Shown one piece after another: positions 1 to 64,000 of a DNA stretch of 64,000 bases. Under the pieces are notes generated by a model that saw only the letters and a list, made by a program, of their open reading frames with translations, was not told where the DNA came from and ran no database searches. Position 1 is the first letter of the stretch. Every line of letters begins with the position of its first letter. The position numbers and the translations under genes are program-made. The stretch spans positions 930,001 through 994,000 of the forward strand of contig CP069393.1 of the NCBI GenBank assembly GCA_016887505.1. Reading direction: 5' to 3'. This stretch comes from Clostridia bacterium (GTDB lineage Bacteria; Bacillota; TC1; UBA5767).

Positions 1-595
1 AAAAGTTAAGCACATTCATAATAAACATAATTGCTGGTGTTAAAATTTTTCCCAATATGCCGCTAATCAGTAGAATAATCAGTATGATATTACCATAGTT
101 TTGCAGTGGCGCAAGCTTAACCACCCACTTATTGGGTAGTGCACCAAACAAGATCTTGCTACCATCTAAGGGTGGTATGGGGATTAGGTTGAAAATCCCA
201 AGTACCACATTAAACCAAACTAGGTAGAAAAAAAACTGTCCTAGCATACTATTGTAAGCCCCTGTCATAGCCCAGAGTAGAGCCGCGAAATAGGCTAGCG
301 TCATATTCATGGCCGGTCCTGCAAGGGCAGTCAATACCATGCCTTTGCGTCTATTTTTGAAATACATCGGATTTACTTGTACAGGTTTTGCCCAACCAAA
401 GCCTACAATTAGAAGCATCAAGGTACCATAGATATCCAGATGCTTTAGAGGGTTTAGACTAAGCCTTCCCGTACGAGCCGGTGTAGGGTCACCCAAAATA
501 CTTGCCATTTTCCCATGCGCATATTCATGAAAGGTAATGGCGATTAGTATAGCGGGAAAAGCTACAATAAAGGCACTCGGATCCCGTAAAAACAT
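1..595 (-). CDS. Site-2 protease family (M50) membrane metalloprotease, 3' end cut by window edge
   Basis: About 198 residues are visible before the reading frame runs off the left edge. The frame opens with MFLRDPSAFIVAF and carries the zinc-binding HExxH motif as HEYAH near residue 24. The second metal-ligand region NLIPIPPLDGS follows about 120 residues later. Several hydrophobic segments surround both motifs. This is the short YwhC-like branch of intramembrane metalloproteases, which lack a PDZ domain; the substrate is unknown. The ATG overlaps the lysA stop codon (TAATG), so it is translationally coupled as the last visible gene of the ftsK-lysA run. Family is clear; function is generic. 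Confidence 0.9.
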   Translation of the reverse strand, partial: MFLRDPSAFIVAFPAILIAITFHEYAHGKMASILGDPTPARTGRLSLNPLKHLDIYGTLMLLIVGFGWAKPVQVNPMYFKNRRKGMVLTALAGPAMNMTLAYFAALLWAMTGAYNSMLGQFFFYLVWFNVVLGIFNLIPIPPLDGSKILFGALPNKWVVKLAPLQNYGNIILIILLISGILGKILTPAIMFIMNVLNF

Positions 596-1914
596 TATCG
601 GATCCTCTCAGGAATAATGGCATTTGCAACTAGATCTTCAAAGCTCTCCCGACGAATGATTAGGTCTGCTTGTCCATCTTTTACTAAAACTACAGCTGGT
701 CTAGTCAATGAATTATAGTTGGATGACATTGAGTATCCATAAGCACCAGTTGCTGTCATGGCTAGCAAATCTCCTGGTTTAGCAATACCCAGCTTACCAT
801 CAACCATCAGCATATCACCTGATTCACAACATTTTCCAGCAATATTCACGGTCTCTCTTTCAGAGTCCAAAGCACGGTTAGCAATGATTGCATCATACTT
901 GGCACCATACAAGGCAGGTCGAATATTATCAGGCATGCCTCCATCAACTGCTACATATTTTCTATGGCCTGGAATTGCCTTAATTGAGCCCACTGTATAC
1001 AGGTTGGTTCCAGCAGGTCCGATGACAGACCGGCCTGGCTCAATCAGAACCTTAGGCATAGCAATATCAATATCTTTACAAACCTCACCTAGGGTATCGA
1101 AAACGTTGTTGGCATATTCTTGTATATCAGCTGGAGCATCCTCTTCCGTATAATAAATACCAAAGCCGCCTCCCAAATCTAATTCGTTAATCACATAATC
1201 GTATTTTTGGGAAATATCTTTAATGAAATTACACATAACAGATACTGCATGCTTATAACTGCTCATCTCAAAGATTTGAGACCCAATATGACAATGTAAT
1301 CCAATTAATCTCAGGTTAGCATAATCGATTGCCTTACCTACCGCATCAATGGCTTGACCATTCGGTAGCGTAAATCCAAACTTGGAATCAATTTGTCCAG
1401 TTCGAATATATTCATGAGTATGTGCTTCCACGCCAGGCGTAATACGAAGCAAAATATCTACAATCTTATTTTGTTTCCTAGCAAGTTTATCTAGCATATC
1501 CATTTCGTAGAAATTATCTACTACGATTCTACCCACACCATATTCCATGGCCATCAGCAGTTCTTCCTCCGTTTTATTGTTTCCATGGAAATAAACTTTT
1601 TCCATCGGAAAATCTGCCTGAGCCGCAATGAATAATTCTCCCCCAGAAACAACATCGAGGCCTAGTCCTTCTTGTTTCACAATTTGGCAAATTGCCGGTG
1701 TGATAAACGCTTTTGAAGCATAGAGCACCATCGCATTACCGCCTGAGCGCTCTACAAAGTCCCTAAAGTAGCGTTTGCAAGTATTACGTACCATTTCTTC
1801 ATCTATAACTACAAGCGGCGTACCAAATTGTTCGCGTAAATCCAATGTGTCGATACCACCGATTTCTAAATGTCCTTCTTGGTTTATTTTCATAGTCCCA
1901 TTCAGTTTAATCAT
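595..1914 (-). CDS. lysA: Diaminopimelate decarboxylase
   Basis: Catalyses meso-diaminopimelate to L-lysine plus CO2, the last step of lysine synthesis, using pyridoxal phosphate. The 439-residue length matches the family. The PLP lysine lies in VLYASKAF near residue 68, the glycine-rich phosphate loop is LDLGGGFGIYY near residue 247, and the substrate/dimer motif CCESGD is near residue 362. The start is ATG with AGGAGAGG just upstream. It sits between an O-methyltransferase gene and the S2P gene in a tightly packed minus-strand run, which suggests co-transcription. Lysine and peptidoglycan precursor supply fits the neighbouring envelope and division genes. Confidence 0.96.
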   Translation of the reverse strand: MIKLNGTMKINQEGHLEIGGIDTLDLREQFGTPLVVIDEEMVRNTCKRYFRDFVERSGGNAMVLYASKAFITPAICQIVKQEGLGLDVVSGGELFIAAQADFPMEKVYFHGNNKTEEELLMAMEYGVGRIVVDNFYEMDMLDKLARKQNKIVDILLRITPGVEAHTHEYIRTGQIDSKFGFTLPNGQAIDAVGKAIDYANLRLIGLHCHIGSQIFEMSSYKHAVSVMCNFIKDISQKYDYVINELDLGGGFGIYYTEEDAPADIQEYANNVFDTLGEVCKDIDIAMPKVLIEPGRSVIGPAGTNLYTVGSIKAIPGHRKYVAVDGGMPDNIRPALYGAKYDAIIANRALDSERETVNIAGKCCESGDMLMVDGKLGIAKPGDLLAMTATGAYGYSMSSNYNSLTRPAVVLVKDGQADLIIRRESFEDLVANAIIPERIR

Positions 1915-1938
1915 ATTCCCTCTCCTATCTTCTCCATC

Positions 1939-2550
1939 CTATTTTTTTACACTTAATGACAAGCCATCACCAACAGAAAGAATGGTGCTAAAAAGGTCTT
2001 GCCGCTCAAATAATCTGCGATTAAAGTCAGACATGTTTTGTTTTGGACGTTCTCTTTGGGCATGGATTGCAAATAGTACATCATCTGCAACTAGCAATCC
2101 ACCGCTAGGCAGCTTATCCACAAGTTTATCTAGGGTTTCCTTATATGTTCTCGTTCCCCCATCCTGTAGAATCAACCCAAAAGGTCCCTCTAATTCATCC
2201 AAAAGATCTTCTGCCATACCTTGGTGTACACTTACAACATCACTCAAACCGGCCTTTTCTAGATTGATTCTAGCCTCATTCACCAATCTTTCATGGTATT
2301 CTATTGTAATTAGTTTTCCGCCAGTCTGTTTTAAAGCTGTTCCCATCCATATTGCCGCATAGCCCATAGAAGTACCGATTTCCAGTACCTTCTGGGGCCT
2401 AGTTGCTAGAATTAGAAGATGTAGCATCCGTCCTAGTTCTTTGCCAACAGATGGACACACATCATCCCGTTGCCGTTCATCTCGAAGGATATCCTCCTGG
2501 AGAGGCAACAGATGTTTCAATAGTTTTTCTACATAATTATCCTGTTGCAA
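1939..2550 (-). CDS. Class I SAM-dependent O-methyltransferase (family 3 / YrrM-like)
   Basis: A 203-residue protein with the AdoMet-binding motif I as VLEIGTSMGYAAIWM near residue 55 and the acidic motif ITIEYHE about 25 residues later. The family-3 signature LILQDGG follows near residue 125. It resembles YrrM/TrmR, which methylates 5-hydroxyuridine at the tRNA wobble position in Bacillus. That role is plausible here because a U32 peptidase-type tRNA hydroxylation gene is also in the window. The start appears to be TTG: no in-frame ATG lies upstream before a stop, and AGAAAGG precedes it at about 11 nt. A weak TTGAAT-16-TATTAT promoter could lie in the 75-nt gap after pgsA. Confidence 0.85.
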   Translation of the reverse strand: MQQDNYVEKLLKHLLPLQEDILRDERQRDDVCPSVGKELGRMLHLLILATRPQKVLEIGTSMGYAAIWMGTALKQTGGKLITIEYHERLVNEARINLEKAGLSDVVSVHQGMAEDLLDELEGPFGLILQDGGTRTYKETLDKLVDKLPSGGLLVADDVLFAIHAQRERPKQNMSDFNRRLFERQDLFSTILSVGDGLSLSVKK

Positions 2551-2625
2551 TATCTTTTCATGCCTTTCTAAAATATCCTTTAAATAATATCATCTTTTTA
2601 AAAGGATTCAAAACATTATTATTTT

Positions 2626-3153
2626 CTACTTAAATAGATGCATCGTTCCCTTAAAGTAATCATACCCTGAGAATACCGCGGCAACCAAAGAAACATAAAA
2701 AAGCACCATAGCTAACACACTGAACCATACTGGTAATACTGTTCCCCATGCTAAAAGAAGCATAATCAGCGAAACCATCTGTGTTAATGTCTTCAACTTA
2801 CCCCAAATGCTTGCAGCCATAACCAAGCCATCCTTGGCTGCCAAAACCCGAAGTCCAGTCACAGCCGTTTCTCTACCCAAGATAATAACAATTGCCCAAG
2901 CAGGTAAGATATGCGCTTGAACGAGATAAAGGAAAGCTGCCATAGTGAGCAGCTTGTCAGCAAGAGGATCCAAGAATTTACCTAGCGTAGTCACTTCGTT
3001 TCTTTTTCTAGCCAGATATCCATCAAGAAAATCTGTAAAAGAAGCTAAGGCAAATATCGTAGCTGCCACCAAATTTGGCTCGAGATGCATCAAGAGCATG
3101 AAAAGTGGAATCATAAATACTCTGGCTAACGTTAGTCTATTAGATATATTCAT
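2626..3153 (-). CDS. pgsA: CDP-diacylglycerol--glycerol-3-phosphate 3-phosphatidyltransferase
   Basis: Makes phosphatidylglycerol phosphate, the committed step to phosphatidylglycerol, in the cytoplasmic membrane. The 175-residue chain has the CDP-alcohol phosphatidyltransferase motif D-G-x2-A-R-x8-G-x3-D-x3-D, seen as DGYLARKRNEVTTLGKFLD and the following PLAD. There are about five hydrophobic segments. The start overlaps the end of rimO by 14 nt, and GGAG lies 10 nt upstream. The pair rimO-pgsA is a conserved neighbour pair in Firmicutes. Confidence 0.95.
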   Translation of the reverse strand: MNISNRLTLARVFMIPLFMLLMHLEPNLVAATIFALASFTDFLDGYLARKRNEVTTLGKFLDPLADKLLTMAAFLYLVQAHILPAWAIVIILGRETAVTGLRVLAAKDGLVMAASIWGKLKTLTQMVSLIMLLLAWGTVLPVWFSVLAMVLFYVSLVAAVFSGYDYFKGTMHLFK

Positions 3154-4465
3154 TTCTAATTTCTCCTATCAGATCATACTCTGTCGAATCTTGTACAAAA
3201 ACTTGAACAAAATCTCCAACGTATAATTTTTTATCACTCTTTACACTTATGACTCCATCTACGTCGGGTGACATAAAGCGTGTCCGTCCCATGTAAAGCT
3301 CATCTTGAACTTTTTCCTCGATTAAAACCTCGATGGTTTTCCCCTGCCAGCTAGCTAACCACTCTGAGGTTATTCTCTGTTGCATCTCCATCAATTGATT
3401 ATATCTTTCTTGCTTGATTTCTTCATCAATCTGCCCGGTCATACGAGCTGCAGGTGTGCCATCCTCTTGAGAATAAGTAAATGCGCCGACCCAATTAAGC
3501 TTTATTTCTTTCATAAATGACATCAGTTCTGCAAACTCTTCCTCGCTTTCTTGAGGAAATCCGGTAATTAGTGTGGAACGTAACGTTATGTCTGGGCATT
3601 GTTTACGAATCATCCCAATCAGGTTTCTAATCTTCTCCTGGGTCATTTTACGTCCCATTTTTCTCAAAATAGAATCACTAGCATGCTGTAGTGGAATATC
3701 TAAATAGTTACATATCTTTGCTTCATTCTGTATAGTTTTAAGTAATTCCTCGTCGATTGCATCCGGGTAAGCATACAGTATCCGTATCCAACGCAGTCCC
3801 TCAATTTGGCATAGTTCATGTAAGAGTAAACTCAGATTTGTAGTATCCTCTAAATCCTTGCCGTAGGCTGTTGTATCCTGAGCAACCAAGATGAGTTCCT
3901 TGATACCATGCTTTGCAAGTTCCTGCGCTTCTTTAAGCAAGATATCTTGTTTTCTGCTGATAAAAGGACCTTTAATCGATGGGATAGCACAATAGGTACA
4001 ACAAGTATCACAACCATCTGCAATTTTCAGATAAGCTGTCGTCCCCTTTGTAGACCTAGGATATTGCTCATCGGAATCCAGATAATCATGATGCTTCAAT
4101 TCCGATTTTTCTTCCTTCGACTCAATATAATCAAGAATATCCGTTAGGCTATATACACCAAAAAAAGCATCCACCTCCGGGATGGATTCTCTTAATTCTT
4201 TTTCATATTTCTGTGATAAGCAACCATGCACAATCACCTTTAGTCCTGTATTATCCTGTTTTGCCGCAACTACCTCTAAAATTGTCTGAATTGATTCTTT
4301 TTTTGCTGGCAGAATAAAGCCACATGTGTTAATCACAGCCCAGTCAGCATTCTTTAGTTCTTCGGTCACGCTCCATCCTTTTTGTTCAACTAATCCTTCA
4401 AAAGCAGATGAATCGGCCGTATTCTTATCGCATCCCAGTGTTCGTATATATATTCTTTTCTGCAT
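3140..4465 (-). CDS. rimO: Ribosomal protein S12 methylthiotransferase RimO
   Basis: A radical SAM methylthiotransferase that adds a methylthio group to an aspartate of ribosomal protein S12. The N-terminal UPF0004 domain supplies cysteines C12, C48 and C82 for one [4Fe-4S] cluster. The radical SAM motif CxxxCxxC is C152, C156 and C159, within GCDTCCTYC. A TRAM domain occupies roughly the last 65 residues. The 441-residue length is normal. It lies between rodZ and pgsA with overlaps or single-base gaps, so it belongs to the same transcript. RimO was chosen over MiaB because of the GCDTCCTYCAIP context and the rodZ/pgsA neighbours. Confidence 0.95.
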   Translation of the reverse strand: MQKRIYIRTLGCDKNTADSSAFEGLVEQKGWSVTEELKNADWAVINTCGFILPAKKESIQTILEVVAAKQDNTGLKVIVHGCLSQKYEKELRESIPEVDAFFGVYSLTDILDYIESKEEKSELKHHDYLDSDEQYPRSTKGTTAYLKIADGCDTCCTYCAIPSIKGPFISRKQDILLKEAQELAKHGIKELILVAQDTTAYGKDLEDTTNLSLLLHELCQIEGLRWIRILYAYPDAIDEELLKTIQNEAKICNYLDIPLQHASDSILRKMGRKMTQEKIRNLIGMIRKQCPDITLRSTLITGFPQESEEEFAELMSFMKEIKLNWVGAFTYSQEDGTPAARMTGQIDEEIKQERYNQLMEMQQRITSEWLASWQGKTIEVLIEEKVQDELYMGRTRFMSPDVDGVISVKSDKKLYVGDFVQVFVQDSTEYDLIGEIRNEYI

Positions 4466-4466
4466 A

Positions 4467-5351
4467 TTACTCCTCTAAATAATCCTTATAGACAACCTGT
4501 CCTTGTTTACCTTCAAATCCCGTGTCTATCCCATCTTTATATATAGACACAGCACCAGCATCTCCCAATGTTAGTTGGATTGAATTGTTTCCAAAAAAAC
4601 GTACTACTTCTCCAGACTCAAGTGTGCCTGCATACTCACTTTCACCATCAATATTGGCACTAACCCAGCACTTACTGCCTGTTACTTCTGATACCTTCAC
4701 CATGATATCTAGACCATCTTCAATATATTCTGGGCTGATATACTCATATTCAAACTCTTGATATACATTAGTCGATGGTTCTTCAACAGCTTGTGGTTCA
4801 ATTTCGTCTACCACTTCAGGTACTTCTGGGATTGGTACTTCATTAATTGGTTCGATGGGTATTAATTCTCCCGCAGTCTCTCCACCATCGCCCATCAAAG
4901 TCGCTCCAACATATACTGCGACCGCCAAAACCAACAATAATACAATCGCGGCCAACGCACGTCTTGGCTTATTTTGCTGAACCATTTTTACAGAACGATG
5001 TTTCGTGGTTCTTTTTGGCACGACAGGCTTCTTTGCCGGTTCACGGCGTTCTTTTACTGATGGTTCTGGCCTTGAAACTTCCTTTTCGTCTGGAATATTC
5101 AGACTTTCTTCTTTTGGAGGATTTACCAATTCAGAATATTGTGCGAGTACCTCATCCGTATCAATTTCATAGAGCCGAGCTAGATTTCTAATAAATCCCT
5201 TCACGAAGATTGGTTGAGGCAAACCTTCTAGTGAATCTTCCTCTAGCTGTTCAATGTAAAAATTGCGAATTTTAGTTTTCTCAGCTACATCTTTGACGGT
5301 AAGGCCATTGCTTTCTCTCGCACTGCGTAAAAGTTCGCCTAACTTGCTCAT
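4467..5351 (-). CDS. rodZ: RodZ-like cytoskeletal/helix-turn-helix membrane protein
   Basis: RodZ links MreB filaments to the membrane and supports rod shape. From MSKLGELLRSAR the protein has an HTH_25 domain (about residues 1-70), a lysine/arginine-rich linker, one membrane segment (ALAAIVLLLVLAVAVYVGA, near residues 130-150), an acidic proline-rich extracellular linker, and a C-terminal DUF4115 domain (from about residue 205). The ATG at 5351 follows GGAGAGTAAT. Longer upstream in-frame ATGs lie inside mnmH and lack a ribosome site. It is 1 nt from the mnmH stop, implying coupling. Length 294 aa. Confidence 0.92.
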   Translation of the reverse strand: MSKLGELLRSARESNGLTVKDVAEKTKIRNFYIEQLEEDSLEGLPQPIFVKGFIRNLARLYEIDTDEVLAQYSELVNPPKEESLNIPDEKEVSRPEPSVKERREPAKKPVVPKRTTKHRSVKMVQQNKPRRALAAIVLLLVLAVAVYVGATLMGDGGETAGELIPIEPINEVPIPEVPEVVDEIEPQAVEEPSTNVYQEFEYEYISPEYIEDGLDIMVKVSEVTGSKCWVSANIDGESEYAGTLESGEVVRFFGNNSIQLTLGDAGAVSIYKDGIDTGFEGKQGQVVYKDYLEE

Positions 5352-5352
5352 A

Positions 5353-6381
5353 TTACTCTCCTTTATGCAACAATTGTTGGATACTATCTGCAGCTTTTTC
5401 CACATCTGCCGAACATACTGAAGCAAAGTACTCATCTGAAGGCTTTGATGGATGGTTATACAATGGGTCATAATACTTAATGAGTAATTCCTCTACTACT
5501 TGTTGGTATTCTTCCTTTTCGATGGCTTCTACAAACTGATTGACTTTTTGTTTTCCAATCCGTCTTCCTAAAAAACTCACCGCTTGAATCAGTTCCTCAT
5601 TGGATTGAATTTTGGTATATTCCTTTATGATTCTTTTAGCCCGATTTTCAACTGAATCGTATACTAGTATCTTATTTGAATTCAGTAGATGGGTAAATAC
5701 GTTCTTAGCAATAAATAATTTCCCGATCCTGCTACTCTCTCCCTCAATAATTGTTGGAGCATCCACAGGTATTTGCTGGAGCTCTCTCAAAAGTACAGAA
5801 TCAAAATGTTTTTGACTCGGCTGTTCCCCTAAACCAACTGAGCCGAATACGGAGCCTCTGTGGTTGGCATATTTTTCAAGGTTTAATGTATAGACACCAC
5901 GTTTTTCAAGAATCTCAATGATTTCAGTTTTCCCGGTACCTGTCAGTCCATACAAGCTGTAGAAAGGAGGCAATTTTAACTGTTCAAATTCCTGCATCAC
6001 ATATTTTCTATATTCTTTATATCCACCTTTAATACGCTTAACCTCAATACCTGCCGCAGCTGCTAGGTCGCTCATACTTTTACTTCTGAGCCCTCCTCGC
6101 CAACAATATAGAACCAACGTTCCTTGGTTTTCTAGTTGACGCAATTGCTCCAATTTTCCACCGAGCACGGGAAGTACTAATTCTACGCCCTTCTTGCTGG
6201 CTTCTTCCTTACCTTGCTGTTTGTACAAAGTTCCGACAATTTTCCTTTGGTCATCATCAAGAATCGGTAGATTTACCGCTCCCGGTATGTGATCTTCCAT
6301 AAATTCTTTCGGCGAACGAACATCTACATAGATGGCGCCCTCGATTTTCATCGAATCGCCATAGGTTATATCTCTATTCAT
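5353..6381 (-). CDS. mnmH: tRNA 2-selenouridine synthase (rhodanese plus P-loop)
   Basis: Converts wobble 2-thiouridine in tRNA (Lys, Glu, Gln) to 2-selenouridine through a geranylated intermediate, using selenophosphate. The N-terminal rhodanese domain has the active-site cysteine C93 in LYCWRGG. A P-loop GLTGTGKT (about residues 145-152) starts the C-terminal domain. Length 342 aa matches the family. It starts directly at the ftsK stop codon (TAAATG). Its presence implies that selenophosphate synthetase (selD) exists elsewhere in the genome; selD is not in this window. yedF at 53 kb is a second selenium-linked gene. Confidence 0.93.
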   Translation of the reverse strand: MNRDITYGDSMKIEGAIYVDVRSPKEFMEDHIPGAVNLPILDDDQRKIVGTLYKQQGKEEASKKGVELVLPVLGGKLEQLRQLENQGTLVLYCWRGGLRSKSMSDLAAAAGIEVKRIKGGYKEYRKYVMQEFEQLKLPPFYSLYGLTGTGKTEIIEILEKRGVYTLNLEKYANHRGSVFGSVGLGEQPSQKHFDSVLLRELQQIPVDAPTIIEGESSRIGKLFIAKNVFTHLLNSNKILVYDSVENRAKRIIKEYTKIQSNEELIQAVSFLGRRIGKQKVNQFVEAIEKEEYQQVVEELLIKYYDPLYNHPSKPSDEYFASVCSADVEKAADSIQQLLHKGE

Positions 6382-8712
6382 TTATTCCTCATTTTCTTGA
6401 TTAAATATTCGGTTAAATTCATCCCAGCCAACAAGTACCTGTCTAGCCTTTGATCCTTGATAGGCACCCACAATATTTTTATCCTCTAACTGGTCAATAA
6501 TCCTAGCAGCTCTAGTATAGCCTATCTTAAGCCTGCGTTGAAGCATAGAAATGGAAGCCTGTCCGGACTCAATAACCAAGGCACCGGCATCCATTAATAG
6601 TTCGTCATACTCCTCATCGCTATCTGATGGTTCAGATTCTTGCTGGTCTAGCATCTCGATGCCTTGCAAATATTCTGGCTTGGCTTGTTCTTTCAAAAAT
6701 CCCACCACTTTGGAAACTTCCGTTTCAGTGATATTGGCTCCTTGCACCCTACGAGGCTTATTCAGACCTACCGGGGAAAATAGCATATCTCCACGTCCTA
6801 AAAGCTTCTCCGCTCCTGCTCCATCTAAGATTGTCCTTGAATCTACCTGTGAACTTACCGCAAAGGCAATCCTACTAGGTACATTGGCTTTAATTAATCC
6901 CGTAATAACATTAACAGAAGGACGTTGGGTCGCTATTACTAAGTGCATGCCTGCAGCCCGAGCCATTTGAGCCAATCGGCAAATCGAATCTTCTACGTCT
7001 GCTGGTGAAACCATCATCAAGTCAGCTAGCTCATCAATTAGAATCACGATATAGGGAAGCTTACCTTCACTGGGTTGACCACTGGCTTGTTTTTCCAACA
7101 TTTTCTTATTGTAGCCATAAATATCTTTTACACCCTCTTTGGCAAACAAAGAGTAGCGATTTTCCATTTCAGCAGTCATCCATTTCAAAGCGGTTGCTGC
7201 TTTCTTAGGTTCAGTAATAACGGGCGCAACTAGGTGCGGTACTTCATTGTAGGTAGTAAGCTCCACTTTTTTGGGATCGACCATCAAGAACTTCATTTCA
7301 TCCGGACGATATTTGTAAAGCAAACTGCAAATCAAGGTATTCATGCATACAGATTTACCAGACCCCGTAGCGCCGGCAATCAATAGGTGGGGCATTTTGG
7401 CCAAATCAGCATAAACGGTTTGTCCTGCAATGTCTTTTCCTAAGGCAACCGTTAAATTCCCCTTTTGGTTCATAAATGCATGCTCACCCAATATTTCGCG
7501 TATGGTAACTTCTCGTACAGTCTTGTTAGGAACCTCAATTCCGATGGCCGCTTTTCCTGGTATCGGTGCTTCAATCCGGATGTTAGGTGCCGCAAGACTC
7601 AATGCGATATCATCAGCAAGTCGTAAAATCTTGCTCACTTTAATACCTGGAGCCAATTTTGCTTCATAACGAGTAATGGCAGGGCCAATACTAATCTGGT
7701 CAATTTTTAATTTAACACCAAAACTTTCTAAAGTCTGTTCCAATAAATTAGCAGTATCTTGAACTTCTTTTTCACTTTGAGCCCGATTGTTGTCCTTGAC
7801 ATTGCGCAATAGTTCTAACGATGGGTAGTTCCACGCCTTATTATTCGTCACATTGTTTTTTTCTGCCTTGAGCGATATTTCCATTTGCTCTTCTAAACGC
7901 TCATCCCCAATGTCCTTCGGCTCAGTTTTTTTCTTTGCTTGTTCTATCTTATCTTTTTTGGCATGTTGTTTGCCAATATTCTCGTCCATAAGAATATCTT
8001 TGACACTTTCATAGCTATTCTCATCAAATTCGGCCGAGTGCTTAATTACCGGTCCTTTGGGATCTGGTAATTTATTTGCTTTTTCAGGTTTAGCATTTAC
8101 TCTTTTCGGATTCTTCTTCGCTTCTTCCTTCTTCAATTCTTTAGATATTCTTCTCTTTTCCATAAATCGATGATAAGCATTGCTCACCATCCCACCACGG
8201 AATCCTTCTAAAAGCATCAATAGTCCGCCAACCAACGTAGCTGCTAAAAAAATATACGACCCTAAACGCCCCAGCACTTGATAGAGCACCCAAGACAGAC
8301 CCATCCCAAGCACACCGCCGCCTTCACCTTGGAGCCCTAGTCTAACACTCTCCATAAATTGCATCTTCATGACTGCATCTACACTAAAGATTCCTAATAC
8401 GCTGAGCAGTAGCAAGAAAAATCCTGCCAGGTTGGTTTTAAGATTGTTCTCCCTGTATCCAATTAGAAATAGCAAGCCAAGTAGCAGTCCCACGCTTGGC
8501 ACTACTATTCCAGCCTTGCCAAAAATCCCCATCAAGGTACGAGAAAAAAAGCCGCCAGCCAGACCAATTTGTTCTGGATCTCCATTTCCATTTTGTGTCA
8601 AAACAAAACTCACCAGTAGAAAACTACTGATGGCAAGAATGGAAATCCCTACCAAACGCCTCTTTATATTGCTTTCTTTTTTTGTCTCTTGTTTACGTTT
8701 AGTCAATATCAT
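6382..8712 (-). CDS. ftsK: FtsK/SpoIIIE DNA translocase
   Basis: A septum-located ATP-driven DNA pump that clears chromosomes from the closing septum. Four N-terminal membrane segments lie at about residues 20-40, 72-86, 95-113 and 152-170. A charged K/E-rich linker of about 140 residues follows. The motor domain has Walker A GATGSGKS (447-454) and Walker B VILIDELADL. The C-terminal winged-helix gamma domain (YTRAARIIDQLE) recognises KOPS-type sequences. Length is 776 aa. The start overlaps the upstream gene by 14 nt; the ATG or the TTG two codons later (better spaced from AAGGGG) could be used. No nearby sporulation genes are seen, so a division role is likely. Confidence 0.96.
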   Translation of the reverse strand: MILTKRKQETKKESNIKRRLVGISILAISSFLLVSFVLTQNGNGDPEQIGLAGGFFSRTLMGIFGKAGIVVPSVGLLLGLLFLIGYRENNLKTNLAGFFLLLLSVLGIFSVDAVMKMQFMESVRLGLQGEGGGVLGMGLSWVLYQVLGRLGSYIFLAATLVGGLLMLLEGFRGGMVSNAYHRFMEKRRISKELKKEEAKKNPKRVNAKPEKANKLPDPKGPVIKHSAEFDENSYESVKDILMDENIGKQHAKKDKIEQAKKKTEPKDIGDERLEEQMEISLKAEKNNVTNNKAWNYPSLELLRNVKDNNRAQSEKEVQDTANLLEQTLESFGVKLKIDQISIGPAITRYEAKLAPGIKVSKILRLADDIALSLAAPNIRIEAPIPGKAAIGIEVPNKTVREVTIREILGEHAFMNQKGNLTVALGKDIAGQTVYADLAKMPHLLIAGATGSGKSVCMNTLICSLLYKYRPDEMKFLMVDPKKVELTTYNEVPHLVAPVITEPKKAATALKWMTAEMENRYSLFAKEGVKDIYGYNKKMLEKQASGQPSEGKLPYIVILIDELADLMMVSPADVEDSICRLAQMARAAGMHLVIATQRPSVNVITGLIKANVPSRIAFAVSSQVDSRTILDGAGAEKLLGRGDMLFSPVGLNKPRRVQGANITETEVSKVVGFLKEQAKPEYLQGIEMLDQQESEPSDSDEEYDELLMDAGALVIESGQASISMLQRRLKIGYTRAARIIDQLEDKNIVGAYQGSKARQVLVGWDEFNRIFNQENEE

Positions 8713-9097
8713 TCCCCTTATCCCAAATCAGATGTCCTTGGTCATCATTTCTAAAACCAATTTTTTGTAGATTTTCTGTCTTATGAGATGCTTCCTTTAA
8801 AAGAATACGTTGTACTTCTGGAAACGCTTCCCTCAGTGACAATAAAAACTCTACCTTGTAGTCCCGCTCATTCGCTTCATCTTTCGCAGTTAAAAGCTCC
8901 ACTTTTAAACATGAACCATCTTCGTAAGGATACACGTAAGCTAGTGCAAATATTGAATTCTTCTTATTCACCAACACAAAAAGCCTATCATAGTAAGGAT
9001 TTTCATCCTCAATATCTTCAGCAAAATACTCCCCATTACTAAATGACGCCAAATCAAAATCATAACTTTCTAGCAGAGAAAGTTTCATTACCCTCAT
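8699..9097 (-). CDS. Hypothetical protein, weakly GNAT-like
   Basis: A 132-residue acidic protein that I do not recognise with confidence. The C-terminal stretch NLQKIGFRNDDQGHLIWDK resembles the end of a GNAT acetyltransferase fold, where a residue pattern 'x-KxGF' is typical. The core acetyl-CoA P-loop (Q/RxxGxG/A) is not seen. The ATG has GAGGAG 7 nt upstream. It is the first gene of the ftsK operon and overlaps ftsK. A TATAAT box lies at 9128-9133 on this strand. Confidence 0.75.
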   Translation of the reverse strand: MRVMKLSLLESYDFDLASFSNGEYFAEDIEDENPYYDRLFVLVNKKNSIFALAYVYPYEDGSCLKVELLTAKDEANERDYKVEFLLSLREAFPEVQRILLKEASHKTENLQKIGFRNDDQGHLIWDKGNDID

Positions 9098-9127
9098 GTT
9101 TTACTCCTCTATAATATATTACCATTC

Positions 9128-9133
9128 ATTATA
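9128..9133 (-). promoter_or_regulatory. Putative -10 box of the ftsK operon
   Basis: TATAAT on the minus strand, about 30 nt before the first ATG of the operon. The -35 region is poor (GGCAAA at 17 nt), so activity is uncertain. Confidence 0.45.
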
Positions 9134-9144
9134 ACAAATATTTA

Positions 9145-9172
9145 TTGTCTTTGCCCCCTATTCTTTGATAAT
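9145..9172 (+). promoter_or_regulatory. Putative sigma-A promoter for the SGNH hydrolase gene
   Basis: TTGTCT (9145-9150), a 16-nt spacer and GATAAT (9167-9172), followed by a GGAGGAA ribosome site and ATG at 9207. It is back to back with the ftsK operon promoter. Confidence 0.55.
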
Positions 9173-9206
9173 CTATGGTGAGAGACATACTATGGAGGAA
9201 TTGTAG

Positions 9207-9785
9207 ATGAAAATTGTTTGTTTGGGCGATAGTTTAACCAAAAGTTACAAAATTAAGAAAAATGAAAGCTGGGTAGCACTGGCTGATGCAAACTCAGAAC
9301 ATGAGTGGATTAACCAAGGCATTCTGGGTGATACGAGTGTGGGAATGCTTTCGAGACTGGAGAGGGATTGCTTTTCATATAATCCTCAAGCAGCTATACT
9401 AATGTCCGGCACCAACGATCTCATCCAAGGTGTAACCTTGCCTTTTATCCAATCTAATCTGGCCTGTGCCGTGCATCATTGTAAGCATTTTGGCGTGACA
9501 CCATACGTAGGGATTCCAATTCTTTCTGACCCGGCTATTGCATCCACCTACTGGGGTAAACAGATTGATTTCAACTTTGTTAACCAACAGTTACAACTTT
9601 ACCGCTCATGGATTATGCAGTTTTGCGAACAATTCTCTTGTCCTGTTATTGATTTTCAAAAGAATTTTTTGAGTGTCGTGTCAGCCAATTCAACTCAGGA
9701 GTGGTATATAGATGGGCTTCACCCAAATGCTGCTGGAAACAAAGTATTCGTCGAAAGCCTTCCTGGTGCACTTTACAAAAAATAA
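9207..9785 (+). CDS. SGNH/GDSL-family hydrolase
   Basis: A 192-residue esterase/lipase-like hydrolase. Block I is GDSLTKSY at residues 7-14 with the nucleophilic serine. Block II glycine is in the GDTSVG region, block III is SGTNDL with the asparagine, and block V is DGLHPN with the catalytic Asp and His. No signal peptide is present, so it is probably cytoplasmic. The natural substrate is unknown. The start ATG has GGAGGAAT at proper spacing. It stands alone on the plus strand between the ftsK operon and the glutamine synthetase gene. Confidence 0.88.
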   Translation: MKIVCLGDSLTKSYKIKKNESWVALADANSEHEWINQGILGDTSVGMLSRLERDCFSYNPQAAILMSGTNDLIQGVTLPFIQSNLACAVHHCKHFGVTPYVGIPILSDPAIASTYWGKQIDFNFVNQQLQLYRSWIMQFCEQFSCPVIDFQKNFLSVVSANSTQEWYIDGLHPNAAGNKVFVESLPGALYKK

Positions 9786-9835
9786 ACTTGATGTATTCTA
9801 GAGGTAAGTTTTTATCATAAATATGATGTTAATGA

Positions 9836-9863
9836 TTGACAAAACGACAATCATAAGTATAAT
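9836..9863 (+). promoter_or_regulatory. Sigma-A promoter of the glutamine synthetase gene
   Basis: TTGACA (9836-9841), a 16-nt spacer and TATAAT (9858-9863), about 70 nt before the start codon. Near-consensus. Confidence 0.75.
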
Positions 9864-9932
9864 GATTTTTTTAGCACAAAAGCGCAGAACTAAGGCGTTT
9901 AATATTAATGAAGTAATAGGGAGCGTGAAGCA

Positions 9933-11858
9933 ATGATCAATAAGATGAATAATATGCTGTCATACGATCTTCTGTACTATGTACAGAGTGACCGTTACAC
10001 AACGGATGAGCTCAAAGATTTGTTGCAAAAGCACGAGGAAATTAAGTTTGTTTCTCTGGTAGGTGTTGATTTAGGTGGAAATGACACAGATGAAAAAATT
10101 CCCATTTCCTTATTCCTTGAAGACATCAGTGCATTCCTATCTGGTGGTGGTGTTCAAACAGATGGTTCTAGTGTAGTTCTACCAGGCATTGCTACCTTGA
10201 ATAACGGTAAAGTCGACCTAATACCTGACTCCGCTGTTCGATGGTTTGTAGACTATAACTATGGCAATATTGACCCCGCCACAAATAAACCCGTCGGAAC
10301 TCTTAGAATACCCTCATTCTTGAAACATAACGGAAAGTTAATCGACTCCAGAAGCATTCTAAAAGCTGCTGTTTCTCATTTCAAGCAAGAAATACTATCT
10401 TTGATAAAAAACAATGCTCATGCAGCTGAAGCGTTACAGCTTAACCCGGAAGATATTGAGGATATTCTTCTCACTTCTGCGACCGAACTAGAATTTTGGG
10501 TTCATACTCCAGAAGATGTAGCAAATATCACGGCCTTATCTGCTTCACAGCACATGCAAGAACAATACTGGAAACGGACCAAAGGGTTGGTTCGTACCGC
10601 AATGGAGCGTTCCCTTACCTTATTAGACAACTATGGTCTGGAAGCAGAGATGGGTCATAAGGAAGTCGGTGGTGTTAAAGCCAAAGTGGACGCAACTGGT
10701 AATTTCTCCCACGTAATGGAACAACTAGAAATCGACTGGAAGTACTCAACTGCATTGCAGGCAGCAGATAATGAATTAATAGCTCGAACGAAAATTAAGG
10801 AGTTATTCCAAAATCACGGTCTCGATTGTTCCTTCAATGCCAAACCCATTGACTCGGTCGCCGGAAATGGTGAACATACACATGTTGGAGTAGCATTAAA
10901 GCTGAACAATGGTAGCATTCGCAACCTGTTCTCACCCATTATGATGGAAGATGATTACATGAATATATTTGGTTGGGGCGCACTAATGGGAATGCTTAAA
11001 AACTACGAAGTGGTCAACCCCTTCATTAGTGGAACCAATGATGCCTTGAATCGTTTACAACCAGGATTTGAAGCACCCATATGTATTGTAGGTTCTATTG
11101 GACACTCTTTGGAAACGCCCTCCAGAAATCGAACTGTATTGGTAGGACTTATTAGAGACATGGAGAATCCTCTTGCTACCCGCTTTGAAGTACGTTCTCC
11201 AAACCCACATAGTAATACCTATCTGACCATTGCTGCACTATACCAATCGGTTTTAGATGGTATCAAGGCAGCTGTCAGCTCTGGACTCAGCACCAAGGAA
11301 CTAGAAAATATTTTCAATAAAAAAGCCGGTGAAGAAGTTTTCTACTTAGAAAAGAATCGTGAATACCGTAGTGAAGAAGATGTTTTTGAAGAATTTGATC
11401 TAGAACAGCGAACTGCTTTATTCGGACATCATCCTGCAACAGTCTGGGAAAACGTTCAAGGATTCGGTCTCTACCCTGAAAAAGTATCCGTACTTAAAGA
11501 TGGTAGTGTGTTTACAGACTCTATCTTGGAATCCTACCGTTTGGGTTGCATCAATAAATGGACAACAGAAATCATAGCTCGCGTCATTCCCAATATGGCC
11601 AAGACTTCAAAATATATGGTGAAAGTGCATGACCAAGAATCTGGTAATGCGCTAGATGATAGTCGTTGGGCAGAAATTCAGGCCCTTAAAAATAGCTTGT
11701 TTAAGGATACCATCGACGGACTTTCTCTAGTGAGCCAGATGCGCCAAGCGATTGATAATAAAGAATATGAGCATGTTTCTGAATTACAATCTACTATCAA
11801 AAATGAATTTTCTAAATTAAAAAGCTTGTATACACAATACAAACGGAATATAATCTAA
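9933..11858 (+). CDS. Glutamine synthetase, long (about 640 aa) clostridial form
   Basis: ATP-dependent amidation of glutamate to glutamine. The catalytic beta-grasp and barrel residues are recognisable: the ELEFWVHTPED segment, the NGEHTHVGVAL loop (glutamate/ammonium site) and the RNRTVLVG and FEVRSPNPHSNTY segments (arginines binding substrate). At 641 residues it is longer than GSI-alpha (about 440 aa). It matches the long glutamine synthetases found in clostridia rather than the 700-residue GlnN type. The C-terminal 120 residues are helical and rich in charged residues. GGGAG precedes the ATG. A ferredoxin gene follows 39 nt downstream before a terminator. Confidence 0.9.
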   Translation: MINKMNNMLSYDLLYYVQSDRYTTDELKDLLQKHEEIKFVSLVGVDLGGNDTDEKIPISLFLEDISAFLSGGGVQTDGSSVVLPGIATLNNGKVDLIPDSAVRWFVDYNYGNIDPATNKPVGTLRIPSFLKHNGKLIDSRSILKAAVSHFKQEILSLIKNNAHAAEALQLNPEDIEDILLTSATELEFWVHTPEDVANITALSASQHMQEQYWKRTKGLVRTAMERSLTLLDNYGLEAEMGHKEVGGVKAKVDATGNFSHVMEQLEIDWKYSTALQAADNELIARTKIKELFQNHGLDCSFNAKPIDSVAGNGEHTHVGVALKLNNGSIRNLFSPIMMEDDYMNIFGWGALMGMLKNYEVVNPFISGTNDALNRLQPGFEAPICIVGSIGHSLETPSRNRTVLVGLIRDMENPLATRFEVRSPNPHSNTYLTIAALYQSVLDGIKAAVSSGLSTKELENIFNKKAGEEVFYLEKNREYRSEEDVFEEFDLEQRTALFGHHPATVWENVQGFGLYPEKVSVLKDGSVFTDSILESYRLGCINKWTTEIIARVIPNMAKTSKYMVKVHDQESGNALDDSRWAEIQALKNSLFKDTIDGLSLVSQMRQAIDNKEYEHVSELQSTIKNEFSKLKSLYTQYKRNII

Positions 11859-11897
11859 AGCAGTAAGAATACAGTGTTACCGAAAGGAGGGTCGAAC

Positions 11898-12065
11898 ATG
11901 TACTTTATTACAGATGCTTGTGTTTCATGTGGCGTTTGTGCTGACGAGTGCCCCGTTGAATGCATAAGTGAAGGAGATGACAAATATGTCATCGATCAAG
12001 ATAGTTGTATCGAATGTGGCTCCTGTCAGGCAGCTTGCCCCAGTGATGCCATTATTGAAAAATAG
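11898..12065 (+). CDS. 2[4Fe-4S] ferredoxin
   Basis: A 55-residue low-potential electron carrier. It has two cluster motifs, CVSCGVCADECP and CIECGSCQAACP, each CxxCxxCxxxCP. The ATG at 11898 follows AAAGGAGGG. An earlier in-frame codon lacks a ribosome site. A strong terminator at 12078-12102 ends the transcript. Likely partners in an anaerobe include hydrogenase, pyruvate:ferredoxin oxidoreductase and NfnAB; the sequence does not identify one. Confidence 0.95.
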   Translation: MYFITDACVSCGVCADECPVECISEGDDKYVIDQDSCIECGSCQAACPSDAIIEK

Positions 12066-12077
12066 TACTTTCTAAAG

Positions 12078-12102
12078 GCCTGCTAACGCAGGCTTTTTTT
12101 TT
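12078..12102 (+). terminator. Rho-independent terminator after ferredoxin
   Basis: Stem GCCTGC-TAAC-GCAGGC followed by nine T. Confidence 0.93.
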
Positions 12103-12130
12103 GCTAATCATGCTTGAAATAGCATATAAT
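12101..12130 (+). promoter_or_regulatory. Putative promoter of the metal ABC importer operon
   Basis: TTGCTA (12101-12106), an 18-nt spacer and TATAAT (12125-12130), partly overlapping the T-tract of the preceding terminator. No clear Zur or MntR box was recognised. Confidence 0.5.
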
Positions 12131-12156
12131 TGAAAAAGCATGGAGGTGAAGCTCGG

Positions 12157-13011
12157 ATGAAAATTCCAATCAAAAAAATATTAGTGATTATTATAATTCT
12201 GACCAGCTTATTTGCTAGTGCATGTGATTCTAATCAAGACAAATCAATTGTCGTCTCCATCGCACCAATTAAAGGGCTTACAGAAGCCATCGTTGGCGAT
12301 TCATGGCAGGTCTATTCTCTTGTCCCTGTTGGACAGAATCCGGAAGACTACGAGCCTACCATCGACGATATGATGCATTTAGAAGATGCGCAAGTCGTAA
12401 TGCACCTTGCATTACCTGCTGAGGAAGCAACCCTAAGTAAATTACAGTCCAACAAACCGGATAAATTGCTTGTAAACTTATCCGACCTATGTGCTCAACA
12501 AAAAGAGCCTATATACATCACTGCAACGCAATTAGACCCTCATATTTGGTTATCTCCAAAACGAGCACTATTGCTATCCGAGAGCATCAGAGATACCATG
12601 GTTACCCTCGATGCCAATAATGCTCAACTATATCGAGACAACCAGGCAAAATTGGCAGTGCAGCTTAACCAATTAGACCAGGCTTGGGAAAGCACAGTGA
12701 AAGAACTCCCGAGGCATGCTTTTGTTATTTACCATCCTGCCTTGTCTTACCTAGCCCTTGACTATGGGCTTGAAATGATTAGTGTAGAACAACATGGTAA
12801 GGAACCGGATGTAGCAGACTTGGATCGAGCGATTCAGGACGCAAAGAGCCATGGGATACATACCGTATTTTATCAACAGGAGTTTCCTAAGGAAAAAGCA
12901 GAAACGATTGCTTCTGAAATTGATGCCAACATTGTCCCGCTATCATTGCTTGATGAAGATTACCTGAATATGATGTATCAACTATTGGATATATTTGAAG
13001 ATTCCTTATAA
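12157..13011 (+). CDS. Metal ABC transporter substrate-binding lipoprotein (ZnuA/TroA family)
   Basis: Captures a divalent metal outside the cell for the ZnuCB-type importer. A lipoprotein signal ends in FASAC with lipidated C23. The family ligands His129 (LDPHIWLSP) and His193 (IYHPALSYLA) are present. The usual first ligand, His in 'PHDYEPT', is Glu63 here (NPEDYEPT), and the His-rich loop of zinc-specific members is absent. Metal specificity is therefore unclear. The ATG at 12157 follows GGAGGTGA; an upstream TTG lacks a site. 284 aa; first gene of a three-gene operon. Confidence 0.88.
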   Translation: MKIPIKKILVIIIILTSLFASACDSNQDKSIVVSIAPIKGLTEAIVGDSWQVYSLVPVGQNPEDYEPTIDDMMHLEDAQVVMHLALPAEEATLSKLQSNKPDKLLVNLSDLCAQQKEPIYITATQLDPHIWLSPKRALLLSESIRDTMVTLDANNAQLYRDNQAKLAVQLNQLDQAWESTVKELPRHAFVIYHPALSYLALDYGLEMISVEQHGKEPDVADLDRAIQDAKSHGIHTVFYQQEFPKEKAETIASEIDANIVPLSLLDEDYLNMMYQLLDIFEDSL

Positions 13012-13021
13012 GGAGACAACA

Positions 13022-13759
13022 ATGAGTGAGAATAAGCCACTGATTACACTAAAAGACGTTAGCTACCAAGCTGGTAAAAATCATATCTTAGAAAACATCA
13101 ACCTTGAAGTGATGTCGGGCGATTTTTGGGGTGTAGTTGGTCCCAACGGGGCTGGTAAATCTACCTTGCTAAAAATAATTCTCGGTCTGCTACAGCCTAC
13201 CGGAGGTAGCGTCGAAATTGGTGCCAATGTACAATTTGGATATGTTCCACAATTTTCTTCATTCAACAATAATTTTCCAGTTACGGTTGAGAAAATGCTT
13301 CTTCTAGGTTCTTTGCAATATCTTCGAGACCGTAGCCACGATTCAGAAGTATATGAAAAATGTGGCCAACTGCTTCAAGATATTGGTCTGTATGGTCTAC
13401 GTTCACAACCTGTAAAAGATTTATCCGGTGGAGAGATACAAAGGTTACTTGTAGCCAGGGCACTTATCAATAATGCAAACTGTATCGTATTGGATGAGCC
13501 GACTGCCAGTCTAGATACTGAGTATCGCAATATCATTTTTGATAAATTACACGAGCTAAATAAATCTGTTACCCTTATTCTCGTAAGCCATGATTTAGAA
13601 GCTGTTTCCTCCTATGTCAAACAAATAGGTTGTCTTAATAAACATCTATACTGTCATAGCGAACCAAAAAATATCAATAAAAGTTTGGAAAAAGTATTCG
13701 GGTGTCCGGTTGATCTTATTGCCCACGGTTTTCCACATCGCGTTCTAGAAAAACATTAG
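13022..13759 (+). CDS. Metal ABC transporter ATP-binding protein (ZnuC-like)
   Basis: The ATPase that powers the importer at the inner membrane face. Walker A is GPNGAGKST (about residues 40-48), the ABC signature is LSGGEIQRLLVARAL, and Walker B is CIVLDEPTASLD with a following H-loop VSHDLE. The ATG at 13022 follows AAGGAGACAAC; longer upstream starts overlap the binding-protein gene. Length 245 aa is standard. The next gene is 9 nt downstream. Confidence 0.95.
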   Translation: MSENKPLITLKDVSYQAGKNHILENINLEVMSGDFWGVVGPNGAGKSTLLKIILGLLQPTGGSVEIGANVQFGYVPQFSSFNNNFPVTVEKMLLLGSLQYLRDRSHDSEVYEKCGQLLQDIGLYGLRSQPVKDLSGGEIQRLLVARALINNANCIVLDEPTASLDTEYRNIIFDKLHELNKSVTLILVSHDLEAVSSYVKQIGCLNKHLYCHSEPKNINKSLEKVFGCPVDLIAHGFPHRVLEKH

Positions 13760-13768
13760 GAGATATAT

Positions 13769-14569
13769 ATGTTTCATTACACTTTCATAATTACTGCAAT
13801 ATTGGCAACCATCCTGTCTGGCTTGCTAAGTGGCGTTTTAGGCCCCATTGTCATGCAAAAACGCCTGACCATGATTAGTGGTGGAATGGCCCATATTGCT
13901 TTTGGTGGTATTGGGTTAGGATACTTTATCGGTGTGAATCCACTTCTCAGCGGTATCGGTTTCAGCATACTGGTAAGTCTTATCTTGGCAAATAATGCAA
14001 ATAAGCTTGAGAGTCTGCAGGAAGGGTATATCGCAATGTTCTGGGCTCTAGGTATGGCTCTAGGTGTAATATTTATCTCAGCTACACCTTTGTACACACC
14101 ACCCATTTCCTCCTTTTTATTTGGAAATATCTTAAGTGTTACACGTCCAGAAATTGCAATCATGAGTGTTATGACCCTGCTTATTTTAATCGTCTTTCTA
14201 ACACGAAAGCGTCAATGGGAACTTTTTCTCTTTGATGAAGAGTATTACCGTTCCTTACGATTCGATTCAAATCGCATGCAATTAGCCCTCTACTTATTTC
14301 TTGCAGTTTCAATCATTGTTCTGATTCGTATGGTTGGCATCATTCTAATCATAGCCCTATTTTCCATACCTACATTAACGGCCACCTTCTTCACCCGTTC
14401 GTTTGGACAAATGATGGTTTTCTCCATTTTATTTGCCACACTAACTGGGTTGGTAGGCTTTGCTGCCTCTTACGCATTCAATCTGCCTTCTGGCGCAGCC
14501 ATGGTGTTGCTAATGGGCATCTTCCATGGCATAGCTCTACTCATCGCACATTTCCGAAATGCGGAGTAA
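13769..14569 (+). CDS. Metal ABC transporter permease (ZnuB-like)
   Basis: A membrane pore subunit of 266 residues with about eight hydrophobic segments. Characteristic family stretches are GPIVMQKRLTMISGGMAHIAFGGIGLG near the N terminus (seen in two parts) and VSIIVLIRMVGIILIIALF in the second half. AGGAG lies 7 nt before the ATG. It completes the binding protein-ATPase-permease operon. No terminator is seen before the IS element that begins about 70 nt downstream. Confidence 0.93.
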   Translation: MFHYTFIITAILATILSGLLSGVLGPIVMQKRLTMISGGMAHIAFGGIGLGYFIGVNPLLSGIGFSILVSLILANNANKLESLQEGYIAMFWALGMALGVIFISATPLYTPPISSFLFGNILSVTRPEIAIMSVMTLLILIVFLTRKRQWELFLFDEEYYRSLRFDSNRMQLALYLFLAVSIIVLIRMVGIILIIALFSIPTLTATFFTRSFGQMMVFSILFATLTGLVGFAASYAFNLPSGAAMVLLMGIFHGIALLIAHFRNAE

Positions 14570-14790
14570 AGCCCTTCCTTATGTTATTTTCTAAACAAAG
14601 ATTATGTGGTCATACATATAGCAATCTTCAACTTAATCTATTGAATCATGACCACCCGTAAAACGGGTGGTTTGCACAACCCCTATAAGGGGATGTTACT
14701 GGCCAGCGCCTAAAGACGCTGGCTTTCACTTCGTTCAAGCCACTTTGCATTTGTCACTGTTGCCGCCCCTCAAGGGGCAATATTAGGTAA

Positions 14791-15246
14791 CTAATTCTTA
14801 AACGGGTCCTTGTACTCTTTCACGCTCAGTTTATCCAACAGAATATCCTGATTTTCCTGTTCCCGTATATACTTCTTAATTGTCGCTTCATTTAGGCCTA
14901 CTGTAGTCACGTAATATCCTTGTGACCAGAAGTGTCTATTCCCGAACTTGTATTTCAGATTTGCATGTCTATCGAATATCATCAGGGCACTTTTCCCCTT
15001 TAAATATCCCATAAAGCTCGACACACTCATCTTCGGCGGAATGCTCACTAGCAAATGAACATGATCTGGCATCAGCTCGCCCTCGATAATCTCTACACCC
15101 TTGTATTTGCATAAGTCTCGAATTATCTCACGCAAACTCTCTTTATATTGATTGAAGATTATCTTTCGTCTATACTTAGGTGTAAATACGATATGATATT
15201 TGCACATCCACTTGGTGTGCGATAAGCTATTTGATTTATTAGCCAT
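14791..15246 (-). CDS. tnpA: IS200/IS605 family transposase TnpA
   Basis: A 151-residue Y1 HUH transposase that cuts and joins single-stranded DNA at the element ends. It shows KYHIVFTPKYRRK near the N terminus, the HUH metal motif DHVHLLVS, the conserved FGNRHFWSQGYYV segment, and the nucleophile tyrosine region IKKYIREQENQD. Length is standard and the frame is intact, so the element may be active. The ribosome site GGAAAGGTGATTTT lies inside a long inverted repeat (see 15247-15312). Motif-based assignment is secure. Confidence 0.95.
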   Translation of the reverse strand: MANKSNSLSHTKWMCKYHIVFTPKYRRKIIFNQYKESLREIIRDLCKYKGVEIIEGELMPDHVHLLVSIPPKMSVSSFMGYLKGKSALMIFDRHANLKYKFGNRHFWSQGYYVTTVGLNEATIKKYIREQENQDILLDKLSVKEYKDPFKN

Positions 15247-15312
15247 AAAATCACCTTTCCTTTTGTTATATTAGTAGCCTGAACAACTCTAGTATAACGG
15301 AAAGGTGATTTT
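15247..15312 (-). promoter_or_regulatory. Inverted repeat that can hide the tnpA ribosome site
   Basis: A perfect 14-bp inverted repeat (15247-15260 with 15299-15312). Its proximal arm contains the Shine-Dalgarno GGAAAGG directly before the tnpA ATG. A TATACT box (15291-15296, minus strand) lies between the arms. A transcript started there would lack the distal arm, while read-through transcripts from outside would fold and block translation. Confidence 0.75.
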
Positions 15313-15398
15313 TGTTGTTTAACAACTGTTTCCGCACCCGCATAGCGGGTGGTTTTATGTTTCGCTTGCTTCGTAGCTCAACAAGCTAAAGCCACAAC

Positions 15399-15432
15399 AA
15401 AAAAGAGGCTACGTCAAATTGACGTAGCCTCT
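15399..15432 (-). terminator. Terminator after the amidohydrolase gene
   Basis: A long stem AGAGGCTACGTCAA/TTGACGTAGCCTCT with a minimal loop, followed on the minus strand by T6. It lies 12 nt after the stop codon. Confidence 0.92.
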
Positions 15433-15444
15433 ATAATTCTTAGT

Positions 15445-16851
15445 CTAATAGGCTAAACTTTTCCATTCCCTAGTTTTATTAGGGTAGGTTCCAGCTTTCT
15501 GTGATAATTCATCAGCAAATTTCTGTGCCTTAGCCAAGACAGCTCTCTCATCTTCTATGAAAGTGGGTTTAAAATCGTCTAGGATAATTTTCCCATCAAC
15601 AATGACGGTCTCCACGTTCTGCTCGCTAGCAGAATAAACCAGCGTAGATACGGGGTGATGCATTGGAGTAGATTTTGCACTGGCAAGTGGATCAAAAATA
15701 AACAAATCCGCTTTCTTACCAATTTCGAGGGATCCGATTTCATCATCCATTCCGATTGCTCTAGCACCATCAATGGTTGCCATTTCCAATACCTTGTCGG
15801 AGGTAATAATCGTAGGATCCTGATGAGTCACTTTCTGCATCAAAGCAGCCAGTTTCAACATTTCAATCATATCATTAGAATTATTCGAAGCAGCACCATC
15901 TGTGGCAAGCCCAACAGTCACACCAGATTCATTCAATTTGGGAATCGGGGCTACACCAGAAGAAAGATACATATTGCTTCCTGGGTTATGGGATACTTTG
16001 GCATCATGATATTTTAGCATACGAATATCGCGATCAGTCAAATGTACGCAATGAACTAAAAGACAATTAGGACCCATGATACCATAGGATGCAAGGGTAT
16101 CGGTATCTGGCATACCATGAATTTCAGTACATGCCTGACGGTCAAACGGAGTCTCTGAACAATGTACCGTGATACCTGTGTTGTATTCTTTGGCGATATT
16201 GTTGCTCCAGTCTAACATTTCTTTAGAAGCCAACCAAACAGCAGCTGGTGCTAACCATACTTTTATCTTTCCATTATCTGTATTGTGATAGGTGTCAAGG
16301 AGACGTAAAATATCCTTTTGAATAACTTCTTTTTCTTGAATCAAGGCTTTGGGTGTGCCGAATTGTTCTCCAACATCCATATATCCCCGTCCTAAAATAC
16401 CTCTAACACCAGTCGTTTTAAATGCTTTGATGGCACCATCAGATAATTCTGGACTAGACTGCGCATGCATATAATCCAATATAGTAGTCGTTCCACTATG
16501 GATATTATCCAAAGTAGCTACCATCCCTCCATAGTAGACGGCTTCTTGGCTAATAGTCGCCGCACTTGGAAACATGCAGTTCACCAACCAATCAGACAAT
16601 ACCATATCGTCTCCCAAACCTTTTAATAGGCTTTGGAACATATGGTTATGAGTATTAATCAAGCCAGGAAATACTGCTTTTCCTTCCCCATCAATCACCC
16701 GAGTTACGTCTGTATATTTTGCTTCTAGTGCCTTGCTGTCACCAATATCGACAATTTTATCGTTTGAAATAGCCAAAGCAGCATTATACAATATTTCCCG
16801 TTTCTGGTTGACTGTCACGATTGTCGTGTTTTTAATCAGAATATCTAACAT
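15445..16851 (-). CDS. Amidohydrolase (SAH/MTA/8-oxoguanine deaminase-like)
   Basis: A 468-residue metal-dependent deaminase of the TRZ/ATZ branch. The metal motif HxH is H68 and H70 (INTHNHMFQ). Further ligands lie in VHCSETPFD and LVHCVHLTD, and the catalytic aspartate is in ATDGAASNN. Such proteins deaminate S-adenosylhomocysteine, methylthioadenosine, 8-oxoguanine or cytosine-like bases; I cannot separate these from sequence alone. The ATG follows AGGAGGCAAGTA. It is monocistronic, with its own promoter carrying a GTATATAC palindrome and its own terminator. Confidence 0.88.
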   Translation of the reverse strand: MLDILIKNTTIVTVNQKREILYNAALAISNDKIVDIGDSKALEAKYTDVTRVIDGEGKAVFPGLINTHNHMFQSLLKGLGDDMVLSDWLVNCMFPSAATISQEAVYYGGMVATLDNIHSGTTTILDYMHAQSSPELSDGAIKAFKTTGVRGILGRGYMDVGEQFGTPKALIQEKEVIQKDILRLLDTYHNTDNGKIKVWLAPAAVWLASKEMLDWSNNIAKEYNTGITVHCSETPFDRQACTEIHGMPDTDTLASYGIMGPNCLLVHCVHLTDRDIRMLKYHDAKVSHNPGSNMYLSSGVAPIPKLNESGVTVGLATDGAASNNSNDMIEMLKLAALMQKVTHQDPTIITSDKVLEMATIDGARAIGMDDEIGSLEIGKKADLFIFDPLASAKSTPMHHPVSTLVYSASEQNVETVIVDGKIILDDFKPTFIEDERAVLAKAQKFADELSQKAGTYPNKTREWKSLAY

Positions 16852-16866
16852 TACTTGCCTCCTATT

Positions 16867-16912
16867 AAGTTGTATATACGTGTATTATAAATCATCAGAC
16901 CTAAGAAGTAAA
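16867..16912 (-). promoter_or_regulatory. Promoter with GTATATAC operator for the amidohydrolase gene
   Basis: Minus strand: TTTACT (16907-16912), a 17-nt spacer and TATAAT (16884-16889). Three bases after the -10 comes CGTATATACAACTT (16867-16880). The same 14 bases occur just after the -10 of the promoter at 63.7 kb. The palindromic core suggests a GntR-type repressor site at the transcription start. Confidence 0.65.
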
Positions 16913-16929
16913 TACTCATTCCAAAGCTC

Positions 16930-17871
16930 TTAAAAGAGACCTTTTTTCATCATTCCAAACACGGTAGCTGTTGTCACCAACAGGGATAATGCCACGATAA
17001 AAAAGAAACCGTAGGGATTTCCCTGCATGGGCAAGGCCACATTCATGCCATAGAAGCTTGCAATCATGGTCGGGATTGTCAGTATGATGGTAATACTCGT
17101 TAAAACTTTCATTACTATATTTAAATTGTTAGATATGATAGAAGCAAAAGCGTCCATCATACCACTTAAAATATTCGAATTGATTTCACTCATATCAATG
17201 GCCTGTTTGTTCTCGGTCAGTACATCTTCTAACAAGTCTTCATCTTCCTCGTATAGGGGAATACACTTGGTTCGAAGTATTTTTTTCATAACCAATTCAT
17301 TGCTTCTAAGCGAAGTTGTAAAATAGACCAAAGATTTTTCCATGCTGAGCAGTTTAATTAATTGTTCGTTCTTTAGAGCACCATGCAAGGAATTTTCCAA
17401 TTCCAAGGAACGGCGGTCAATTTTTTTAAGATACTTCAAAAAGTATATCGCTGTTTTATACATGATTTGTAGTGTAAATCTAGTCTTTTTCCCTGTAGAA
17501 AAAGATTTCATCCTCTTGTTCACAAAGTCCGTAATGATATCAACATCTTCTAGACAGATTGTAATAACTCGATCCTCTAGATAGATTATGCCAAGAGGTA
17601 TAGTGTCGTACCGAACGTTTTCCGGAGATTCTTCTTCCTCAACCACGGGTACATTAATCAAAATTAATGTTTGGTCGTCCTCTATATCAATTCGTGGGCG
17701 TTCCTCATCATCCATCGGTGATTCCAAAAATTCTGTAAGTGCTCCCGTTTCCTTATGCACAGTCAAAATTTCCTCTTTCGTGGGACTCACCATTTTAATC
17801 CAGCTTTTTGGTTCGCTAATCTCTACTTCTTGAACATCTTGTCCCTCTTTGGCAATATAGGCAGTAATCAT
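16930..17871 (-). CDS. corA: CorA-type magnesium/divalent cation transporter
   Basis: A pentameric Mg2+ channel of the cytoplasmic membrane. From MITAYIAKEG the protein is 313 aa: a large N-terminal cytosolic domain, a long helix, then two C-terminal membrane segments. The selectivity signature GMN is in SFYGMNVALPMQGNP after the first segment. The ATG at 17871 has AGGAGG 7 nt upstream. A longer in-frame start would lie inside the uORF and lacks a ribosome site. It is controlled by an M-box riboswitch (17991-18198) and preceded by a 29-codon ORF whose stop lies 14 nt upstream. Confidence 0.95.
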   Translation of the reverse strand: MITAYIAKEGQDVQEVEISEPKSWIKMVSPTKEEILTVHKETGALTEFLESPMDDEERPRIDIEDDQTLILINVPVVEEEESPENVRYDTIPLGIIYLEDRVITICLEDVDIITDFVNKRMKSFSTGKKTRFTLQIMYKTAIYFLKYLKKIDRRSLELENSLHGALKNEQLIKLLSMEKSLVYFTTSLRSNELVMKKILRTKCIPLYEEDEDLLEDVLTENKQAIDMSEINSNILSGMMDAFASIISNNLNIVMKVLTSITIILTIPTMIASFYGMNVALPMQGNPYGFFFIVALSLLVTTATVFGMMKKGLF

Positions 17872-17885
17872 ATTTGGCCTCCTTT

Positions 17886-17975
17886 CTAGGGCCTCAACGA
17901 CCCCCGCCGATAGCAATACCGTCGTGTATTCTTGTCATATTTTTTGTAATCCATGCATAATCGCGGGTCGTCCAT
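17886..17975 (-). CDS. 29-residue upstream ORF (possible leader peptide) between M-box and corA
   Basis: The ATG at 17975 has a strong GGGAGGTGAG site 4-5 nt upstream, only 15 nt after the riboswitch terminator T-tract. The peptide begins MDDPRLCMDYKKYDK and ends in an arginine-rich tail (RRGSLRP). It terminates at TAG, whose last bases abut the corA ribosome site. The acidic/proline start followed by basic residues recalls the E. coli mgtL leader, whose D/E/P-rich start destabilises ribosomes at low Mg2+. That parallel is an inference; a coincidental ORF remains possible. Confidence 0.6.
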   Translation of the reverse strand: MDDPRLCMDYKKYDKNTRRYCYRRGSLRP

Positions 17976-17990
17976 TATCTCACCTCCCAT

Positions 17991-18018
17991 AAAAAAAACC
18001 GCTTCAAAATAGAAACGG
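17991..18018 (-). terminator. Riboswitch-controlled terminator
   Basis: Stem CCGTTTC-TATTTT-GAAGCGG followed by T8 on the minus strand, at the 3' end of the M-box. Confidence 0.92.
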
Positions 18019-18198
18019 TCCCCGTGCTCTATACCGAAACTATCCTCGATCAGTTTTGGCTCAACATAACGTAGGGCAATGCCCAGCTACATTAAGCAAT
18101 ACCTTAATCCGATATTGCCTGCTGACCCTTTGGCATCTCTCGATGTTTCAGGGCAGTAGCCTCTGTTTATGTAGTAACCTCACCTAACGATGTTCACT
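17991..18198 (-). promoter_or_regulatory. M-box (ykoK leader) Mg2+ riboswitch
   Basis: The minus strand shows the conserved M-box pieces in order: GTTAGGTGAGG, GCTACTGCCC, AACATCGAGAGATGCC, AAGGGTCA, AATGTAGCTGG and a closing purine-rich part. It ends in a terminator (17991-18018). In this family, high Mg2+ folds the aptamer so that the terminator forms and transcription of the Mg2+ transporter gene stops. Position before corA fits perfectly. Confidence 0.96.
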
Positions 18199-18205
18199 TA
18201 CCATT

Positions 18206-18233
18206 ATTATAACCTTGTGATTGAAAATTTCAA
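18206..18233 (-). promoter_or_regulatory. Promoter of the M-box/corA transcript
   Basis: TTGAAA (18228-18233), a 16-nt spacer and TATAAT (18206-18211). The -35 box overlaps the recN stop codon. The predicted start near 18199 coincides with the 5' end of the M-box. Confidence 0.8.
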
Positions 18234-19909
18234 GCATCACCTGTTTTTTTCATTTTCATTGCTGAATTCATCAACAAACGTGCCTGTTCAGCAGTACCCG
18301 CAATCTGTGTTCCACCTAACATCCTTAGTAGTTCCAATTGTTTATGCTCGGTATCTAATTTTTCCACTAATGTTTTGGTGCGGCCTTTTTCAATTTCCTT
18401 AGAAATTCGGAAATGGCAATCTGCAAAAGCAGCCAGTTGAGGTGCATGGGTTACACAAAAAACCTGCTTGTTTCTCCCCAATGCACTTAAATTTTTGGCC
18501 ACCGCCAGCAGTGACTCTCCCCCAACGCCAGTATCCACCTCATCGAAGACCAAAATATCGATATCATCCTCTTCTGATAAAATAGTCTTTATCGCCAACA
18601 TTATTCTAGCAATTTCACCACCAGAAGCAATCTTGGCTAAGGGTCTTATGCCCTCTCCCATATTTGGTGAAAATGAAAATTCAATTTTATCTGACCCAAA
18701 AGCTGTTTCCTGGGCTCGTTTTGTTTCAACAATCAGCGTGGCATTCTTCATGCTTAGTTCATGAAGAAGGTCCGTAATCTTAAGGCCTAGCCCTTTGGCT
18801 GCTTTCATTCTAGCTTTACGTAATTCTTGACACAACTTCTGATACTCGTCGTTCACATTCTTATAGCTACTCTTAAGACGTAACAAGGTTTCATCCTTAT
18901 TGCTAAATTGGTCTAAACGTTCTTCCGCTTTTTCCATATAGCAAAGAATCTCTTCGATTGTAGTGCCGTATTTTTTCTTAAGAAAATTTATTTCTCCTAA
19001 TCTCTGTTCTACCTCATCCAATCGGGTATCTTCATATTCCATATTATGCAGGTAACCATTGATATCCCTCGCCGTCTCCTCTATGCTATAGTAGGCATTT
19101 TGCAAGGTTTCAACTGCACCCGAAAATACGGTATCATATTCTTTTATTTTCTGAGTGGCGCGTATCGCGCCATCAATCTTGTCTAAGGCCTGTTCTTGAT
19201 TCTGCAGCAAATCATACGCTTCCCTTGCCCGATTATTAATTTCATCAAGATTTGTTAGATAGCGGCTCTCCGCTCGTAAACTTTCTTCTTCTCCTAAAAC
19301 CAAATTTTTCTGTTTTATTTCCTCAATTTGGAAAGTAAGAAAATCAATTTCTCTAGCAGCTTCAGCCGATTCAAACTCTAAGTTCTGCATTTGCTCTTGT
19401 ATCTCTTTTCTTTCTTTAAAAGCATCCGATACTTTCAGCAATAGCGGTTTGGTGTCCTGTTTGCCATATCTGTCCACCAATTGAAGTTGGCGTTCTGACT
19501 TCAAAAAAGACTGTTCCTGATTTTGACCATGAATATCCAATAAGGCTTTGGCCATCTCTGCATATAGATTTAAAGGGACCATTCTCCCATTTATATAGCA
19601 TTTATTCTTCCCTTTTATTGAAATCTCTCTTCTTAAAAGTATGCCTTCACCATAATCAATTTCAAATCCTAGATCAAGACAAGTCTCCTTTTTTTCCTCA
19701 GCGAGAAAGAATCCTTCAACACTAGCAGATTCTTCACCTTTTCGAATATACTCTGCCTGTGCCCTATTGCCTCTTAAAACGCCCAATGCACCGACTAGAA
19801 TTGTCTTCCCTGCTCCTGTCTCTCCTGTTAATACATTGAGGCCAGGCTCAGGTTCAATGCTGATATTTTCGATTAACGCAAAATTAGTAATGATGAGTTG
19901 TTGTAACAT
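18230..19909 (-). CDS. recN: DNA repair protein RecN
   Basis: An SMC-like ATPase that acts early in double-strand break repair. It has an N-terminal Walker A (LTGETGAGKTI, about residues 28-38), a central coiled coil with many E/Q/K residues, the ABC signature IASGGEIARIMLA, and Walker B ILVFDEVDTGVGG. From MLQQLIITNF the protein is 559 aa. This ATG (19909) is 4 nt after the argR stop; an upstream GTG inside argR is less likely. ArgR-recN adjacency is conserved in Firmicutes. The spoIVB-spo0A pair that often follows recN in spore formers is absent. Confidence 0.95.
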   Translation of the reverse strand: MLQQLIITNFALIENISIEPEPGLNVLTGETGAGKTILVGALGVLRGNRAQAEYIRKGEESASVEGFFLAEEKKETCLDLGFEIDYGEGILLRREISIKGKNKCYINGRMVPLNLYAEMAKALLDIHGQNQEQSFLKSERQLQLVDRYGKQDTKPLLLKVSDAFKERKEIQEQMQNLEFESAEAAREIDFLTFQIEEIKQKNLVLGEEESLRAESRYLTNLDEINNRAREAYDLLQNQEQALDKIDGAIRATQKIKEYDTVFSGAVETLQNAYYSIEETARDINGYLHNMEYEDTRLDEVEQRLGEINFLKKKYGTTIEEILCYMEKAEERLDQFSNKDETLLRLKSSYKNVNDEYQKLCQELRKARMKAAKGLGLKITDLLHELSMKNATLIVETKRAQETAFGSDKIEFSFSPNMGEGIRPLAKIASGGEIARIMLAIKTILSEEDDIDILVFDEVDTGVGGESLLAVAKNLSALGRNKQVFCVTHAPQLAAFADCHFRISKEIEKGRTKTLVEKLDTEHKQLELLRMLGGTQIAGTAEQARLLMNSAMKMKKTGDA

Positions 19910-19913
19910 GTCT

Positions 19914-20366
19914 CTACCCCATCTTCTTTTGAATGCGTCCACATACTAGTGGCGCATCTGCCTTATTCTTTAAAATGATGAGCACCGTATCATCTCCTGC
20001 TATCGTCCCCATCATTTCTATCCAATCAGAATTATCTAACAGGGAAGCCAATAGGTTTGCTGAACCAGGCAAGGTCTTTATCAAGACTAGATTTTCCGTT
20101 GAATCGACTTCCATCACTGTTTCAAGAATTACACGTTCAAGCCGATTTAGTTTGCGCACGCTACTGCTCTCCATAGGTAACACATACTTGTGGTTACCGT
20201 GTGCATCGTTTGACTTGATCAGTCCTAATTCCTTGATATCTCGGCTCACCGTTGCCTGTGTTATCTGGAAATCACGCTTGCGCAACAAATTTGCCAATTC
20301 CGTCTGGGTACCGATATCATATTGTGTGATAATCTCCAAAATCTCTTTATGCCTTCTATTTTTCAT
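19914..20366 (-). CDS. argR: Arginine repressor ArgR
   Basis: A hexameric arginine-dependent transcription regulator. The N-terminal winged helix-turn-helix includes QITQATVSRDIKELGLIK (about residues 33-50). The C-terminal arginine-binding/oligomerisation domain has the GTIAGDDTVLII motif. Length 150 aa is exact for the family. AAAGGG lies upstream of the ATG. It sits between mnmM and recN in the nadK operon, its usual Firmicutes position. No ARG box was seen in the window. Confidence 0.96.
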   Translation of the reverse strand: MKNRRHKEILEIITQYDIGTQTELANLLRKRDFQITQATVSRDIKELGLIKSNDAHGNHKYVLPMESSSVRKLNRLERVILETVMEVDSTENLVLIKTLPGSANLLASLLDNSDWIEMMGTIAGDDTVLIILKNKADAPLVCGRIQKKMG

Positions 20367-20378
20367 ATAAAGACCCTT

Positions 20379-20948
20379 TCACCTCAATTTTTGTATCATA
20401 ATTCCATAAGGACTTACGTTCTTTCTATTAGGAAATTTCAGTTCCACGACATCGTAAATACGTTGATCCAATGTTTTCCAGTACATATCCAACTCAGAAT
20501 GTTCCTGCCAACCCAGCTCACTTCCAGGATATACCGTAATCAAAATAATCCCCATAGGCTTTAACAGGTCAAGAACTGCTGTCAGTGCCTTTGTTGTACT
20601 TTCACCACTTGTCGCAATTTCTTTCGAAGAACCAGGTAAATATCCCAAATTAAAAATTGCTAGTGAGAGCTTACTTAATCCCAAGTCAGCAATGTTTGCA
20701 TGATCCATACAATATAATTCTACACGTTCCATCAACCCTGCTTCCAAGAGGCGTTTGCTCGTATTCTCGAGAGCGACTGGTTGAATGTCAATTGCATGAA
20801 CCTTTCCTTTTTGACCAATACATTTTGCTAAAAGTAACGTATCGTGTCCATTCCCGGCTGTTGCATCTAGCACCGTATCACCTGGCAAGACGTAAGCTTG
20901 AATCATACTATGAAACAACTCCAATGTATTTTTAACCAAACGTTCCAT
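20379..20948 (-). CDS. mnmM: Class I SAM methyltransferase, YtqB/MnmM-like
   Basis: A 189-residue Rossmann methyltransferase with motif I VLDATAGNGHDTLLLA (about residues 25-40) and the following acidic VHAIDIQ. It also has a FNLGYLPG segment in place of the usual NPPY. This pattern matches Bacillus YtqB, identified as MnmM, which methylates 5-aminomethyl-2-thiouridine in tRNA. That assignment is by family resemblance. It overlaps the nadK stop by one base (TAATG) and precedes argR by 12 nt. Presence beside mnmH elsewhere in the window fits wobble-uridine modification. Confidence 0.8.
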   Translation of the reverse strand: MERLVKNTLELFHSMIQAYVLPGDTVLDATAGNGHDTLLLAKCIGQKGKVHAIDIQPVALENTSKRLLEAGLMERVELYCMDHANIADLGLSKLSLAIFNLGYLPGSSKEIATSGESTTKALTAVLDLLKPMGIILITVYPGSELGWQEHSELDMYWKTLDQRIYDVVELKFPNRKNVSPYGIMIQKLR

Positions 20949-21793
20949 TATTTTCCCTTACTAAATTTCTCACGTAAAATCTGATAGAAATTTCTTTGCT
21001 CCAACCTAGCAAATCTTACATTCTTCTTTCCCTTGGCGACCTTCACAATATCTTCATCATGAATTTCCACTCCAATTTGACCATCAATCGTCAGTGTTAC
21101 GTCCGAAGTTGACTGCAGTACCCTAACAGAAATAACTTCCTCTGTATTCACTACCATAGGTCTTGAATACAAGTTATGAGCGCAGATAGGCGTTAACAGC
21201 AATGCCTTCAGACTAGGTTCGACAATTGGACCACCAGCAGAAAGTGAGTATGCGGTAGAACCGGTTGGAGTAGACAGAATTAGTCCATCTGCTGCATACC
21301 GGTCGATCACTCTATCGTTCACAGAAATTTCCATGGTAAACATACGAGCTAGGGAATTTTTACTAACAACAGCATCATTAATCGCCGTATAAGCACCAAT
21401 CGTCTTTCCTTTTCGCTCATGAAATACATCGATGGTCATTCGTTCTTCAATTAGGTAATCTCCGCTAGCAATCTTTTCAAGGCCTTCATGGAGATTCGTA
21501 TGTTCAAAACTGGTCAAAAAGCCCAAATGACCGATGTTAATACCTAAAAGTGGTGCATTGTAATCTCGGAAAAGATATCCTGCATTAAGTAGTGTTCCAT
21601 CTCCACCAAGCACAATAATTATATCTACTTCTTGCAGATAAGCATTTAGTTCTGAATCTATATTACCCTCAATCATTGAATCATTTTTGAGGAAACGAGC
21701 TTCCATCCCTCTGGCTTGCAGCCAGCTCATAGTCTCATTAGTTAGCCGAGTAGCATTTTCTTTCGTTTCATTAGCAATAATCGCAAATTTCAT
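20948..21793 (-). CDS. nadK: NAD kinase
   Basis: Phosphorylates NAD to NADP with ATP or polyphosphate. The catalytic GGDGTLL motif is at about residues 63-69, the NE/D-like substrate motif is in TAINDAVVSK, and the glycine-rich TPTGSTAYSLSAGG loop is in the second domain. Length 281 aa is standard. GAGAGGTG precedes the ATG. It is the first gene of the nadK-mnmM-argR-recN operon, with its own promoter after an upstream hairpin terminator. Confidence 0.97.
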   Translation of the reverse strand: MKFAIIANETKENATRLTNETMSWLQARGMEARFLKNDSMIEGNIDSELNAYLQEVDIIIVLGGDGTLLNAGYLFRDYNAPLLGINIGHLGFLTSFEHTNLHEGLEKIASGDYLIEERMTIDVFHERKGKTIGAYTAINDAVVSKNSLARMFTMEISVNDRVIDRYAADGLILSTPTGSTAYSLSAGGPIVEPSLKALLLTPICAHNLYSRPMVVNTEEVISVRVLQSTSDVTLTIDGQIGVEIHDEDIVKVAKGKKNVRFARLEQRNFYQILREKFSKGK

Positions 21794-21821
21794 GATGCAC
21801 CTCTCGCATATTTATATTTCA

Positions 21822-21850
21822 ATTATATCAGAAAGCCTGTCTGTTGTCTG
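21822..21850 (-). promoter_or_regulatory. Putative promoter of the nadK operon
   Basis: CAGACA (21845-21850), a 17-nt spacer and TATAAT (21822-21827). Confidence 0.55.
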
Positions 21851-21876
21851 AATAATTATACACTTTACAATATGAA

Positions 21877-21902
21877 GAAGGTCCGGCTCAAGCCGGACCT
21901 TC
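21877..21902 (-). terminator. Strong hairpin ending the tlyA operon
   Basis: An 11-bp perfect stem GAAGGTCCGGC-TTGA-GCCGGACCTTC directly after the small ORF. The following minus-strand sequence TTCATATT is only moderately T-rich, so termination may be partial. Confidence 0.65.
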
Positions 21903-21904
21903 AT

Positions 21905-21997
21905 TTAGCACAATGTGGAGATAACAAGTCCCCAGAATACAGCCTTCGTCAGTGCTTTACCGACGCGATTATATTCTATCAAATCTTCTACTATCAT
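21905..21997 (-). CDS. Hypothetical 30-residue hydrophobic peptide
   Basis: The ATG at 21997 follows GGGAGGCAGGAGT, a strong ribosome site. The reading frame opens MIVEDLIEYNRVG and continues into a short hydrophobic segment (AVFWGLVISTLC) before TAA. The stop lies 3 nt before a strong hairpin, as expected for a true last gene of the tlyA operon. The C-terminal half could insert into or lie on the membrane. I do not recognise a family. Comparative conservation would decide whether it is real. Confidence 0.6.
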   Translation of the reverse strand: MIVEDLIEYNRVGKALTKAVFWGLVISTLC

Positions 21998-22053
21998 ACT
22001 CCTGCCTCCCTCTCATCGAATATTATAATCGAGAAAGCCCGAGGTTAAAAGGA

Positions 22054-22278
22054 TTATTCTATTGCCTGAACCAATTTTCTTGCTTTTTCTTCATCTTCGG
22101 CCCGTACCCAAAGTTCCACGCCCATTGTACCCGGTGATGAGGTATATAGTTCTAAGATTTCACCTTCCTGGCAAGTCTTCTCAAGATATTCAATGCCTGC
22201 TTCCTCAAGCAAGGGCTTCACTACAATCAATTCTGCTTCCACATAAGTTTCCAGTAAGACACATTCATGCTTTTCCAT
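22054..22278 (-). CDS. DUF2007-type small protein
   Basis: A 74-residue soluble protein with the pattern of DUF2007 (putative signal-transducing protein): ECVLLETYVEAELIVVKPLL followed by a beta strand ELYTSS and a C-terminal helix EDEEKARKLVQ. Members often have ferredoxin-like folds and unknown function. GGGGG precedes the ATG, which overlaps the stop of the upstream gene (TAATG). Part of the tlyA operon. Confidence 0.75.
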   Translation of the reverse strand: MEKHECVLLETYVEAELIVVKPLLEEAGIEYLEKTCQEGEILELYTSSPGTMGVELWVRAEDEEKARKLVQAIE

Positions 22279-22808
22279 TATATCCCCCTAATCCTCCACC
22301 AAAGAATTGCTATGCCGAATCCTGCTGCAAATACCAATAAGCGGTACGCTTTTTCTTTCCCCAGCAAACGATAATCCCTATGTTTTGTCCACTTATGTCC
22401 AATAGGGATAATCTTTGCGCTATTAACGGATACATATAATATTCCATCAGCTGGAAAAGTCTCCGCTATGAGCATTAGTTTTTCTCTAGTTTCTACAATA
22501 TGCAATTTTTCCTTTTCGGATTTAGCAATTAATACTACAAATCTTTTAAGACCTTTACCAACTAAGAAATCAAAACAAACATCTCTAGAATACTGTTTTT
22601 GATTGATTGTCTGAATCACACTTTTTTGGCCTGCTCCACCAAGGTAGTGATATCCTGCCTCTTCTAGAATTGCCAGGGCCTTAAGGCTTTTACGTGATGA
22701 AGTCTTAATAAAGGCACTACGTCTGACTCCTAGCATTTTTGAAATTATATAGCCTAATAAAGTAACTGTCATAATTACAAGTATAATTATGCCATCCGTT
22801 GCTCTCAT
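22278..22808 (-). CDS. Hypothetical membrane protein with two terminal membrane segments
   Basis: A 176-residue protein I do not recognise. The N-terminal segment IIILVIMTVTLLGYIISKML (residues about 7-26) and a C-terminal segment (YRLLVFAAGFGIAILWW) flank a soluble, lysine-rich alpha/beta domain of about 110 residues. That domain has a restriction endonuclease-like flavour (FDFLVGKGLKRFVVLIAKSEK), but no catalytic set is certain. AAGGAAGTGA precedes the ATG. It lies between tlyA and the DUF2007 gene, 4 nt after tlyA. Confidence 0.7.
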   Translation of the reverse strand: MRATDGIIILVIMTVTLLGYIISKMLGVRRSAFIKTSSRKSLKALAILEEAGYHYLGGAGQKSVIQTINQKQYSRDVCFDFLVGKGLKRFVVLIAKSEKEKLHIVETREKLMLIAETFPADGILYVSVNSAKIIPIGHKWTKHRDYRLLGKEKAYRLLVFAAGFGIAILWWRIRGI

Positions 22809-22812
22809 TGTA

Positions 22813-23622
22813 TCACTTCCTTAACTTCTTAGCCTCATTTATAACGCTTTGAATTTTAGAATCCAGATCCAGTTTTTCATTATTTTGATGGTTCTTCACC
22901 AAATACAATAAATATTCAATATTTCCCTTAGGTCCTGTTATAGGTGAAAAACTCAAATTCTGAAATTGAAAGCCCTCTTCTTTGGAAAAATATAGTACTC
23001 GTTCGATTACTAGCTTGTGAATATCAAAATCAGATACAACGCCCTTCTTGCCAACATTTTCCTTACCAGCTTCAAACTGAGGTTTTATAAGTGCAACCAT
23101 TTCTCCATCATCCTTTAGAATCCTCGCAGCAGCTGGAAATATTTTGGCTAACGAAATAAAGGAAACATCTGTTACTACTAGGTCCACCGGTTCTCCGATA
23201 TCCTTTAATTCTAAATACCGGGCATTCGTACGTTCCATAACAACTACCCGGCTATCTTTTCTAAGGCTCCATGCCAATTGCCCATAGCCTACATCAACAG
23301 CATATACCTTCGCAGCACCATTGATTAATGAAACATCTGTAAAGCCCCCAGTGGAAGCACCAATATCGGCAACAACCTTATCTTGCAAATCCAAATTAAA
23401 TTCTGTCCTTGCTTTGTCTAATTTCAATCCACCACGACTTACAAAGGGGACGGAATTGCCACTGATGCGAATCTCGGCATTCACAGCAACTAGCGTTCCC
23501 GCTTTATCCACAACCTGGTCATTCACCAACACATTACCAGCCATGATTTCTGCTTTGGCGCGCTGTCTCGATGAAAATAAACCTCGTTCTACTAACAATT
23601 GATCTATTCTACTTTTTTCCAT
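22813..23622 (-). CDS. tlyA: TlyA family rRNA (cytidine-2'-O)-methyltransferase
   Basis: Methylates ribose 2'-OH in 16S/23S rRNA; some members are called hemolysins. An N-terminal S4 RNA-binding domain (about residues 1-60) is followed by an FtsJ-like methyltransferase domain with ADIGASTGGFTDV (motif I) and YAVDVGYGQLAW. Length 269 aa is standard. GGGAG precedes the ATG. It normally follows dxs; here a dxs terminator and a divergent gene are inserted between them, and tlyA has its own promoter. Confidence 0.95.
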   Translation of the reverse strand: MEKSRIDQLLVERGLFSSRQRAKAEIMAGNVLVNDQVVDKAGTLVAVNAEIRISGNSVPFVSRGGLKLDKARTEFNLDLQDKVVADIGASTGGFTDVSLINGAAKVYAVDVGYGQLAWSLRKDSRVVVMERTNARYLELKDIGEPVDLVVTDVSFISLAKIFPAAARILKDDGEMVALIKPQFEAGKENVGKKGVVSDFDIHKLVIERVLYFSKEEGFQFQNLSFSPITGPKGNIEYLLYLVKNHQNNEKLDLDSKIQSVINEAKKLRK

Positions 23623-23653
23623 TTGACACTCCCATTCCTATCCTTATCTATAT

Positions 23654-23682
23654 AGTATAGCAGATGCATCATACTAGACCAA
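23654..23682 (-). promoter_or_regulatory. Promoter of the tlyA operon
   Basis: TTGGTC (23677-23682), a 17-nt spacer and TATACT (23654-23659), about 30 nt before the tlyA start. Confidence 0.65.
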
Positions 23683-23696
23683 TATCAGAAATCGTC

Positions 23697-23725
23697 TTGA
23701 AACATAGCTACACATCCTCTATGAT
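23697..23725 (+). promoter_or_regulatory. Promoter of the YdcF-like gene
   Basis: TTGAAA (23697-23702), a 17-nt spacer and TATGAT (23720-23725). The ATG at 23732 sits where transcription should begin, which suggests a leaderless mRNA. Confidence 0.65.
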
Positions 23726-23731
23726 GGTGCT

Positions 23732-24412
23732 ATGAAAACATCAAACATACCCTTGAAAAAAATTCTTAAGCTACTGATCTTGTTTAGCCTATTGATTGCA
23801 TTTTTTTCACTAACAATAAACCTCTATATACTTAAATCAACAAATAATTTAAATCATGTCCCACAATACTATAGCGCAGAAAACTCTGTAGACGCCATCA
23901 TTGTACTAGGCGCTGCTATGTATAAGAGCGGTCCTTCCTTGATGCTACGAGACCGACTCGATGCAGCCATCGTACTCTATGAGGCCGGAGTCTCCGAGCG
24001 CATACTCGTCAGTGGTGACCACGGGAAAACCAGTTACAATGAAGTACAGGGTATGCGTGAATATCTACTAAATGCCGGGATAGCAGATGAGGACATCTTT
24101 ATGGACCACGCTGGTTTTAATACATACAGCAGCATGTACAGGGCAAAAGATGTTTTCTTAGTGAAATCCGCCATCATCTCAACACAGGAATTTCATCTTC
24201 CACGCGCTGTATATCTGGCAAACCGTCTTGGACTTAAAGCAAATGGGGTAATCTGTGACCAGCATGATTACTTTTTCTTGGGCAGGAACAAGGCTAGAGA
24301 AATTCTCGCTCGTGTCAAGGATTGGCTGCAAGCAGAAATATTTCAACCTGAACCCCAATATCTCGGCGAACCCATAAGTATACATGGTTCAGGACTCGCA
24401 ACTCACGACTAA
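23732..24412 (+). CDS. YdcF/SanA-family (DUF218) membrane-anchored protein
   Basis: A 226-residue protein with one N-terminal membrane anchor (ILFSLLIAFFSLTINLYIL, about residues 15-33) and an extracellular DUF218 domain. Characteristic stretches are DAIIVLGAAMYKSGPSLMLR, RILVSGDHG and STQEFHLPRAVYLA. SanA/YdcF relatives affect envelope permeability; the biochemical activity is not settled. No clear ribosome site precedes the ATG, while a good promoter ends 6 nt before it. It is single, plus-strand, and ends at a bidirectional terminator shared with dxs. Confidence 0.85.
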   Translation: MKTSNIPLKKILKLLILFSLLIAFFSLTINLYILKSTNNLNHVPQYYSAENSVDAIIVLGAAMYKSGPSLMLRDRLDAAIVLYEAGVSERILVSGDHGKTSYNEVQGMREYLLNAGIADEDIFMDHAGFNTYSSMYRAKDVFLVKSAIISTQEFHLPRAVYLANRLGLKANGVICDQHDYFFLGRNKAREILARVKDWLQAEIFQPEPQYLGEPISIHGSGLATHD

Positions 24413-24420
24413 ATAACTTC

Positions 24421-24450
24421 AAAAAAAGGTCTCACATTGTGAGGCCTTTT
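24421..24450. terminator. Bidirectional terminator between the YdcF-like gene and dxs
   Basis: A stem GGTCTCAC/GTGAGGCC flanked by A6 on one side and T5 on the other, serving both strands. It overlaps the last codons and the TGA of dxs. Confidence 0.85.
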
Positions 24451-26288
24451 TGCATCTTTCTACAGGTTTTGACAACATTTGCATCGTCTATACCAAATTT
24501 TTTTCTAAGATCTTCGGTTAAACCATGTTCAATGAATTCATCTGGCAGGGCTAAAATTTGGACCGGCAAGACACAATTCACGATTTGCAATATGCTTGCA
24601 CCCAAACCATTTTCCCTACAATTTTCCTCAACTACTAAGATTGCTTTGTAATTTTTTAAGATTCTAGCAAAGGCGATTTCCGGAAATGGCTTAGCCCTTC
24701 TGACTCCCATCAAGGCTACTTCTATTCCTTGATTTTTTAGCTCCTGTTTAGCTTTAATGCATGTCATCATCGAATTACTAGCCGAGACAATCAATATATC
24801 TCCTTCTTTTCCAATCCATGTAAATTCATCCTCGATGATTTTATGCTCGCTAATCTTCGGCAGCACAACATCCCTTGGGTAACGAATCATAACTGGGCCA
24901 CCATTATTTAATGCCTCTGCCATCATAAGTTCCATATCTTCTTCATCACATGGCATAAGAATCTCTAGATTTGGCACTGACTTGAATATACCAAAATCCA
25001 TGATGCCTTGATGCGTTTCGCCATCTTGTCCTACCAAACCTGACCTATCGACACAGAAAACAACCGGAAGTTTCTGCATGCATACATCATGAATCACCTG
25101 ATCGACTGCCCGTTGCATAAATGTAGCATAGATGGCAACAACCGGCTTCAAGCCTGCCGTGGCAAGTCCAGCTGCAAATGTCACAGCATGCTGTTCTGCA
25201 ATTGCAGTATCAAAAAAACGTTCAGGATATTTTTTTTGAAAAGCACTCATTCCTGTGCCTTTTGCCATTGCTGCTGTTATAGCAACAATTTCCTGATTAT
25301 GTTCTGCCTGTTTTAGCAACTGCTCTGAAAAGCTTTGGGTAAATGTTTTCCGGTTTTTGGGTTCCATCTTACCATCTTCGATATGAAAGGCCCCTACCCC
25401 ATGGAATTTCTCAGGATTTTTCACGGCCGGAGTATAGCCACGCCCTTTTTGGGTGACTACGTGTAGCAATACCGGTCCCTCGAGGGATTTAATGCGTTCC
25501 AAATGATCTATTAACGCTCTGATATCATGTCCATCAATAGGTCCTAGATACGTAAAACCGAGTTCCTCAAACAAGATTCCAGATATGAAAAAATACTTAA
25601 GTCCATCCTTTAGGCGCTCGATTCCATGTCTCACAGGCTTTCCAATAACAGGAATTTTTTCAATCCAACTAGCAACCCCTCGCTTTGTAGATAAATACAT
25701 AGAGCCAGTTCTAGCGCGGACTAAATAATTGGAAAGTGCACCAACATTATTGTCAATCGACATCTCATTGTCATTCAAAATCACCAAAAAGTTAGTATTC
25801 TTATGGCCTGCATGGTTGATAGCCTCAAATGCCATACCACCCGTCAGAGCACCATCTCCGATTACCGCTGTTACGTTTTGGTCTATCCCTTTAATTCGAT
25901 TCGCTTCAGCAATCCCCATCGCTGCAGATATAGAGGTCGCACTATGTCCAGTCTCGAATATATCGTGCTCAGACTCGCAACGCTTTGGAAATCCCGAAAG
26001 ACCTCCCAACTGTCGCAAAGTGCAAAATTGATCTTTTCTACCCGTAATCAGCTTATGGGCATAGCTCTGATGACCAACGTCCCAAATCACTTGATCCTTC
26101 GGAGAGGAGAAAACATAATGCCACGCAAGGGTTATCTCCACTGTCCCTAAACTAGATGCTAAGTGTCCGCCCGTCTTAGAAACAGAAAAAATGATTTCTT
26201 GCCTGATTTCCTCCGCCAATTGTTCCAGTTGCGTAATATTTAATTTTCGTAACTGTTCAGGTCCATCTATCGTTTCTAGGATGCTCAT
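24432..26288 (-). CDS. dxs: 1-Deoxy-D-xylulose-5-phosphate synthase
   Basis: Joins pyruvate and glyceraldehyde 3-phosphate to start the non-mevalonate isoprenoid pathway, with thiamine diphosphate. The ThDP/Mg motif is GDGALTGGMAFEAINHAG ending in a NDNEMSID segment. The transketolase pyrimidine domain has AIAEQHAVTFAAGLA with the catalytic glutamate. Length 618 aa is typical. The start ATG comes immediately after the oapA stop and has AGAGGAAACG upstream. With ispA in the same operon, it supplies isoprenoid precursors. Confidence 0.97.
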   Translation of the reverse strand: MSILETIDGPEQLRKLNITQLEQLAEEIRQEIIFSVSKTGGHLASSLGTVEITLAWHYVFSSPKDQVIWDVGHQSYAHKLITGRKDQFCTLRQLGGLSGFPKRCESEHDIFETGHSATSISAAMGIAEANRIKGIDQNVTAVIGDGALTGGMAFEAINHAGHKNTNFLVILNDNEMSIDNNVGALSNYLVRARTGSMYLSTKRGVASWIEKIPVIGKPVRHGIERLKDGLKYFFISGILFEELGFTYLGPIDGHDIRALIDHLERIKSLEGPVLLHVVTQKGRGYTPAVKNPEKFHGVGAFHIEDGKMEPKNRKTFTQSFSEQLLKQAEHNQEIVAITAAMAKGTGMSAFQKKYPERFFDTAIAEQHAVTFAAGLATAGLKPVVAIYATFMQRAVDQVIHDVCMQKLPVVFCVDRSGLVGQDGETHQGIMDFGIFKSVPNLEILMPCDEEDMELMMAEALNNGGPVMIRYPRDVVLPKISEHKIIEDEFTWIGKEGDILIVSASNSMMTCIKAKQELKNQGIEVALMGVRRAKPFPEIAFARILKNYKAILVVEENCRENGLGASILQIVNCVLPVQILALPDEFIEHGLTEDLRKKFGIDDANVVKTCRKMQKGLTM

Positions 26289-26846
26289 TTATCGTTTCCT
26301 CTTAATCGTCACATCAACTTTAAATTTAGCCATGATACGCGCCACAATATGTATAATTTTATTGGCTTGGTTAATCGCATAGTTCTTACCCAAAGCTTTT
26401 CCACCTACAGTAAGTCCCGCTATGCAACTGGTGATAATAATCTCCACAAAAATATCATCTGTGTTGGACTTAGCAATTAGCAAAGCAAGCCCTGCACCCA
26501 GAGCTCCACTTATTGCTGAGCTCACATCTCCAACCACATCATTACATATATTGGCTACCCTGTCTGCATTACGGACCAAATAGGCACCTTGTGCCCCCCC
26601 AGGAACCCGTTTAGCAGCCATAGCATGGAAAACATCTTCATCGGCAGCCGTGACGGCTGTGCCTACTAGGTCGAAAATAATTCCAGAAATAACAATCAGC
26701 AGTAGAATCACGGTCGCTGCCAAAACAGATGACAGCTTATCCATGACGCCCTTGCTGATTATACTAACTGTAAGCGCAAGAAAAAAAGCTCCTACGCCCA
26801 CTATGATTGCTCTTCTAATTATTTTTGTTCTCGGTTCTCTCGCCAT
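26289..26846 (-). CDS. oapA: OLE RNA-associated membrane protein OapA
   Basis: OapA binds OLE RNA and localises it to the membrane. The 185-residue protein has four hydrophobic segments (about residues 13-32, 41-61, 110-127, 132-150), a very basic C terminus (FKVDVTIKRKR), and a DxxxD motif at D103 and D107 (NDVVGDVSS), as described for the family. It lies just downstream of the OLE RNA and upstream of dxs, the known syntenic position. The ATG at 26846 has AAAGGAAAT upstream. Another ATG seven codons earlier has its AGGA only 1 nt away, so it is unlikely to be used. Confidence 0.93.
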   Translation of the reverse strand: MAREPRTKIIRRAIIVGVGAFFLALTVSIISKGVMDKLSSVLAATVILLLIVISGIIFDLVGTAVTAADEDVFHAMAAKRVPGGAQGAYLVRNADRVANICNDVVGDVSSAISGALGAGLALLIAKSNTDDIFVEIIITSCIAGLTVGGKALGKNYAINQANKIIHIVARIMAKFKVDVTIKRKR

Positions 26847-27200
26847 ACTATTTCCTTTAATTGACATTCCTTCGTATCGTTTCGAAGAATTTTCAGTTGG
26901 TGAAAGGCAGAGTCATTTCAAATACCCGTAAACCGACAAAGGCCGGAAGCCTATCCTTAGGCATGGTCACAACAAATTAGGCAAGCAGACTGCTACCCTA
27001 GCAATATGGATGGTTAATTCTGTTCCTGATTATGTTGTCAATATACTTTTCTTCGAAAGATTACGATATGCGCTATCAAAATATGTCTTTATGTTATCTT
27101 GAAATAAATACATATATATCAGTCTATGCCATCGTAAGAAGAATCGACGCACTCTACTCATCACTCTTTCTTACATAGCAAGGATAAAGCAATAATAAAA
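26847..27200 (-). other. Non-coding stretch between OLE RNA and oapA with hairpins and a possible promoter
   Basis: About 350 nt without a supported gene. A bulged stem joins 27124-27130 and 27131-27140 with 27168-27178. TTGACA lies at 27036-27041 with an ATTAAC box 17 nt on. Two adjacent small hairpins follow on the minus strand, GCCTA-AGGA-TAGGC and CCGGC-CTTT-GTCGG (about 26930-26965). A third stem (CTTCG/CGAAG, about 26868-26888) precedes the oapA ribosome site. A 43-codon basic ORF (27030-27161) has a weak ribosome site and is not called. Confidence 0.5.
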
Positions 27201-27774
27201 TTGGTGGCTGTCGACGCAGTAAACTTTACGGCTTAGGTCCAGTTGGATTTCCCCTTGTCCTACAGCCCGTCACCGTGGCTGTGGTTTCCCATTAAAGAAC
27301 AATCTGATGCGTCGCCGGCATCATCACTAGATCGCCACTTAGCTCGTACTTTAATCCTACGTCAACAGTCAGTCTAGAAGTTTTCCTTGACAGTCATACT
27401 AATTCCTAGCCTCTTTTGCAACTGAAGTTTCATCGTATTTGCAACGCCTACGGCCGTAGACAGCTACAAACCTTACTAGACCCCTCTCCAGCCACTCAAG
27501 GCAGGCTACTCTGCAGCAAGCTTTATGCTACCAACTGCAGGTTTCTCCCCCAAGTCATATCCTGGCTCTTAAACCAGGTCACAAAAATGGGCCTCCACGA
27601 AGGTAGGGTCATCGCCCGCATGCCCTTGCGGATCGCCCCAGCCTTCTTAACCTCCACCATATGCCCTCGCGGTGCATCGAAAGCAAGTGCCAGAGACTTC
27701 ATCGCTGTGCCCGTGACGGATTTTTAGGCCCGCCTTCAAAATCAATATGCCTGACTAGAATACTGCGCCACCAA
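27201..27774 (-). ncRNA. ole: OLE RNA (ornate, large, extremophilic RNA)
   Basis: A noncoding RNA, usually about 600 nt, of anaerobic and extremophilic Firmicutes. It forms a membrane ribonucleoprotein with OapA and other proteins and aids growth under stress such as ethanol, cold or Mg2+ imbalance. The gap between ispA and oapA is G/C-richer than flanking spacers, is stop-rich in all frames, and contains many local palindromes (GACCTGG/CCAGG types). A long-range stem closes the element: TTGGTGGC (27767-27774) pairs with GCCACCAA (27201-27208), and GCAGTA (27761-27766) pairs with TACTGC (27216-27221). This encloses about 575 nt. It is transcribed with the folD-ispA-dxs operon. Exact ends are estimates. 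Confidence 0.9.
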
Positions 27775-27812
27775 ATCACATTATACAGCACCGACCTTAT
27801 TGTTAGCAAATA

Positions 27813-28700
27813 CTAATAGAGTCTGTGTAGTATGAAATCACATAATCCAATAAAAAAGCTGGTATCGCAACCGTCTAGATTTTCAAGTTCCGCTCTTGCC
27901 ATGTCCATTTCGTGCTTTGCTCGTTCCTTGGCCGCTTCTAAGCCTAGTAAGGCTGGGTAAGTCATCTTTCCTAAGGCTAGATCGGAACCAACAGGTTTAC
28001 CCAGTATTTCTTCTACGCCTTCTACGTCCAATATATCATCCGTGATTTGGAATGATAGTCCCAAATGTATCGCATACCGCTCTAAATATTCCATTGTTCG
28101 GATATTGGCACCAGCTAATCTAGCTCCGCACAGCACAGCTACCCGAATTAAATCAGCCGTTTTATGGGTGTGAATATACGATAAAACATCTTCACTGGGC
28201 TGTTTTTCCTCAGAAAGAATATCCAATACCTGACCGCCTATAACTCCTTTTGGCCCTACAGCTTCGGCAATATCTTGCATCACGGCAATTTTGGTAGCTG
28301 CAGGTATCCCATCATCGTCTCTGCAAATTAAAGAAAATGCTGCAAATACCAGTGCATCGCCAGCCAGCACTGCAATATCTTCACCAAAAACTTTGTGACA
28401 GGTAGGGATGCCTCGTCTAAAATCATCATCATCCATGCAAGGAAGATCGTCATGGATGAGGGTGAAAGTATGAATCATCTCAATGGCCAAAGCAACATTG
28501 CGTCCTTGGTGCAAATCAGCACCCAGCATTTTCATCGTTTCCAAGAGTAAAATCGGTCTCAGGCGTTTCCCGCCAGCCAAAAGGCTATGTTCCATAGCAG
28601 AGCCTAGGATCTCCACTTTGGGGTCCACCTCCGGTATAGCAGCCTTAAGCCAAGAATCAAATAACTCTTTTCTTTCCGTTATAAGCCCGTTTATATCCAT
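27813..28700 (-). CDS. ispA: Polyprenyl (farnesyl/geranyl) diphosphate synthase
   Basis: Condenses IPP with allylic diphosphates. The 295-residue protein has the first Asp-rich motif D84-D85-x4-D90 (HDDLPCMDDDD), the second motif QITDDILD, and the GGKRLRP substrate-binding segment at about 43-49. The ATG at 28700 is 1 nt after the xseB stop and has GGAGGAGAAG upstream. A longer in-frame start would lie inside xseB. The stop is 38 nt before the 5' stem of OLE RNA, the standard synteny xseA-xseB-ispA-OLE. Confidence 0.95.
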   Translation of the reverse strand: MDINGLITERKELFDSWLKAAIPEVDPKVEILGSAMEHSLLAGGKRLRPILLLETMKMLGADLHQGRNVALAIEMIHTFTLIHDDLPCMDDDDFRRGIPTCHKVFGEDIAVLAGDALVFAAFSLICRDDDGIPAATKIAVMQDIAEAVGPKGVIGGQVLDILSEEKQPSEDVLSYIHTHKTADLIRVAVLCGARLAGANIRTMEYLERYAIHLGLSFQITDDILDVEGVEEILGKPVGSDLALGKMTYPALLGLEAAKERAKHEMDMARAELENLDGCDTSFFIGLCDFILHRLY

Positions 28701-28701
28701 T

Positions 28702-28935
28702 TTAGACTTCTTCTCCTCCGATAGTCTCCGTCGATATTGTCCCATTCTTTTCCTTTAGCAAAACCAACTGTTCTTCAGCACCATCCAGGCGTTCTCGGCA
28801 AGCTGCAAGCAATTCTACTGCTTTTTCATAAGTGGAAATAGCAGCCTCTAGAGTAAGTGCGCCCTGCTCCAAACTTTTGGTCTTATCTTCTAGTTCTTCC
28901 AACATTTCTTCAAACGCTATTTTTTCTTTTTTCAC
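28702..28935 (-). CDS. xseB: Exodeoxyribonuclease VII small subunit
   Basis: The small helical subunit of the XseA/XseB nuclease. From the GTG at 28935 the protein is 77 aa. It has the family pattern FEEMLEELEDKTKSLEQG and LEAAISTYEKAVELLAACR. AAGGAGGAAG lies upstream, and the GTGA overlaps the xseA stop, so it is translationally coupled. A longer ATG start inside xseA would add about 20 unlike residues and is unlikely. Confidence 0.93.
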   Translation of the reverse strand: MKKEKIAFEEMLEELEDKTKSLEQGALTLEAAISTYEKAVELLAACRERLDGAEEQLVLLKEKNGTISTETIGGEEV

Positions 28936-30128
28936 GCTTCTTCCTCCTTGAGCATTGCTCTTACCACACCATCTTGGAAGCGGATTGTAAAACATCTATC
29001 CTTTTTAAGCTCAGTAGCTTTATATACCATCTTTCCATCCTGTTCGATTACGGTATATCCTCTCTTTAAGGTTGCAAGAGGATTAAGTCCATCAATTCGT
29101 CCTTGTAGCATAGCCAGCTTTTGCATATGCGCACTACTTAGTGCCTGCATGCTTCTTACAATTCTTTCTTGAATTGCATCCAACCTTTCATGCTCTTTCG
29201 CTACCAACGTCTCCGGCTCGTTGAGAATTCCATCCCTACTTATTCTTCGTAAGCGTTGCTTTGCTTCCTCGATTCCTTTTCGAATGCTTTTTTCTTGACT
29301 CTCAAGTCGTTCTTTAATGTTCGCAATCTGAAGTAGTGCATCAGGCACAGCTACTTCTGCAGCAGCCGATGGTGTAGGTGCTCTCAAGTCTGCAACGAAA
29401 TCTGAAATCGTGAAATCCGTCTCATGTCCGACCGCAGAAATAACTGGTAGCGCCGAGTTATATATCGCTCTTGCCACGCTTTCAGTATTAAAAGCCCAAA
29501 GCTCCTCTAATGACCCGCCACCTCTTCCTACTATAATCAAATCTACTTTCCCATATCTGTTTAACAAATCAATTGCTTCAACAATTTGGTCGGGGGCATC
29601 CTTACCCTGAACCGCGGCCTTAGCCAATACTAGTTTCACAGATGGATTGCGGCGAGTCACCACATGCTGGATATCATGCAAAACGGACCCGGTCGCAGAC
29701 GTGACGATACCGATCCTGCTAGGCAGCATCGGTATTGGTCTTTTTCTAGCAAACAAACCTTCTTGTTCTAACTGATCCTTAAGCTGGGTGTAGGCCATAA
29801 ACAAGACACCTTGTCCCAGTGGAAGAATTGAGTTGACATAAAGCTGGACACTTCCTTGTGCTTCAAAGACGGAGATTCGGCCCTGGACCAAAACTTCCAT
29901 ACCATCCTCAAGTTCAAAGGCCAGCTTGCTGCTATTGCTAGCAAACATAACACTTTTAAGGCTTGCTTTATCGTCTTTTATGGTGAAATAGATATGCCCG
30001 GAATAAGCTTTTTTGGCGTTCGATATCTCACCCTTGACCCATACACGGGCCAATTTGGGATCCTCTTCCAAGTCACTCTTTATCAAACGTAGAACTTGGC
30101 TGACTTCCAAATAACTTTTGGGCAACAT
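28932..30128 (-). CDS. xseA: Exodeoxyribonuclease VII large subunit
   Basis: The catalytic subunit of exonuclease VII, which degrades single-stranded DNA to oligonucleotides. It has an N-terminal OB fold (ARVWVKGEISNAKKAYSGH), the catalytic core with IIVGRGGGSLEELWAFN and ISAVGHETDFTISDFVADLR, then a long coiled coil. Length 398 aa is typical. The start has AGGAAG upstream and lies 2 nt after fchA. Confidence 0.96.
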   Translation of the reverse strand: MLPKSYLEVSQVLRLIKSDLEEDPKLARVWVKGEISNAKKAYSGHIYFTIKDDKASLKSVMFASNSSKLAFELEDGMEVLVQGRISVFEAQGSVQLYVNSILPLGQGVLFMAYTQLKDQLEQEGLFARKRPIPMLPSRIGIVTSATGSVLHDIQHVVTRRNPSVKLVLAKAAVQGKDAPDQIVEAIDLLNRYGKVDLIIVGRGGGSLEELWAFNTESVARAIYNSALPVISAVGHETDFTISDFVADLRAPTPSAAAEVAVPDALLQIANIKERLESQEKSIRKGIEEAKQRLRRISRDGILNEPETLVAKEHERLDAIQERIVRSMQALSSAHMQKLAMLQGRIDGLNPLATLKRGYTVIEQDGKMVYKATELKKDRCFTIRFQDGVVRAMLKEEEA

Positions 30129-30130
30129 TT

Positions 30131-30760
30131 CTATAATCTTCCTTTTACAATTTTGACAGCTTCGTTCATTAGCTTTTCAGATTTTTCAATCTGTGCATCA
30201 CGTCGTGCTGCCGCTTTTTCAACAAAATCGCTGTCCTTAATACCTGGCAAGTTTATGTCTACTGCCAATAGCACGCCCTTTAATGAAGCGTCCGCTATGA
30301 TTGCTCCAACGCCTACATCTGAAATTGCAGACTTGTTACCGATGGGCGCTAATCTAAGAGCCAACTCATTCGCTTTAATGCAGGTATCTGCGATTTCCAA
30401 AGGAGACAGGGTCGCTTTTTTGTAAGCATCCTGCAATGCCTTGGTGCGCTTCACTTTTTCTTCATCATTACTCTTAGGCATTTTCAATGCATCCATGAAG
30501 GCTCCAAAAACAGACATATCGTCATCAACTTGTTTTTCGAGTTCAACCATGACTTGTGAAATTTCAGCAAGGATTGCATCAATTTCATCATGTACATCAG
30601 CGAATTTTTCGCCCTTAGTCAAGTTTGCTACCATAGACACCATAGCTGCACCAAAGGTTCCTGCCATAGCCGCAACACTACCACCACCTGGAGTTGGTGC
30701 GTTGGAAGCTGATTCTTCTAAAATTTGTGCAAATGATTTATCAAAATATCTAGACATCAT
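30131..30760 (-). CDS. fchA: Methenyltetrahydrofolate cyclohydrolase (FchA; cyclodeaminase family)
   Basis: Interconverts methenyl- and 10-formyl-tetrahydrofolate. It is a 209-residue helical protein of the formiminotransferase-cyclodeaminase C-terminal family. The signature SNAPTPGGGSVAAMAG is at about residues 19-34, and SDVGVGAIIADASLKG is in the second half. Two adjacent ATGs (30760 and 30757) follow GGAGG; the second has better spacing. It lies directly after folD, as in acetogens and other clostridia, where a dedicated cyclohydrolase complements FolD. Confidence 0.92.
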   Translation of the reverse strand: MMSRYFDKSFAQILEESASNAPTPGGGSVAAMAGTFGAAMVSMVANLTKGEKFADVHDEIDAILAEISQVMVELEKQVDDDMSVFGAFMDALKMPKSNDEEKVKRTKALQDAYKKATLSPLEIADTCIKANELALRLAPIGNKSAISDVGVGAIIADASLKGVLLAVDINLPGIKDSDFVEKAAARRDAQIEKSEKLMNEAVKIVKGRL

Positions 30761-30772
30761 ATCCTCCTTTGA

Positions 30773-31624
30773 CTATCTACCCTGCAGGCCCATGCCTTTA
30801 ATCAGGTTTCTAAACAATAGCACCGTGGTTAATGAACCAACACCACCAGGTACAGGAGAGATATAACTTGCAACTTTCTCCGCACTCTGATAGTCTACAT
30901 CACCGACATAACCACCGCCGCCTTCAATTTCATTGACACCGGCATCGACCACAATGGCACCTTCTTTAAGCATATCTCCTGTAATCAATCCTGCTTTTCC
31001 TACCGCAGCAATAACTACATCAGCAGATTTTACTTCTTGTGCTAAATTTTTCGTTCTTGAGTGGCATATGGTGATTGTAGGATTATATTTAAGAAGCATA
31101 AACACCAAAGGTTTTCCTACCGTTTCTCCACGGCCAACAATTACGGCTTTCTTACCAGACAATTCAACACCCGTACTTAATACACATTCAATGCATGACT
31201 CTGGTGTTGCTGGAAAAAGTCCTTCTGCACCTTGCAGAATATAGCCACGGTTGATGGGGTTCACACCGTCTACGTCTTTTTTGGGATCTACCATACCCAT
31301 AATCTTGTCTTTATCGATTTGTGCAGGCAGCGGAAGCTCAACCATGATTCCGTGAACGGTCTCATCTTGATTCAATTTAGTAATCAGAGTCTCAACTTCT
31401 TCTTGTTTGGTTTCTTTTGGCAGCTCATAAAAATCATATAGAATGCCTACTTTTTCAGCGGCTTTTTTCTTTGATTTAGCATACCAAACTGAAGCCGGAT
31501 CATCACCAACCAATATTACTGCCAATTTGGCTTCGATACCTTTTTCCTTGTAGGCCTTAACATCTTGCGCAACTTTTTCTCGAATCTCTTTTGCAATAAG
31601 TTTACCATCAATAATATTTGCCAT
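30773..31624 (-). CDS. folD: FolD methylenetetrahydrofolate dehydrogenase (cyclohydrolase activity doubtful)
   Basis: Oxidises methylene-THF to methenyl-THF with NAD(P). From MANIIDGK the protein is 283 aa, with catalytic Tyr48 and Lys52 (WYAKSKKKAAEK), Asp119 (KDVDG) and the Rossmann motif VIVGRGETVGKP. The cyclohydrolase-linked glutamine of the usual 'VQLPLP' is Glu96 here (MVELPLPAQ), and the usual PGGVGPMT is PGGVGSLTT. Together with fchA next door, this suggests a dehydrogenase-only enzyme. The ATG at 31624 has GGAGG at 5 nt. Confidence 0.94.
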   Translation of the reverse strand: MANIIDGKLIAKEIREKVAQDVKAYKEKGIEAKLAVILVGDDPASVWYAKSKKKAAEKVGILYDFYELPKETKQEEVETLITKLNQDETVHGIMVELPLPAQIDKDKIMGMVDPKKDVDGVNPINRGYILQGAEGLFPATPESCIECVLSTGVELSGKKAVIVGRGETVGKPLVFMLLKYNPTITICHSRTKNLAQEVKSADVVIAAVGKAGLITGDMLKEGAIVVDAGVNEIEGGGGYVGDVDYQSAEKVASYISPVPGGVGSLTTVLLFRNLIKGMGLQGR

Positions 31625-31672
31625 TTGAACCTCCATTGATTATTTACATTAAATATACTTCCATTCGTTTAA

Positions 31673-31701
31673 ATATTATTTAATATTTCCATGTTCGTCA
31701 A
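31673..31701 (-). promoter_or_regulatory. Promoter of the folD-to-dxs operon
   Basis: TTGACG (31696-31701), a 17-nt spacer and TAATAT (31673-31678), about 45 nt before the folD start and after the nfnB terminator. It would drive folD, fchA, xseAB, ispA, OLE RNA, oapA and dxs. Confidence 0.75.
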
Positions 31702-31739
31702 TAGGCTAGTAGTGTTCTCTTGGTGAAATTATGCACATT

Positions 31740-31768
31740 AAAAAATGGCCGGCAGAAACTGCCGGCCA
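31740..31768 (-). terminator. Terminator after nfnB
   Basis: Stem TGGCCGGCAG-TTT-CTGCCGGCCA then T6 on the minus strand, 5 nt after the stop. Confidence 0.95.
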
Positions 31769-31773
31769 AATTG

Positions 31774-33162
31774 TTACTTACTTGCCAAGTATTCATTTAT
31801 TGACTTAGCTGCATCTTTCCCTGCACCCATAGCCAAAATTACAGTCGCTGCACCTGTGACGATGTCACCACCAGCATATACTCCCTCGATGGAAGTTTTT
31901 CCGGTTTCATCTGCAACTACGTTACCCCATTTATTAAGCTCTAAGCCGTCTATGGTATCAAGTAGTACAGGATTTGGTCCTTGTCCAATAGCCATAACTA
32001 CTGTATCAACTTCAACTAAATGTTCACTGCCTTCAATTGCAACTGGACGTCTTCTGCCTGAATCATCAGGTTCTCCCAGTTCGTAGCTGAGACAAGTCAT
32101 GCCAGTTACCCAGCCATCCTCATTACCGATAATCTCGGTTGGTGAAGTTAAGAGTTTCAGCTCAACGCCTTCTTCAATTGCATGCTCCAATTCTTCTTTT
32201 CTTGCTGGAACCTGTTCAATTGCTCTTCTATACACAATGTAGGATTTTTTAGCTCCAAGACGTAATGCCGTACGTGCAGCATCCATTGCAACGTTACCAG
32301 CGCCTACTACAGCAACCTTTTCACCCACCATAATTGGTGTCGCATTGTTTGGAAAATCATATGCTTTCATTAGGTTGGTACGTGTTAAGAACTCATTGGC
32401 AGAATATACACCGTTAAAGTTCTCACCTGGAATATTTAGGAAATAAGGAAGTCCAGCACCGGTGCCAATAAATACGGCATCGAATCCTTGTTCCTTCATA
32501 AGTTCCTCAACAGTATTAATCTTACCAGCAATAGAATTGACCCGGATTTCTACACCCAAATCTTTAATTGCTTCCACTTCAGTTTGAACGACTGATTTTG
32601 GAAGACGAAATTCTGGAATACCATACATTAAGACACCACCAGCACAGTGTAGCGCTTCAAACACAGTAACTGCATGGCCTTCCTTTGCCAACTCGGAAGC
32701 ACAGGTCAGGCCTGCTGGGCCACCACCAAGAACAGCAACCTTCTTGCCTGTACTAGGTTTAGTAGCCATTTTGAAATCGCCTCGCTCAATCTGACAATCA
32801 GCAGCGTATCTTTCTAAGCGTCCAATGGCAATTGGTGCACCTTTTTTATTTAATATGCAGGAACCTTCACATTGGCTTTCTTGAGGGCAAACACGTCCAC
32901 AAACAGCTGGTAAAGCATTGGTATCTTTCAATGTTACTCCAGCTTCCGCCACATCTCCACTTGCAATTTCAGCAATAAATTTTGGAATATTAATATTTAC
33001 TGGACACGCTGGAACACATAATGGTTTTTTACAATTAAGACAACGTTCCGCTTCTTCTTTAGCCATAGCAGCTGTATATCCAGTGGCTACCTCTTTAAAA
33101 TTTTTGTTTCTGACGTCCGCATCTTGAGCAGGCATCGGAACACGATTCAAATTCAATCCCAT
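31774..33162 (-). CDS. nfnB: NfnB: NADPH-binding subunit of electron-bifurcating NfnAB (GltD-like)
   Basis: With NfnA it couples NADPH oxidation to reduction of NAD and ferredoxin, or the reverse. The N-terminal domain has two [4Fe-4S] motifs with cysteines C41, C44, C49, C53 and C88, C92, C98, C102. FAD-binding VAVLGGGPAGL is at about 142-152, and the NADPH domain has VAVVGAGNVAMD. Length 462 aa. GltD of glutamate synthase is the alternative, but the adjacent NfnA-like gene and lack of a GltB large subunit favour NfnAB. Start overlaps the nfnA stop (TAATG). Confidence 0.88.
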   Translation of the reverse strand: MGLNLNRVPMPAQDADVRNKNFKEVATGYTAAMAKEEAERCLNCKKPLCVPACPVNINIPKFIAEIASGDVAEAGVTLKDTNALPAVCGRVCPQESQCEGSCILNKKGAPIAIGRLERYAADCQIERGDFKMATKPSTGKKVAVLGGGPAGLTCASELAKEGHAVTVFEALHCAGGVLMYGIPEFRLPKSVVQTEVEAIKDLGVEIRVNSIAGKINTVEELMKEQGFDAVFIGTGAGLPYFLNIPGENFNGVYSANEFLTRTNLMKAYDFPNNATPIMVGEKVAVVGAGNVAMDAARTALRLGAKKSYIVYRRAIEQVPARKEELEHAIEEGVELKLLTSPTEIIGNEDGWVTGMTCLSYELGEPDDSGRRRPVAIEGSEHLVEVDTVVMAIGQGPNPVLLDTIDGLELNKWGNVVADETGKTSIEGVYAGGDIVTGAATVILAMGAGKDAAKSINEYLASK

Positions 33163-34004
33163 TATCGGTTCCCCTCCTTCTCGTATTTCTCCGTTATTAT
33201 TCTTTCTTTTTCTACAAATATCTTCATTCTACGCATAGCCAAATCCCAGTCTATTAGGTGTCCATCAAACTCTGGACCATCTACACAAGCAAATTTGGTT
33301 TTATCGCCTACCGCTACGCGACAAGCACCGCACATACCTGTGCCATCAACCATGATTGGATTCATAGATACAGTAGTAGGGACATCGTAATTCTTGGTCA
33401 GACTAGCACAGAATTTCATCATTATGACTGGTCCAATTGCCCATACGTGTTTTACATCATTACTTGGATCTTCTAAGATCTCTTTAATCTTATCTGTAAC
33501 AAATCCTTTAACACCATAGCTGCAGGAGCCATCATCTGTAGTAATATGTAGTTCAGTGCTTGCTTCCCTCATTTCTTCTTCCAAAATGAGAAGATCTTGA
33601 CATCTTGCACCAATAATTGATATTACATTATTTCCAGCTTCTTTAAGTGCTTTGGCAATGGGGAGAACTGGCGCTACGCCTACTCCACCACCCACACAAA
33701 GAACGGTTCCATAGTTTTCTATTTCAGTTGGTTTTCCTAGTGGCCCAACAAAGTCCAATACTTCATCCCCCACATTATACGAAGCCAACACTTTGGTCGA
33801 GTAGCCTACCTCTTGGAATATGATAGTAATGGTTCCTTCTTCTCTGTCATAATCTGCAACAGTCAACGGAATTCTTTCTCCCTTATTGTCTGTGCGAATT
33901 ATGATGAACTGACCCGCTAGAACTTTTTTAGCTATTTCAGGAGCCAGAATTTTCATTAGCGTTACAGTCGGTGCTAATTCTTTTTTTTCGACAATCTTAT
34001 ACAT
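33162..34004 (-). CDS. nfnA: NfnA: NADH/ferredoxin-NADP reductase subunit alpha
   Basis: A 280-residue flavoprotein of the PyrK/sulfide dehydrogenase beta type. FAD-binding RIPLTVADYD lies near residue 45, the NAD motif VGGGVGVAPVLPIAKAL near 104-120, and a C-terminal [2Fe-2S] site has D220, C225, C228 and C240. This matches the unusual one-Asp three-Cys cluster known for NfnA. The ATG at 34004 follows GAGGAGGTTG. Directly upstream of nfnB; the pair ends in a strong terminator, so it is a two-gene operon. Confidence 0.9.
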   Translation of the reverse strand: MYKIVEKKELAPTVTLMKILAPEIAKKVLAGQFIIIRTDNKGERIPLTVADYDREEGTITIIFQEVGYSTKVLASYNVGDEVLDFVGPLGKPTEIENYGTVLCVGGGVGVAPVLPIAKALKEAGNNVISIIGARCQDLLILEEEMREASTELHITTDDGSCSYGVKGFVTDKIKEILEDPSNDVKHVWAIGPVIMMKFCASLTKNYDVPTTVSMNPIMVDGTGMCGACRVAVGDKTKFACVDGPEFDGHLIDWDLAMRRMKIFVEKERIITEKYEKEGNR

Positions 34005-34145
34005 TGCAACCTCCTCAATTATATTCAAACACTTTTTCAAGGACCTCTTAATACTCGTGATAAAAGTCCAATTTAATCCACCACGTCATAGTATATCAGA
34101 AAAGGACTTTTTTTTGAACCAACAATATCACAAGTACACACTCAC

Positions 34146-34192
34146 CCAGCAATGTGAAAGAGACCGGCACCCGGTCCCTTTCACATTGCTGG
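34146..34192 (-). terminator. Large inverted repeat after nusB (terminator-like, no T-tract)
   Basis: A 22-bp inverted repeat with a 3-nt loop begins right at the nusB stop codon. The single mismatch becomes a G-U pair only in the minus-strand RNA, which argues that the RNA of that strand is the functional form. No run of T follows, so it may act as an RNA stabiliser or processing site rather than a classic terminator. Confidence 0.6.
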
Positions 34193-34582
34193 TTATCCAA
34201 TTTTATCCAATATGCCATTAATTAAACGCTTTGATTGCTCGTCTGCAAAACACTTCGTAAGTTCTACAGCTTCGTTTATCGCCACATTTTTCGGAACATC
34301 CTCTTGATAGAGTATTTCCAACACCCCTAAGCGCAAAATAGTTCTTTCAACACTACCGAGGCGGCTTATCGTCCACTGCTTATTCAAATGATCCGAAATC
34401 TGTTGGTCTATCTCCAGCTTATGTTCTGCGAACAGTTTGAGAATATGTTCCACATATTCTACATCCTTGTCGTGCAAATCGTTCTCTTCCACGATCATGG
34501 ACAATGTTTCATCATTCTCATTATTTCCTTGGTCCAAACCGAAAAGCACTTGAAAAGCACCCACTCTTGCATCTTTTCTCAA
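34193..34582 (-). CDS. nusB: Transcription antitermination protein NusB
   Basis: Binds boxA RNA with NusE (S10) to support rRNA antitermination. The 129-residue helical protein has the typical end AINEAVELTKCFADEQSKRLINGILDKI and the VERTILRLGVLEIL segment. The start is TTG, overlapping the amaP stop as TTGA, with AGAGAGGA upstream. It closes the long alaS-to-nusB array. Confidence 0.95.
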   Translation of the reverse strand: MRKDARVGAFQVLFGLDQGNNENDETLSMIVEENDLHDKDVEYVEHILKLFAEHKLEIDQQISDHLNKQWTISRLGSVERTILRLGVLEILYQEDVPKNVAINEAVELTKCFADEQSKRLINGILDKIG

Positions 34583-35136
34583 TTATTAATCCTCTCTCTA
34601 TAAAGGTTCGCAGTATCCACGATACCCAATGATTTGACCAAAATCTGAATCTCAATAACCGAAACGCCGATTCCTTTTTCAAAACGTTCCTTTATGCGTG
34701 TCTGCAGATTTCTAGTGGCCATCTGAATGTTTGCCCCTGTGGGAGTCTCAATCTCAACAATAATTTTGACGCCCTTTTTTCTCGGTTCCACAAAAACCCG
34801 AGCATCATCAATACCCTCAGCTTCTTCTGCCAGCATCAATGCGGTCTTTTCTAACGCTGAAATATTAATGTTCACCTGGCCTAGCCCATCATTTACACTA
34901 GCAACGGCCATGTAGGGAGTAACCTTTTGTGTTGTGTCCAAAACAATCTTAATCGCAATGATAATTACGACCAAGGATAAGGCTACTGTTACCATTTTAT
35001 TGCCAATGCTACCAAAGAATACATCTGTCATGAATCGTAAAAGCGATTCATTAAGCGTGAAAAAAATCATAAATGTAGCAACGGCAACAGATATAAGGGC
35101 CCCGGCCAAGATCATCAATTTTTCCGCTCGGTGCAT
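34579..35136 (-). CDS. amaP: Alkaline shock response membrane anchor protein AmaP
   Basis: Anchors Asp23-type proteins to the membrane. A 185-residue protein with two N-terminal membrane segments (LMILAGALISVAVATFMIFF and VTVALSLVVIIIAIKIVL) and a C-terminal Asp23-like domain containing VEIETPTGANI. GAGG precedes the ATG, 1 nt after the asp23 stop. The asp23-amaP pair is a cell-envelope stress module, here between efp and nusB where spore formers carry the spoIIIA operon upstream of asp23. Confidence 0.9.
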   Translation of the reverse strand: MHRAEKLMILAGALISVAVATFMIFFTLNESLLRFMTDVFFGSIGNKMVTVALSLVVIIIAIKIVLDTTQKVTPYMAVASVNDGLGQVNINISALEKTALMLAEEAEGIDDARVFVEPRKKGVKIIVEIETPTGANIQMATRNLQTRIKERFEKGIGVSVIEIQILVKSLGIVDTANLYRERINN

Positions 35137-35137
35137 G

Positions 35138-35536
35138 CTATTCTGCCTCTTCGATCTGAGTCAATTCCTTCTTGCTTGGAAAGTCTATTCCAGCAATGTT
35201 GACGTTGACTTCTCGAACAGGGATATCTGTCATATTCTCGACGGATTTTTTTACACTTTCTTGAATCTTCTTAGCAACATCAACCAATACTTCTCCATAG
35301 CGAACAGAAATGGACATTTCGATTACAGCTTCTTCATTATCTAGCGTAATCTTTATGCCTTTACCTAGTGATTTCTTTCCGCCTAAAAAGGAGTTCTGTT
35401 TTGCCCCGATAATTTCAGCCACACCGTCAACTTCTTTAGTAGCCAAGCTTGCAATGGCTGCTAAAACCTCTTCCGAAATTTTCACAGTACCCACATCGTG
35501 CACATCATTGTTAATTTCTTTGACTTTGTCTGCCAT
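35138..35536 (-). CDS. asp23: Asp23/Gls24 family envelope stress protein
   Basis: A 132-residue cytoplasmic protein that forms a layer under the membrane, tethered by AmaP. It has the family core VKISEEVLAAIASLATKEVDGVAE and VRYGEVLVDVAKKIQESVKK. The ATG at 35536 follows GGAGTGAAAG. A longer in-frame start has no ribosome site. It lies between efp and amaP. Confidence 0.93.
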   Translation of the reverse strand: MADKVKEINNDVHDVGTVKISEEVLAAIASLATKEVDGVAEIIGAKQNSFLGGKKSLGKGIKITLDNEEAVIEMSISVRYGEVLVDVAKKIQESVKKSVENMTDIPVREVNVNIAGIDFPSKKELTQIEEAE

Positions 35537-35566
35537 TTCTTTCACTCCTTTACTGATAAACAAGCA

Positions 35567-36124
35567 CTAAGCTCTAGAAACATATTCCCCAGTTCTGGTA
35601 TCAATTACTAGTTCATCACCTTCGTTGACAAACAAAGGCACTTGAACCAATGCACCGGTCTCCAATGTTGCTGCTTTGGTCACATTGTTCGCTGTATCGC
35701 CCTTCACACCAGGCTCAGTTTCAGCTACTGTCAGTATTACTGTTGTGGGCAATTCTACACCGATTGGTTCATCCTTGTAGAACTGCACATGAATGTTCAT
35801 ATTGTCCTTAATAAACTTCAAACCATCTCCCAGATTTGCCGCTGTCAAATGAACCTGGTCGTAAGTTTCAGTATTCATGAATACATAAAACTCACCATCC
35901 ATATATAGATATTGCATTTCTAAACGTTCGATATGTGCCTTTTCCACTTTTTCTGTGGTACGGAAGGTTCTTTCAACGACTGCCCCGGTTCTCTTATTTC
36001 TCAGTTTAGTTCGTACAAAAGCAGCACCTTTTCCCGGCTTAACGTGTTGAAATTCAATAATTTGGTATAATCCACCATCCCACTCTATGGTCAGGCCTGT
36101 CTTAAAATCGCTCGTTGTTATCAT
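35567..36124 (-). CDS. efp: Translation elongation factor P
   Basis: Relieves ribosome stalling at proline runs. A 185-residue three-domain protein. The N-terminal KOW-like domain has the loop [19 protein letters not shown] that carries the functional lysine at residue 32; the C-terminal signature is [33 protein letters not shown] precedes the ATG. It follows pepP, the standard neighbour. Confidence 0.97.
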
Positions 36125-36132
36125 AGTTCCTC

Positions 36133-37218
36133 CTAGAAATGTATTATTTGTAATTCCTTAGTAGCATGATTCATCAGCTCATAACCCTGGTTCTTAACAC
36201 AAACCAAGTCTTCGATTCGAACACCAAACTGGCCGTCTAAATATATTCCAGGCTCTATGGTGATAATCATGTTTGGGGTTAGTATGGTCCTATCAGTACC
36301 GGAAATACTGGGCGCTTCATGAATCTCCAGCCCCACGCTATGACCTAATGCATGACCGAACGCTTTTCCGTAACCTGCCTCTTGAATCTGTTCTCTAGCT
36401 ATCTCATCCAATGTCGACGCCATCACGCCGGCTCTTACAGCTTCCAGAGCTTTCTGCTGCGCATCTTTCACAATTCCGTAAATTTCCTGCTGCTTTTCAC
36501 TTAAAGGTCCAATCCCGATGGTTCTGGTCATGTCTGAGCAATAGTAATCGTAAATACATCCAAAATCCATTACCACCAAGTCACCAACATGTAATATTCT
36601 ATCAGATGCAACGCCATGAGGTAAAGAGGAACGTTCGCCTGAAGCAATAATAGTTTCAAAAGAAACGTCCTGCGCTCCTTCTTTTTTCATAAAACATTCC
36701 AATTCCACAGCAATCTGGCGTTCTGTCACGCCAGGTTTGATAAAATCAAGAACAAACTGAAATCCCTTGTCCCCAATGGCTGCCGCAGATTTAATTGCTT
36801 TAATTTCTTCATCGTTCTTAACCCGACGAATATCAGCCAATATATGGTCAATCGCAACCAGTTCTACCTTCTGATCTTTGAAAACCTGCGATAAAAGTCG
36901 ATAACGTTTATAGGTGTCTTCTTCCTCAAAACCGATTCTTACGTTTGATTGCCTTCCAAGCAAAGAAACTATCTCTCCGTATATATCTCGATCATACTTT
37001 ACAATCGTAAAATCCTTTGCCTGTTCAGTAGCCTGTTCAATATAGCGAAAATCTGTCAACAGAACAGCTTTTTCTTGATCGATATATAACAAGGCCGCCG
37101 TTCCAGTGAACCCACTTAAATAGTATCTATTTGACTTAGTAGAGACCACCGCAGCATCCAGGCCATGGCCTTTCAACAATCGTCGAAAATGTGCCAGTCG
37201 ATTAGATCTCATTTTCAA
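36133..37218 (-). CDS. pepP: Xaa-Pro aminopeptidase/dipeptidase (M24B)
   Basis: Removes residues next to proline with a dimetal site. The N-terminal creatinase domain is followed by a pita-bread domain with the metal ligands in [37 protein letters not shown] and VRIEDLV. Length about 360 aa. The likely start is TTG at 37218 (GGAGG 6 nt upstream) or ATG at 37212; both overlap the end of aroQ. Precedes efp, a widespread pairing. Confidence 0.94.
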
Positions 37219-37630
37219 TCAACGCCTCCATAGCCAGTCGATAACCCATAAATCCCAAACCGCTAATCTGACCACGGCAAACAGGGGCAATCACTGATTC
37301 GTGTCTAAATTCTTCTCTCGCATACACATTGGAAATATGTACCTCGATAGCAGGAAATTCCATGGATGATATACAATCTCTAATGGCTAAAGAATAATGT
37401 GTTAACGCACCAGGATTAATGATCATGCCTTGTGCATCACTTTCATGTTGGATGAAATCAATAATATCCCCTTCTCCATTAGATTGGAAAAAGCATAACT
37501 CAATCTTTTTATTTTCTAAGATGCCCGATAGATACTTTTCCAAATCCTCCAACGTCTTGCTACCATAAATATTCGGTTCTCTTTTGCCTAGCCAATTCAG
37601 ATTAGGACCGTTCACGACTAAGATTTTCAT
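37202..37630 (-). CDS. aroQ: Type II 3-dehydroquinate dehydratase
   Basis: Third step of the shikimate pathway. The 142-residue protein has GPNLNWLGKREPNIYG near the N terminus with the catalytic Tyr in the NIYG loop, QSNGEGDIID, INPGALTHYS and VHISNVYAREEFR. The ATG at 37630 is 8 nt after the tldE stop with GAGG upstream. It works with aroK and aroE a few genes upstream in the same array. Confidence 0.96.
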   Translation of the reverse strand: MKILVVNGPNLNWLGKREPNIYGSKTLEDLEKYLSGILENKKIELCFFQSNGEGDIIDFIQHESDAQGMIINPGALTHYSLAIRDCISSMEFPAIEVHISNVYAREEFRHESVIAPVCRGQISGLGFMGYRLAMEALIENEI

Positions 37631-37638
37631 ACGATACC

Positions 37639-38967
37639 TCAATTTCCGCTTACTGTAATTTTACCAGTTAACATGCTCGGAGCACCTTTTCCTGCAAAAA
37701 AGGTTAGGTCGTTGCCCAGTGCCTCTACGTTTTTAAACAAGCTAAGAAGATTTCCTGAAATCACAACACCCCGGACTGGATTGGTTTTTTTACCATCTTC
37801 AATCAACATGCCCGCAGCCCCAATAGAGAAGTCGCCACTAATGGGATTGGCCGTATGTACGCCCAGTAAACCAGTTACCAGCAGCCCTCGTTTTACAGAA
37901 GCGATGAGTTCTTCTGGAGATGCTTTACCCGCTTCAATATAGAGATTCGTACTTCCTACGCCAATGCCAGTAGAATAGCCGCCTCGTGCAGCATTACCAG
38001 TAGAAACCGTATCCATTCTTCTCGCGGTATAGGTATTATGCAAAAAAGTCTCTAACTTGCCTTGATGAACCAAGACCGTTCTTTGGCTAGGCATTCCCTC
38101 ACCATCTGACGGTGAACTCATTACCCCATTTTTTAAAGTTGCATCATCGACGATCTGGATGCAATCTGCCATGACCATGTCACCCAGTTTTCCCTTTAGC
38201 ATCGATTTTCCCTTCATCACATTTTCTCCAGAAAAGGACGAAGCCAATACACCTAGTAAATTGGTCGTTGTATAGGGGTCAAATAGAAGTGGAATCTTCT
38301 CCGTCGTTATGGTTTTGGCACCCAACATTTCGAGGGCCTTTTCGGCTGCTCTATGCCCACATGCTACAGCATCAAGTTCATTATAGTTGCGTTTGAAATC
38401 CATAGCAAACCCTGTCTGTACATCTTCATTTTCCTGTGCAATTAACGATACATACAGACCACAATAACAAGCTTTGTTAACAATTTCAACGCCTTTGCTA
38501 CTCAGTATGATTTCTGTTGAAATCACATCCTCATAGCCACAGGCTTCGATTTTATCAATTCGTTTATCCTTCTCTTTGGCCGCTTTTTCTCCCGCTAAGG
38601 CTAAGGCAATCTTATCTTCCACCGTGGTGTTTTCAATGGTTTCATCATAATGGATGACGGGATAGTCTTTATGGGACTTACTCGGTAGTCCACTAAATTC
38701 ATCGCCCTGGGTATAGTGTGCATTTTTAACAGCTTTTTCCACGGTTCGCTGAATCGAGTCTTCACTTAAATCTGAGGTAAATGCAAATCCCATATTTGAA
38801 TTTAAAAATACGCGAATTCCCAGTCCCTTGGATTCGGCTTGCTTTAAAGTTTCCACCTTAGCATCATGAACTTCAATACTCAGTTCCCTGCTACTACTAA
38901 TATATATTTCTGCTTCATCAGACTGGCTAATGGCCAGCTCCAAAGCTTTTTTGCCCTGTTCTAGCAT
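37639..38967 (-). CDS. tldE: TldE/PmbA-like metalloprotease subunit
   Basis: The non-catalytic partner of TldD in the TldD/TldE protease, which trims unfolded or leader-bearing peptides. The 442-residue protein lacks HExxxH. It has family segments GLGIRVFLNSNMGFAFTSDL near the N terminus, LLFDPYTTTNLLGVLASSFSGE, and GDFSIGAAGMLIEDG near the C terminus. It shares one base with the tldD end (coupled). No modified-peptide cluster is seen nearby. Confidence 0.93.
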   Translation of the reverse strand: MLEQGKKALELAISQSDEAEIYISSSRELSIEVHDAKVETLKQAESKGLGIRVFLNSNMGFAFTSDLSEDSIQRTVEKAVKNAHYTQGDEFSGLPSKSHKDYPVIHYDETIENTTVEDKIALALAGEKAAKEKDKRIDKIEACGYEDVISTEIILSSKGVEIVNKACYCGLYVSLIAQENEDVQTGFAMDFKRNYNELDAVACGHRAAEKALEMLGAKTITTEKIPLLFDPYTTTNLLGVLASSFSGENVMKGKSMLKGKLGDMVMADCIQIVDDATLKNGVMSSPSDGEGMPSQRTVLVHQGKLETFLHNTYTARRMDTVSTGNAARGGYSTGIGVGSTNLYIEAGKASPEELIASVKRGLLVTGLLGVHTANPISGDFSIGAAGMLIEDGKKTNPVRGVVISGNLLSLFKNVEALGNDLTFFAGKGAPSMLTGKITVSGN

Positions 38968-40367
38968 TATTCCTCCTCTTCCACAACACCACCAACAATC
39001 AATTCTGGAATTCGTATGGTAGGCTGGGCATCAGCAACAGATACTCCTTGTCCGTCTTTGCCACAGGTGCCAATAGAATAACCTAAGTCATTGCCAACCC
39101 GGTCTATTTTCATTAGAACTTCGGGACCGTTCCCGGTCAGTGTTGCCCCTTTAACCGGTCTACCAATTTTCCCATTTTCAATCATATATCCTTCAGAGAC
39201 TTCAAATACGAAATCACCGGTAGCAGTATTCACCTGTCCTCCACCCATTTTTCGGGCAAAGAATCCATATTCTACCTCTTTCACTATTTCTTCTGGATCA
39301 TGCGGACCAGGAGCGATATATGTATTGGTCATCCGGGTTACTGGTTTGTGCTTATAGGATTCACGCCGACCATTTCCGCTTGGTTCTGCTCCCATTTTTT
39401 TAGCACTCAATCGGTCCGTCATATATTTTTTCAAGATACCATTTTCTATCAATATATTTTTTTGGCAAGGAGCCCCTTCATCATCATAGGTCGCGCTTCC
39501 GTACCGATTTTCCATCGTTCCATCATCGATAACCGTTACCAAGGGACTCGCTACCAATTCTCCAATTTTGCCCCCGTAAACGCTTAGTCCTTTTTCCACT
39601 AGGTCTGCCTCTAAGCCATGACCACAAGCTTCATGTACCATCGTTCCACCTGCTTCCGAAGACATCACCACCGTCATCTTGCCTGCAGGCGCTGGTGAAG
39701 CACTTAGTAGGAGTTGAACCCGTCGCAAGGCTTGCTCCGCAACTTTCTCCGGATTATTGGAACGCATGAATTCGAATCCTGTCGAGGCCCCAATGGCATC
39801 ATACCCTGACTGGATATTCCCATCTTCGTCTTGGGCAACAATCTGTACAATCAACTTCGTGCGAACACGCTTATCCTGTACATATACTCCTTCACTGTTG
39901 GCAATTACTACATTTTGAGTCACATCACCATAGACTACTTTTACTTGAATGATTCGCTCATCTCGACTCCAACAATAGGAATCTGCTTTCCTGATAAGCT
40001 CAATTTTTTCATCCATCTCTACATCTTCAGGATCAATTAAAGTATCCTTTTTCTGTATAACATTTATTTCGTCTAATTTTATTTTGTTGACGGGACCTTT
40101 CCCTTTCTGAGTCTGGGCCACTGCTTTTGCACAGTTTTCCACAGCCTCATAGGAAAATTCACTAGTATATGCATAGTATGTTTGGTCATTGGCTATTAGC
40201 CGAACACCTACGCCACCCACAGTTCCTGACGATACATCCTCAATCTTTTTTTCCTCCATAGAACAGAGATTTACAGACTTTTTCTCCTCATAGATCTCTG
40301 CAAAGTCACCACCTCTTTCCAAGGTGATTTCTAGGAGTCTTTCTAATTGCTTTTTGTTAAACGTCAT
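38967..40367 (-). CDS. tldD: TldD metalloprotease
   Basis: The catalytic subunit of the TldD/TldE protease. Zinc motif HExxxH is in MVHEACGHGLEADLVEKG. Other family stretches are VGVRLIANDQTYYAYT and the C-terminal ATGDFVFEVSEGYMIENG. Length 466 aa. GGAAGG lies before the ATG, 3 nt after aroK. Lies between shikimate genes, an arrangement with no obvious functional link. Confidence 0.95.
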   Translation of the reverse strand: MTFNKKQLERLLEITLERGGDFAEIYEEKKSVNLCSMEEKKIEDVSSGTVGGVGVRLIANDQTYYAYTSEFSYEAVENCAKAVAQTQKGKGPVNKIKLDEINVIQKKDTLIDPEDVEMDEKIELIRKADSYCWSRDERIIQVKVVYGDVTQNVVIANSEGVYVQDKRVRTKLIVQIVAQDEDGNIQSGYDAIGASTGFEFMRSNNPEKVAEQALRRVQLLLSASPAPAGKMTVVMSSEAGGTMVHEACGHGLEADLVEKGLSVYGGKIGELVASPLVTVIDDGTMENRYGSATYDDEGAPCQKNILIENGILKKYMTDRLSAKKMGAEPSGNGRRESYKHKPVTRMTNTYIAPGPHDPEEIVKEVEYGFFARKMGGGQVNTATGDFVFEVSEGYMIENGKIGRPVKGATLTGNGPEVLMKIDRVGNDLGYSIGTCGKDGQGVSVADAQPTIRIPELIVGGVVEEEE

Positions 40368-40370
40368 CTC

Positions 40371-40889
40371 TTACCTTCCTTCCAGATCTGATACTGCCTG
40401 TTTTAGGGTTTTCACCGTTTCTTCAATATTCTGCAATCCAGTATCTATCCGTATATCTGCTACCTCATAAAACTTTCTTCTCGACTCATATCTTGCTTCA
40501 ATGTCTTCTACCGAAGCGCCCTTAAGTAAGGGACGATTCCGGTTGTTCTTAACTCGTTCAAAAATAACTTGCGCATCGGCGTAAAGCTCAACCATAAGCC
40601 CACACCGTCGAAGAGCTGCCACATTTTCTGCCGAAAGAACAACACCACCACCGCAACTGATTACTGTATTTTCACACAAGGATACTCTTTTTATTACTAG
40701 AGTTTCTTCACTACGAAATCGTTTTTCACCATAGCATCGAAAGATATCCCTAATTTTCATCCCTACCAATTCTTCAATCTCATGGTCGGTATCTAGAAAA
40801 TCCATATTCAACTCTTTGGCTATTTTTCGGCCGATTACACTTTTACCCGTTCCCATAAATCCAATCAGCACAATATTGCTTTTCTTCAT
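40371..40889 (-). CDS. aroK: Shikimate kinase
   Basis: Phosphorylates shikimate with ATP. The 172-residue NMP-kinase-like fold has Walker A GFMGTGKSVIGRKIA (about residues 10-24), the shikimate-binding DTDHEIEE, and the GGGVVLSAENV substrate loop. The lid has NRPLLKGA. Its ATG overlaps the aroE stop (ATGA). Part of the aroE-aroK-tldD-tldE-aroQ segment. Confidence 0.96.
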   Translation of the reverse strand: MKKSNIVLIGFMGTGKSVIGRKIAKELNMDFLDTDHEIEELVGMKIRDIFRCYGEKRFRSEETLVIKRVSLCENTVISCGGGVVLSAENVAALRRCGLMVELYADAQVIFERVKNNRNRPLLKGASVEDIEARYESRRKFYEVADIRIDTGLQNIEETVKTLKQAVSDLEGR

Positions 40890-41731
40890 TCCTTACTTAA
40901 TGCCTCCAGCAAACTTTCCCGCATCACTTCAATGGGTGGATCACAATCCAACCAAAAAGCCAGACTTTCTGCCCCTTGATAGAGCAACATTTCCAGTCCA
41001 CCCACAACTGTAAGGCCTCGTTTACTGCCTTCAAGCAAAAATTTTGTCATGCTGGGACGATATATTAGATCGGATAAAATCTGGTGTTTTTCAAGCTTTT
41101 CATATGGGAAGGGAATGGTCTCTGACTCATTTGGATACATACCTACCGGCGTCGTGTTGATAATAAGTGCATAGCGCGATATATCTGCTTTATTCAAAGT
41201 TTTAAAGTCAATCCAGGATGCTTCAATCTTGCATACTGAGGTAAGTATATCTAGCAATGCCCGACCACGATTTTTTTTCCGGCAACAAATATCAATACGA
41301 CTTACTCCAGCACCGGCCAGTGCCGTCGCAACGCCTCGTGATGCACCACCTGCTCCCAAAATCAGGATATCCTTCCCCTTGAGGTCGATATCATGCTCGC
41401 GCAAGCTCCTTAAATATCCAACACCGTCTGTATTCGTACCGACTAGTTTATCATCTTTGACGAGGATGGTGTTGATGGCACCTGCAAGCCGTGCCTCATG
41501 AGATACTTCTTGAATCCAAGGCATAATTTTTTCTTTGTAAGGTATCGTAACATTGATTCCTAAATAATCCTGCTTTATGTCTTCAATCGCCTTTTGAAGT
41601 TCATGGTAATCTTTTTCTAGGATCACATATTCCAAGTCATCTCGTCCTAGTGCTCTGAGCGCAGCATTTTGCATGGCTGGTGATAAGGTGTGTCCTAAAG
41701 GATATCCCAACACTCCCAATTTATTCCTCAT
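40886..41731 (-). CDS. aroE: Shikimate dehydrogenase
   Basis: NADPH-dependent reduction of 3-dehydroshikimate. The 281-residue protein shows the substrate pocket GYPLGHTLSPAMQNAAL (about residues 9-25), catalytic lysine in VTIPYKEKIM, and the Rossmann loop LILGAGGASRGVATALA. GGAGG precedes the ATG, which lies inside the end of yqeG. Standard length. Confidence 0.96.
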   Translation of the reverse strand: MRNKLGVLGYPLGHTLSPAMQNAALRALGRDDLEYVILEKDYHELQKAIEDIKQDYLGINVTIPYKEKIMPWIQEVSHEARLAGAINTILVKDDKLVGTNTDGVGYLRSLREHDIDLKGKDILILGAGGASRGVATALAGAGVSRIDICCRKKNRGRALLDILTSVCKIEASWIDFKTLNKADISRYALIINTTPVGMYPNESETIPFPYEKLEKHQILSDLIYRPSMTKFLLEGSKRGLTVVGGLEMLLYQGAESLAFWLDCDPPIEVMRESLLEALSKE

Positions 41732-42233
41732 ATTTTTCCTCCGTCATACTTAGATGTGATAGGACAAGTCGTTCCAAAGCGCGTAGCACTTTGGTCCCAA
41801 TAAATTCTTTTGAAGCCATAGGCTCCACCAGAATGGTGTGCAAGCCGACCATATTTCCACCCAGTATATCGGTAAATATTTGGTCACCAATCACAACCGT
41901 CTCATTCTTCTTGCTTCCCATCATATCCATAGCCCGGATAAAGGCAGTTCTCAGCGGTTTAGTAGCTCCAGCTATAAACGGCACATCTATCAGCTTAGAA
42001 AAAACTTTGACCCGTTCTTCTTTATTATTCGAAACCAATACAATCTGAATACCATTTGCCTGTACCATGTTCAACCAATCTGAAAAAGGTTTCTCGATTA
42101 CATTGGAGTTCCATGGTGCGATGGTATTGTCAAGATCAATAACGACTCCTTTAATTTTGTTCTTCTCCAAATACGAAAATGGAATATTGTATATTCTTTT
42201 CACGTAAAGATCCGGCGTCAATCGTTTCAGCAT
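41721..42233 (-). CDS. YqeG family HAD-type phosphatase
   Basis: A 170-residue HAD phosphatase of family IIIA. Motif I is VVIDLDNTIAPW, motif II is IVLVSNNKE, and motif III/IV is ETVVIGDQIFTDILGGNMVGLHTILV. YqeG relatives may act on phosphatidylglycerol phosphate or another phosphoester; not settled here. AAGGAGG precedes the ATG, which follows the U32 stop directly. In Bacillus it also sits beside aroE. Confidence 0.92.
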   Translation of the reverse strand: MLKRLTPDLYVKRIYNIPFSYLEKNKIKGVVIDLDNTIAPWNSNVIEKPFSDWLNMVQANGIQIVLVSNNKEERVKVFSKLIDVPFIAGATKPLRTAFIRAMDMMGSKKNETVVIGDQIFTDILGGNMVGLHTILVEPMASKEFIGTKVLRALERLVLSHLSMTEEKYEE

Positions 42234-43463
42234 TCAATCCTCCTTGCACACTCGTATCAACGTGCCTTCTGGCAATGGCTTTTCGTAGGGCACGCGAATA
42301 ATCTGTCTAGGGTGCGGGCAACAGGTAACTTCTTGGTTTTGGTCGTCAATTATTTTATCCACTTTCAAAACACTATTAGGCCCGCTAATCTGTACTATTT
42401 CCAAATTGTCTCCAACGAAAAATCTGTTTCTTTGTTCCAAAATCAAGGCCTTAATCTGTTCATCATATCCAATCACTTTGGCACAAAATCTTACTTTGCG
42501 ATCAATATCGTAATCCCCATAGTTATGGTCTTCTCCTGTAGGGCTACCAAACAAGAATCCTGTGCAATAATCACGGTCACTCACAATTTTCAATTCTCGA
42601 ATCCACTGTTCGTCCGCCTGGTAGGATTCCGGGTTTTGGTAATAAGCATCAATAGCCTGACGGTACGCTTTGCACACCGTCGCCACATAATGTACGCTCT
42701 TCATCCTACCTTCAATCTTCAAACTACTAACACCAGCCTCAATCAATCGGTCAACATCATTGATTGTACACAAATCCTTGGAATTAAATATATAGGTGCC
42801 CCGCTCATCTTCCTCTACGGGTAAATATTCTCCTGGTCTTTGTTCTTCCACAACGTGATACTGCCAACGGCAAGGATGCGTACACTCTCCTCTATTGGCA
42901 CTACGATTTGTCATAAACATGGACAGCATACACCGGCCAGAATACGACATACACATGGCACCATGTGCAAATATTTCAATATCCAAATTGCTTTGTCGAA
43001 CTGTATCCTGAATTTCTTCAATATTCAATTCTCTGGCTAGGACCACACAGCTTGCACCCAATTCCTCATACATTAGGCAACTCTCATAGTTGGTCACATT
43101 GGCTTGAGTGGAAACATGAATCGGTATCAAAGGTGCTTCTTGTTTTGCGATACGCATTAACCCAAAATCGGATATTAGCAAGGCATCAGGATTCATCGTT
43201 GCTAAAGTGCGAAAATAGCTCCTCGCATCATCCAAGTCCCTATTTTGCGCATAGATATTTGTCGTAATATATACCTTTTTGCCTATGTCGTGGGCATAGC
43301 GAATTGCTTCTGACAATTCCTCTAAAGTGAAATTACCAGCTTTTGCCCTAAGTCCCAGTAATGGACCCCCGAGATAGACTGCATCAGCTCCATAAAGGAA
43401 GGCTGTTTTCATCTTCTCCATATTACCTGCTGGCAAAAGTAATTCTACTCTCTTATTCGTCAT
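42234..43463 (-). CDS. U32 family peptidase (tRNA hydroxylation protein TrhP/YrrO-like)
   Basis: A 409-residue protein of the U32 family, which in Bacillus (YrrN/YrrO) and E. coli (TrhP) is needed for 5-hydroxyuridine in tRNA. It has ELLLPAGNMEKMKTAFLYGADAVY (seen in pieces) at the N terminus and the cysteine-rich U32 signature from SYSGRCMLSMFMTNRSANRG to GECTHPCRWQY near the middle. The ATG at 43463 has GGAGGACAAG and lies inside the end of mltG. Earlier in-frame starts lack a site. The O-methyltransferase at 2 kb could modify the same base. Confidence 0.9.
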   Translation of the reverse strand: MTNKRVELLLPAGNMEKMKTAFLYGADAVYLGGPLLGLRAKAGNFTLEELSEAIRYAHDIGKKVYITTNIYAQNRDLDDARSYFRTLATMNPDALLISDFGLMRIAKQEAPLIPIHVSTQANVTNYESCLMYEELGASCVVLARELNIEEIQDTVRQSNLDIEIFAHGAMCMSYSGRCMLSMFMTNRSANRGECTHPCRWQYHVVEEQRPGEYLPVEEDERGTYIFNSKDLCTINDVDRLIEAGVSSLKIEGRMKSVHYVATVCKAYRQAIDAYYQNPESYQADEQWIRELKIVSDRDYCTGFLFGSPTGEDHNYGDYDIDRKVRFCAKVIGYDEQIKALILEQRNRFFVGDNLEIVQISGPNSVLKVDKIIDDQNQEVTCCPHPRQIIRVPYEKPLPEGTLIRVCKED

Positions 43464-44460
43464 TCTTGTCCTCCACATGCTCAGAGAAAGTTTTGTTAAA
43501 ATCATGACTTCCATCATCATTCGCAACGAAATACAGATAATTGTGTTTCTCTGGCCACAATGCTGCTTCTATAGATTTGCGACCAGGACTAGCTATAGGG
43601 CCTGGTGGCAATCCTACGATTTGATATGTATTATATGGAGACTCTATTTCTAAATCACTGTTAAATAAACGCTCCTTGGGCTCTTCAAATAAGAACTGAA
43701 TCGTCGCGCAAGATTGGAGAGCCATCCCCATTGCTAAGCGGTTATAGAATACTCCAGCTATGGTTGCTCGTTCAGAATCCAATTTGGCTTCTTTCTCTAC
43801 GATAGAGGCCATGGTCACAATTTGGTAATCTGAATATCCTAGTTCGATTGCCCGCGCCTGAAAATCCTCTGAATATATTTCTTTAAAGCGCATCAATAGC
43901 TTATTTAGAACATCCTCTTCCGTAGCATCCGTGAAAAAATCATAGGTGTCAGGGAAAAGATATCCTTCTAATAAATAGACTGCTCCTGGTGAAACTTTCT
44001 CCGGAAGAAAATCATAATCTCCGAAATTTTCCATGCATAATTCTCGATAAACCTCTGTAGACCCAAGACCTTTTTCAACCAAGATTTCTATAATTTCATC
44101 CACTTTCAGACCTTCCGGTATGGTCACCCTGATACTATCTTCCTTCACTTTTCCTCTTTTTAATAAGTCAAATATTTCTTCCTTTTCCATAGGGCGATTA
44201 ATCTGATATTCGCCAGCCTTAATGTCAGCTGGATTCTCAAAGTAACGCATCCAGTAGTAGAATATATCGGCATTTCGAATAACTTGAAGCTCTTCAAGAT
44301 TTTCTGCTACCTGTCTTGGTGTTTCTCCTGCATCCACAGTCAAACTTACCAGACCTTCCATAGTAGGTGCAGACAGCTGTTGACTCACATAGAAAAACAG
44401 CCCCGCTACTGCTAGGACTCCAATTAAAATAAATAGTAATAATAATTTCAATATCTTCAA
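43453..44460 (-). CDS. mltG: Endolytic murein transglycosylase MltG
   Basis: Cleaves nascent glycan strands to set their length. One N-terminal membrane segment (ILKLLLLFILIGVLAVAGLF) is followed by LysM-like and YceG domains. The catalytic glutamate is in IVTMASIVEKEAK. Other YceG stretches are FLPEKVSPGAVYLLEGYLFP and YNTYQIVGLPPGPIASPG. The likely start is TTG at 44460, with GAGGTG 6 nt upstream; a GTG three codons earlier lies within that site. 335 aa. Confidence 0.93.
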   Translation of the reverse strand: MKILKLLLLFILIGVLAVAGLFFYVSQQLSAPTMEGLVSLTVDAGETPRQVAENLEELQVIRNADIFYYWMRYFENPADIKAGEYQINRPMEKEEIFDLLKRGKVKEDSIRVTIPEGLKVDEIIEILVEKGLGSTEVYRELCMENFGDYDFLPEKVSPGAVYLLEGYLFPDTYDFFTDATEEDVLNKLLMRFKEIYSEDFQARAIELGYSDYQIVTMASIVEKEAKLDSERATIAGVFYNRLAMGMALQSCATIQFLFEEPKERLFNSDLEIESPYNTYQIVGLPPGPIASPGRKSIEAALWPEKHNYLYFVANDDGSHDFNKTFSEHVEDKNDE

Positions 44461-44484
44461 TGGCTGCACCTCAACTTAAGAACT

Positions 44485-44757
44485 CTAAGAATCCAGTATG
44501 TCTCCAATAGAATTTACGACTAGATCCCATTCATCTTCATTATCAATGGTAATAAGTATATCATTCGCTTCGTCATCTTTGTCAAATTTCAGAATCACAG
44601 CCTCATCTTCTTCGCCTTCTGTGGGCTCTAAAACAGCATACTTATTACCTTCTATTTCCACCACTTCCACAATGATGAACTGATGTTCATTATCCTCTTC
44701 ATCCAGCAGAACCACCAAATCTGTAATTTCCGCTTCTCCATTCAATCTTTCTTCCAT
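44485..44757 (-). CDS. DUF1292 family protein (YrzB-like)
   Basis: A 90-residue acidic protein with the DUF1292 pattern ITDLVVLLDEEDNEHQFIIV followed by NKYAVLEP and a D/E-rich C-terminal half. Function unknown. The ATG at 44757 follows GGAGGAAGAAAG. It lies between ruvX and mltG, its conserved Firmicutes position. Confidence 0.9.
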   Translation of the reverse strand: MEERLNGEAEITDLVVLLDEEDNEHQFIIVEVVEIEGNKYAVLEPTEGEEDEAVILKFDKDDEANDILITIDNEDEWDLVVNSIGDILDS

Positions 44758-44816
44758 CTTTCTTCCTCCAGTTCTTAGTACCATTATTCCACAACCCTAG
44801 CTATAATTCTAGTTTT

Positions 44817-45242
44817 TTAGCGGCCGCAATTCTTCTTCCAATCCATCCAGCTCTGCAAAATAATGACGGCAGCAAGTTCATCCACCACTGTTTTGCGTTT
44901 TTTTCTAGATACATCGCCTTCAAGCAAAGCCCTTTGTGCTGATACGGTAGTTAAGCGTTCATCAAAATATTCGACCTCTACGGTAGTATATTCTTGCAGA
45001 TTTCCCACAAAATTCTGGACCTTTTCAGCTTGTGGTCCAAATGTACCATTCATGTTGCGTGGTAGGCCCACAACCAGTGTGTCCGCATTTTCTTCCTTAA
45101 TAATCTGGGAGATCTGTTCATAGGTTTTCTCTATCTTTGATTTTACATATACCACACAGACTCCCTGCGCTGTAATGTTTAGTGCATCTGTTTTGGCAAC
45201 CCCAATACGCCTGTCGCCAACGTCTAATCCAATCGCTTTCAT
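44817..45242 (-). CDS. ruvX: RuvX/YqgF family pre-16S rRNA nuclease
   Basis: An RNase H-fold nuclease for 16S rRNA 5' maturation. The 141-residue protein has the first acidic motif AIGLDVGDRRIGVAKTD, VVGLPRNMNG, and the C-terminal VDELAAVIILQ carrying the last catalytic Asp. The ATG at 45242 follows GGAGGAATAC. A terminator hairpin immediately precedes this ribosome site. Confidence 0.95.
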   Translation of the reverse strand: MKAIGLDVGDRRIGVAKTDALNITAQGVCVVYVKSKIEKTYEQISQIIKEENADTLVVGLPRNMNGTFGPQAEKVQNFVGNLQEYTTVEVEYFDERLTTVSAQRALLEGDVSRKKRKTVVDELAAVIILQSWMDWKKNCGR

Positions 45243-45252
45243 GTATTCCTCC

Positions 45253-45281
45253 AAAAAAACAGCCTCTTACTCAGAGGCTGT
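45253..45281 (-). terminator. Intra-operon terminator/attenuator between ireB and ruvX
   Basis: Stem ACAGCCTCT/AGAGGCTGT with a 5-nt loop, followed by T7. The ireB stop codon lies in the loop region, and the T-tract runs straight into the ruvX GGAGG. Ribosomes finishing ireB would disrupt the stem. Confidence 0.85.
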
Positions 45282-45536
45282 CTTGGTTCTTAAATAGCTG
45301 TTCAGCAACACCTTGACAATTTCATCTCTTTCCAGCGTGGAGATAATAGTTCTAGCATTGTTGTAGCTGGTAATATAAGCAGGATCACCTGATAAAAGAT
45401 ATCCAACCAATTGATTCGCTGGAGAATACCCTTTTTCTTCCAAAGCTTCAAACACCTGTTTGATGACTTCTCTTACCTTTTCTTCTTGTAGCTCTTCACT
45501 CGAAAACTGCATCGTGCTTTCAAATTCTTCAGGCAT
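45267..45536 (-). CDS. ireB: IreB family regulatory phosphoprotein (DUF965)
   Basis: An 89-residue protein, a substrate of PASTA-type Ser/Thr kinase in enterococci that affects cephalosporin tolerance. Family segments are [39 protein letters not shown] and [20 protein letters not shown]. The ATG at 45536 follows GGAGGTG. Lies between alaS and ruvX, the standard position. Confidence 0.93.
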
Positions 45537-45574
45537 AAGAAACACCTCCATCTGTCATTATATTTTAACATATT

Positions 45575-48232
45575 TTATTTGGATTTGATTTGTTTTTCCA
45601 GTATCTCACTACTTTTTCCTATGGCATAAGACAATTTATCCGGTTTTTTACCTCCCGCTTGTGCCATACTTGGCTTTCCGCCACCACCGCCACCAGCTAA
45701 ACCAGCAATTTCTTTTACTAGTTTACCAGCATGTATACCTCGCTTAAGTGCCTCGCCAAAGACCATGACTAAAAAGTTAACTTTATCACCATTCTTGGTT
45801 CCTAAGACCAGTACACCATTTTTCATTTCTTGTTTTAATGCATCGCCTTTTTTACGTAGGCCATCCATGTCTGTAGTTTCTACTTCTGAGGCCAATAAAA
45901 CGATTCCATCAATATTCTGAGCATCTTTAAGTAGCTGTCCAGACTGAATCTCGTTAAATTTTGCTCTAAGGTTGGCCAATTCGTTCTCTTTTGTCCTTAA
46001 TTCATCTAGTATTGCTCTAGCTCTTATTTCCGTATCTTGTGGCGATGCTTTCAGTATGCCAGCCACACTCATCAGCCGATTCTCGGTGTTTTTGTATTCC
46101 TTCAGTGTTTCCTCACCTGTCAATGCTTCAATCCGTCTGAGCCCTGCTCCAATACCTGTTTCAGATAGAATTTTCAAAGGCCCTATGTTGCCAGTACGGC
46201 TTACGTGTGTGCCTCCGCAAAACTCCATACTTTCCTCGCCCATGCGAACGACGCGTACCTTATCACCATATTTCTCTCCGAAAAGAGCTGTTGCCCCAAT
46301 ATTTTTTGCTTCATCAATTGGCATAACACGTGTATCCACAACATCATTTTGCATAATAGCTCTATTTACCAGTGTCTCCACCATATCCAACTCTTTTTGC
46401 GTCATTGGTGCAAAGTGGTTAAAATCAAAACGTAATTTTTCTTCTGTCACCAAGGAACCCTTCTGATTAGCATGCGTTCCAAGCACCTTTTTGAGTGCAC
46501 TATGTAAAAGATGGGTGGCTGAGTGGTTTCTCGCAATCCGATTTCTACGTGTTGTAGACACCTCAGCAGAAACCTTCTGATTCGTGTTCAAATCTTTATT
46601 AACTTCTACACGACAATATATCCGACCATCCACAGCTTTTTTGGTATCTAATACTTCTGCTAGAATCTCATCTTGCATTTTCAGATATCCTGTATCTCCA
46701 ATTTGGCCACCAGCTTCTCCGTAAAAGGGAGAATTATCCAATACTACATATCCTTGTTCCCCGGATTTCAGGGCTTCAACTTTAACAGCCTTTTCATCTG
46801 CAAGCAAGAGTATTTTGGACTCGAAAATTCCGTTATCGTATCCAACAAATTCAGTCTTAGGTAGGTTTTGGAAAAGATTTGCCAATTTCGTTGCTGTCGC
46901 AAAGGCATCCTCTGTACCACTAGACTTTCTTGCCCGTTCTTTCTGTGCGGCCATAGCTGCTTCAAATCCATCCTTATCTACTTCAAGACCATTTTCTAAA
47001 GCAATATCCTCAGCCAGGTCAAATGGAAATCCATAGGTATCATATAGTTGGAAGGCCAAAGAACCATCTAAAACAGTACGCCCTTCTTCCTTAATTTGAT
47101 CTACCATATCAGAGGCCATCTTCATTCCACTATCAATTGTTTCTTGGAATCTTTCTTCCTCCAAGCGAATAATTTTTTTTATAAAGTCCCGATCTTGTAC
47201 GATTTGCGGATACGTTTCACCCATCAATGAAATAACGGTATCTACCATATCGTTTAGAAATAGACCTTCAATATTCAGTACTTTGCCAAAACGAACAGCC
47301 CGCCTAATAATTCGACGCAACACATAGCCTCTACCTTCGTTGCTAGGCATAATTCCATCGCCAATAAGGAATGTGCAGCTTCTAGCATGATCAGCTATAA
47401 CGCGCATTGGAAAGCCTTTTTCACCTGGGATATATGTCTTTGCTGCGATTTCTTCGACTTTGGCTATTAAGGGCCAAATCAAATCCACCTCGTAGTTGGT
47501 ATCCTTGTGTTGTAGGACACTAGTTATACGCTCTAAGCCCATGCCAGTATCAATGCTTGGTTTGGGTAGGGAAGTCATTTTTCCTTCTGAATCACGATCA
47601 AATTCCATGAATACTAAATTCCAAATTTCCAACCAGCGATCACAGTCACATCCACCAATGGCACATGGTTCCTCCGTACAGGCATAGGATTCACCACGGT
47701 CGTATATAATCTCACTACACGGTCCGCAAGGTCCCACTTCTCCCATGGACCAAAAATTGTCTTTTTCTCCTAGTCTGACAATTTTTTGAGGATCAACATC
47801 AGTATATTCCAGCCATAGTCTTTCAGCCTCATCATCATCCCTGAATACAGTAACCCACAATCGGTCCTTCGGAATTTCCAGCACGACAGTCAAAAATTCC
47901 CAAGCATATTCGATGGCTTCCTTCTTAAAATAGTCACCAAAGGAAAAATTACCCAACATTTCAAAAAAAGTATGATGACGTGCTGTTTTTCCTACAGTAT
48001 CCAAATCGTTATGCTTACCACCGGCTCTTACGCATTTTTGCGAGCTAGTAGCCCGAGTATATGGTCGTTCATCCAATCCTAAGAAGACATCCTTAAACTG
48101 ATTCATACCAGCATTGGTAAACAGTAAGGTCGGGTCGTCATGTGGTACCAGTGATGAGGATTCAACAATAGTATGTCCCTTTTGCTCAAAATATTTTAAA
48201 AACTTTTCTCTGATTTGATCTCCGCTCAGCAT
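45575..48232 (-). CDS. alaS: Alanine--tRNA ligase
   Basis: Charges tRNA-Ala and edits mischarged serine and glycine. The class II catalytic core is N-terminal (GHTIVESSSLVPHDDPTLLF and ARHHTFFEMLGNFSFGDYFK regions). The editing domain has NHSATHLLHSAL and the zinc-type CGGTHVSRTGNIG. A C-terminal DHHA1/Ala domain carries a GGGGGGKPSMAQAGG segment. From MLSGDQIREKF it is 885 aa; the ATG at 48232 follows GGAGGAACGT. No T-box leader is present; a promoter lies at 48265-48293. Confidence 0.97.
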   Translation of the reverse strand: MLSGDQIREKFLKYFEQKGHTIVESSSLVPHDDPTLLFTNAGMNQFKDVFLGLDERPYTRATSSQKCVRAGGKHNDLDTVGKTARHHTFFEMLGNFSFGDYFKKEAIEYAWEFLTVVLEIPKDRLWVTVFRDDDEAERLWLEYTDVDPQKIVRLGEKDNFWSMGEVGPCGPCSEIIYDRGESYACTEEPCAIGGCDCDRWLEIWNLVFMEFDRDSEGKMTSLPKPSIDTGMGLERITSVLQHKDTNYEVDLIWPLIAKVEEIAAKTYIPGEKGFPMRVIADHARSCTFLIGDGIMPSNEGRGYVLRRIIRRAVRFGKVLNIEGLFLNDMVDTVISLMGETYPQIVQDRDFIKKIIRLEEERFQETIDSGMKMASDMVDQIKEEGRTVLDGSLAFQLYDTYGFPFDLAEDIALENGLEVDKDGFEAAMAAQKERARKSSGTEDAFATATKLANLFQNLPKTEFVGYDNGIFESKILLLADEKAVKVEALKSGEQGYVVLDNSPFYGEAGGQIGDTGYLKMQDEILAEVLDTKKAVDGRIYCRVEVNKDLNTNQKVSAEVSTTRRNRIARNHSATHLLHSALKKVLGTHANQKGSLVTEEKLRFDFNHFAPMTQKELDMVETLVNRAIMQNDVVDTRVMPIDEAKNIGATALFGEKYGDKVRVVRMGEESMEFCGGTHVSRTGNIGPLKILSETGIGAGLRRIEALTGEETLKEYKNTENRLMSVAGILKASPQDTEIRARAILDELRTKENELANLRAKFNEIQSGQLLKDAQNIDGIVLLASEVETTDMDGLRKKGDALKQEMKNGVLVLGTKNGDKVNFLVMVFGEALKRGIHAGKLVKEIAGLAGGGGGGKPSMAQAGGKKPDKLSYAIGKSSEILEKQIKSK

Positions 48233-48264
48233 ACGTTCCTCCATACATAAATAATATCTAATTC

Positions 48265-48293
48265 ATTCTAGCCTATTCATATCCACGTGTAAA
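48265..48293 (-). promoter_or_regulatory. Promoter of alaS
   Basis: TTTACA (48288-48293), a 17-nt spacer and TAGAAT (48265-48270), just after the T-tract of the upstream RNA. Confidence 0.7.
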
Positions 48294-48299
48294 CAAACA

Positions 48300-48472
48300 A
48301 AAAAATCCCACTAGTGGTTACTGCTTGTTTAAACCCTGCGCAGCAGGTGGGTATCCTGTTTGCTATTTCTGTATTCCGATTTAACCGGCTGCACATACAT
48401 AGCAAAACTCCGAATTCCCAAGGTAATAGTGTCGGTTTAAATATCACAGCACCATCTCTAGCAGGAAATGGT
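48300..48472 (-). ncRNA. ssrS: Probable 6S RNA
   Basis: A gene-free stretch folds as a rod typical of 6S RNA, the RNA mimic of an open promoter that binds sigma-A RNA polymerase. The outer stem pairs CTAG...TGGTGCTG...TTTAAACC (48434-48461) with GGTTTAAA...CAGTAACCA...CTAG (48311-48335). The distal arm pairs TTTGCTAT with ATAGCAAA (48359-48366, 48399-48406). Between them is an open bubble, with a small CCTGC-TGC-GCAGG hairpin on its 3' side, a hallmark of the class. It ends in T7. Length about 170 nt fits. The assignment is by structure; I could not compare it with a covariance model. The rest of the 48.25-48.56 kb gap holds only promoter-like A/T-rich DNA. Confidence 0.65.
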
Positions 48473-48559
48473 TATCTCTTATATAACATATGATACCATG
48501 CATAAAAACAAAAACAAAATATTATGCTTAACTTACGCCATATTTATGCATTCATTATT

Positions 48560-49330
48560 TTAAATTATTTCCCGTATTTTTTCAATCTTAGTGCAACGGC
48601 CCTTAGAATCAAGGGAAAAATGGATTCCACTTATCCAAGCGCGCCCAGTTGCTGTTTGTAACCTAACTGGAATACCATAGAGAAATCTCTCAATACATTC
48701 TTCTTTCCTCATTCCTAGTATAGAATCAACCGGACCAGTCATTCCCACATCGCTGATGTAGCCCATGCCGCTTTCCGTAATTTCATCATCGTTGGTCTGC
48801 ACATGGGTATGGGTTCCAGCAATAAGGCTCGCCATGCCGTCAACATAGAACTTGAAAGCCAACTTTTCTGAAGTTGCTTCTGCATGAAAATCCACAAATA
48901 CATACGGTGTACGTTCTTGTGCTTTTTTAAGTAGCTGTTTTCCAATACGAAATGGATCATCTAAACTATCTAGAAATGCTCGACCAGATAGATTGACCAC
49001 TGCAATTTCCTTACCCAATCTAGTTGGAAAGAATGCTAAGCCTTTACCCGGAAGGCCTTCTGGATAATTGGCGGGTCTTACGATCCTTCCTTCTACCTTA
49101 ATCAGCGCTTTTGCTTCCATCTTATCCCAGACATGGTTTCCCATTGTCATAGCATCTATACCAGAATAAAACAATTCTGCCGCTGTATCTTTCGTTATCC
49201 CTCTGCCACCGGCTGCATTTTCGCCATTGGCAATGATGAAATCGTATTTATCCTTGTATCGTGCTAAATAATCTCTTACAGCGGTACGTCCAACACGACC
49301 TACAATATCCCCGATAAATAAAACTTCCAT
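48560..49330 (-). CDS. ymdB: YmdB family metallophosphoesterase
   Basis: A 2',3'-cyclic nucleotide phosphodiesterase that in Bacillus affects biofilm and motility choices. The 256-residue protein has the calcineurin-like motifs GDIVGRVGR (about 7-15), ANGENAAGG, GNHVWDK, VDFHAEATSEK and GTHTHVQTND. The ATG at 49330 follows GGAGGGAATC. Next to rny, its conserved neighbour, but separated by a terminator. Confidence 0.95.
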   Translation of the reverse strand: MEVLFIGDIVGRVGRTAVRDYLARYKDKYDFIIANGENAAGGRGITKDTAAELFYSGIDAMTMGNHVWDKMEAKALIKVEGRIVRPANYPEGLPGKGLAFFPTRLGKEIAVVNLSGRAFLDSLDDPFRIGKQLLKKAQERTPYVFVDFHAEATSEKLAFKFYVDGMASLIAGTHTHVQTNDDEITESGMGYISDVGMTGPVDSILGMRKEECIERFLYGIPVRLQTATGRAWISGIHFSLDSKGRCTKIEKIREII

Positions 49331-49347
49331 GATTCCCTCCATATAAG

Positions 49348-49367
49348 AAAAAAGGCGGTTGCCCGCC
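49348..49367 (-). terminator. Terminator between rny and ymdB
   Basis: Stem GGCGG-GCAA-CCGCC followed by T6 on the minus strand, 5 nt after the rny stop and just before the ymdB ribosome site. Confidence 0.85.
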
Positions 49368-49372
49368 TATTT

Positions 49373-50911
49373 CTATTTTGCATAATCTATTGCACGAGTT
49401 TCTCTAATCACAACTACTTTTATTTGACCTGGATAATCCATTTCTGACTCAATTTGTTTAACAATATTTCTAGATAACCGAACTGCTTCATCATCATCTA
49501 TCTTATCCGGTTTGACCATAATTCGAACTTCTCTACCTGCCTGAATGGCAAAGGACTTTTCAACGCCCTCATTGGCTTCTGCAATTTCTTCCAATTTTTT
49601 AAGACGTTTAATATATGTCTCCAAGGTCTCGCGACGAGCGCCTGGCCTAGCAGCTGAAATCGAATCAGCAGCTTGTACAAGAAACGCTTCAACCGTCTGA
49701 GGATCTGTATCTCCATGGTGAGCAGCAATGCAGTGGATTACTTCCGGTGATTCCTTGTATTTTCTAGCTAAGTCCACCCCAATCGCCACATGAGTACCTT
49801 CGATCTCATGGTCAACAGCTTTACCGATATCATGTAGCAAGCCAGCTCGCTTGGCCAATTGGGGGTCTACCCCCAGCTCCAAAGCCATATTTGCCGCTAC
49901 GAGTGCTACCTCAACCGAGTGTTTCAAAACATTCTGGCCATAGCTTGTACGATACTTGAGGCGGCCCAGCAAACGAATCAATTCTGGATGAATTCCAGTA
50001 ACGCCCGTATCGAAGGTTGCTTGTTCACCCTCTTCACGGATGCCGTCTTCCACTTCTTTTTTGGCTTTCTCATACATTTCTTCAATCCGTCCGGGATGAA
50101 TCCTTCCATCTGCAATCAATTTTTCCAAGGTTAATCGAGCAGTTTCCCTTCTCACGGGATCAAAGCCAGAAAGCACAACTGCTTCCGGTGTATCATCGAT
50201 TATTAAATCAATACCAGTTAAGGTCTCTAAGGCCCGTATGTTTCTGCCCTCGCGTCCGATGATTCTGCCTTTCATTTCATCATTCGGCAAGTTCACAACG
50301 GATACTGTGGTTTCAGCAACATGGTCTGCCGCACAGCGTTGGATAGCTAGGGTAATAATGTTTCTAGCTTTCTTATCTGCATCCATTTTAGCCTGCATTT
50401 CAATCTCTTTTATCATCATTGCCGTTTCGTGCTTAATCTCATCTTCTACATTTTGTAGAAGCATGGTCCTAGCCTCTTCAAAGGATAGACTAGATATTCT
50501 TTCCAATTCGACAATCTGCCGGTCATGGGCTTCATCTGTCTTGCGACGAATATTATCTATTTCTTCCATTCGGCGTTGAATCTTTTCTTCTTTCTTCTCA
50601 ATACCATTTTGCTTTTTGTCTAAATTTTCTTCTTTCTGTACCAGTCTCTTTTCTGACTGAGCCAGTTCTCCACGACGTGACTTAATTTCTCGGTCTAGTT
50701 CTTGACGCATGGAGTGCACTTCTTCTTTTGCTTCCAGAATAGCCTCGCGTTTTTTCGCTTCAGCTTCCTTATTTGCATCGTTCAAGATATCTGTGGCTAA
50801 GGTTTCTGCATTCTTAAGCTTTCCTTCCGCCAGATATTTTCGAATCATGTATCCAAGTATTATAGCCACGACTGCTGTTGCGCCTATAACTGCATAAGTA
50901 TATATGTCCAT
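49373..50911 (-). CDS. rny: Ribonuclease Y
   Basis: The main membrane-bound endoribonuclease for mRNA turnover in Firmicutes. An N-terminal membrane helix ([18 protein letters not shown]) is followed by a long coiled coil (about residues 30-200). A KH domain has [20 protein letters not shown], and the HD domain has [12 protein letters not shown]. From MDIYTYAV it is 512 aa; the ATG at 50911 has GGGGG at 6 nt, better than an ATG two codons earlier. A leader with its own promoter and terminator precedes it. Confidence 0.96.
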
Positions 50912-50951
50912 ATCCATCCCCCTTATTATTTTTTTTAAAGAACAGATTTCT

Positions 50952-50980
50952 AAAAAAAGAAAAACCGAGCAACGCTCGGT
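50952..50980 (-). terminator. Terminator in the recX-rny spacer
   Basis: Stem CCGAGC-GTT-GCTCGG followed by TTTTTC then T7 on the minus strand, about 45 nt before the rny start. Confidence 0.9.
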
Positions 50981-51094
50981 TTATTTACAAATGGTCTAAG
51001 GCATATTTCACCCTTCAGTATATATTTATTCTACGTCTAATAACGAGCAATATATAACAAACCCACTTGGAAATAACCTAAATGTCCTTCCTAT

Positions 51095-51123
51095 ATTATA
51101 AGTAATGGTTTAAGGGGTGTCAA
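51095..51123 (-). promoter_or_regulatory. Consensus promoter at the 3' end of recX
   Basis: A perfect TTGACA (51118-51123), a 17-nt spacer and a perfect TATAAT (51095-51100). The -35 lies in the last codons of recX. It would make a short RNA (about 51088 to 50952) ending at the terminator, or an attenuated rny message. Confidence 0.85.
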
Positions 51124-51631
51124 GAAAACCTTGCTCGCCAAAGCTTTCCTTCACAGCTCTGATAGCCAGTCCAGGATAATAACCTTTTTGAATCAGTTTT
51201 CGCATCATCTGCTGATCAGTATACTTTGAACTACTAGAACGCCACTTGTCAATCAAACATGAAATATTTTTCTGCTGAACAGCTTCCGTATACTGTTCCG
51301 AAAGAATCTCCATTATAATCTCGCTATCCACCTTTTTGGCAGCAAGCTCCGCCTGAATCAAGCGTGGCCCCTTCCTCCTCAAATTCATCTGATCACGTAC
51401 ATACGCTCTAGCATAAGAACGATCATCTAGATAGCCAGCCTCGACAAGTCTATTCACGACTTCTTCAATTTCCTCTTGAGGATAAGATGCGCCGGTAAGT
51501 TTACGGCGCATTTCTTGAATTCCATAACTTCTTCGGGCTAGTAAACTTACGGCTTTATGTAAGGCACTAATATCAGCAGGCTGACGTTTCTTTCTTGGCT
51601 TTTTCTTTGGGTTCTTCTTTGGGTTCTTCAT
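51110..51631 (-). CDS. recX: Regulatory protein RecX
   Basis: Modulates RecA filaments. The 173-residue helical protein has the family repeats [40 protein letters not shown] and [20 protein letters not shown]. The first 16 residues are almost all K, P, N or R and are encoded in the DNA that codes the RecA C-terminal tail in another frame (59-nt overlap). No clear ribosome site precedes the ATG, so coupling to recA translation is likely. Confidence 0.93.
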
Positions 51632-52622
51632 GTTTTAAAACACCAGTTTCTATTCGAATTTTATTTTCCACCTCTGCTGCGATATCTGGGTGCTCTGCCA
51701 TAAATATCTTCACATTTTCTCGTCCCTGTCCCAATCGTTCTTCCTGGTAGGAATACCATGCACCACTTTTTTGTATAATCCCTAACTCAGCTCCTAGGTC
51801 CACCAGACAACCTTCCCTAGATACGCCTTCACCATACATGATATCAAATTCAGCCAATTTAAAAGGAGGCGCTACTTTGTTTTTAGCTACCTTTGCTCTT
51901 GTTCTCGAGCCAATCATATCTTGACCTTTTTTCAGTGTTTCAATCCTACGAACATCTATCCGTACTGATGAGTAAAACTTAAGCGCACGTCCGCCGGTAG
52001 TTACTTCCGGGCTTCCAAACATCACACCTACTTTTTCCCTCAACTGATTGATAAAAATAATTAGACAATTAGATTTGCTTACTGCTCCAGCAATTTTACG
52101 CATGGCTTGAGACATTAATCTAGCATGCAATCCAACAAAGGAATCACCCATTTCTCCTTCAATTTCTGCTCGAGGTACCAAGGCTGCTACTGAGTCAACA
52201 ACTATGATTTCAACTGCTCCACTTCGGATTAAAGCTTCGGCAATTTCTAGACCCTGCTCTCCAGTATCCGGTTGTGAGACCAATAAGTTTTCAATGTCCA
52301 CCCCTAGTTTTTCAGCATAATTTGGGTCCAATGCATGTTCTGCATCAATAAATGCCGCAGTTCCACCCGTTTTTTGTGCCTCAGCAACCACATGTAGAGC
52401 TACTGTTGTCTTACCAGAAGATTCAGGGCCATAAATTTCTACAATTCGCCCCTTGGGCAAGCCACCAATACCGAGTGCAATATCCAAGGATAACGCTCCT
52501 GTTGGAATTACATCAATCCCTTTATTCAGAGGGCCTTCACCCAACTTCATGATTGCTCCATTACCATATTGTTTCTTGATCTGCGATAGTGCAATATCAA
52601 GAGCTTTGTCTTTTTCTGCCAT
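51573..52622 (-). CDS. recA: Recombinase RecA
   Basis: Forms filaments on single-stranded DNA for strand exchange and SOS induction. The 349-residue protein has Walker [15 protein letters not shown] (about 65-78), [22 protein letters not shown], the L2 loop [20 protein letters not shown], and an acidic/lysine-rich tail with an [10 protein letters not shown] repeat. The ATG at 52622 follows AAGGAGGCGGGC; a longer start lies upstream of the LexA site and is rejected. Under LexA control. Confidence 0.97.
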
Positions 52623-52634
52623 GCCCGCCTCCTT

Positions 52635-52648
52635 AGAACGTTTGTTCG
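52635..52648 (-). promoter_or_regulatory. LexA (SOS/Cheo-type) box before recA
   Basis: CGAACAAACGTTCT on the minus strand matches the Firmicutes CGAAC-N4-GTTC consensus. It begins 5 nt after the -10 box, so bound LexA would cover the transcription start. Confidence 0.93.
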
Positions 52649-52653
52649 CTTTT

Positions 52654-52682
52654 ATTGTACGGTAGAAATTACTTTCTGTCAA
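52654..52682 (-). promoter_or_regulatory. Promoter of recA
   Basis: TTGACA (52677-52682), a 17-nt spacer and TACAAT (52654-52659). Confidence 0.9.
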
Positions 52683-52706
52683 ACACTATCTTTTATTCAA
52701 CTAGTA

Positions 52707-52739
52707 GAAAGAATTCCCTGCATGACAAGGAATTCTTTC
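52707..52739 (-). terminator. Hairpin between yedF and recA
   Basis: An 11-bp stem GAAAGAATTCC/GGAATTCTTTC, downstream of yedF. The T-tract is weak (part of the stem is T-rich), so efficiency is uncertain. Confidence 0.6.
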
Positions 52740-52762
52740 GAAAATTTCACTATATTTTGATA

Positions 52763-53365
52763 TCAGATTGTAATCGTCTTTACACCCTGTTTTAGGAGAT
52801 GGTCAACAGCGCTATACATATTCGTGATACTGCCAACAGCTAGTCTTTCCTTTACATTGTAGAAGTCGAGGCAGGTCCCACAGCTGAGAATTTCTGCTCC
52901 CTTTTTTTCCAAATTGGATATCGTTCCCAATACTTCAGAATCGTCCAAGGTTAAATAGACAGCGCTGTTCATGAACACAATGGCCTTGATAGGCTCATCA
53001 CATTCCTGCAAGGTAAACAAAAACGAGCGCATAAGAACGCGGCCAAGTTCTGGATCGCCCTCTCCAAAGTCTTTGCTCTTAATCAAAAATACCAATGGCT
53101 TTTCTTGGTTCTGTGCAAATATGCCTTGAGCTGCACTGGTCGTAGCACTAATTTTCTTGGTTATGCTAACCGCATATCCAGCAGACTTTTCTTGGCTTGC
53201 AGCTTCATAGCCAGATGAATTAGCATAGCGAATCACATTGTCTCTCGCAACTTCATTATCAACCAATACCTCTAACACGCCTTCTTGCAATGCTTCTAAA
53301 GCTTTCTTCGTTGCCACTACTGGCATTGGGCATGACATACCTCTTGCATCAATAGATTTTTGCAT
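52763..53365 (-). CDS. yedF: Selenium metabolism protein YedF
   Basis: A 200-residue two-domain protein common in selenium-using bacteria. The N-terminal TusA/SirA-like domain has the CPxP motif in RGMSCPMPVVATKKALEAL. The C-terminal DsrE-like domain has IKAIVFMNSAVYLT and the family end LSCGTCLDFYNVKERLAVG with two cysteines. It is thought to handle selenium or sulfur transfer; the exact reaction is not known. The ATG at 53365 follows GAGGAGGATTAAG and overlaps the upstream deaminase stop region. Confidence 0.92.
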   Translation of the reverse strand: MQKSIDARGMSCPMPVVATKKALEALQEGVLEVLVDNEVARDNVIRYANSSGYEAASQEKSAGYAVSITKKISATTSAAQGIFAQNQEKPLVFLIKSKDFGEGDPELGRVLMRSFLFTLQECDEPIKAIVFMNSAVYLTLDDSEVLGTISNLEKKGAEILSCGTCLDFYNVKERLAVGSITNMYSAVDHLLKQGVKTITI

Positions 53366-53366
53366 C

Positions 53367-54608
53367 TTAATCCTCCTCAATCATTTTGGTCCAACGTCTA
53401 TTCTCGCAGATAATTTCCCCGCGCTTGAAAACATACCTTTTGTTGCTTTGGCTAAGAATGGCTTCCTCTGCTGAATTTGCTTCTAGCAATACCAAATCAG
53501 CTGGTGCACCTTCTACGGTTCCATATTTTTCTTTTCCCATTGCTTTGGCCGGGTTCATCGTCGCCATACGGTAAACGGCCCTTAAATCGGAATAGGTACC
53601 CATTTGGGCTACTTGAGCAGTCAAAAGGGCCTCTTCCAACATATCACCATTTCCAAAAGGTCTAAATGGGTCTCTAATATTGTCTGAAGCTAAAGAAATA
53701 TTAGCACCCGCCTCATATAGCTGTTTTATTCTAGTAGTACCTCTACGAACTGTTCCTATGTCATTTCTTCCCATCAGATAAAGATTACACGATGGCAAGG
53801 TAATTATATTCATACCAGATTCAACGATCTTTTCGATGGTTTCCGCTGCAGTTTTTTCATCTACAGCAGATAAAGAGCAAAGATGACCTGCACTGCACTC
53901 CCCAATCATATTTCTCGCAATAATCTGCTCAGCAAAATAATTTGTCACATCCACATTTGGCATATCGTGTTCATCAGAATGGATATCAACAAACTTGCCA
54001 TGTTTTTGTGCTAAATCAAACATTTTATCAATAATTAATTTGGGGGCATCACATAAAGCAGGTGCTGACCCATAGCCATCTATATCCATCGTGCCTACCT
54101 GGTCAAAATACGCATAGGCAGTATCTGAAAAAGTCAGAGCAGATAACATGGCTATAATTTGAATGTCCAATTTATCTTTATATTCTTCCTTAATTTTCAC
54201 CATGGCTTCTATGGCCATGGTACCAAGTGTTTCATCTACAGAGATATGGGTGCGCAGCGAAGTCGTTCCATGACAAATCAAGTTATCCAAAGTCTTTCGA
54301 ATCCGATTTTCTGTTTCCTCGGGACCAATTTTTTCCTCAACGTATCGATTGAATCCCATAATTGCATCCATCAACCCTGGATATTCATTATCGCCAATGG
54401 TGTGTGTCTTTTCCAGATGCATATGTAAGTCAATGAAGCCAGCCGAGAGAAATCCTTTTTCTCCATCAATGCAGTAAGTCTCAGTCGTCGTATCTTTCAA
54501 GGAACCAAATGGAACAATCTTTTCAATTAGGCCCCCACCAATCAGTACATCATAGAGCCCTTCCTTCTCAAATAGATGTACGTTCTGAATTAATGTCTTT
54601 CTACTCAT
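53367..54608 (-). CDS. Cytosine deaminase-like amidohydrolase
   Basis: A 413-residue TIM-barrel metal hydrolase. Metal motif HxH is in DLHMHLEKTH, then VDIHSDEHD, a conserved histidine in SAGHLCSLSAV, and the catalytic aspartate in LASDNIRDPF. These match the CodA-like branch that deaminates cytosine, isoguanine or related bases. The substrate here is open, and linkage to yedF just downstream is intriguing but may be chance. TAAGGAG precedes the ATG. Second amidohydrolase of the window after the one at 15.4 kb. Confidence 0.85.
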   Translation of the reverse strand: MSRKTLIQNVHLFEKEGLYDVLIGGGLIEKIVPFGSLKDTTTETYCIDGEKGFLSAGFIDLHMHLEKTHTIGDNEYPGLMDAIMGFNRYVEEKIGPEETENRIRKTLDNLICHGTTSLRTHISVDETLGTMAIEAMVKIKEEYKDKLDIQIIAMLSALTFSDTAYAYFDQVGTMDIDGYGSAPALCDAPKLIIDKMFDLAQKHGKFVDIHSDEHDMPNVDVTNYFAEQIIARNMIGECSAGHLCSLSAVDEKTAAETIEKIVESGMNIITLPSCNLYLMGRNDIGTVRRGTTRIKQLYEAGANISLASDNIRDPFRPFGNGDMLEEALLTAQVAQMGTYSDLRAVYRMATMNPAKAMGKEKYGTVEGAPADLVLLEANSAEEAILSQSNKRYVFKRGEIICENRRWTKMIEED

Positions 54609-54617
54609 CTTTTCTCC

Positions 54618-55145
54618 TTAATAAAATCCTTTTTTAATTTTCCAAACGCTAATACCATTCGCAATCATAATACCACCTACTAGAATTAGTATTATGCCTA
54701 ATATCATAATCGTAAGTGAAGCAAACACCAAGGGGTATACTAGCAAAAATAGCCCAAAAAGTATTAATAAACTATTTCCAGTCATGGTACTGCTTGATAC
54801 GGTGCTCCGAAATCGATTCCCCAATAATCTAAAAACGCCTATGGATAATAGCCATACTCCAAGTATGCGGTTTAATAGTAATACCGTAGCTGGGCTTGTC
54901 AGAATAATCGCTGATAGCAGAATATAAAACACACCTTCACCTAGTGGAATATACCAGTAAACATCAACTATTCTATCACTAAAAGCCCCCCAAGCGTACA
55001 ATGTTCCAAAAATCAACAAGTATAGCCCAAATACCTTGCCAATAGTCAAAATCGCCATTTCAGGTCGAGTGAAAAAATACCATCCAAGGGCTAGTACCAG
55101 AAAGCCTGTGATTACATCAAACCACCAATTATGTCGAATATCCAT
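54618..55145 (-). CDS. HdeD/DUF308-like membrane protein
   Basis: A 175-residue integral membrane protein with about six hydrophobic segments arranged as repeats of paired helices (WFDVITGFLVLALGWYFF and later VASLTIMILGIILILVGG types). This is the DUF308/HdeD pattern; function unknown, linked to acid stress in E. coli. Two adjacent ATGs follow GAGGGGG; the second has better spacing. Nine nt upstream of the deaminase gene, probably co-transcribed. Confidence 0.8.
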   Translation of the reverse strand: MDIRHNWWFDVITGFLVLALGWYFFTRPEMAILTIGKVFGLYLLIFGTLYAWGAFSDRIVDVYWYIPLGEGVFYILLSAIILTSPATVLLLNRILGVWLLSIGVFRLLGNRFRSTVSSSTMTGNSLLILFGLFLLVYPLVFASLTIMILGIILILVGGIMIANGISVWKIKKGFY

Positions 55146-55155
55146 CATTTCCCCC

Positions 55156-56244
55156 TCAACATATCATGCTATCGCTATCACCATTCATATAATCCAACCA
55201 ATTTTTAAAGACAGTCCCATCTGTAACGCCAATAATATGAGAATCGCGATACGTGTCATAAGAAAATGCACTGTTTAAGCCATCATTGGATTTCAACGAA
55301 AGCAAGAGTTCATTTCCTAAAACCGTGCTTTGGTTTTCCAATGGTGAACCGGTTGGATCGAAAACAAATATGGTCTTTTTACTTTTCAAACTATGATCCA
55401 CTGTAATCAAAGTGTTGCTTTCCAAGTCCGTTTCCAAAATAAACAATGCCGTAGTAAGCGCGCTTTGCAATCTATCTCTTAAAATTATACTGATGCGATT
55501 CGCTTCCATGGAAGGTATCATCTCCGACAGCAGAAAACCACCTCGCTCAACAATAGCATCCGCAAGCAAAGTGTTTTCCAGTGGATGAACCAGTGAAGCT
55601 AGGCCGTAGGGAACTACAGCCCCCGTCTTTCCGCCTAGTTCTAATGAAGCAATATGAGCGTAGGTGTCACATCCAGAGGATAGACCGGAGATATTCCACC
55701 AGCCTTTTTCTTTAAGCGCCAAGGCAACGTACTGTGCCATCTGAGGTGTCAGTTCTAAGTCTGGCTCATGCATACCAATAACAGCAACCGATTGTTCCAG
55801 TCCCTGAAAATTAGGAAGCAAGCCTTTACAAAATAGCGTCGGTGCCGGTGACTCAATCTGTCTTGCCTTGCTCGGATAATTGTGGTCTTCCAACGGTATA
55901 ATCTGTATATCGTGCTCACCACATAGAATCATTTCGTTTTCCACTCGTTCCTCTATCACTCGGTTGTCACGAGACTTTTCAAGCACTTCAACCAATTTAT
56001 CCTTATATTTTTTTATCTGTTCTTCCCTATACTTTTTCGCCGTAAAGAGCCTTTCTAGTGTATCAAAATAGTTAACAATATACCTAGGATTATCCCATAA
56101 GGAGATTTGCATCTGGACTGATGTATCTATGGCCTTCGCAAATAAATTCTTGTAAATTATTTGCTCAAACCAAGTGCTCCCAAATTCCGAAGTGCAATAC
56201 AACACACTTAATTTCATGGCATCTCTCAAGCTATAGAGCATCAC
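55156..56244 (-). CDS. DprA/SMF-like Rossmann-fold protein, divergent
   Basis: A 362-residue protein. The middle shows DprA-like pieces: PSKARQIESPAPTLFCKG, then WWNISGLSSGCDTYAHIASL, equivalent to the DprA 'SGLAxGID(T)xAHxxAL' segment, then GKTGAVVPYGL. The usual GxRxxSxYG single-strand DNA loop is replaced by GMHEPDLELTPQMAQ. The N-terminal 120 residues are charged and helical, unlike the SAM domain of true DprA. It may be a SLOG-superfamily nucleotide sensor rather than a transformation loader. The start is GTG at 56244 or ATG one codon later. Confidence 0.7.
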   Translation of the reverse strand: MMLYSLRDAMKLSVLYCTSEFGSTWFEQIIYKNLFAKAIDTSVQMQISLWDNPRYIVNYFDTLERLFTAKKYREEQIKKYKDKLVEVLEKSRDNRVIEERVENEMILCGEHDIQIIPLEDHNYPSKARQIESPAPTLFCKGLLPNFQGLEQSVAVIGMHEPDLELTPQMAQYVALALKEKGWWNISGLSSGCDTYAHIASLELGGKTGAVVPYGLASLVHPLENTLLADAIVERGGFLLSEMIPSMEANRISIILRDRLQSALTTALFILETDLESNTLITVDHSLKSKKTIFVFDPTGSPLENQSTVLGNELLLSLKSNDGLNSAFSYDTYRDSHIIGVTDGTVFKNWLDYMNGDSDSMIC

Positions 56245-56252
56245 ATATTCTC

Positions 56253-56825
56253 CTATCTGCCATTCATTTTTGGCAAATAATCCTCAACCCTTTCAAAACT
56301 AACCCCAGCTGTTTTAAGTCTAGGTATAACCATTTTCAATGCCTCCGGCACAATGGAAACATGGTCATGCAGTACCACTACCCTGTAGTTGGCAAGGCAA
56401 TGAAACATCCGTTCTGCAAGTACTTCTGCGGACGGAGCCTCAAAATCCTTAACGGATGCATTCCAGCAGCATAAAACATAACCCTTAGCAGCCAATTTCT
56501 CAGAAACTTCCGCGTCGATCTTGCCCCATGGTGGCCTAAAAGCTCTTACCACTTGTCCGCAAGCTTTATCCAGTTCTTGATTGCAACGTTCCACCTCATA
56601 GATAGCTTCATCAGAATCCATTTCCGTAAGCACCTTGTGAGAATATGTATGATTACCTAAGCCATGTCCCTCATCTATGATGCGTTTTAGTAACGTCTCA
56701 TTCCCCTGAATCCTGTGGCCTTCTACAAAAAAGGTGGCATGTACCTGCTGTTCTTTTAAAATATCAAGAATGCGATTTGTAAACGGTGGATGTGGTGCTC
56801 CATCAAAGGTTAGAAAATATTTCAT
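56253..56825 (-). CDS. Polysaccharide deacetylase family (NodB) protein
   Basis: A 190-residue NodB-fold protein without signal peptide. The metal histidines H59 and H63 are in GLGNHTYSHK, motif 3 is FRPPWGKID, and motif 5 has VVLHDH. Motif 1 is TFDGAP where most members have TFDDGP: the catalytic-base aspartate D8 stays but the metal-ligand aspartate is Gly9. Activity may be altered. The ATG at 56825 follows AAGGAG. A TATAAT (56845-56850) lies just upstream inside the terminator region of ubiD. Confidence 0.85.
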   Translation of the reverse strand: MKYFLTFDGAPHPPFTNRILDILKEQQVHATFFVEGHRIQGNETLLKRIIDEGHGLGNHTYSHKVLTEMDSDEAIYEVERCNQELDKACGQVVRAFRPPWGKIDAEVSEKLAAKGYVLCCWNASVKDFEAPSAEVLAERMFHCLANYRVVVLHDHVSIVPEALKMVIPRLKTAGVSFERVEDYLPKMNGR

Positions 56826-56853
56826 GACTTTCTCCTTTTCTTTTATTATAACG

Positions 56854-56892
56854 AAAAAAAGGGCCTTTTGTAGCATTACGCTACATTAAGCC
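56854..56892 (-). terminator. Terminator after ubiD
   Basis: Nested stems AGGGC/GCCCT and TGTAGC/GCTACA followed by T7 on the minus strand, 10 nt after the ubiD stop. Confidence 0.88.
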
Positions 56893-56901
56893 CTAATCTT
56901 T

Positions 56902-58239
56902 TTATAAATATTGGGTTAAATCTACGTAATCGTACACAACCCGTTCCAGACCCTTGCTATCCTCATTGAGAGTAGCATCGATACCCATCTTAGTCTGAAC
57001 ACCTCGACTATCTGATGTAGGATCCAGTTCGTGACCTTGAGAGTTCGGAACATAGAAGATATCCTTTTCAGGAACAACTCGGTTGCTCATCGCCCAAAGA
57101 ATATCGGCTGGATTGTAGATGTCAATATCCTCATCAACTACAATAACATTCTTGATGTTTACATAGCTAATCATAGCAGCCATGGCTACATTTTTCGGCT
57201 CGCCTGGATTGGATTTCTTCATTTTGACTAAAGCTAAGAACCCACTTCCATAAGGAGCTAGATGCACATCCGTCACACCATCAGAAACATACTTGCAATT
57301 CTTCATCACGAGCGGTTCCCGGGGCACAACGCCTCCTAGGTTCACATGTTCCATACCCGCACCAGCTATCGTCTGGTATATCGCTCCATTTCGGTACGTA
57401 ATGGCAGTCACTTTTAGAACCGGTGAAGACCATGGTTCACTATAGTGTCCTGTGAATTCGCCTAGTGGACCTTCCTTCTCACGAACATTTGCTAGAATTT
57501 CAGCCTCTACAACAATTTCAGCTGTAGCCGGAACATAAATATCGTTGGTGATAGATTTTACGACTTCAATTGCTTCGCCTCTAATTGCCCCAACGACTTC
57601 CATTTCATCACCATCGTAACGCAAGCCTGCACCCATATAAACCATGGGGTCTGCTCCAATGACGATGGAAATAGGAAGAGACTTTCCTTCTTTTTCCGCT
57701 TCATCATAGAATTCCTTCAGATGTCGCCACTCATTGATCATGATGCCCAGCTTATCTTTTCCTTTTTTCTGCATCCTTTGAAAGGAAAGATTCTGTCTCG
57801 TGTCATTCAAACCTTTAGACACGATTACCCCACCTGTTATGAAAGGGCCTCCATCCTTTGGTGCATGCGTCGGAATCGGCAGTATATCCAAATTGATATC
57901 ATCACCAGTAAGGATATTTTCATGGCACGGTCCATCTTCCACTTTAACCGGTGCAATAGGATTCTCCAAAGCATACATCAATTTTCCAATGATTTCCTCT
58001 TTGGTGCATTCCATGGCTAGGGCGATACGATCCATACTTGCGAGCACGCCACCTATTAATGTAAAAGAAGGATTTTCTTTCACATTTTCAAAATAAGGTG
58101 CACCTGTATTCTCATTTTCACACGCTCGAATCACATTGCCAATTTCATGTTCCAATGTAACTTCTTTTTTAATACGAGCCAGTTGTTTGTTTTCTTCCAT
58201 AATTTCCATGAAAGAACGTAGATCCTTGATTCTAGACAT
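56902..58239 (-). CDS. UbiD family prenylated-FMN decarboxylase
   Basis: A 445-residue reversible (de)carboxylase that uses prenylated FMN, made by UbiX (not in the window). Typical pieces are LRSFMEIMEENKQLARIKKE at the N terminus, the cofactor/metal region NLSFQRMQKKGKDKLG, and the catalytic EKEGPLGEFTGHYS with the E-x-G-x2-G-E pattern. Substrates in the family range from aromatic to acrylic acids; unknown here. Co-transcribed with an iron alcohol dehydrogenase and a LacI regulator. Confidence 0.93.
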   Translation of the reverse strand: MSRIKDLRSFMEIMEENKQLARIKKEVTLEHEIGNVIRACENENTGAPYFENVKENPSFTLIGGVLASMDRIALAMECTKEEIIGKLMYALENPIAPVKVEDGPCHENILTGDDINLDILPIPTHAPKDGGPFITGGVIVSKGLNDTRQNLSFQRMQKKGKDKLGIMINEWRHLKEFYDEAEKEGKSLPISIVIGADPMVYMGAGLRYDGDEMEVVGAIRGEAIEVVKSITNDIYVPATAEIVVEAEILANVREKEGPLGEFTGHYSEPWSSPVLKVTAITYRNGAIYQTIAGAGMEHVNLGGVVPREPLVMKNCKYVSDGVTDVHLAPYGSGFLALVKMKKSNPGEPKNVAMAAMISYVNIKNVIVVDEDIDIYNPADILWAMSNRVVPEKDIFYVPNSQGHELDPTSDSRGVQTKMGIDATLNEDSKGLERVVYDYVDLTQYL

Positions 58240-58242
58240 ATT

Positions 58243-59388
58243 CTACTCCTTCAAAATAGCTTCAAAAATCGGAATCAATTCCTCGGGTCTAGGTTTTCTA
58301 GGATTGTTCCGCATTAGGAACATATCACAGGCTGCCTGGGCAAATACGGGAATATCTTCTTCTTTTTCGAAGTAATTAAACAAACCTTCAGGGATATTCA
58401 GGTCACTCAGGAACTGGCAAACAGCATCAATAGCCAATTCGGCTGCTTCACGCTTGCTAAGACCAGTAACATCTATACCAAACATTTCTGCCAACTCAAC
58501 ATGCTTGTCCAATTTAGCTAGCATATTGAAGCGCAGTGCGTATGGTAAAAATACGGCATTCGATAGACCATGAGGAACATTATAGTAACTAGCTACTGGT
58601 CCTGAACAACTGTGGATGAAGCCTAAACCAGCTTGGTCCATAGCTACGCCAGCAAGAACTGCTGCCAATGCCACTTTTTCTCTTGCTTCAATATCTTCCC
58701 CATTCGAGAAAGCTCTAGGTAAGTATTCAATGATTAGTTGCATAGCCTCAACCGCCCATGCATCCGTCATTGGGTTGGATCCCAGACCCACATAAGCTTC
58801 ATAGGCATGGGTAAATGCATCAATGCCTGTCGTGGATGTGATATGTGGAGGCATAGTAACCATCAAAGCTGGATCAATGATAGCAGCATGAGCGAACAAG
58901 TCGTCACGCTTGATACCTTTTTTGGTGTTTCTGCTGATAATTACTGCAGTCGCAGTTACCTCACTACCGGTTCCAGCCGTAGTTGGGATATTAACCAATT
59001 TAGCCATTGGAGCTTCTGTTGCCTTATTGTCCCATTGATATTCAGACAAGGTGCCTGAATTTGTAAGCAGAAATGCAACCATCTTACCTACATCAAGTGG
59101 AGAACCGCCACCTAACGAGATGACAGCGTTGCAATTATTTTTTTTAGCTAAGGCTAAAGCACTCACTACTGCCTCTTCGTGCGGGTTAACAGGGACATCA
59201 TCAAACACAGTGTATTTAACCTTGTTTGCCTCTAGTATGTCCATTACTTTTTTAGCAACACCAATACTTACTAACACCTTATCAGTCACAAGAAACACAT
59301 TGTCTTTTTCACCAAACAGATTGCTTAGTTCATTAAGACTTCCAAGACCATGGTATACTCTGGTCGGCATAAAGAATTTTTTACTCAT
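58243..59388 (-). CDS. Iron-containing alcohol dehydrogenase
   Basis: A 381-residue group III alcohol dehydrogenase. NAD-binding ISLGGGSPLDVGKM and TTAGTGSEVT are present. The iron ligands lie in ITSTTGIDAFTHAYEAY and FIHSCSGPVASYYNVPHG, with Asp, three His at expected spacing. The exact alcohol/aldehyde is unknown. AAGGGGGAAG precedes the ATG, which overlaps the lacI stop (ATGA). Confidence 0.93.
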   Translation of the reverse strand: MSKKFFMPTRVYHGLGSLNELSNLFGEKDNVFLVTDKVLVSIGVAKKVMDILEANKVKYTVFDDVPVNPHEEAVVSALALAKKNNCNAVISLGGGSPLDVGKMVAFLLTNSGTLSEYQWDNKATEAPMAKLVNIPTTAGTGSEVTATAVIISRNTKKGIKRDDLFAHAAIIDPALMVTMPPHITSTTGIDAFTHAYEAYVGLGSNPMTDAWAVEAMQLIIEYLPRAFSNGEDIEAREKVALAAVLAGVAMDQAGLGFIHSCSGPVASYYNVPHGLSNAVFLPYALRFNMLAKLDKHVELAEMFGIDVTGLSKREAAELAIDAVCQFLSDLNIPEGLFNYFEKEEDIPVFAQAACDMFLMRNNPRKPRPEELIPIFEAILKE

Positions 59389-60425
59389 TTCTCTTCCCCC
59401 TTACTATAATCAAAAGGATCCTCACTAAGATCATGTTCCTTAGTGATAGAATTCCTTTTCGCGACATTTACCGGTAAAATCATTTCCTTGGGTTCTCCCC
59501 CATTTTCCAGGCGATTCAATATCATTTTTGCCGCTTGGGCGCCCAGTTTAAACGGTGAAAACTTGAGAGTCGTCAGTGATGGAATCGTATATTTACTAAT
59601 CATCGAGTCATCCATCCCGCAGATTGCAATATCTTTTGGAACATCCAAACCATTATTATGAGCAGCCTTGATGGCGCCGAATGCAACCATATCTGAGGCA
59701 CATACTACAACGTCAGGCCTATTCTTCTTCAGGATCTTTTGCATAGCTTGATACCCAGAATTTGGCGTCCAGTTCGCATAAAAAATGTCTTCGTCACTTA
59801 TCACCAAGCCATAGGCGCTAGCAGCTTTTTTGAACAAGCCAGACATTCGTCTTGCATTTTCATCCTCTTGTCCATTCACCAGACAAAGGTGTTTATATCC
59901 TTGGTTTTTTATATAGTCGCAAAGCATACGATACCCTTGCAAATAATCCACCCCTACAAAGTCTGCATCGTATCCCTCAGGTCTATCTCCAACACACACC
60001 ACTGGCTTTTTACTACTCAATATTTTGATTTCTTCAGCTGCCGAAGAATAACAGTTAATAATTCCATCAACCAGTTGATTGGACAACGGCTTATGAATAT
60101 TTGTTTGTTCTCCGAAATTTTCGGAGGAGTCCACCGTCACCACTGAATAACCAGCTTTACTCAAAGTACTTATTACGCCCCGAGTAACTTGACTTATATG
60201 TATTGATTCAGTGTTCGGAACCACAATGGCTATAATTTTAGTTGATGAAACCGATAAAGCTTTCGCCAATGGATTGGGTTCATATCCTAATTCTTCAGCA
60301 ACCCGTAATACCCTTTTTCTAGTAGCTTCCGAAACGGATTCTCCTTCAGCAAAGGTTCTTGATACCGTCGATTTTGCCACACCAGCTTTACGTGCCACAT
60401 CATTAATGGTTACCTTCTTAATCAA
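59385..60425 (-). CDS. LacI family transcriptional regulator
   Basis: A 346-residue regulator with an N-terminal helix-turn-helix (TINDVARKAGVAKSTVSRTF, about residues 6-25), hinge helix NPLAKALS, and a periplasmic-binding-protein-like ligand domain (from about residue 62). The start is TTG with AAAGGTGTG upstream. A palindromic AGAACCGGTTCC site lies 24 nt before the start and probably serves autoregulation. It likely controls the downstream adh-ubiD pair with which it is co-transcribed. Confidence 0.93.
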   Translation of the reverse strand: MIKKVTINDVARKAGVAKSTVSRTFAEGESVSEATRKRVLRVAEELGYEPNPLAKALSVSSTKIIAIVVPNTESIHISQVTRGVISTLSKAGYSVVTVDSSENFGEQTNIHKPLSNQLVDGIINCYSSAAEEIKILSSKKPVVCVGDRPEGYDADFVGVDYLQGYRMLCDYIKNQGYKHLCLVNGQEDENARRMSGLFKKAASAYGLVISDEDIFYANWTPNSGYQAMQKILKKNRPDVVVCASDMVAFGAIKAAHNNGLDVPKDIAICGMDDSMISKYTIPSLTTLKFSPFKLGAQAAKMILNRLENGGEPKEMILPVNVAKRNSITKEHDLSEDPFDYSKGEEK

Positions 60426-60448
60426 TATACTTCACACCTTTCGTGTTT

Positions 60449-60460
60449 GGAACCGGTTCT
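60449..60460. promoter_or_regulatory. Putative LacI-family operator
   Basis: A near-perfect palindrome AGAACCGGTTCC with the central CG typical of LacI-family sites, between an A/T-rich -10-like stretch and the lacI start. No second good copy was seen in the window's intergenic DNA. Confidence 0.7.
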
Positions 60461-60490
60461 ATTTTATCATATTTAGCCATACTTTGCTAT

Positions 60491-60516
60491 AAAAAAGAGA
60501 GCTTATAAGCTCTCTT
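60491..60516 (-). terminator. Terminator after the HAD phosphatase gene
   Basis: Stem GAGAGCTTA/TAAGCTCTC followed by T6 on the minus strand; the gene's TAA stop lies in the stem. Confidence 0.9.
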
Positions 60517-61306
60517 CAATAATTCTCATAAACTGTTTCATATCTGGTACGATAAAATCTGGATGAATTCCCTTGGATTCCACACTCTCCCTTGAATCTA
60601 CGCCAGTCTCTACAAGCACTGAATAGATTCCTGCTTGTCTCGCTCCCTTAATATCAGTGTCTAGTCGGTCTCCAATCATCATAACTTGTTTTGCTGTCAA
60701 TCCCATTTTTTTTACCGCCAGCTGAAACAAAATTGGTTCTGGTTTTCCAATGATAATCGGATGCATGCCAGTCGCTGCTTCAATAGCAGCTAAAGTCGTA
60801 CCTGCCTCTGGCAACAGACCTTCTTCTGTCGGAATCAAAATATCTGGGTTGGTTCCAATTAGTCTCGCCCCATCTTGAATATGAAGAATAGCATTCTTTA
60901 GTTTTTCATAATTCAGATTGAAATCTCCACCGACTACGACTATATCCGCTTGCTTCTCTCTGCCTTCTAGAACCTCATACCCTCTTTGTCTAATTTCATT
61001 CTTCAAGGCTTCTTTACCAATTACGTAAACAGTATGACGTTTGGAGTGATTCAATGCCAAATACTCCGCTGTGGCTTCTGCACAAGTTAGAATATGCTCC
61101 TCCTTAATACTAATGCCCTGTTTTCGGAATCGTTCTTGATAGTCCTTAGCTGATTTGGTATTATTTGTGGCCACAATAAAGCCCCAACCCAAGGTTTCCA
61201 GAAGCGTAAACAACTCTTTCAAGTCCAACAATGGGTGTTCCCCTTTGAAAAGAGTCCCATCAATATCCAAGATTATGCCCTTGGTTTTTTTTAGTGCCTC
61301 AATCAT
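60503..61306 (-). CDS. HAD-IIA family sugar phosphatase
   Basis: A 267-residue NagD/AraL-like phosphatase. Motif I is IILDIDGTLFKGE (about 10-22), motif II is FIVATNNTKSAKD, and motifs III/IV are GKPEPILFQLA and MIGDRLDTDIKGA with the metal aspartates. The ATG at 61306 overlaps the aldolase stop and lacks a good ribosome site, so it depends on coupling. Last gene of the kinase-aldolase-phosphatase operon; it may detoxify a sugar phosphate made by these enzymes. Confidence 0.9.
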   Translation of the reverse strand: MIEALKKTKGIILDIDGTLFKGEHPLLDLKELFTLLETLGWGFIVATNNTKSAKDYQERFRKQGISIKEEHILTCAEATAEYLALNHSKRHTVYVIGKEALKNEIRQRGYEVLEGREKQADIVVVGGDFNLNYEKLKNAILHIQDGARLIGTNPDILIPTEEGLLPEAGTTLAAIEAATGMHPIIIGKPEPILFQLAVKKMGLTAKQVMMIGDRLDTDIKGARQAGIYSVLVETGVDSRESVESKGIHPDFIVPDMKQFMRIIEESL

Positions 61307-62081
61307 CGAGTAATGCCACGGCCTGTTCAGCACTCCAGCCCTCATGTATGATGTTATGAATTGCTCTAGTCATGGCTTGCGGGTTATCCGATTGCCATAC
61401 GTTTCTACCCACAGTTGCCCCACTACTACCGGATTTTAATCCTTGCTCAATCATCGTAAGTACAGCAAGTTTGTCTGGATTATTTACTCCGCCCAGAACT
61501 ACTACTGGAACATAGCAACTGTCCACCACTTCTTCAAAATCATCACAGTAAGGAATTTTCACCCAGTCAGCACCCAGTTCTGCAGCAACTCTTGCTGTGG
61601 TCTTCATATGGTGTAGCGTTCTTTTTTCCGGACCAGCTTCAAATCCACCTGGCATCATCTCAGCCATAACAGGGATACCCCACTCATGTCCTTTACGAAT
61701 CACTTTTGCTAGTGTCTTTAAATGTTCCTCTTCATACTCTGTCGCAGTGAAGGAAGTCACACACAGCGCCTCCGCACCAACTCTCAATGCATCTTCAATT
61801 GAATACCAGGCTGAGCCTGCCCCAGGCGACGGCGCCAAAATACTTGATGTACCATCTATTCGAAGCACTAGTCCCACTTTGGACAATTTTTCTGGAAAAC
61901 GAACAGCAGTACCATAGGTTGCCATGACTCCATCAGCACCACCAGCAATCACTTGATCTAGGCACCAACCCATATCCTTTACACCCTTAATGGGGCCACT
62001 GATCATTCCATGGTCGCATGCCACTACAAAGGACTTCCCATTGTTAAAGATTCTATTCATTCTTCTACGTACATCACTCAT
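61299..62081 (-). CDS. LsrF/DeoC-like class I aldolase
   Basis: A 260-residue TIM-barrel aldolase. It resembles LsrF: FVVACDHGMISGPIKGVKD near the N terminus, VLRIDGTSSILAPSPG, the Schiff-base lysine in ADWVKIPYCDDF, VVLGGVNNPDKLAVL, and the end GATVGRNVWQSDNPQAMTRA. The ATG at 62081 has AAGGAG at about 10 nt and lies in the end of the kinase gene; longer starts fall inside the kinase. Together with an FGGY kinase this recalls LsrK-LsrF, but no AI-2 transporter genes are visible. Confidence 0.88.
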   Translation of the reverse strand: MSDVRRRMNRIFNNGKSFVVACDHGMISGPIKGVKDMGWCLDQVIAGGADGVMATYGTAVRFPEKLSKVGLVLRIDGTSSILAPSPGAGSAWYSIEDALRVGAEALCVTSFTATEYEEEHLKTLAKVIRKGHEWGIPVMAEMMPGGFEAGPEKRTLHHMKTTARVAAELGADWVKIPYCDDFEEVVDSCYVPVVVLGGVNNPDKLAVLTMIEQGLKSGSSGATVGRNVWQSDNPQAMTRAIHNIIHEGWSAEQAVALLDD

Positions 62082-63519
62082 CTTTATTAATCTCCTTGTG
62101 TTTTTCATACAGTCTTTGATACATTCCGTATTTTGTTGCAGCAGGATACAAGCATAAATCATCACGCTTGAATCGCATCCTTGCTTCCTCAAAACTTGTC
62201 GCTTCGCCCGTTGCAAGCATCGCGAGCATGGCAGCACCTAGAGCCGGCCCATGTGTATAGGATGTCATTCGGACTGTAATGCCTAGGCTGTCTGCAATCA
62301 TCTGTGGCAGGAGTGCATTCCGGCTTGCTCCGCCAATAAGCCAAAGTTCTTTCAGGGGCACACCCATATTGGCTAGCCGGTTTACAGAATAGTAAACTTG
62401 GTATACCAAGCCTTCTATCAGCGCTCGCGAAAGATCGCCGAAATCCTGCGCTGGACCAATTCCTAAGAATCTTCCACCTCTTGCATCATATATGGCTCCT
62501 GCAGAACCCAATTTTGCTTTTTTAATCCGGTTGTTGAATTTTTTATACAAAGCGTCTCTATCGCATCCAGCTACTAGACCACCAGCAATTTCTGAAACCC
62601 ACCACTCTATATGTTTTCCATAACACCCCAAGAATTCTGATGCTATATATGTATCAGGAATCACATGGTAGTTGAGATCCATCGTGTCGGGCACTAAATC
62701 CATATTTTTATCATGCAAGGCCACATTGAGGACCCACGCAGTACCACAGGCCAACATACCCATTCCTTTTTCTTTCACGCCTAATGCTAAGGCTTCACAA
62801 CTGTGGTCTTGACCTCCATTTATGACTGGTAACATCTTTCGAATTCCTAAATATGTCATCATCTCATCGCATAATGGACCTACAATACATGTAGACTCAC
62901 GAATATCCGATAAAAAGCTCTTATCAATTCCAGCCATACTAGAAATCGCATCACTCCAGTTGTCTGTTGCCAGGTCAACTAGAAGCATCTCACTTGCGCA
63001 GGATAGATTGCTTACAAATTCTCCCGTCAAATGGTGCACTACAAAATCATTCACACTCATCCAACGTATCGTTCTTTTATATAATTCTTGATCATACTTT
63101 TTAAACCAATGTATTAGTGGTAGGGGAAGACCTGCTTGCGGTTTCCAACCGCAATCCTGTCTCAACTGTTCAGATACTCCGGTCTTATCCCATGTTTCAA
63201 CAAGGTCCTCAGCTCGAGCATCCATCCAAGTAACAAGATTTCCTGTTGCAATTCCATTTACATCAGCTGGCACCAAGCTACCACCTTGCGTAGACATACT
63301 CAAGGCAGAGATTTCATCTTTATCTACGCTATCAAAAGCGTTCTTAAGCACCACTTCACAAGCCCTAAGAAGCTCTTGTGGATTTTGTTCCACATAGCCA
63401 TCTTGCGGGTAAAGTAAGGACAGTGGTTGTTCAAATACAGATAGCTCTTCCCCCAATAGAGAAAAAGCCACCGTTTTAACTACTGTCGTTCCAATATCTA
63501 AGCTAATTATCGTTTTCAT
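62074..63519 (-). CDS. FGGY family carbohydrate kinase
   Basis: A 481-residue sugar kinase of the actin-like ATPase fold. The phosphate-1 loop is ISLDIGTTVVKTVAF (about 5-19), substrate-side NLVTWMDARAEDL, and the FGGY signature region VPLKELWLIGGASRNALLPQ (second half). Candidate substrates include xylulose-like ketoses or AI-2 analogues. The ATG at 63519 follows AAAGGGGACG; upstream in-frame codons belong to the untranslated leader. Lies 20 nt after a 38-codon ORF. Confidence 0.9.
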   Translation of the reverse strand: MKTIISLDIGTTVVKTVAFSLLGEELSVFEQPLSLLYPQDGYVEQNPQELLRACEVVLKNAFDSVDKDEISALSMSTQGGSLVPADVNGIATGNLVTWMDARAEDLVETWDKTGVSEQLRQDCGWKPQAGLPLPLIHWFKKYDQELYKRTIRWMSVNDFVVHHLTGEFVSNLSCASEMLLVDLATDNWSDAISSMAGIDKSFLSDIRESTCIVGPLCDEMMTYLGIRKMLPVINGGQDHSCEALALGVKEKGMGMLACGTAWVLNVALHDKNMDLVPDTMDLNYHVIPDTYIASEFLGCYGKHIEWWVSEIAGGLVAGCDRDALYKKFNNRIKKAKLGSAGAIYDARGGRFLGIGPAQDFGDLSRALIEGLVYQVYYSVNRLANMGVPLKELWLIGGASRNALLPQMIADSLGITVRMTSYTHGPALGAAMLAMLATGEATSFEEARMRFKRDDLCLYPAATKYGMYQRLYEKHKEINKDE

Positions 63520-63539
63520 TTCGTCCCCTTTCTTTTTAT

Positions 63540-63656
63540 CTAGCGGAGACTCAATCCATCTACTTTGGCAAGTTTCAGGTAAAGGATTAGCACAAACAAG
63601 GTTATTGTTTGTGAAAGATAGATCACAAAGCCTAAACCTACATACATTGTTGACAT
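63540..63656 (-). CDS. Hypothetical 38-residue single-pass membrane peptide
   Basis: The ATG at 63656 is preceded by a run of eight G at 5 nt spacing, which can serve as a ribosome site. The frame opens MSTMYVGLGFVIYLSQT, continues with a strongly hydrophobic stretch (ITLFVLILYLKLA) and ends in a short basic tail. The TAG is 20 nt before the kinase start. A near-consensus promoter (63698-63726) lies upstream. So promoter, small ORF, kinase, aldolase and phosphatase form one unit. I know no family match; it could assist a transporter or be a leader peptide. Confidence 0.65.
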   Translation of the reverse strand: MSTMYVGLGFVIYLSQTITLFVLILYLKLAKVDGLSLR

Positions 63657-63675
63657 GCAGACCCCCCCCTTTCCA

Positions 63676-63726
63676 AAGTTGTATATACGACTGTTTCATT
63701 ATAAGCTAGCAACAAGAAAAGGTCAA
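63676..63726 (-). promoter_or_regulatory. Promoter with GTATATAC operator for the kinase operon
   Basis: TTGACC (63721-63726), a 17-nt spacer and TATAAT (63698-63703). A 16-bp near-palindrome AGTCGTATATACAACT (63677-63692) covers the expected start site. Its CGTATATACAACTT part is identical to the site at 16867-16880. The -35 overlaps the uspA terminator T-tract. Confidence 0.8.
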
Positions 63727-63753
63727 AAAAAAATAAGAGGCTAGCCTCTTATT
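63725..63753 (-). terminator. Terminator after uspA
   Basis: Stem AATAAGAGGCT/AGCCTCTTATT followed by T9 on the minus strand, overlapping the uspA stop. Confidence 0.9.
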
Positions 63754-64000
63754 TTACAACCATTACAGATATATCAGTATTGTAAATCACCTTGGATACT
63801 ACACTTCCCATGGAAAATATTCCTCTATGGCTACTTCCATGAGCCCCCAATACCAAAAGATCATACCCATTTTTTGAGGCCTCAATAATTTCTGTGGCAG
63901 GGTCACCGTGAAGTAGTATATAGTCTGCCTTTTCATACCCCTCGAATATTTCCTTCATATCCTCCAATACGGCTTTACCAATATCATCATAAACCTCATT
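63749..64000 (-). CDS. Universal stress protein (UspA family), 5' part beyond the window
   Basis: At least 83 residues are open from the right edge to the stop. The ATP-binding pattern G-x2-G-x9-G-(S/T) is seen in GAHGSSHRGIFSMGSVVSKV, preceded by the strand YDLLVLG and HGDPATEIIEA. This is the C-terminal half of a UspA domain. The start lies outside the window. A terminator overlaps its stop codon. Confidence 0.9.
   Translation of the reverse strand, partial: NEVYDDIGKAVLEDMKEIFEGYEKADYILLHGDPATEIIEASKNGYDLLVLGAHGSSHRGIFSMGSVVSKVIYNTDISVMVVK

Follow-up and report, generated by a model that had tools for sequence, protein, structure and literature searches.

OLE is one of the largest structured RNAs in bacteria for which no biochemical function is known. 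Work in Halalkalibacterium halodurans and Clostridium acetobutylicum has described its anchoring in the membrane, its dimerisation, its binding of proteins and a role connected with Mg2+, cold and alcohol (PMC9723947, PMC12265935, PMC12286853). Across genomes, OLE and the Mg2+ exporter MpfA are anticorrelated, and rare defective OLE genes have been mentioned (PMC11332333). The same study described OLE variant 1 and variant 2 RNAs, from the TANB77 and RF39 clades, in which P7-P9 are short or missing (PMC11332333).

The window analysed here is a 64,000-nt stretch of a Clostridia bacterium genome (contig CP069393.1), in which the initial annotation had proposed an OLE locus. The locus shares with the systems of H. 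halodurans and C. acetobutylicum the length and conserved nucleotides of the RNA, what appears to be a promoter of its own, the order ole then oapA beside isoprenoid genes, the DxxxD motif of OapA and genome-encoded OapB, OapC and bS21 (candidates here). It differs from both in an insert of ~335 nt between ole and oapA and in a host that lacks Spo0A and carries one MpfA, and from H. halodurans in what looks like an imperfect anti-Shine-Dalgarno mimic. MpfA, CorB and CorC combine CNNM, CBS and CorC domains; OapA resembles the CNNM membrane domain, weakly in sequence and in its predicted fold, but is without a CBS or CorC domain, carries DxxxD and travels with OLE RNA. Variants 1 and 2 belong to the same RNA class as the window's RNA, which is full length.

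The OLE RNA and its closing helix

The Rfam covariance model RF01071 matches the window at 27188-27787 over the entire span of the model (1-616 of 616) with 436 bits (E 8e-126), far above the curated gathering score of 50 bits, and this bears out the OLE RNA proposed for the locus. A covariance search found one copy in the 2.56-Mb genome (27188-27787), and none of 14 control genomes had an OLE match. It is virtually certain that the window's RNA is a full-length member of the OLE class. The mature RNA likely runs from ~27776 to ~27196 on the minus strand, a length of ~580 nt. The gene-free block between ispA (27813-28745) and oapA had been described as rich in local palindromes, and it is indeed highly structured: 27196-27776 folded alone exceeded dinucleotide shuffles in stability by 3.6 sd, and 0/100 shuffles were as stable. 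The features of the RNA are as follows.

27188-27787, minus strand: ole, the OLE RNA gene (RF01071, full length; cmscan 436 bits, E 8e-126)
27767-27774, minus strand: 5' strand of closing helix P1 (TTGGTGGC), covarying with 27201-27208 over 38 loci
27201-27208, minus strand: 3' strand of closing helix P1 (GCCACCAA), covarying with 27767-27774 over 38 loci
27357-27367, minus strand: 5' strand of a long-range stem in the 3' domain (Rfam consensus), pairing with 27209-27219
27209-27219, minus strand: 3' strand of the same stem, pairing with 27357-27367
27304-27324 and 27262-27282 (within 27262-27324), minus strand: two GGNGAC-loop hairpins in the covariance-model alignment

Strongly conserved consensus positions were matched at 220/249, and 135 of the 159 base pairs in the model are canonical in the window's RNA. 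In the covariance-model alignment both kink-turn elements, CGAUGAAG and CGUGGAG, are intact and form a putative OapC site. The region with the two GGNGAC-loop hairpins would be the counterpart of P12.2/P13, with helix names matched by position; in the described system this is the region that holds the OapB site (PMC9723947). Finally, the P6 strand, which in H. halodurans is a perfect CCUCCU (the bS21 site and anti-Shine-Dalgarno mimic), reads CCUACCUUC in the window.

The bases of P1 are unpaired in the RF01071 model. Their mean pairing over 38 distinct loci was 9.26/10, whereas 500 arm shuffles averaged 7.9 and reached at most 8.24; in this control arms were swapped between species and relatedness was not kept. 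Both arms change together, from TTGGTGGC/GCCACCAA here to GGGATGGT/ACCATCCC in locus L005 and ATGTGAC/GTCACAT in L015. P1 is not put forward as new to OLE. A 14-bp stem had been proposed to close the RNA, and the covariation supports its outer 8 bp (27774-27767 with 27208-27201). The inner 5 bp (GCAGT/ACTGC) and the GTCGACA bulge had to be given up: those bases belong to an 11-bp stem that pairs 27367-27357 with 27219-27209 in the Rfam consensus and is canonical at 11/11 pairs; over the same 38 loci the inner stem averaged 2.7/5 pairs and was unconserved.

Promoter, spacer insert and gene neighbourhood

The genes folD, fchA, xseA, ispA, ole, oapA and dxs lie on one strand, and the dxs ATG directly follows the oapA stop codon. 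Gene order and strand suggest that ole could be co-transcribed with these neighbours. The elements around ole are listed here.

27813-28745, minus strand: ispA, farnesyl diphosphate synthase, the upstream neighbour (NF045485, 340 bits)
27780-27809, minus strand: putative ole promoter TTGCTA-18-TATAAT from a promoter scan, its -10 box immediately before P1
26862-27197, minus strand: spacer insert of ~335 nt between ole and oapA, absent from the nearest relatives
26289-26846, minus strand: oapA, 185 aa, start placed by alignment; a longer ORF to 26867 is less likely
24432-26288, minus strand: dxs, the downstream neighbour (TIGR00204, 744 bits)
18035-18198, minus strand: M-box Mg2+ riboswitch, upstream of corA
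16930-17916, minus strand: corA Mg2+ transporter, after the M-box

A TATAAT is found at the matching place in L002, where it is identical, and one also occurs in L003; most other loci have a -10 box a few bases upstream of P1. The conservation of this motif suggests that OLE has its own promoter besides its position in the operon, and the OLE gene of H. halodurans is reported to have one as well (PMC9723947). The start of oapA had been placed at 26867, and an alignment with congeners and other members of the family moves it to 26846, which is most likely the true start as judged from conservation: this ATG and its AAAGGA ribosome site are kept in L002 and L003 and are similar in L047.

The spacer, which had been remarked on as long, measures 351 nt from P1 to the conserved oapA ATG. 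A distance of 16-18 nt separates P1 from the oapA start in the nearest relatives (same genus and family), and the spacer is long here because it contains the ~335-nt insert that these relatives lack. The insert occurs in this species only and in a single copy. It was not found in the other genomes of the order, had zero matches among phages and plasmids, lacks strong direct repeats and has a single inverted repeat, imperfect and 18 nt long, on which grounds a mobile element or repeat was rejected. A structured RNA was likewise rejected, as Rfam yielded nothing up to E 1 and the fold was not unusual against shuffles (z -0.75), and so was a coding gene, since the longest minus-strand ORF within the insert has 44 aa. 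A scan for coding-strand terminators found none within the insert or between OLE and oapA. Spacers between P1 and oapA range overall from 16 to 604 nt, with 208-604 nt at other intact loci, and the insert therefore need not harm function.

The M-box and corA share the strand of ole and lie ~9 kb downstream of it, and the order ole-oapA-dxs-tlyA-nadK-argR-recN-M-box-corA is kept in two congeners, that is, in three species in all. This retention of an M-box-corA unit nearby fits the reported link between OLE and Mg2+. ArgR has been mentioned, as an unpublished result, as an OLE partner (PMC12265935). Between dxs and tlyA, a SanA-like DUF218 gene (23732-24412) is encoded on the opposite strand and is kept in congeners; it was not detected between these two genes in the second family. 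Elsewhere in the window a 6S RNA was found at 48301-48470 (minus strand, 61.9 bits), and an ORF at 14791-15246 (minus strand) resembles, by eye, a REP/IS200-type transposase.

OapA, candidate partners and the proposed particle

The DxxxD motif that had been noticed in the downstream protein corresponds to D103/D107 of OapA and is identical in 32/32 aligned sequences. Changes in its H. halodurans counterparts, D100/D104, give severe phenotypes (PMC9723947). The CNNM family was matched weakly by 13 of the 32 OapA sequences, with a best E value of 2e-6, and the match of the window's OapA was weak. Its predicted model is all-helical and of moderate confidence (pLDDT 79). When the model was compared with solved structures, the first five matches were CNNM/CorB/CorC Mg2+ transporters, at E 0.05 and worse and a TM of ~0.5; a sequence-profile search against solved structures gave no match. 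These fold matches agree with an earlier study in which OapA was reported as CNNM-like and 7M1U was found as a match (PMC11332333). A better fit to some other family, which would have spoken against OapA, was looked for, and none beat CNNM. OapA is thus predicted to be a small helical membrane protein with a CNNM-like fold and without CBS or CorC domains. The possibility that it is itself an MpfA was rejected, given its weak CNNM match and the true MpfA encoded elsewhere in the genome, a single full CNNM-CBS-CorC protein (L057:1477-2808, G000:C1:1197727). Next to this MpfA gene, in divergent orientation, is an ORF that resembles P-type cation ATPases.

A search for oapB and oapC elsewhere in the genome, as the initial annotation had advised, produced a candidate for each. 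The OapB candidate lies in the map-infA gap (L058:8364-8660); its best solved-structure match is OapB itself, an RNA-binding protein of the KOW type (7k9b, E 3.5e-5, distant), and the Pfam KOW domain did not match it. In the rpoC-rpsL gap, a candidate OapC/YbxF, an L7Ae-type kink-turn protein, matches YbxF at E 3e-14. The genome also encodes bS21.

By analogy with the described systems, the OLE RNA would be transcribed from its own promoter and also by transcripts that run on from ispA. It would then dimerise and be anchored in the membrane by OapA, while its kink-turn would bind OapC and its 3' hairpins OapB. The resulting particle may tune how the cell deals with divalent metal (Mg2+) and how it grows under stress, as an RNA-and-protein equivalent of MpfA, the exporter made of protein alone; in this non-sporulating organism it would operate alongside CorA import under M-box control and one MpfA. 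It is quite likely that a standard OLE ribonucleoprotein, with a full-length RNA, is encoded at this locus. The metal and stress mechanism, taken for the window's own OLE, has about an even chance of being right; the direct support in this analysis consists of anatomy and conservation.

Retention and loss among relatives, and alternative readings

Of 45 related loci, 43 have OLE upstream of oapA; in the remaining two a contig end truncates the sequence. The records holding ole-oapA at L011 and L044 are titled Armatimonadetes and Deltaproteobacteria. These placements outside Bacillota are probably binning errors or transfer, as has been suggested for other such OLE matches (PMC11332333). Spo0A_C was absent from all ten genomes of the order (10/10), the window's own and nine relatives, with a positive B. 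subtilis control, in line with the non-sporulating host suspected initially. OLE therefore persists here without sporulation.

Within the order, the first family, to which the window's genome belongs, has an intact ole-oapA and one MpfA in 4/4 genomes. OLE and MpfA thus coexist there and are not simple substitutes. In the second, sister family, ole-oapA is intact in one of six genomes (G003). A decayed pair is still in place before dxs in G006 (L101, G006:C15:389000-396000, 2343-3311): the RNA, unlike both described OLE variants, is missing model positions 54-190 (P2-P6), its ends and 3' half being kept, and the oapA remnant has stops and lacks its N-terminal half. Conserved positions in the 3' half were matched at 122/143 in G006, compared with 129/144 in the intact G003. 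The P2-P6 deletion was read from continuous sequence before an N gap; an apparent 206-nt insert in the G006 OLE was rejected as an assembly join, a run of ~100 N between two copies of one stretch. In G005, a C-terminal oapA remnant alone precedes dxs (L102, G005:C22, 2761-2910) and OLE was not detectable, and in G001, G002 and G004 neither ole nor oapA was found. MpfA was found in four of the five sister-family genomes without intact ole-oapA (G001, G002, G005 and G006) and was not found in G003 or G004, of which G004 is 94% complete. The three MpfA proteins of g4 resemble one another at 79-87% and those of the first family at only ~34%. This pattern is in line with the anticorrelation reported for OLE and MpfA (PMC11332333), although ten genomes, some of them incomplete (G003 79%, G005 76%), are a lead and not a test. 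A doubtful but conceivable extension is that the order offers a natural experiment in OLE loss, running within one genus from an intact ole-oapA through an RNA without P2-P6 and a broken oapA to nothing, with a distinct MpfA in most of the losers; the remaining 3' half in G006 might still be used without OapA.

The joint loss of OLE and OapA in relatives counts in favour of the ribonucleoprotein reading, and the insert, which could weaken the coupling of ole and oapA, counts against it, as do the weak CNNM fold match, the distant OapB match, the coexistence of OLE with one MpfA in the first family and the departure of the P6 strand from CCUCCU. The locus might be regarded as one in early decay, with oapA cut off from ole by the ~335-nt insert at the start of a loss like that in the sister family. 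The insert is absent from the nearest relatives and without recognisable function, and ole-oapA does decay in that family. However, the RNA is intact at 220/249 conserved positions, oapA is intact with its invariant residues and ribosome site, the insert lacks a coding-strand terminator, and spacers of 208-604 nt occur at other intact loci, so that early decay appears improbable. That the long spacer is an artefact of assembly or a chimera is suggested by an insert unmatched in every collection searched, but the assembly consists of one contig, is 99.2% complete and has no N runs, and synteny on both sides is as in congeners; this explanation is exceedingly improbable.

It is also decidedly improbable that OLE acts mainly in cis, as an Mg2+-sensing leader of oapA and dxs, and not as a trans-acting ribonucleoprotein. 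Spacers of 16-604 nt, and an insert that moves oapA far off in the window, would not easily be tolerated by a cis switch, and a terminator between the RNA and oapA was not found. Furthermore, the OLE of H. halodurans is a separate, abundant, protein-bound and membrane-located RNA (PMC9723947, PMC12265935). In favour of the cis reading, the RNA forms part of the oapA 5' leader at nearly all loci, it ends 16-18 nt before the oapA start in the nearest relatives, and Mg2+ genes lie nearby.

Read as an OLE ribonucleoprotein locus, the region appears from its sequence to be a complete, ordinary and working member of the OLE RNA-oapA family, and only the insert and the decaying relatives go beyond ordinary class membership. 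It provides a clean, complete case of OLE in an organism without Spo0A, and the role of OLE there cannot depend on sporulation. The close relatives in which ole-oapA is decaying or lost, together with their MpfA genes, form a small set for testing whether MpfA stands in for the OLE particle.
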